Shown here piece by piece: positions 1 through 13,022 of a DNA stretch of 13,022 nucleotides. How positions within the stretch are numbered: the stretch's first letter is position 1; each line of letters opens with the position of its first letter. The stretch is from the NCBI GenBank assembly GCA_019308525.1, contig JAFDIC010000061.1:1-13022 (forward strand), written 5' to 3'. This DNA is from Deltaproteobacteria bacterium (GTDB lineage Bacteria; Desulfobacterota; DSM-4660; Desulfatiglandales; HGW-15). The position numbers and the translations under genes were made by a program. Below the pieces are notes generated by a model. It did not search any database. It saw only the letters and a list, made by a program, of their open reading frames with translations, and was not told the DNA's origin.

Positions 1-60
1 CTTAAGGAGTAGTCGGGAACGCACCCCGGCGCCAATTGGAAGGACCGTTGCGGATGACCC

Positions 61-330
61 ATGCGAATCGAAACCTTATATTTTGCCACCCTGCGCAACC
101 TAACCGGCCTGGCCCGGGAGGAGGTCAACCTGGACGAAGGGGCAAAACTCCGCCACCTGCTGGAGTACCTATTTGATGTCCATGGGGAGAGGTTCCGCAA
201 TGCCCTGGACCTGGGGAACAGCCACGCAATCCTTGTCAACGGCCTCCACCACGAAACCCTCCAGGGCATGGAAACGACCTTGAAGCACGGGGACAGGGTC
301 GTATTCCTTCCCATAACCATGGGCGGTTAA
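61..330 (+). CDS. MoaD/ThiS-family small sulfur-carrier protein
   Basis: An 89-residue beta-grasp (ubiquitin-like) protein. The start MRIETLYFATLRNLTG, the central ILVNG and the C-terminal run GDRVVFLPITMGG are typical of MoaD-type proteins, which carry sulfur as a thiocarboxylate on the terminal Gly-Gly for molybdopterin/tungstopterin synthesis. The length fits MoaD (about 80-90 residues). The terminal Gly-Gly is intact, so it should be activatable by an E1-like MoeB/ThiF enzyme, but no such enzyme and no MoaE lies in the window. It differs clearly from the ThiS at 9648. No good ribosome-binding site precedes the ATG; the nearest purine run (about 38-44) is too far. The stop TAA is 13 nt from the end of the convergent permease gene. 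MoaD homologues often sit beside tungsten aldehyde oxidoreductases; what lies upstream is outside the window. The family is sure; the exact cofactor partner is not. Confidence 0.85.
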   Translation: MRIETLYFATLRNLTGLAREEVNLDEGAKLRHLLEYLFDVHGERFRNALDLGNSHAILVNGLHHETLQGMETTLKHGDRVVFLPITMGG

Positions 331-343
331 AGGCCAAGGATCT

Positions 344-1612
344 TTATTCGTGCCGGAGGGCCACGATGGGGTCCACCTCTGCGGCCCGTGCGGCGGGATA
401 GAGGCCGAAGATCACGCCTATTGCCACGCTGATGAAAAGCGGCAGCATGATGCTCCAGGGGGTTATGATGGTGGGCATCCCCGCAAAGTAAGTGATCATC
501 CTGGGTATCAGAATACCTATCCCTATCCCCAGAATGCCGCCCAGGGTTGACAGGACAACCGTTTCGATCAGGAACTGGGTTATGATCTGCTTCTTCTTGG
601 CCCCTATGGCGCGACGGATACCTATCTCCCTTGTTCTCTCGGTCACCGAGGCCAGCATTATGTTCATTATCCCTATACCTCCCACCAGAAGGCTGATAGC
701 CGCTATTGACCCCAGAACGATATTGAAGGTCCGCTTGGTGGCTTCCGCCTGTTTTAGAAGTGCCAGGGGAACGCTTATTGCGTAGTCCTTTTTCTTGTGA
801 AACTTCTTCAGCATCCGCTCTATTGCAAGGGCCGTCTTTTCCACGTTCTCCCTCTGGTCCACCTCGACGATGATCTGGTGAAGCTCCACCATTTCTCTTT
901 CAAATGAGCCGGATAGAAAGCGAAAGCTGATGTCACCGTAGTAAACGCGCGCTACATCGATGGGGATATATGCGTCTACCTGTTGGTCCGGGATCTGGAT
1001 GTTGGCAGCAGTACCGCCTTCACTCTTCACGATTCCCACTACCCTGAAGGTATCCCCGCCTATGCGAAGCGTCTGGCCGATGGTGCTCTCCGTCGCAAAG
1101 AGCCTCCTGGCCCCGTATTCCGTGAGCACCGCAACCGGAGCCTTTCTTTCCATGTCCCTGGGGGAAAGGACCCTGCCGGCAATGATGTCTCGCCTCACCA
1201 GGTCGAACCACAGGGGTGTTGTGCCCACCACTCTCAGTTCAAGCACTCTCTCTCCCATCCGACCCTGCTTCCGGATGATCTTCACCGGGACGGTCCTCTT
1301 TATGGTACCGATTGTTTCTGCCAGGCGCCTGTGGTCATCATAGGTGAGCCCGTAGATGACCATGAAAGTCCTGGTGGTGCCGGTGCTCTCATCCTCCACC
1401 GCCTTGACCGCTGTAATGATGATGTTGTTACTCCCGAGCTTCCTTATCTGGTCCAGGGCCTCCTTGCTGGCACCCTCGCCCACGGCCAGCATGGCTACCA
1501 CGCTACCCACACCGAACACCACTCCTAGCATCGTGAGGAAAGATCGCAGTTTATGGAGCAGCAGGTTATCGATGCCCAGAAGGATATTGCGGACTATCCT
1601 GGCCTGTTTCAT
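344..1612 (-). CDS. MacB-type ABC transporter permease (FtsX family)
   Basis: A 422-residue inner-membrane permease of a MacB/LolC-like exporter. It has the family architecture: a short cytoplasmic N-terminus, TM1 at about residues 22-44 (LRSFLTMLGVVFGVGSVVAM), a large periplasmic core (about 45-290), then three TM segments at about 297-322, 347-370 and 385-407. The motif TERTREIGIRRAIGA (324-338) after TM2 is the conserved cytoplasmic coupling stretch of FtsX-domain permeases. The C-terminal PAARAAEVDPIVALRHE is the classic MacB ending. It lacks a fused ATPase; the separate ATPase gene ends 4 nt upstream. GAGGAG lies 7 nt before the ATG, within the end of the ATPase gene, so coupled translation is likely. 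MacB proteins transmit ATPase motion across the membrane to drive efflux from the periplasm through the MFP and TolC rather than moving substrate through the membrane. The substrate cannot be told from sequence. It is the last gene of the operon and converges on the MoaD-like gene; no clear terminator is seen between them. Confidence 0.93.
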   Translation of the reverse strand: MKQARIVRNILLGIDNLLLHKLRSFLTMLGVVFGVGSVVAMLAVGEGASKEALDQIRKLGSNNIIITAVKAVEDESTGTTRTFMVIYGLTYDDHRRLAETIGTIKRTVPVKIIRKQGRMGERVLELRVVGTTPLWFDLVRRDIIAGRVLSPRDMERKAPVAVLTEYGARRLFATESTIGQTLRIGGDTFRVVGIVKSEGGTAANIQIPDQQVDAYIPIDVARVYYGDISFRFLSGSFEREMVELHQIIVEVDQRENVEKTALAIERMLKKFHKKKDYAISVPLALLKQAEATKRTFNIVLGSIAAISLLVGGIGIMNIMLASVTERTREIGIRRAIGAKKKQIITQFLIETVVLSTLGGILGIGIGILIPRMITYFAGMPTIITPWSIMLPLFISVAIGVIFGLYPAARAAEVDPIVALRHE

Positions 1613-1616
1613 CCCC

Positions 1617-2318
1617 TTACTCCTCTATACCCTCTATGACACCGTCTCTCATGTGGATGCTTCTCTTGGCAAAGGCCGCTATGTGGGATTCGTGGGTTAC
1701 CATGATGATGGTCTTGCCCTGGGCATTGAGTTGAACCAGCAATTCCATGATCTGTTCTCCAGTCGCAGTATCAAGGTTCCCTGTTGGTTCATCTGCAAAG
1801 ATGATCTCTGGATCATTGGCAAGGGCCCTGGCTATGGCAACCCTCTGCATTTGACCGCCTGACAACTCTGACGGGCGATGGTCCAGCCTTTCTTCGAGAC
1901 CCACTAGAGATGCAAGCTCCTTCGCCCTCTGGGCGCTTCGGGAGGCATCCCAACCCAGGTAATAGAGGGGCAACTCGATGTTTCTCTGCACCGTCAACTG
2001 GGGGATCAGGTTGAAGCTCTGGAATATGAACCCCAGGTGCCTAAGCCTCAGCTCGCTGAGGGCGTCGTCGTTCAGGGTGCTGACATTTTCTCCTTCAAGG
2101 AAGTACGCACCCCTTGTCAGGCGATCCAGGCACCCGAGGATATTCATCATGGTGCTCTTGCCCGAACCACTTGGCCCCATGATGGCACTGAAGCTCCCCC
2201 GTTCAAAGGAGACATTGACCCCTGCCAGGGCCCTCACTTCCTGCCTCCCCATCTGGTAGACTTTGTAGGCATCAACTAGTCTTACAATTTCATTGTCTGT
2301 TTCGGAAGAACCGGTCAT
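1617..2318 (-). CDS. ABC transporter ATP-binding protein (MacB/LolD type)
   Basis: A 233-residue cytoplasmic ATPase with every ABC motif intact: Walker A GPSGSGKST (48-56), Q-loop Gln100 in FIFQSFNLIP, signature LSGGQMQRVAIARAL (152-166), Walker B IIFADE (172-177) followed by PTGNLD, and the H-loop His209 in MVTHE. The combination SFNLIPQLTV and DEPTGNLD marks the MacB/LolD/FtsE branch of ATPases that pair with FtsX-fold permeases. Two copies should dimerise under the neighbouring permease and power the exporter. The ATG is preceded by GGAAGGG about 9 nt upstream, in the 18-nt gap after the MFP gene. The N-terminal residues MTGSSETDNE before the conserved core are not informative, so the start could be a few codons off. 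Confidence 0.95.
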   Translation of the reverse strand: MTGSSETDNEIVRLVDAYKVYQMGRQEVRALAGVNVSFERGSFSAIMGPSGSGKSTMMNILGCLDRLTRGAYFLEGENVSTLNDDALSELRLRHLGFIFQSFNLIPQLTVQRNIELPLYYLGWDASRSAQRAKELASLVGLEERLDHRPSELSGGQMQRVAIARALANDPEIIFADEPTGNLDTATGEQIMELLVQLNAQGKTIIMVTHESHIAAFAKRSIHMRDGVIEGIEE

Positions 2319-2336
2319 CCGGAGAAACCCTTCCTT

Positions 2337-4181
2337 TCACTGTCCTGTCATCCTTTCCCTTACAAACCTCCTCCTCTCCTCCCTTGACATGTTGCGGAAC
2401 CTCTCCCGCTCTTCGGGTGAGAGGCTCTCAAGAAATCTGCGCCTCTTCTCCCTCTCTTCAGGGGAAAGGTCCTGCAACCTCTTCAATCTCCCTTCCCGCT
2501 CCCCGGTTGGGATTCCTCCTGCCCCCGTTGAGGGCTTGGGGCGGGGCCTATCAATTGTCCCCCGAATCCCCTCCCCTTTCTTGTCGGGAGCCTGCCCGGG
2601 CTGTAGAGCAGATGATGAAGTCGGTCCCGTTCTTATGGGCCCGAGTCCCTTTATGATCTTGTCTCCATCCGTTGCCGGTTCAAGAGAGGCCTCAGAAAGA
2701 GGAGGACTCAGGGAAACGATCTCTCCTGGTTCAAGTCCCCGGATGATGTGTACCATTCGGTTGTTGTCCAGGCCTATCTCCACCTCTCTCGGTTCAAATG
2801 ACTCCCCATTCATCACGTAAACCGTGGGTCTGCCTCCTATCCTGAGTACCGCCTGGACCGGGACGTAGGTGGCCTCCTCATATTGTTCCACGATGATCTC
2901 CGCCTTGCAGCTCATTCCGCTACGTAGCTCATCGCTCGACCCGTCCAGGAAAATGTCCGTGTCATAGACCTTGAGATCCGGGTTCAAGAAAGCGCTCTGT
3001 GCATCAGGCAGGGGTGCTATCCTTGCCACTTTGCCGAAAAACACCTTTCCAGGTAGCGCGTCGACCGTAACCTTCACCGGAAGCCCCACGCGAACCTTCT
3101 CAAGGTTCGACTCGTGTATTGCCACCTCTGCCTTTGCAGCCCTGCCGACCGGAAGGTGGATCAACTCCTGTCGTTCCCTCACCACCTTGCCCTCCTCTAA
3201 GGGCTCCACCCTGCGCCTGAAGCCACCCTTCTGGGCGCTGGTGGCATAGATCACGAGACCATCGGCAGGGGCATAGATCTTTGTCTTTTCTATCTGCCTT
3301 TCTTTTTTCCTTAATTTATCCTTTTGCCGCTCGAACTCCGCCTTCTTCGCCTTCAGGTTTGCCTCTGCCTGGGCCACGTCCGCCTTTGCCTTGCGGATCG
3401 TCCTCTCCAGGGCCATCCTGGCCTGTTTGAGGTCGCTCTTGAGCTGATCCAGCCTCCTCTTGTGGGTGTAGTTTTTGAGCAACTCCAGGTCGTTCTTGGC
3501 AAGCTCGAGGTTCAGGGTGTTTTTCTTTACTGCCAGTTCATCTGTCCTGAACTCGGTCTCGGATATATACTTTTCATTGAAAAGGCGCCTTGACCACTCC
3601 AGTTTTTCCTGAGATCTTGTCAATTCTTCCCTTGCAAGGGTCAACTTCGCCTCGGCCTCTTTCAACTGGTTAGGGTACTCCCCCTCCACGTATTTCTTCA
3701 GATCCTCCTTGGCGAACTTGTAGGCCAGTTTCGCCTTGTCCACATCGGCCTCGGCCTGGTTCTTGACCACTTCCAGGTTTTCTCTGGCACTGATAAAGGC
3801 CGCCTCGGCATTCTGCACCCGAATCTGCTGGTCTATCTTCTGGTCCAGGAGGGAACTGGCGTCCAGCTCTACGAGCAGATCCCCTTTCTTGACCCTGGTG
3901 CCTTCCGGTATGAGGTAAAGGATGGTGGTCTTCCCTTCCACTTCGTTCTTGATCACCACCTGCTCCCTGGCCTTTATGGTGCCCGATTCAGTGACGCTGA
4001 TTTTCAAGGGACCTCGCCGGACGACAAATGTCGCAATCTCTTTCTCCCCTCCTTCCTTTACCTTGGATGACCTCAACTCCACCAGGTAATTCACCGCAAG
4101 CGCTGCAACCACAACAAGGCCAGTCAATATGTAGAGTTTCCTGCTCCTCAAAGACCAGGAATTCTTTTTCTTGTCGTTCAT
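2337..4181 (-). CDS. Membrane-fusion (MacA/HlyD-like) protein with LSPEER-repeat tail
   Basis: A 614-residue periplasmic adaptor, well above the roughly 370-450 usual for MacA-type proteins. Order of parts: cytoplasmic basic N-terminus; one TM anchor (about 15-36); first lipoyl half (about 79-111, with VEGKTTILYLIPEGTRVKKG); a long coiled-coil hairpin (about 112-300); second lipoyl half (KTKIYAPADGLVIYAT, 299-314); beta-barrel (about 348-432); membrane-proximal domain (about 434-492). The family bridges the inner-membrane pump and a TolC-like channel. The extra part is residues 495-614: a Pro/Gly/Ser-rich linker, then three charged repeats starting LSPEEREKRRRF (572), LSPEERERFRN (587) and MSREERRRFVRE (598). 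The tail should be periplasmic. Such repeats recall the LTxxQ motifs of Spy/CpxP proteins and DUF3106-like sequences; its role is unknown. The ATG overlaps the channel gene's stop (ATGA, 4 nt) and has GGAGGG 6 nt upstream, which settles the start. Confidence 0.92.
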   Translation of the reverse strand: MNDKKKNSWSLRSRKLYILTGLVVVAALAVNYLVELRSSKVKEGGEKEIATFVVRRGPLKISVTESGTIKAREQVVIKNEVEGKTTILYLIPEGTRVKKGDLLVELDASSLLDQKIDQQIRVQNAEAAFISARENLEVVKNQAEADVDKAKLAYKFAKEDLKKYVEGEYPNQLKEAEAKLTLAREELTRSQEKLEWSRRLFNEKYISETEFRTDELAVKKNTLNLELAKNDLELLKNYTHKRRLDQLKSDLKQARMALERTIRKAKADVAQAEANLKAKKAEFERQKDKLRKKERQIEKTKIYAPADGLVIYATSAQKGGFRRRVEPLEEGKVVRERQELIHLPVGRAAKAEVAIHESNLEKVRVGLPVKVTVDALPGKVFFGKVARIAPLPDAQSAFLNPDLKVYDTDIFLDGSSDELRSGMSCKAEIIVEQYEEATYVPVQAVLRIGGRPTVYVMNGESFEPREVEIGLDNNRMVHIIRGLEPGEIVSLSPPLSEASLEPATDGDKIIKGLGPIRTGPTSSSALQPGQAPDKKGEGIRGTIDRPRPKPSTGAGGIPTGEREGRLKRLQDLSPEEREKRRRFLESLSPEERERFRNMSREERRRFVRERMTGQ

Positions 4182-6148
4182 TCCAATCCCTCCAACCAGA
4201 AACCCATCTCGGGACTATATTCCTGCCACAATCCCCTTTCGTCAACCCTGAGGACACCAGTGTCCCGCTGAAATTCCAACTCCGCTATCCTGTAATCCAC
4301 CACTGCTGAAATGAATGCGTTCTTGGCATTGATCAACGACTCCTGGGCCTCAAGGACATCCCGTATCGGGATACGGCCTGCCTCAAAGAACAGTGCCGTG
4401 CTTTTCACCCGCCTCTCTGCCACAAGCGTGGCCCTTGCCTGGATCTTCCTTGCCTCCCTGGCCTCGAACATGGCGCGCAGCCTGTCACGGACCGCGAGTT
4501 TGATCTTATCTTCCAGTTCCCGCAGGTTCAGCACGGAGTCTTCCAGGTCTATGAAACTCTTCCTGTAAGCGTTCCTCTCGGCGGTTCGTTCAAAGGGAAG
4601 GTCAATGGTCAGCAGGGCGGAATAGATGCCCTTTTCCGCCCTGAGCTTGGCATTATCCAAATGAGCGGTATCAATGGATCGGGGTTCACCAAGCCTTGCC
4701 TTTCCCAGCAGGGTCACCTCCGCCCTCAGGGCATCCGCCCTTACGACTACCTTTCTTTGTGCATCATAGACCTTTCCTTCGGCTACCCTCAGGTCCAGGC
4801 GGTTTTTCAGACCCAGGTCGATGGCGCGGGAAGGATCCATCTCCAGAGGGCCGGCCCCTTCCCTTCCCGGCATGGACAATTGGATCGGGGCATCAGCAGG
4901 CTGCACTTTTTCCCTTTCCTTGCGCACTTTTTCGCGAGCTATTTCCTCTATGATGCCGGAGGTTTCAGCAACCAGTTTATCCAGCTCACCCCTGTCCAGG
5001 AGGAGCTCGGCGTCAGGGGGCAGGCCCAAGAGGAATTTGAAAAAATCCAGGCTCCTCTTGTAGTCCTCCTGTGCCCTGATCCACCGGTTCCGGGCCCTCA
5101 GCTCGTTCTGGCGTGCCTGGTCGACCTGCACCTCCGAAACCCGCCCTGCATCCGCCATCCTTCGCGTACGCCGCGTGGATGAAATCAGGTTGCGGTAGTT
5201 CTCCTCGGCATTCTCCACCTCGCTCAGGCGTCGAAGCACCTCCAGATAATTCTTGGCGATGTCTACGGCCAGGGTCTTCTTGAACCTCTCAAATTCCCAT
5301 ATGGCATAAAGGACATTCCTTTCTGCCTGCGTCAGCGGTTCAGTCACGATCTGCCGCCCCGCCCCCCTTAAAAGAGGAATCGTGATAGAGGCATCTCCCA
5401 CTATTCCCAGGGTCGAAGAATTATCCTGGGTGAGCAGTTTAACCACATCCAGTGCCAGAGCCGTACTGAACTCTATACCGCTCTTGAGCTTCCTGCTCCA
5501 CTCCAGTCCGCCGCCGACCTCTGCACCCGTTACGGTTTTCTTGCCGCTCGAATCCGTCTCTATGAATCCCTCGATTCTTCCTGCCAGTATGTTTCGGAAC
5601 TCGTTCCGCTCCAGGTCCAGGTCCAGGGCTGCCCTGAATATGGCCTCCTTCTCGAATTGATATTCAGGGTTGTTCCGAGCTCCTATCTGGAGCGCCTCTA
5701 CCATGGATATCCTAAGGGGGCCTTCTTCAGGCACCGTGACGACTCGATCTTCGGAGGGCTCCCCCCCTGGATAGTTCTTCTCAGGCCAGTGCTCAATCTT
5801 CTTCAGTCTGTCAGTACCCAGGGATGCCTCGCTGGCGTAAGGCAGGCCTTGATCGATCAGCAAGCGCCGACGAAGGATGTCGCTGGGGCGTTCGATAGTG
5901 AAAGGCGTTGCCTTGCCCAGGGCCTTCTCTTGTGCCTCCTGGATTACCCCGGTTGCGACCATGTCGGCCTCCTCCCGATACCCTGCCGGTGTCCGGCAAC
6001 CGGCCAAGAGTCCCAGTGCAGCGACCAAAAAGAGTATTGATCGGAAGAAGGACCTCAAGGACAACTTGCCGCTCCCTGTGCAGGCGCGAAAGGCAACAGG
6101 AACAAAATCCATGGAAGGGAATATGAATGCTCTTCTACCTGCCACCAT
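4178..6148 (-). CDS. TolC-like outer-membrane efflux channel lipoprotein
   Basis: A 656-residue outer-membrane factor. A hydrophobic stretch ILFLVAALGLLAG ends in Cys51 (LLAGC), a lipobox, so the mature protein should be lipid-anchored like NodT/OprM-type channels. After a spacer of about 95 residues come two TolC-type (OEP) repeats of long amphipathic helices and short strands: the first about 150-380 (ARNNPEYQFEKEAIFRAALD, then TLAVDIAKNYLEVLRRLSEVENA), the second about 430-640 (RAIDLGLKNRLDLRVAEGKV, then FFEAGRIPIRDVLEAQESL). It is long for the family. The chosen start is supported by AAGGAGG 8 nt upstream; it gives an unusually long region of about 33 residues before the hydrophobic core. 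An internal ATG (Met13, 6112) would give a more normal signal peptide but has no ribosome-binding site. It is the first gene of the exporter operon and overlaps the MFP gene by 4 nt, so it is the dedicated exit channel. Confidence 0.92.
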   Translation of the reverse strand: MVAGRRAFIFPSMDFVPVAFRACTGSGKLSLRSFFRSILFLVAALGLLAGCRTPAGYREEADMVATGVIQEAQEKALGKATPFTIERPSDILRRRLLIDQGLPYASEASLGTDRLKKIEHWPEKNYPGGEPSEDRVVTVPEEGPLRISMVEALQIGARNNPEYQFEKEAIFRAALDLDLERNEFRNILAGRIEGFIETDSSGKKTVTGAEVGGGLEWSRKLKSGIEFSTALALDVVKLLTQDNSSTLGIVGDASITIPLLRGAGRQIVTEPLTQAERNVLYAIWEFERFKKTLAVDIAKNYLEVLRRLSEVENAEENYRNLISSTRRTRRMADAGRVSEVQVDQARQNELRARNRWIRAQEDYKRSLDFFKFLLGLPPDAELLLDRGELDKLVAETSGIIEEIAREKVRKEREKVQPADAPIQLSMPGREGAGPLEMDPSRAIDLGLKNRLDLRVAEGKVYDAQRKVVVRADALRAEVTLLGKARLGEPRSIDTAHLDNAKLRAEKGIYSALLTIDLPFERTAERNAYRKSFIDLEDSVLNLRELEDKIKLAVRDRLRAMFEAREARKIQARATLVAERRVKSTALFFEAGRIPIRDVLEAQESLINAKNAFISAVVDYRIAELEFQRDTGVLRVDERGLWQEYSPEMGFWLEGLE

Positions 6149-6156
6149 AACCTCTT

Positions 6157-6163
6157 CCTCCTT
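6157..6163 (-). promoter_or_regulatory. Strong ribosome-binding site fixing the channel start
   Basis: On the minus strand AAGGAGG lies 8 nt before the ATG at 6148. This near-perfect Shine-Dalgarno supports the upstream Met over the internal Met13 at 6112, although the resulting signal peptide is long. Confidence 0.75.
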
Positions 6164-6201
6164 GCTCGCTACCCAAAATCCTTGGTACTGGGTTCAAAGA
6201 T

Positions 6202-6236
6202 CAGGGTCCAGAGAGCCCGGCTCTGGTTCGCCCCTG
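6202..6236 (-). other. Two-tier hairpin in the exporter leader
   Basis: CAGGG (6202-6206) pairs with CCCTG (6232-6236), and inside it CCAGAG (6208-6213) pairs with CTCTGG (6221-6226) around a 7-nt loop, leaving an asymmetric internal loop (1 versus 5 nt). It lies about 55-90 nt upstream of the channel start. No T-run follows on either strand, so it is not an intrinsic terminator. A role in leader structure or mRNA stability is inference. Confidence 0.4.
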
Positions 6237-6352
6237 AAAGAGGCTGAGTCCCGACGCGACCAGCTATATCAAGGAGCCAGAAAAATCTTGACTCCGTTTT
6301 GATCCAACAAATTGAGAATGCAAGCCTGGCATTGGCGATAATCTTGTTCTGT

Positions 6353-6378
6353 ATTCTGGATTCTGGCTCCTGGATTCC
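6353..6378. repeat. Degenerate heptamer tandem repeat (ATTCTGG)
   Basis: Reads ATTCTGG, ATTCTGG, CTCCTGG, ATTCC: about 3.7 units of 7 nt, with a decayed extra unit (GTTCTGT) just before. From memory, similar TGGATTCTGG/CCAGAATCC tracts occur between genes in deltaproteobacterial genomes. I see no coding role. Confidence 0.55.
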
Positions 6379-6418
6379 TTGCATGCATATCACGCCACAG
6401 CCTTTGAATTCTGAGCGG

Positions 6419-6451
6419 ATCCTCTCCTGGATGCCGCCATGGGGAGAGGAT
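6419..6451. other. Perfect 9-bp inverted repeat
   Basis: ATCCTCTCC (6419-6427) and GGAGAGGAT (6443-6451) are perfect reverse complements around a 15-nt loop, extendable by one wobble pair. No T-tract follows in the leftward direction, so it does not look like a terminator for that strand. It would lie in the leader of the exporter operon if that is transcribed from 6563 or by read-through from the Spy-like gene. Confidence 0.45.
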
Positions 6452-6562
6452 ATGGATTTCAGTTTTCAATCAAATGATCCCTCTCGCCCTGTCCCGCCCT
6501 AAGGTGTTTCTTGAAAACCAGCGATATGGTGGATCCGGCATTGGACAATAGGCAACATGGTA

Positions 6563-6591
6563 ATTATATCACAACAGAAGGCTAACAAGAC
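6563..6591 (-). promoter_or_regulatory. Possible extended -10 promoter for the exporter operon
   Basis: The minus strand carries TGATATAAT (6563-6571), a perfect TATAAT with the TGn extension. At a 17-nt spacer the -35 position holds GTCTTG (6586-6591), a poor match, as is common for extended -10 promoters. It would give a leader of about 410 nt before the channel gene, which is long, so it may serve something else or be chance in an AT-rich patch. Confidence 0.4.
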
Positions 6592-6712
6592 ACGCAAGAA
6601 TATTGCGAGGATACGCTGAAGGAGGTACGGAAGCCAGAGGAAAGCGTTCGAATTCGAGATATCTTTCGACTCCTCTTCACCGAGAAGATCCCGGGTACGT
6701 CTCTTATTCATA

Positions 6713-6744
6713 TGCCCGGCCCAGGGGAGGCCCAGGACCGGGCA
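6713..6744 (-). terminator. Weak GC-rich hairpin after the Spy-like gene
   Basis: TGCCCGG (6713-6719) pairs with CCGGGCA (6738-6744), with partly matched inner bases. It starts about 30 nt past the Spy-like stop codon. The downstream leftward sequence is AT-rich but has no T-run, so it is at best a weak terminator and read-through toward the exporter operon is possible. Confidence 0.3.
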
Positions 6745-6775
6745 CACGCATGCATGGGATTTGTAATGGGGTCGT

Positions 6776-7249
6776 CTATTGCCAGGCAGGCCCTAGTCTC
6801 ATCTCCTGGTATGCCCCCGGCCTTTCCCCCTTTGGTCGACGTGACCCTCTGCGGGACTTCAAGGAGAGGACCTTTTCCCGCTGTTCAGGCGTCAGGATCT
6901 TTCGGAATTCCAGGCGAAAATCCGTCAACCTGTCTTCCATCTTTGCCCTCAGCTCGCGAATCTCCCTTTGCTTCGCCTTAATCTTTGCTGCATCAAGATT
7001 GTCTTCCATCCACAAGAGACTCAGTTCGGTCCTTTTCTTGATCATCTCGTTCCTCAGGTGAAGAATATCATCCCTGAGGGATTGCCGCAGGGATTGGATC
7101 TTGCCTCTCTGCTCTTCGGTGAGATTCAGGTCTTTGAACCAGGTGGACCTTTCACCCCTGGCCATCCCCTCGCCTCCGGGCCCTGCAATGGCTCCGTTGA
7201 CCAACAGGGCAAGGAGCAAGAAAATTGAAAGCACTAGGATCTTCTTCAT
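6776..7249 (-). CDS. Periplasmic Spy/CpxP/ZraP-like protein with LTxxQ motifs
   Basis: A 157-residue exported protein. Residues 1-22 form a signal peptide (KK, a leucine-rich core LVLSIFLLLALLV, then AIA before Gly23). The mature part is almost all charged alpha-helix with two LTxxQ motifs, LTEEQRGKIQSL (43) and LTPEQREKVLSL (119), the hallmark of the Spy/CpxP/ZraP family. These act in the envelope as chaperones, stress-signal modulators or metal binders. The tail (132-157) is basic and disordered-looking; there is no His/Cys-rich metal cluster, so zinc binding as in ZraP is not evident. AAGGAGGTGA lies 6 nt before the ATG, a near-ideal ribosome-binding site. A sigma-54-type promoter and an upstream half-site cluster precede it and resemble those in front of the kinase at 10915, so control by that two-component system is likely. 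The exporter operon follows on the same strand. Confidence 0.88.
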   Translation of the reverse strand: MKKILVLSIFLLLALLVNGAIAGPGGEGMARGERSTWFKDLNLTEEQRGKIQSLRQSLRDDILHLRNEMIKKRTELSLLWMEDNLDAAKIKAKQREIRELRAKMEDRLTDFRLEFRKILTPEQREKVLSLKSRRGSRRPKGERPGAYQEMRLGPAWQ

Positions 7250-7280
7250 GGCTCGTCACCTCCTTTCTGGTACCCGATAA

Positions 7281-7296
7281 TGCATGGGTTGTGCCA
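7281..7296 (-). promoter_or_regulatory. Sigma-54 (-24/-12) promoter of the Spy-like gene
   Basis: The minus strand reads TGGCACAACCCATGCA. Against the sigma-54 consensus TGGCACG-N4-TTGCA it matches TGGCAC fully and keeps the required GG-to-GC spacing (12 nt between corresponding positions), with ATGCA for TTGCA. Transcription would start near 7271, leaving about 22 nt of leader that just includes the ribosome-binding site. Position, match and the upstream activator-like cluster agree. Confidence 0.75.
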
Positions 7297-7381
7297 CGAT
7301 TTCCCTCTTATTATAACCACCTGTTTTTGCTTGTATCTAGGACTAGCCGCCCGTGAAAGGGGTTCCTTCAAAGGGAAATGG

Positions 7382-7420
7382 TTGTCGAAAACAGGTGTCG
7401 ATTTCGACACTCTTGTCGAA
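7382..7420. promoter_or_regulatory. TGTCGA half-site cluster (putative enhancer, Spy side)
   Basis: Four half-sites in 39 nt: TGTCGA at 7383, 7396 and 7414, and TCGACA at 7404. The central pair forms a perfect inverted repeat GTGTCGA-TT-TCGACAC (7395-7410); TTGTCGAA occurs at both ends (7382 and 7413). The centre is about 120 nt upstream of the -12 GC of the Spy-side sigma-54 promoter, a normal distance for an NtrC-type activator. A cluster of the same half-site precedes the kinase gene. That the response regulator binds here is inference. Confidence 0.65.
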
Positions 7421-7468
7421 CAGGGGCCCCCCTTTGCCCAGTACATGACTTCTTTGCTATGAAACTTC

Positions 7469-7497
7469 TTGACTGTTTTGCCATTGTAGTCTATTTA
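7469..7497 (+). promoter_or_regulatory. Sigma-70 promoter of the thiamin operon
   Basis: TTGACT (7469-7474), a 17-nt spacer and TATTTA (7492-7497). The predicted start, about 7504, falls at the first base of the TPP riboswitch P1 helix, which strongly supports the assignment. It is divergent from the Spy-like gene's sigma-54 promoter. Confidence 0.7.
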
Positions 7498-7504
7498 AGA
7501 GAAT

Positions 7505-7588
<84 letters not shown>

Positions 7589-7615
7589 AAAAGGTAAGTG
7601 GGCGTCTTTACTATG

Positions 7616-7647
7616 GCTGTTTCCCGGGCTGGGAAACGGCTTTTTTT
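7616..7647 (+). terminator. Riboswitch-controlled intrinsic terminator
   Basis: GCTGTTTCCC (7616-7625), loop GGGCT and GGGAAACGGC (7631-7640) make a 10-pair stem with one G-U, followed by seven T's. The 5' arm can instead pair over 10 positions with GGGAAACGGT at 7578-7587, which is part of the aptamer closing region. Ligand-bound P1 formation would free the arm for termination; without TPP the antiterminator forms. The terminator lies 71 nt before thiG, inside an upstream extension of its reading frame. Confidence 0.92.
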
Positions 7648-7717
7648 GTTCCTTGCTGGAAAACCATTTTTGAAACCCTGTTTCGACGCATACAGCCTGT
7701 CTTCAAGGAAATATGAA

Positions 7718-8485
7718 ATGGACGACCTCATTATCGCCGGACGCAGGTTTGGCTCCCGGCTCCTGTTGGGGACGGGAAAATTCCCTTCGACCGAGACCAT
7801 GTCCAGGGCCCTGGAGGCCTCTGGTGCTGAAATTGTAACCGTTGCATTGAGGCGGGTGGATCTGGCAAACCCCCAGGACAACCTGTTGAAGGCCATTGAC
7901 ACTGATAGGTATCTGCTCCTGCCGAACACCTCCGGGGCCAGGGATGCCTCCGAGGCCGTAAGGCTGGCCAGATTGGCCAGGGCTGCTGGCTGCGGAGCCT
8001 GGGTCAAACTGGAAGTCACGCCCGACCCCCACTACCTGCTCCCTGACCCCGTGGAGACATTGAAAGCCTCTGAGGCCCTCATAAAGGAGGGGTTCATCGT
8101 GCTCCCTTACATATCCGCGGATCCTATCCTGGCAAAGCGCCTGGAGGAAGCGGGAACTGCGACGGTAATGCCCCTGGGCTCCCCCATCGGCTCCAAGCAG
8201 GGACTGAGGACCAGGGATGCCATAGAAATCATCATTGAGAATTCCAACGTCCCCGTGGTTGTGGACGCCGGGCTCGGGGCCCCGTCCCACGCTTCAGAGG
8301 CAATGGAAATGGGCGCAGATGCTGTACTGGTCAACACCGCCATAGCGGTTGCCGGTGATCCCGTGGCGATGGCAGACGCGTTCAAAAGAGGAGTGGAAGC
8401 GGGACGGAAGGCCTTTCTGGCCGGGATCAGGAAGCCCCAGAAGACGGCGGAGGCATCAAGTCCCCTTACCGGGTTCTTGAGGTAA
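7718..8485 (+). CDS. thiG: Thiazole synthase ThiG
   Basis: A 255-residue (beta/alpha)8 enzyme that builds the thiazole phosphate ring of thiamin from 1-deoxy-D-xylulose 5-phosphate, dehydroglycine and the ThiS thiocarboxylate. Family marks: [21 protein letters not shown] at the N-terminus, VTVALRRV (40-47), WVKLEV with the Schiff-base lysine Lys97, [13 protein letters not shown] (151-163) and [30 protein letters not shown]. The frame is open from 7598, but those extra 40 codons cover the terminator and show no family similarity. The ATG at 7718, with AAGGAA 7 nt upstream, matches the family start. It is the first gene of thiGHSE under the TPP riboswitch, 6 nt from thiH. The partner that makes dehydroglycine here is ThiH, the oxygen-sensitive radical enzyme, rather than the glycine oxidase ThiO. 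Confidence 0.97.
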
Positions 8486-8491
8486 GAGCAC

Positions 8492-9613
8492 ATGAGCTTT
8501 TACGAGCAGGTGAGAGAATACAAGTGGAATGAGCTTGAAAAGGCTATCCAGGCCGCGTCCGAGACGGACGTGGAAAGGGCCCTTGCCAAGGACCGTCTCC
8601 AGCCCTATGACTTGATCCCCTTGTTGTCACCTGCTGCAAGCTCCTACCTGGAGGAGATGGCCCAAAGGGCTCTCGGGCTGACCCAACAGCGTTTTGGGAG
8701 GGTGATACAACTGTTCGCTCCCCTTTACCTGTCCAACGTCTGCACCAACCGCTGTGCCTATTGCGGTTTCAATTCCACCAATCCCGTGAAGAGGCTAACA
8801 CTTACGACAGAACAGGCGGAGGAGGAAGGCAGGTACTTGCACCAACAGGGCTTCCGGCACCTCCTCCTTGTCTCAGGGGAGGCCCCCGAGGTCGTCTCCC
8901 TGCCATATCTTGAGGCAATACTTGAGAACCTCACGCCCTTGTTTTCCTCTATTTCCATAGAGTTGTATCCAATGGACAGCAAGGCTTACGAGCAACTTAT
9001 ATCTAGCGGCGTCGATGGGCTCGTGGTGTTTCAAGAAACCTACGACCAGAGGCGCTACATGGAGGTTCACCTGGGGGGAAGAAAACGGGATTACCTCTGG
9101 CGCCTGGAGACACCCGAGAGGGGCGGAGTCGCGGGTTTCAGAAACCTCGGTATCGGGGCCCTGTTGGGCCTGAGTAACTGGAGGGTGGAAGGCTTTTTCC
9201 TTGGCCTCCATGCACGGTATCTCATGAAGAATTTTTGGAGATCCCGCGTCAATATCTCTTTCCCCAGAATCAGGCCGGCCGCGAGTGATTATCAACTGCC
9301 AAGTCCTGTCTCGGACCTCCACATGGTGCAGCTACTCACTGCGTTGAGGCTCTTTCTCCCGGACGCTGGACTGGTTTTGTCCACCCGGGAACCCCCTTCC
9401 CTTCGCGACAACCTGATTCCCCTGGGGATAACCAGCATGAGCGCGGGAGCAAGGACAGCTCCTGGAGGCTACACCCAGGGTGCGGAAGCAGAGGCCCAGT
9501 TTGATATATCTGATCATCGTGCCCCCGGCGTAGTTGCTGAGGTGATCAAGCAAAGGGGTTACGAGCCTGTGTGGAAAGATTGGGACAGGGCCTTCGTGGA
9601 GGCAGCCAAATGA
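8492..9613 (+). CDS. thiH: 2-iminoacetate synthase ThiH (radical SAM tyrosine lyase)
   Basis: A 373-residue radical SAM enzyme that cleaves tyrosine to p-cresol and dehydroglycine (2-iminoacetate), the substrate of ThiG. The [4Fe-4S] motif is CTNRCAYC (Cys84, Cys88, Cys91), preceded by FAPLYLSNV as in known ThiH. Further family marks are HLLLVSGEAP, YPMDSKAYEQLISSGVDGLVVFQETYD and, near the end, SMSAGARTAPGGYT. The length agrees with the family (about 370-380). Use of ThiH fits an anaerobic or facultative lifestyle. GAGG lies 9 nt upstream of the ATG, overlapping the end of thiG. Confidence 0.97.
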   Translation: MSFYEQVREYKWNELEKAIQAASETDVERALAKDRLQPYDLIPLLSPAASSYLEEMAQRALGLTQQRFGRVIQLFAPLYLSNVCTNRCAYCGFNSTNPVKRLTLTTEQAEEEGRYLHQQGFRHLLLVSGEAPEVVSLPYLEAILENLTPLFSSISIELYPMDSKAYEQLISSGVDGLVVFQETYDQRRYMEVHLGGRKRDYLWRLETPERGGVAGFRNLGIGALLGLSNWRVEGFFLGLHARYLMKNFWRSRVNISFPRIRPAASDYQLPSPVSDLHMVQLLTALRLFLPDAGLVLSTREPPSLRDNLIPLGITSMSAGARTAPGGYTQGAEAEAQFDISDHRAPGVVAEVIKQRGYEPVWKDWDRAFVEAAK

Positions 9614-9647
9614 ACGAACTGTTGTGAGGGAAAAGCGAGCATCGAGC

Positions 9648-9848
9648 ATGGAGATTATCGTCAACGGCGAAAAAAAACGCTTTGAACGATCCCTGTCCGT
9701 GGCAGACCTTGTGAAGGATCTTGGGCTGGAGCCAAAGACGGTCATCGTAGAACTCAATCTCCAGGTCGTATCCAGGGATGAAATGGGAAGGACCCCTGTT
9801 AGGGATGGAGACAGGCTTGAGATAGTCGGCATATTCGGCGGAGGGTGA
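9648..9848 (+). CDS. thiS: Sulfur carrier protein ThiS
   Basis: A 66-residue beta-grasp protein: MEIIVNGEKKRFE, then VADLVKDLGLEPKTVIVELN, and GDRLEIVGIFGGG at the C-terminus. The terminal Gly-Gly carries the thiocarboxylate that supplies sulfur to ThiG. The frame could start at a GTG at 9624, but the 8 extra residues are not family-like and 66 residues is the usual length, so the ATG at 9648 is chosen despite its weak ribosome-binding site. It sits 34 nt after thiH, and its stop TGA shares one base with the thiE ATG. The activating enzyme ThiF is not in the window and must be encoded elsewhere or borrowed from another carrier system. Confidence 0.93.
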   Translation: MEIIVNGEKKRFERSLSVADLVKDLGLEPKTVIVELNLQVVSRDEMGRTPVRDGDRLEIVGIFGGG

Positions 9849-10513
9849 TGGACAGGCAGACACGAGCGGCAATGTTTCAAGAAATAGACGTATATCCCGT
9901 CACCTGCGAGGCCCTGTCTTCGGGTAGATCCAATTTACAAGTCCTCGAAGGTGTGATCGAGGGCGGCGCCAGGATAATCCAGCTCAGGGAAAAGGAGTAT
10001 TCGGAAAGAGACTTCTACCGGCTGGCATTGGAGTTTCGCAAAGTTACGGCCGGATCGAACGTACTGCTCATTATCAATGACCACGTGGACATTGCCCTGG
10101 CCGTGGATGCAGATGGGGTTCACCTCGGGCAGCAGGATCTGCCCTTGCGAGTCGCTAGGAGACTTGCACCCCAGCTCCTTATCGGTGTATCAACCCACTC
10201 ACTTGAAGAGGCCCTCCAGGCCCAGCAATCCGGTGCGGATTACATCAATATCGGCCCCATCTTCCCCACCAAGACAAAAAAGGGGGCCGCTGATTTCCTG
10301 GGCCCGGACATGATCGGCCGCATCGGACGCAATATCCATATCCCGTTCACGGTGATGGGCGGGATCGACCTTTCAAATATCGACCAGGTCCTGGCCCAGG
10401 GCGCGCGGCGCGTGGCCATGGTCACTGCTATTACCCAGGCACCTGACATTGCTGAAAAGGTCAGATTGATAAAGGACAGGATAGCGACCTTCCCCGGAAC
10501 AGCCCGGCAATAG
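9848..10513 (+). CDS. thiE: Thiamin-phosphate synthase ThiE
   Basis: A 221-residue TIM-barrel enzyme joining the thiazole phosphate and HMP pyrophosphate to thiamin phosphate. Family marks: IIQLREKEY (43-51) for pyrophosphate contacts, LIINDHVDIALAVDADGVHL with GQQDLP (binding site around 74-99), IGVSTHSLEEA, ADYINIGPIFPTKTK (130-144) and VMGGID near the C-terminal phosphate site. The start VYPVTCEALS lacks the common LYLVTD form. The ATG overlaps the thiS stop (TGATG); GGAGGG lies only 2 nt upstream, so a GTG at 9845 or Met9 (9872) are alternatives. It closes the operon. No HMP genes (thiC, thiD) are present, so this locus covers the thiazole branch and the coupling step only. Confidence 0.94.
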   Translation: MDRQTRAAMFQEIDVYPVTCEALSSGRSNLQVLEGVIEGGARIIQLREKEYSERDFYRLALEFRKVTAGSNVLLIINDHVDIALAVDADGVHLGQQDLPLRVARRLAPQLLIGVSTHSLEEALQAQQSGADYINIGPIFPTKTKKGAADFLGPDMIGRIGRNIHIPFTVMGGIDLSNIDQVLAQGARRVAMVTAITQAPDIAEKVRLIKDRIATFPGTARQ

Positions 10514-10633
10514 TATTCGGTCTTGCCCAGGCATCCCTTTTGCCAGAGGCCCTTTGCTGTTTCTTTACCCTTTCTTGACCCGGGATCCGGCGCGATCTTA
10601 TGCAGGAAAGAATCCCGGCAAATCAGGCAAGGA

Positions 10634-10671
10634 ATGTCGAAAAGGAGAATGCTGTCGACATATTTGTCGAA
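10634..10671. promoter_or_regulatory. TGTCGA half-site cluster (putative enhancer, kinase side)
   Basis: TGTCGA at 10635, 10653 and 10665, the middle one being part of the perfect palindrome TGTCGACA (10653-10660), which adds TCGACA at 10655. TTGTCGAA at 10664 is identical to the two flanking copies at 7382 and 7413. Its centre is 124 nt upstream of the -12 GC of the sigma-54-like element before the kinase. Arm spacing differs from the Spy-side cluster, so the exact operator form is uncertain. Confidence 0.6.
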
Positions 10672-10766
10672 AAATGATAGGTTTCTCAACAACCTCTTAT
10701 GCTATTCGGAGTTCTGGTGGACCTGGGCATGCGGCCGTCCTGCATGTCTCAATCCGCTTATGGATA

Positions 10767-10782
10767 AGGTCCGAAGATTGCA
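10767..10782 (+). promoter_or_regulatory. Sigma-54-like promoter of the kinase/regulator genes
   Basis: AGGTCCGAAGATTGCA matches the -12 half fully (TTGCA), keeps the invariant GG and GC with correct spacing, and has the C and G of the -24 half, but it lacks the leading T and the CA of TGGCACG. Transcription would start near 10793 and leave a leader of about 120 nt. The match is weaker than on the Spy side; the support comes from its distance to the TGTCGA cluster. Confidence 0.5.
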
Positions 10783-10914
10783 TTACTTGATGATGCCCTC
10801 GAAAAGCCTTAAGGATAATCTATGAGGCGATCTATTTATTCACGGCAGGGGAATGCCGCGATTGCAACGGGCCGAAGCCCAACCCGGGACCAAATGGAGG
10901 TCTGGAAATAGGCC

Positions 10915-12651
10915 ATGAGAGTCTTGAAGGAGGCTATCAGGCGTAGAAGCCCCAGGAAAAGGCCAACCCAGCCGTTTCTCCAGCCATTGGCCTTGGCACT
11001 TGTGTGTGCGCTGTTGATTGCCCTTTTGGTCCTGATGCGGTGGATGGACCTGCGTGCCGTCGACAGTACATTGACCAAGTACATGGAAAACAGGGGCTCG
11101 TCCATCATAACGAACATCCAACATGTGGCCGGAATATACAGAGGACAATTGCTAGAGTCGGACCAGGCAGGCCTTGGAATGGAAGGCGCCCCCTCAATCT
11201 CTGACGATGCCTTTTCTCTCCAGGAGGCATTCGTTATCGATCTCCTGCAATCCGCCCAAAAGTTGGATTACCAGATGGGGAATGGACCATACATGGGCCA
11301 AGAACTGGACGCTTTCGCTCAAAGAGAAGGCTTGTGGTTGCTGGCTATCCTAGACAAGAGCGGGCGGGTAATCTCCAGCAACAAGCCCGTGCCCGCTGAG
11401 GAGTTACAATTGGCGACCCCCTTGTGGACCGGTCAAAGTGACGTCAAGATCGACATCTTCACTCATCCTGACAATAGCAACAAGCTCCGATCACTGACAA
11501 TCCGGAGGAAATCCGGAGAAGGATTCATCATGCTGGCCATGGATAAAAAGTCTTTTGAGAAGAGGGTCCTGAGGTTTTCCTTCAAAAGGGCCCTTCAGGA
11601 CATCCGCCTGTTACCTGCCATTGGATACCTGATCATCATGGACAAAGACCTTCGCCCCTTTGGCCAGGTGGGCGAAGCACCTGAAATCGCGGATCAGGGT
11701 CTCGTGTGGAGGGTCATCAGCGGCAAGGCAGGTATTTCAAGCCACAAGATCACATACAGCGGGAGGAGATATCTGGACATGATCCTGCCGCTCCATCGAG
11801 GCAACGGTATTGACTACCTCGTCAGGCTGGGGCTGTCAAGGGAAGGGCCCGGCCAGATTCGCAAGAAAAACAGGCGGGCCTTATTCATCTCCATGGCCTT
11901 TATGATCATCATTACCGTTGTTTCCATGTGGCTGCTCTACAAAAACCAAAACAGGCACCTGGCAAAGACCCGGGAGATGGAAAAAAGAATACAAAACGCA
12001 GAGAGGCTTTCGGCCCTCGGACGGCTGGGAGCGGGTGTGGCGCACGAGATCCGCAATCCCCTGAACGCAATCAGCATGGCGGCCCAAAGGCTTGATGCGG
12101 ACAACCTCCCCCAATTGAAAGGGGTGATAAGGGATGAGACGAGGAGGCTCAATGACATTATCGAAGAGTTCTTGGGTCTTTCGAGATCCAGGAAGCTGGC
12201 CGTCGGACGTCACGACCTGGCCTCGCTGATAAAAGAAGTCGGCCTCTTGTTTGAAGAGGAGGCCCGGTCTCGGGGTGCAACAATGGACATCGACGCCGGC
12301 AGAACCCCTGTTTTTGTCAACATGGATCCCCACAAGCTGAAACAGGCCCTGATAAATCTTGTGAAAAATGCGCTTGAGTCTTTCTCCCACAGCGGAACAA
12401 TATCAATCAGATTGACACAAAGGGGCACTGGATGGGTGTGCGTTACCATTGCAGATAGTGGCCCGGGGTTGGAGCCTGAGCAAGTTCGCCGGATCTTTGA
12501 CCTGGATTACACCACCAAGGAGAAGGGCCTCGGGCTTGGGCTCCCATTGGCCCAGGAGATAGTCAGGGGACACGGCGGAGAGCTCCGCGTAGATAGCACC
12601 CCCGGACATGGGACGACCTTCGAGATACTACTGCCCATGGAAAAAGATTGA
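10915..12651 (+). CDS. Membrane-bound sensor histidine kinase (NtrB/ZraS-like)
   Basis: A 578-residue sensor kinase. TM1 is at about residues 22-42 and TM2 at about 322-342, enclosing a periplasmic domain of about 280 residues. That domain holds two PAS-like strand pairs, LLAILDKSGRVISSN (142-156) and YLIIMDKDLRPFG (238-250), suggesting a double-Cache-type fold; the ligand is unknown. A short linker leads to HisKA with the phospho-accepting His377 in GVAHEIRNPLNAIS, then HATPase_c: N-box Asn485 (NLVKNALES), DSGPGL (514-519), FDLDYTTK (528-535) and the G2 box GLGLGL (538-543). The compact HEIRNPL-type core is typical of kinases paired with NtrC-family regulators such as ZraS and AtoS. An in-frame stop lies two codons before the ATG, so it cannot start earlier; only AGG 3 nt upstream and GGAGG 14 nt upstream resemble ribosome-binding sites. 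The regulator follows after 121 nt. Confidence 0.93.
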   Translation: MRVLKEAIRRRSPRKRPTQPFLQPLALALVCALLIALLVLMRWMDLRAVDSTLTKYMENRGSSIITNIQHVAGIYRGQLLESDQAGLGMEGAPSISDDAFSLQEAFVIDLLQSAQKLDYQMGNGPYMGQELDAFAQREGLWLLAILDKSGRVISSNKPVPAEELQLATPLWTGQSDVKIDIFTHPDNSNKLRSLTIRRKSGEGFIMLAMDKKSFEKRVLRFSFKRALQDIRLLPAIGYLIIMDKDLRPFGQVGEAPEIADQGLVWRVISGKAGISSHKITYSGRRYLDMILPLHRGNGIDYLVRLGLSREGPGQIRKKNRRALFISMAFMIIITVVSMWLLYKNQNRHLAKTREMEKRIQNAERLSALGRLGAGVAHEIRNPLNAISMAAQRLDADNLPQLKGVIRDETRRLNDIIEEFLGLSRSRKLAVGRHDLASLIKEVGLLFEEEARSRGATMDIDAGRTPVFVNMDPHKLKQALINLVKNALESFSHSGTISIRLTQRGTGWVCVTIADSGPGLEPEQVRRIFDLDYTTKEKGLGLGLPLAQEIVRGHGGELRVDSTPGHGTTFEILLPMEKD

Positions 12652-12772
12652 AACTCAGATCTTTTTGGGAGCAGGAACCCTCATGGAGATTGCAGGAGCA
12701 ACCTCCTGGTTGCGATAAGAAGGCGGCTTTCATGCAGAAGCAACCAGACCACAGGCTACAGGTGAGAAGACC

Positions 12773-13022
12773 ATGAAACCATTGAACATCTTGATAGTAG
12801 AGGATGGAAAGACCCAGCGCAACCTGCTCAGGGATTTCCTGAAAGGGGCGGGGCATAAGGTCAGCGAGGCTGAAAAGGGTGATGATGCGATTACCGGGCT
12901 AAAAAGAGACTACTTTGATCTGGTGCTCCTCGATTACAAGCTGCCCGGAATGGATGGTATGGATGTACTACAACAAATAAAGCACCTCAACCCGGAGACC
13001 GACGTGATCATGATGACCGCCT
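12773..13022 (+). CDS. Response regulator receiver domain, probably NtrC-type (partial)
   Basis: The first 83 residues of a response regulator, cut by the window edge. Receiver features are all present: NILIVEDGKTQRN with the acidic pair Glu10-Asp11, LVLLDYKLPGMDG with the phospho-accepting Asp54, and VIMMTA with the switch Thr82. The spelling of the Asp54 region (DYKLPGMDGMDVLQQIK) and the following NPETDVIMMTA are common in NtrC-family sigma-54 activators. The sigma-54-like sites upstream of the kinase and the Spy-like gene fit that, but the AAA+ and DNA-binding domains lie outside the window, so the class is inference. AGGTGA precedes the ATG by about 9 nt. The 121-nt gap from the kinase contains a small hairpin, GCAACC (12698-12703) with GGTTGC (12708-12713). 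Confidence 0.9.
   Translation, partial: MKPLNILIVEDGKTQRNLLRDFLKGAGHKVSEAEKGDDAITGLKRDYFDLVLLDYKLPGMDGMDVLQQIKHLNPETDVIMMTA

Follow-up and report, generated by a model that had tools for sequence, protein, structure and literature searches.

The window, by which we mean the whole stretch of 13,022 nt analysed here, belongs to a bacterium related to sulfate reducers. The features found in it are collected in Table 1, together with the small-RNA loci of related genomes that are described below. The product of the Spy-like gene scores over the cut-offs of both domains of the Spy/CpxP/ZraP family (Metal_resist, 66.6 bits; LTXXQ, 49.5 bits) and is assigned to that family. Its start codon and that of the sensor kinase gene are 3.7 kb apart, with a TPP riboswitch and thiGHSE in between; a single spacer shared by divergent target and kinase genes, as in the ZraPSR layout, is not present in the window. 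The riboswitch (7502-7641), which lies ahead of thiG, contains an intrinsic-terminator-like hairpin at 7615-7641, and a small ThiS-family protein is encoded at the left edge of the window (61-330). The Spy-like gene is followed on the same strand by genes for an outer-membrane channel, an adaptor, an ABC ATPase and a MacB-type permease (344-7249). The same cluster is found at positions 4197-9717 of a relative's kinase locus, L006, where it is directly divergent from the kinase gene; among the loci L001-L023 (see below) it occurs only there. Plasmid relatives of the kinase region were sought, and none was found.

Table 1. Features of the window, with the loci at which a small RNA was found in related genomes
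Feature	Position or locus	Strand	Remarks
MacB/HlyD/TolC-like exporter	344-6148	minus	
Putative decayed third operator, downstream of Spy-like gene	6653..6670		10.2 bits; homologous G466 place, 25.3 bits
Spy/CpxP/ZraP-family periplasmic protein gene	6776..7249	minus	Metal_resist and LTXXQ; matches to solved Spy, CpxP and ZraP structures
Predicted sigma-54 element TGGCACAACCCATGCA of Spy-like gene	7281..7296	minus	19.5 of 22; counterpart TGGCACGCCCCGTGCA in G466
Spy-side half-site TGTCGA	7383..7388	plus	precedes the dyad's own TGTCGA by 31 nt
Palindrome TGTCGATTTCGACA	7396..7409		overlaps Spy-side dyad; kept inside a 17-column block in G466
Spy-side predicted operator dyad TTCGACACTCTTGTCGAA	7403..7420		exact dyad; 20.9 bits (matrix from 17 relatives' sites)
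TPP riboswitch and thiGHSE	7502-10513		
Kinase-side half-site TGTCGA	10635..10640	plus	precedes the dyad's own TGTCGA by 30 nt; 29 nt in G466
Kinase-side predicted operator dyad GTCGACATATTTGTCGAA	10654..10671		24.8 bits (same 17-site matrix, relatives only); 22-nt invariant block in G466
Weaker predicted sigma-54 element AGGTCCGAAGATTGCA before kinase	10767..10782	plus	18.0 of 22; counterpart AGGCGCAAAGATTGCA in G466
Sensor histidine kinase gene	10915..12651	plus	HisKA and HATPase_c
Response regulator gene, first 83 codons in window	12773..13022	plus	Response_reg; 75% identical to G466 regulator, in which GAFTGA is present
Small RNA, upstream of kinase in relatives	L001, L002, L003, L004, L007, L011, L014, L017, L018, L021	minus	
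Small RNA, blind-found loci	L139-L148		

The hexamer TGTCGA occurs 10 times on the two strands of the window: four copies lie within 7383-7419, four within 10635-10670 and two elsewhere. In shuffled windows 4.42 copies (sd 2.07) are expected, and ten were reached in 4 of 200. The first-pass annotation had noticed the clusters of four at both promoters and held them to be above chance. They are real and well above chance, since none of 2000 first-order simulated windows contained even one cluster of four TGTCGA inside 37 nt. The 8-mer that it had described as common to the two sides, TTGTCGAA, is indeed found at 7382-7389, 7413-7420 and 10664-10671. The unit present in both clusters is TCGACA-N4-TGTCGA (7404-7419 and 10655-10670), and the window contains only these two exact copies. 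The extended dyad, TTCGACA-N4-TGTCGAA, is complete on the Spy side, while the kinase-side site differs from it in the first base. On both sides, the upstream half-site and the dyad's own TGTCGA have the same orientation.

The predicted sigma-54 element of the Spy-like gene is the best match in the window, and its score was reached in 2 of 5000 simulations of its region; the score of the element before the kinase was reached in 200 of 5000. The window thus contains a strong predicted sigma-54 promoter for the Spy-like gene and a moderate one for the kinase. A palindromic site ca. 100-200 nt upstream of a -24/-12 element is a trait of enhancer-binding-protein regulons, and the Spy-side dyad lies 129 nt from its element; the kinase-side distance is 118 nt. 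In the closest relative found (G466, see below), the two distances are 129 and 148 nt. The spacings of 124 and 120 nt put forward in the first-pass annotation can be reproduced from the centres of the palindromes (10656.5 and 7402.5) and the -12 GC positions (10780/10781 and 7282/7283). Given the dyad-based distances in the two genomes, the near-equality of these figures is therefore not itself conserved; we take the match to be coincidental and have dropped it as a signature. At the third operator-like place, downstream of the Spy-like gene, no sigma-54 element scoring at least 16 was found on that strand. A search for structured RNA in the kinase leader gave a z value of -0.47, i.e., none was detected.

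The proteins of G466 are 55% (kinase, over 566 aa), 75% (receiver, over 83 aa) and 72% (Spy-like protein, over 156 aa) identical to those of the window. The layout is split in the same way: the Spy-like gene with its operator lies ca. 10 kb away from the operator-kinase-regulator arrangement on one contig, and thiS-thiE is located directly upstream of the kinase gene, as in the window (ThiE, 81%). The intervening genes differ, being transport genes and thiSE in G466 versus thiGHSE in the window. The operator core before the kinase, TCGACATATTTGTCGA, is identical in the two genomes, and the block TCGACATATTTGTCGAAAAATG is invariant in the kinase-side alignment. In contrast, the palindrome TGTCGACA (at 10653), which the first-pass annotation had emphasised, is broken in G466 by a 7-nt insertion that separates GAATGCTG from TCGACA. 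We therefore reject it as an operator and regard it as an accidental abutment; the conserved unit is the N4 dyad. At the Spy-like gene of G466, the cluster GTGTCGATTTCGACAC includes a one-mismatch dyad (16.4 bits), with TGGCACGCCCCGTGCA at 129 nt, as in the window. The G466 kinase gene is preceded by a forward sigma-54 element, AGGCGCAAAGATTGCA, that scores 19.0, was matched by 47 of 5000 simulations and has 12 of 16 bases in common with the window element.

Exact dyads occur at two places in the 5.1 Mb of G466, before the kinase gene and downstream of the Spy-like gene, both on the contig that carries these genes. The downstream place is a third predicted operator (25.3 bits) with a sigma-54 element of its own (19.5); the contig ends downstream of this element (L211, 408-553). 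When one mismatch is allowed, 19 places are found in G466 versus 8 for the reversed pattern, so weak dyad matches alone mean little.

Among the kinase relatives collected, P0002 is 77% identical to the kinase of the window. Eighty genome loci of kinase relatives were fetched, and 23 of them (L001-L023; 29-46% identity) were treated as orthologue candidates. The kinase gene is followed by a regulator gene in all 23. Upstream counts are based on 22 loci, L013 being left out (84 nt upstream). In 17 of the 22, a dyad with at most one mismatch (eight exact, nine with one mismatch) lies before the kinase match at a distance of no more than 900 nt, as compared to 6 of 1055 overlapping control stretches of those loci; in L003, L009, L019, L021 and L022, no such dyad was found upstream of the kinase. 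With the A/T-rich spacer of the relatives, the full motif reads TTCGACA-WWWW-TGTCGAA. The 17 sites, with the window excluded, were used to build a matrix. The best scores in a background of 329,036 positions were 20.3, 15.0 and 14.2 bits, and the window sites, at 20.9 and 24.8 bits, both score like true members under this relatives-only matrix.

A G[AS]FTGA motif was found in 20 of the 21 first-set regulators that were long enough (L004 and L016 are cut before the motif, L009 is cut after it, and L014 is without it), and three of three regulators scanned contain Response_reg, Sigma54_activat and HTH_8 domains. The sigma-54 interaction domain whose absence would have spoken against the first-pass annotation was thus found in the orthologous regulators, the window's own being visible for 83 aa. 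The C-termini of most of these regulators carry a recognition helix similar to ERMLRYKLKKYG. A Spy-like gene adjoins the kinase gene in 8 of the 23 loci and is divergent from it in L006, L010, L012 and L016. Sigma-54 elements of at least 18.0 that point toward the kinase were found in 2 of 17 loci, and one of these (L012) precedes an intervening Spy-like gene.

A second set of loci was obtained by searching 85 genomes of one class with the sensor half of the kinase; 21 matched. Eighteen of the 20 loci of this set (L167-L186) were counted, since L176 is without upstream sequence and L184 is the same locus as L006; L178 was counted as a miss. An operator of at least 14.8 bits is present in 17 of the 18, the exception being L178, which has less than 200 nt upstream. 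A sigma-54 element that is divergent from the kinase and scores at least 18.5 is located 131-142 nt from the operator in 16 of the 17 (139-142 nt in 15), and in 7 of the 18 loci the second-best match is a weaker site that precedes the dyad by 29-32 nt. A Spy-like gene is found at the divergent promoter in 8 of 10 second-set regions fetched; the remaining two are L195, for which upstream sequence is missing, and L189, the region of G466. Throughout 18 genomes, exact dyads occur at 23 places and the reversed pattern at none. Eighteen of the 23 places were tested, and a sigma-54 element of at least 18 within 60-260 nt was found at six, all of them kinase or Spy loci. The other 12 have no such element, and the notion that every exact dyad marks a regulon member was rejected. 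As can be seen, the operator follows this kinase-regulator pair across both sets, even when no Spy-like gene is adjacent. The conservation at orthologous loci by which the first-pass annotation proposed to judge the clusters is therefore borne out, including in G466 with the same split layout.

Comparison between genomes thus shows the operators, the promoter elements, the pairing of the genes and the type of regulator in relatives. We consider it very probable that the window encodes a ZraPSR-like envelope-stress circuit, in which the usual shared divergent operator region is split by the thi operon, with an operator on each side. In such a circuit, the sensor kinase would respond to a stress signal and phosphorylate the NtrC-type regulator starting at 12773, which would bind TTCGACA-N4-TGTCGAA with the aid of the half-site located at a distance of ca. 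three helical turns. The regulator, an AAA+ enhancer-binding protein in this view, would then open sigma-54 promoters; activation would be strong for the Spy-like chaperone gene and is probable for the operon of the kinase and the regulator itself. In most of the relatives that were examined, a single operator region between the kinase and a divergent target would drive the target away from the kinase, whereas in the window and G466 an operator is found on both sides of the intervening genes. The second operator may have arisen by duplication upon gene insertion: the same orientation and the same order of half-site and dyad on both sides suggest duplication, an independent origin being possible as well. 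The proposal of the first-pass annotation that one regulator controls both the Spy-like gene and its own operon is supported, strongly for control of the Spy-like gene and moderately for autoregulation, because the sigma-54 element of the kinase is modest and, while recurring in G466, is rare in other relatives.

One may suppose instead that the Spy-like gene is the regulator's sole target, in which case the operator before the kinase would be a remnant of an ancestral divergent region or would serve to repress a sigma-70 promoter of the regulator's own operon, and the sigma-54 element there would be due to chance. The weak or missing forward sigma-54 elements of most first-set loci, the 200 of 5000 simulations that reached the score of the window kinase element and the direction of the strong element, which in 16 of 17 second-set loci is opposite to that of the kinase gene, agree with this. 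However, a similar forward element precedes the G466 kinase, no sigma-70-like promoter was found in a search of 10300-10950, and the 22-nt kinase-side block is invariant even though it lies ca. 10 kb from the Spy-like gene in G466. We hold this explanation to be possible but rather unlikely.

Sigma-54 control of Spy genes extends beyond the present operator. Out of 41 Spy-like matches listed, the 30 with loci (L099-L128) were scored, and 20 of them have a sigma-54 element of at least 18.5 in the 650 nt before the domain match; the TTCGACA dyad is absent from 16 of these 20. It thus seems that such control is common in these genomes and that several regulators act on Spy genes. In L106, L108 and L121, a different common motif, CCAGACRGAAATRTC, is located ca. 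280 nt upstream of the Spy-like domain matches, before the sigma-54 elements, and is possibly the operator of a sister regulator. Together with the 83 aa to which the view of the window's regulator is limited, the 16 loci lend some room to the idea that another NtrC-type regulator, encoded elsewhere, binds both clusters in place of that at 12773. Since the operator accompanies this kinase-regulator pair in both sets, also in loci without an adjacent Spy-like gene, we consider this very unlikely. Least probable is transcription of the Spy-like gene from the sigma-70-like promoter on the minus strand (7339-7310; TAGATA-N18-TATAAT, 10 of 12 matches; 3 promoter-like sites were found versus 1.2 expected), with the clusters being sites of another kind of factor, for it is the sigma-54 element and not this promoter that recurs at a constant 129 nt in G466 and that lies 131-142 nt from the operator in 16 of 17 second-set loci.

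In the split ZraPSR-like circuit that we favor, the divergent target is a Spy-like gene; in relatives it can be of another kind. In first-set loci without an adjacent Spy-like gene, the strongest sigma-54 element still faces away from the kinase, with a non-coding stretch downstream of it. A covarying small RNA of ca. 115 nt, divergent from the kinase and with a sigma-54 element ahead of it, was found in 20 relatives, in 10 of them blind. It ends in a terminator hairpin, and several copies contain CUCCUCC-like stretches. The covariance model used, R2, was built from nine first-set loci and replaced model R1, which was discarded for a poor automatic structure that included the promoter. Of the 22 kinase loci for which upstream sequence is available, R2 detects the RNA in 10; one of these, L003 (E 3.7e-9), had not been used for training. 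The small RNA was not found in the window by either a core-motif search or R2. Four further loci (L005, L008, L020 and L023) contain other short non-coding stretches upstream of the kinase on the minus strand, with strong hairpins and CUCCUCC-like runs; they have the same kind of divergent sigma-54 element ahead and are unmatched by the RNA model.

When 395 genomes of the phylum (including G004 and G006) were searched with R2, 46 matched at E <=0.01, and there were 11 matches at E <1e-9, ten of which were new. A divergent kinase relative (29-34% identity) is present at all ten new loci, as is a sigma-54 element (16.5-19.5) just before the RNA. An operator of at least 20.9 bits lies ca. 195 nt before the sigma-54 element in eight of the ten; the other two score 13.1 and 12.0. 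Seventeen weaker matches (L149-L165) showed a kinase in no case and no operator above 9.2 bits, with a sigma-54-like element of 17.5 in L162; the weaker matches L138, L166 and those without loci were left out. In 19 distinct sequences, 87.6% of cells are paired and 14 of 18 pairs are changed on both sides, values as high being reached in none of 500 shuffles, with the proviso that the alignment was fitted to the structure, which favours pair counts. For further pair types, 7 of 500 shuffles were as high, and one pair is unpaired in 12 of the 19 sequences. An Rfam scan of seven loci returned two tRNAs only and no match for the RNA.

We think it likely that the operator is part of a two-component module that is widespread in Desulfobacterota-like bacteria and whose sigma-54 output is modular. 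The position opposite the kinase would be filled by either a Spy-type chaperone or the ca. 115-nt structured RNA (without an Rfam match at the loci scanned), whose CUCCUCC-like stretches could block ribosome-binding sites. In a common envelope-stress response, the chaperone and the RNA would either replace or complement each other, and the window would be a Spy-type member with a split operator region. The data point to a family of sigma-54 small RNAs that are linked to a sensor kinase, in an arrangement resembling the control of GlmY by QseF. The Qrr RNAs under LuxO are a comparable sigma-54 small-RNA arrangement. In the QseE/QseF-GlmY system, as described in excerpts of PMC6075780 and PMC8745638, a sigma-54 small RNA encoded next to the genes of an NtrC-type regulator is driven by that regulator, with a role in envelope homeostasis. 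The relatives have a comparable small RNA, which is without an Rfam match at seven loci, while the window is without such an RNA. In the literature searched, parts of which were available as excerpts, no report of such a kinase-linked small RNA was found, GlmY under QseF being the nearest precedent.

Literature searches for the operator gave little: the strings TGTCGA and TCGACA do not occur in the main text of PMC3333781 or PMC4641369, which were consulted for Desulfovibrio vulgaris regulator motifs, and TTCGACA was met with in an excerpt of PMC9195938, on ibuprofen degradation. According to excerpts of a 2025 survey, sigma-54 promoters are predicted for many genes of NtrC-type regulators, also in Thermodesulfobacteriota; autoregulation of ZraR is mentioned as well (PMC12316311). 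The operator described here is testable; it belongs to a branch of ZraSR/AtoSC-like regulators that is large, has been little studied and occurs in environmental bacteria. The locus also indicates how genes inserted into a shared divergent control region can separate its two arms while each retains an operator.

The best NCBIfam matches are to AtoSC, with 207.8 bits for the window kinase against AtoS and 519 bits for the L002 regulator against AtoC, but both scores are under the cut-offs (646 and 714, respectively). The targets of AtoSC are acetoacetate genes, whereas a Spy-like gene adjoins the pair here. The ZraPSR (HydHG) system of Escherichia coli has the same components as the window, namely a Spy/CpxP-family periplasmic protein, a sensor histidine kinase and a response regulator of the NtrC type, this type being predicted in the case of the window. 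According to the available excerpts, the zraP/zraSR spacer is bound by E. coli ZraR, which also controls its own expression (PMC8249747; autoregulation also in PMC7657598), and sigma-54 sites precede zraP and zraS (PMC4591121). In the window, however, target and kinase are split by the thi operon, and the operators differ: TTCGACA-N4-TGTCGAA is absent, even with up to three mismatches, from the enterobacterial spacers of all nine loci examined, four of which contain a perfect GCGAGT-N7-ACTCGC repeat, and an operator of this E. coli type is not found in the window. Likewise, the recognition helix is SERMLRYKLKKYG-like in the orthologous regulators of relatives, as opposed to TRKTLLAKLSR in an Escherichia ZraR. 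The NCBIfam equivalog scores are below the cut-offs for ZraP (30.7 of 200) and ZraS (194.4 of 479), and also for ZraR, for which the regulators of L002 (475.8 of 760) and L006 (487.1 of 760) were scored, that of the window being cut. Because of the sub-cut-off scores, the different operator and the broken divergent layout, we conclude that the window circuit would work like ZraPSR, yet is not the orthologue of E. coli zraPSR.
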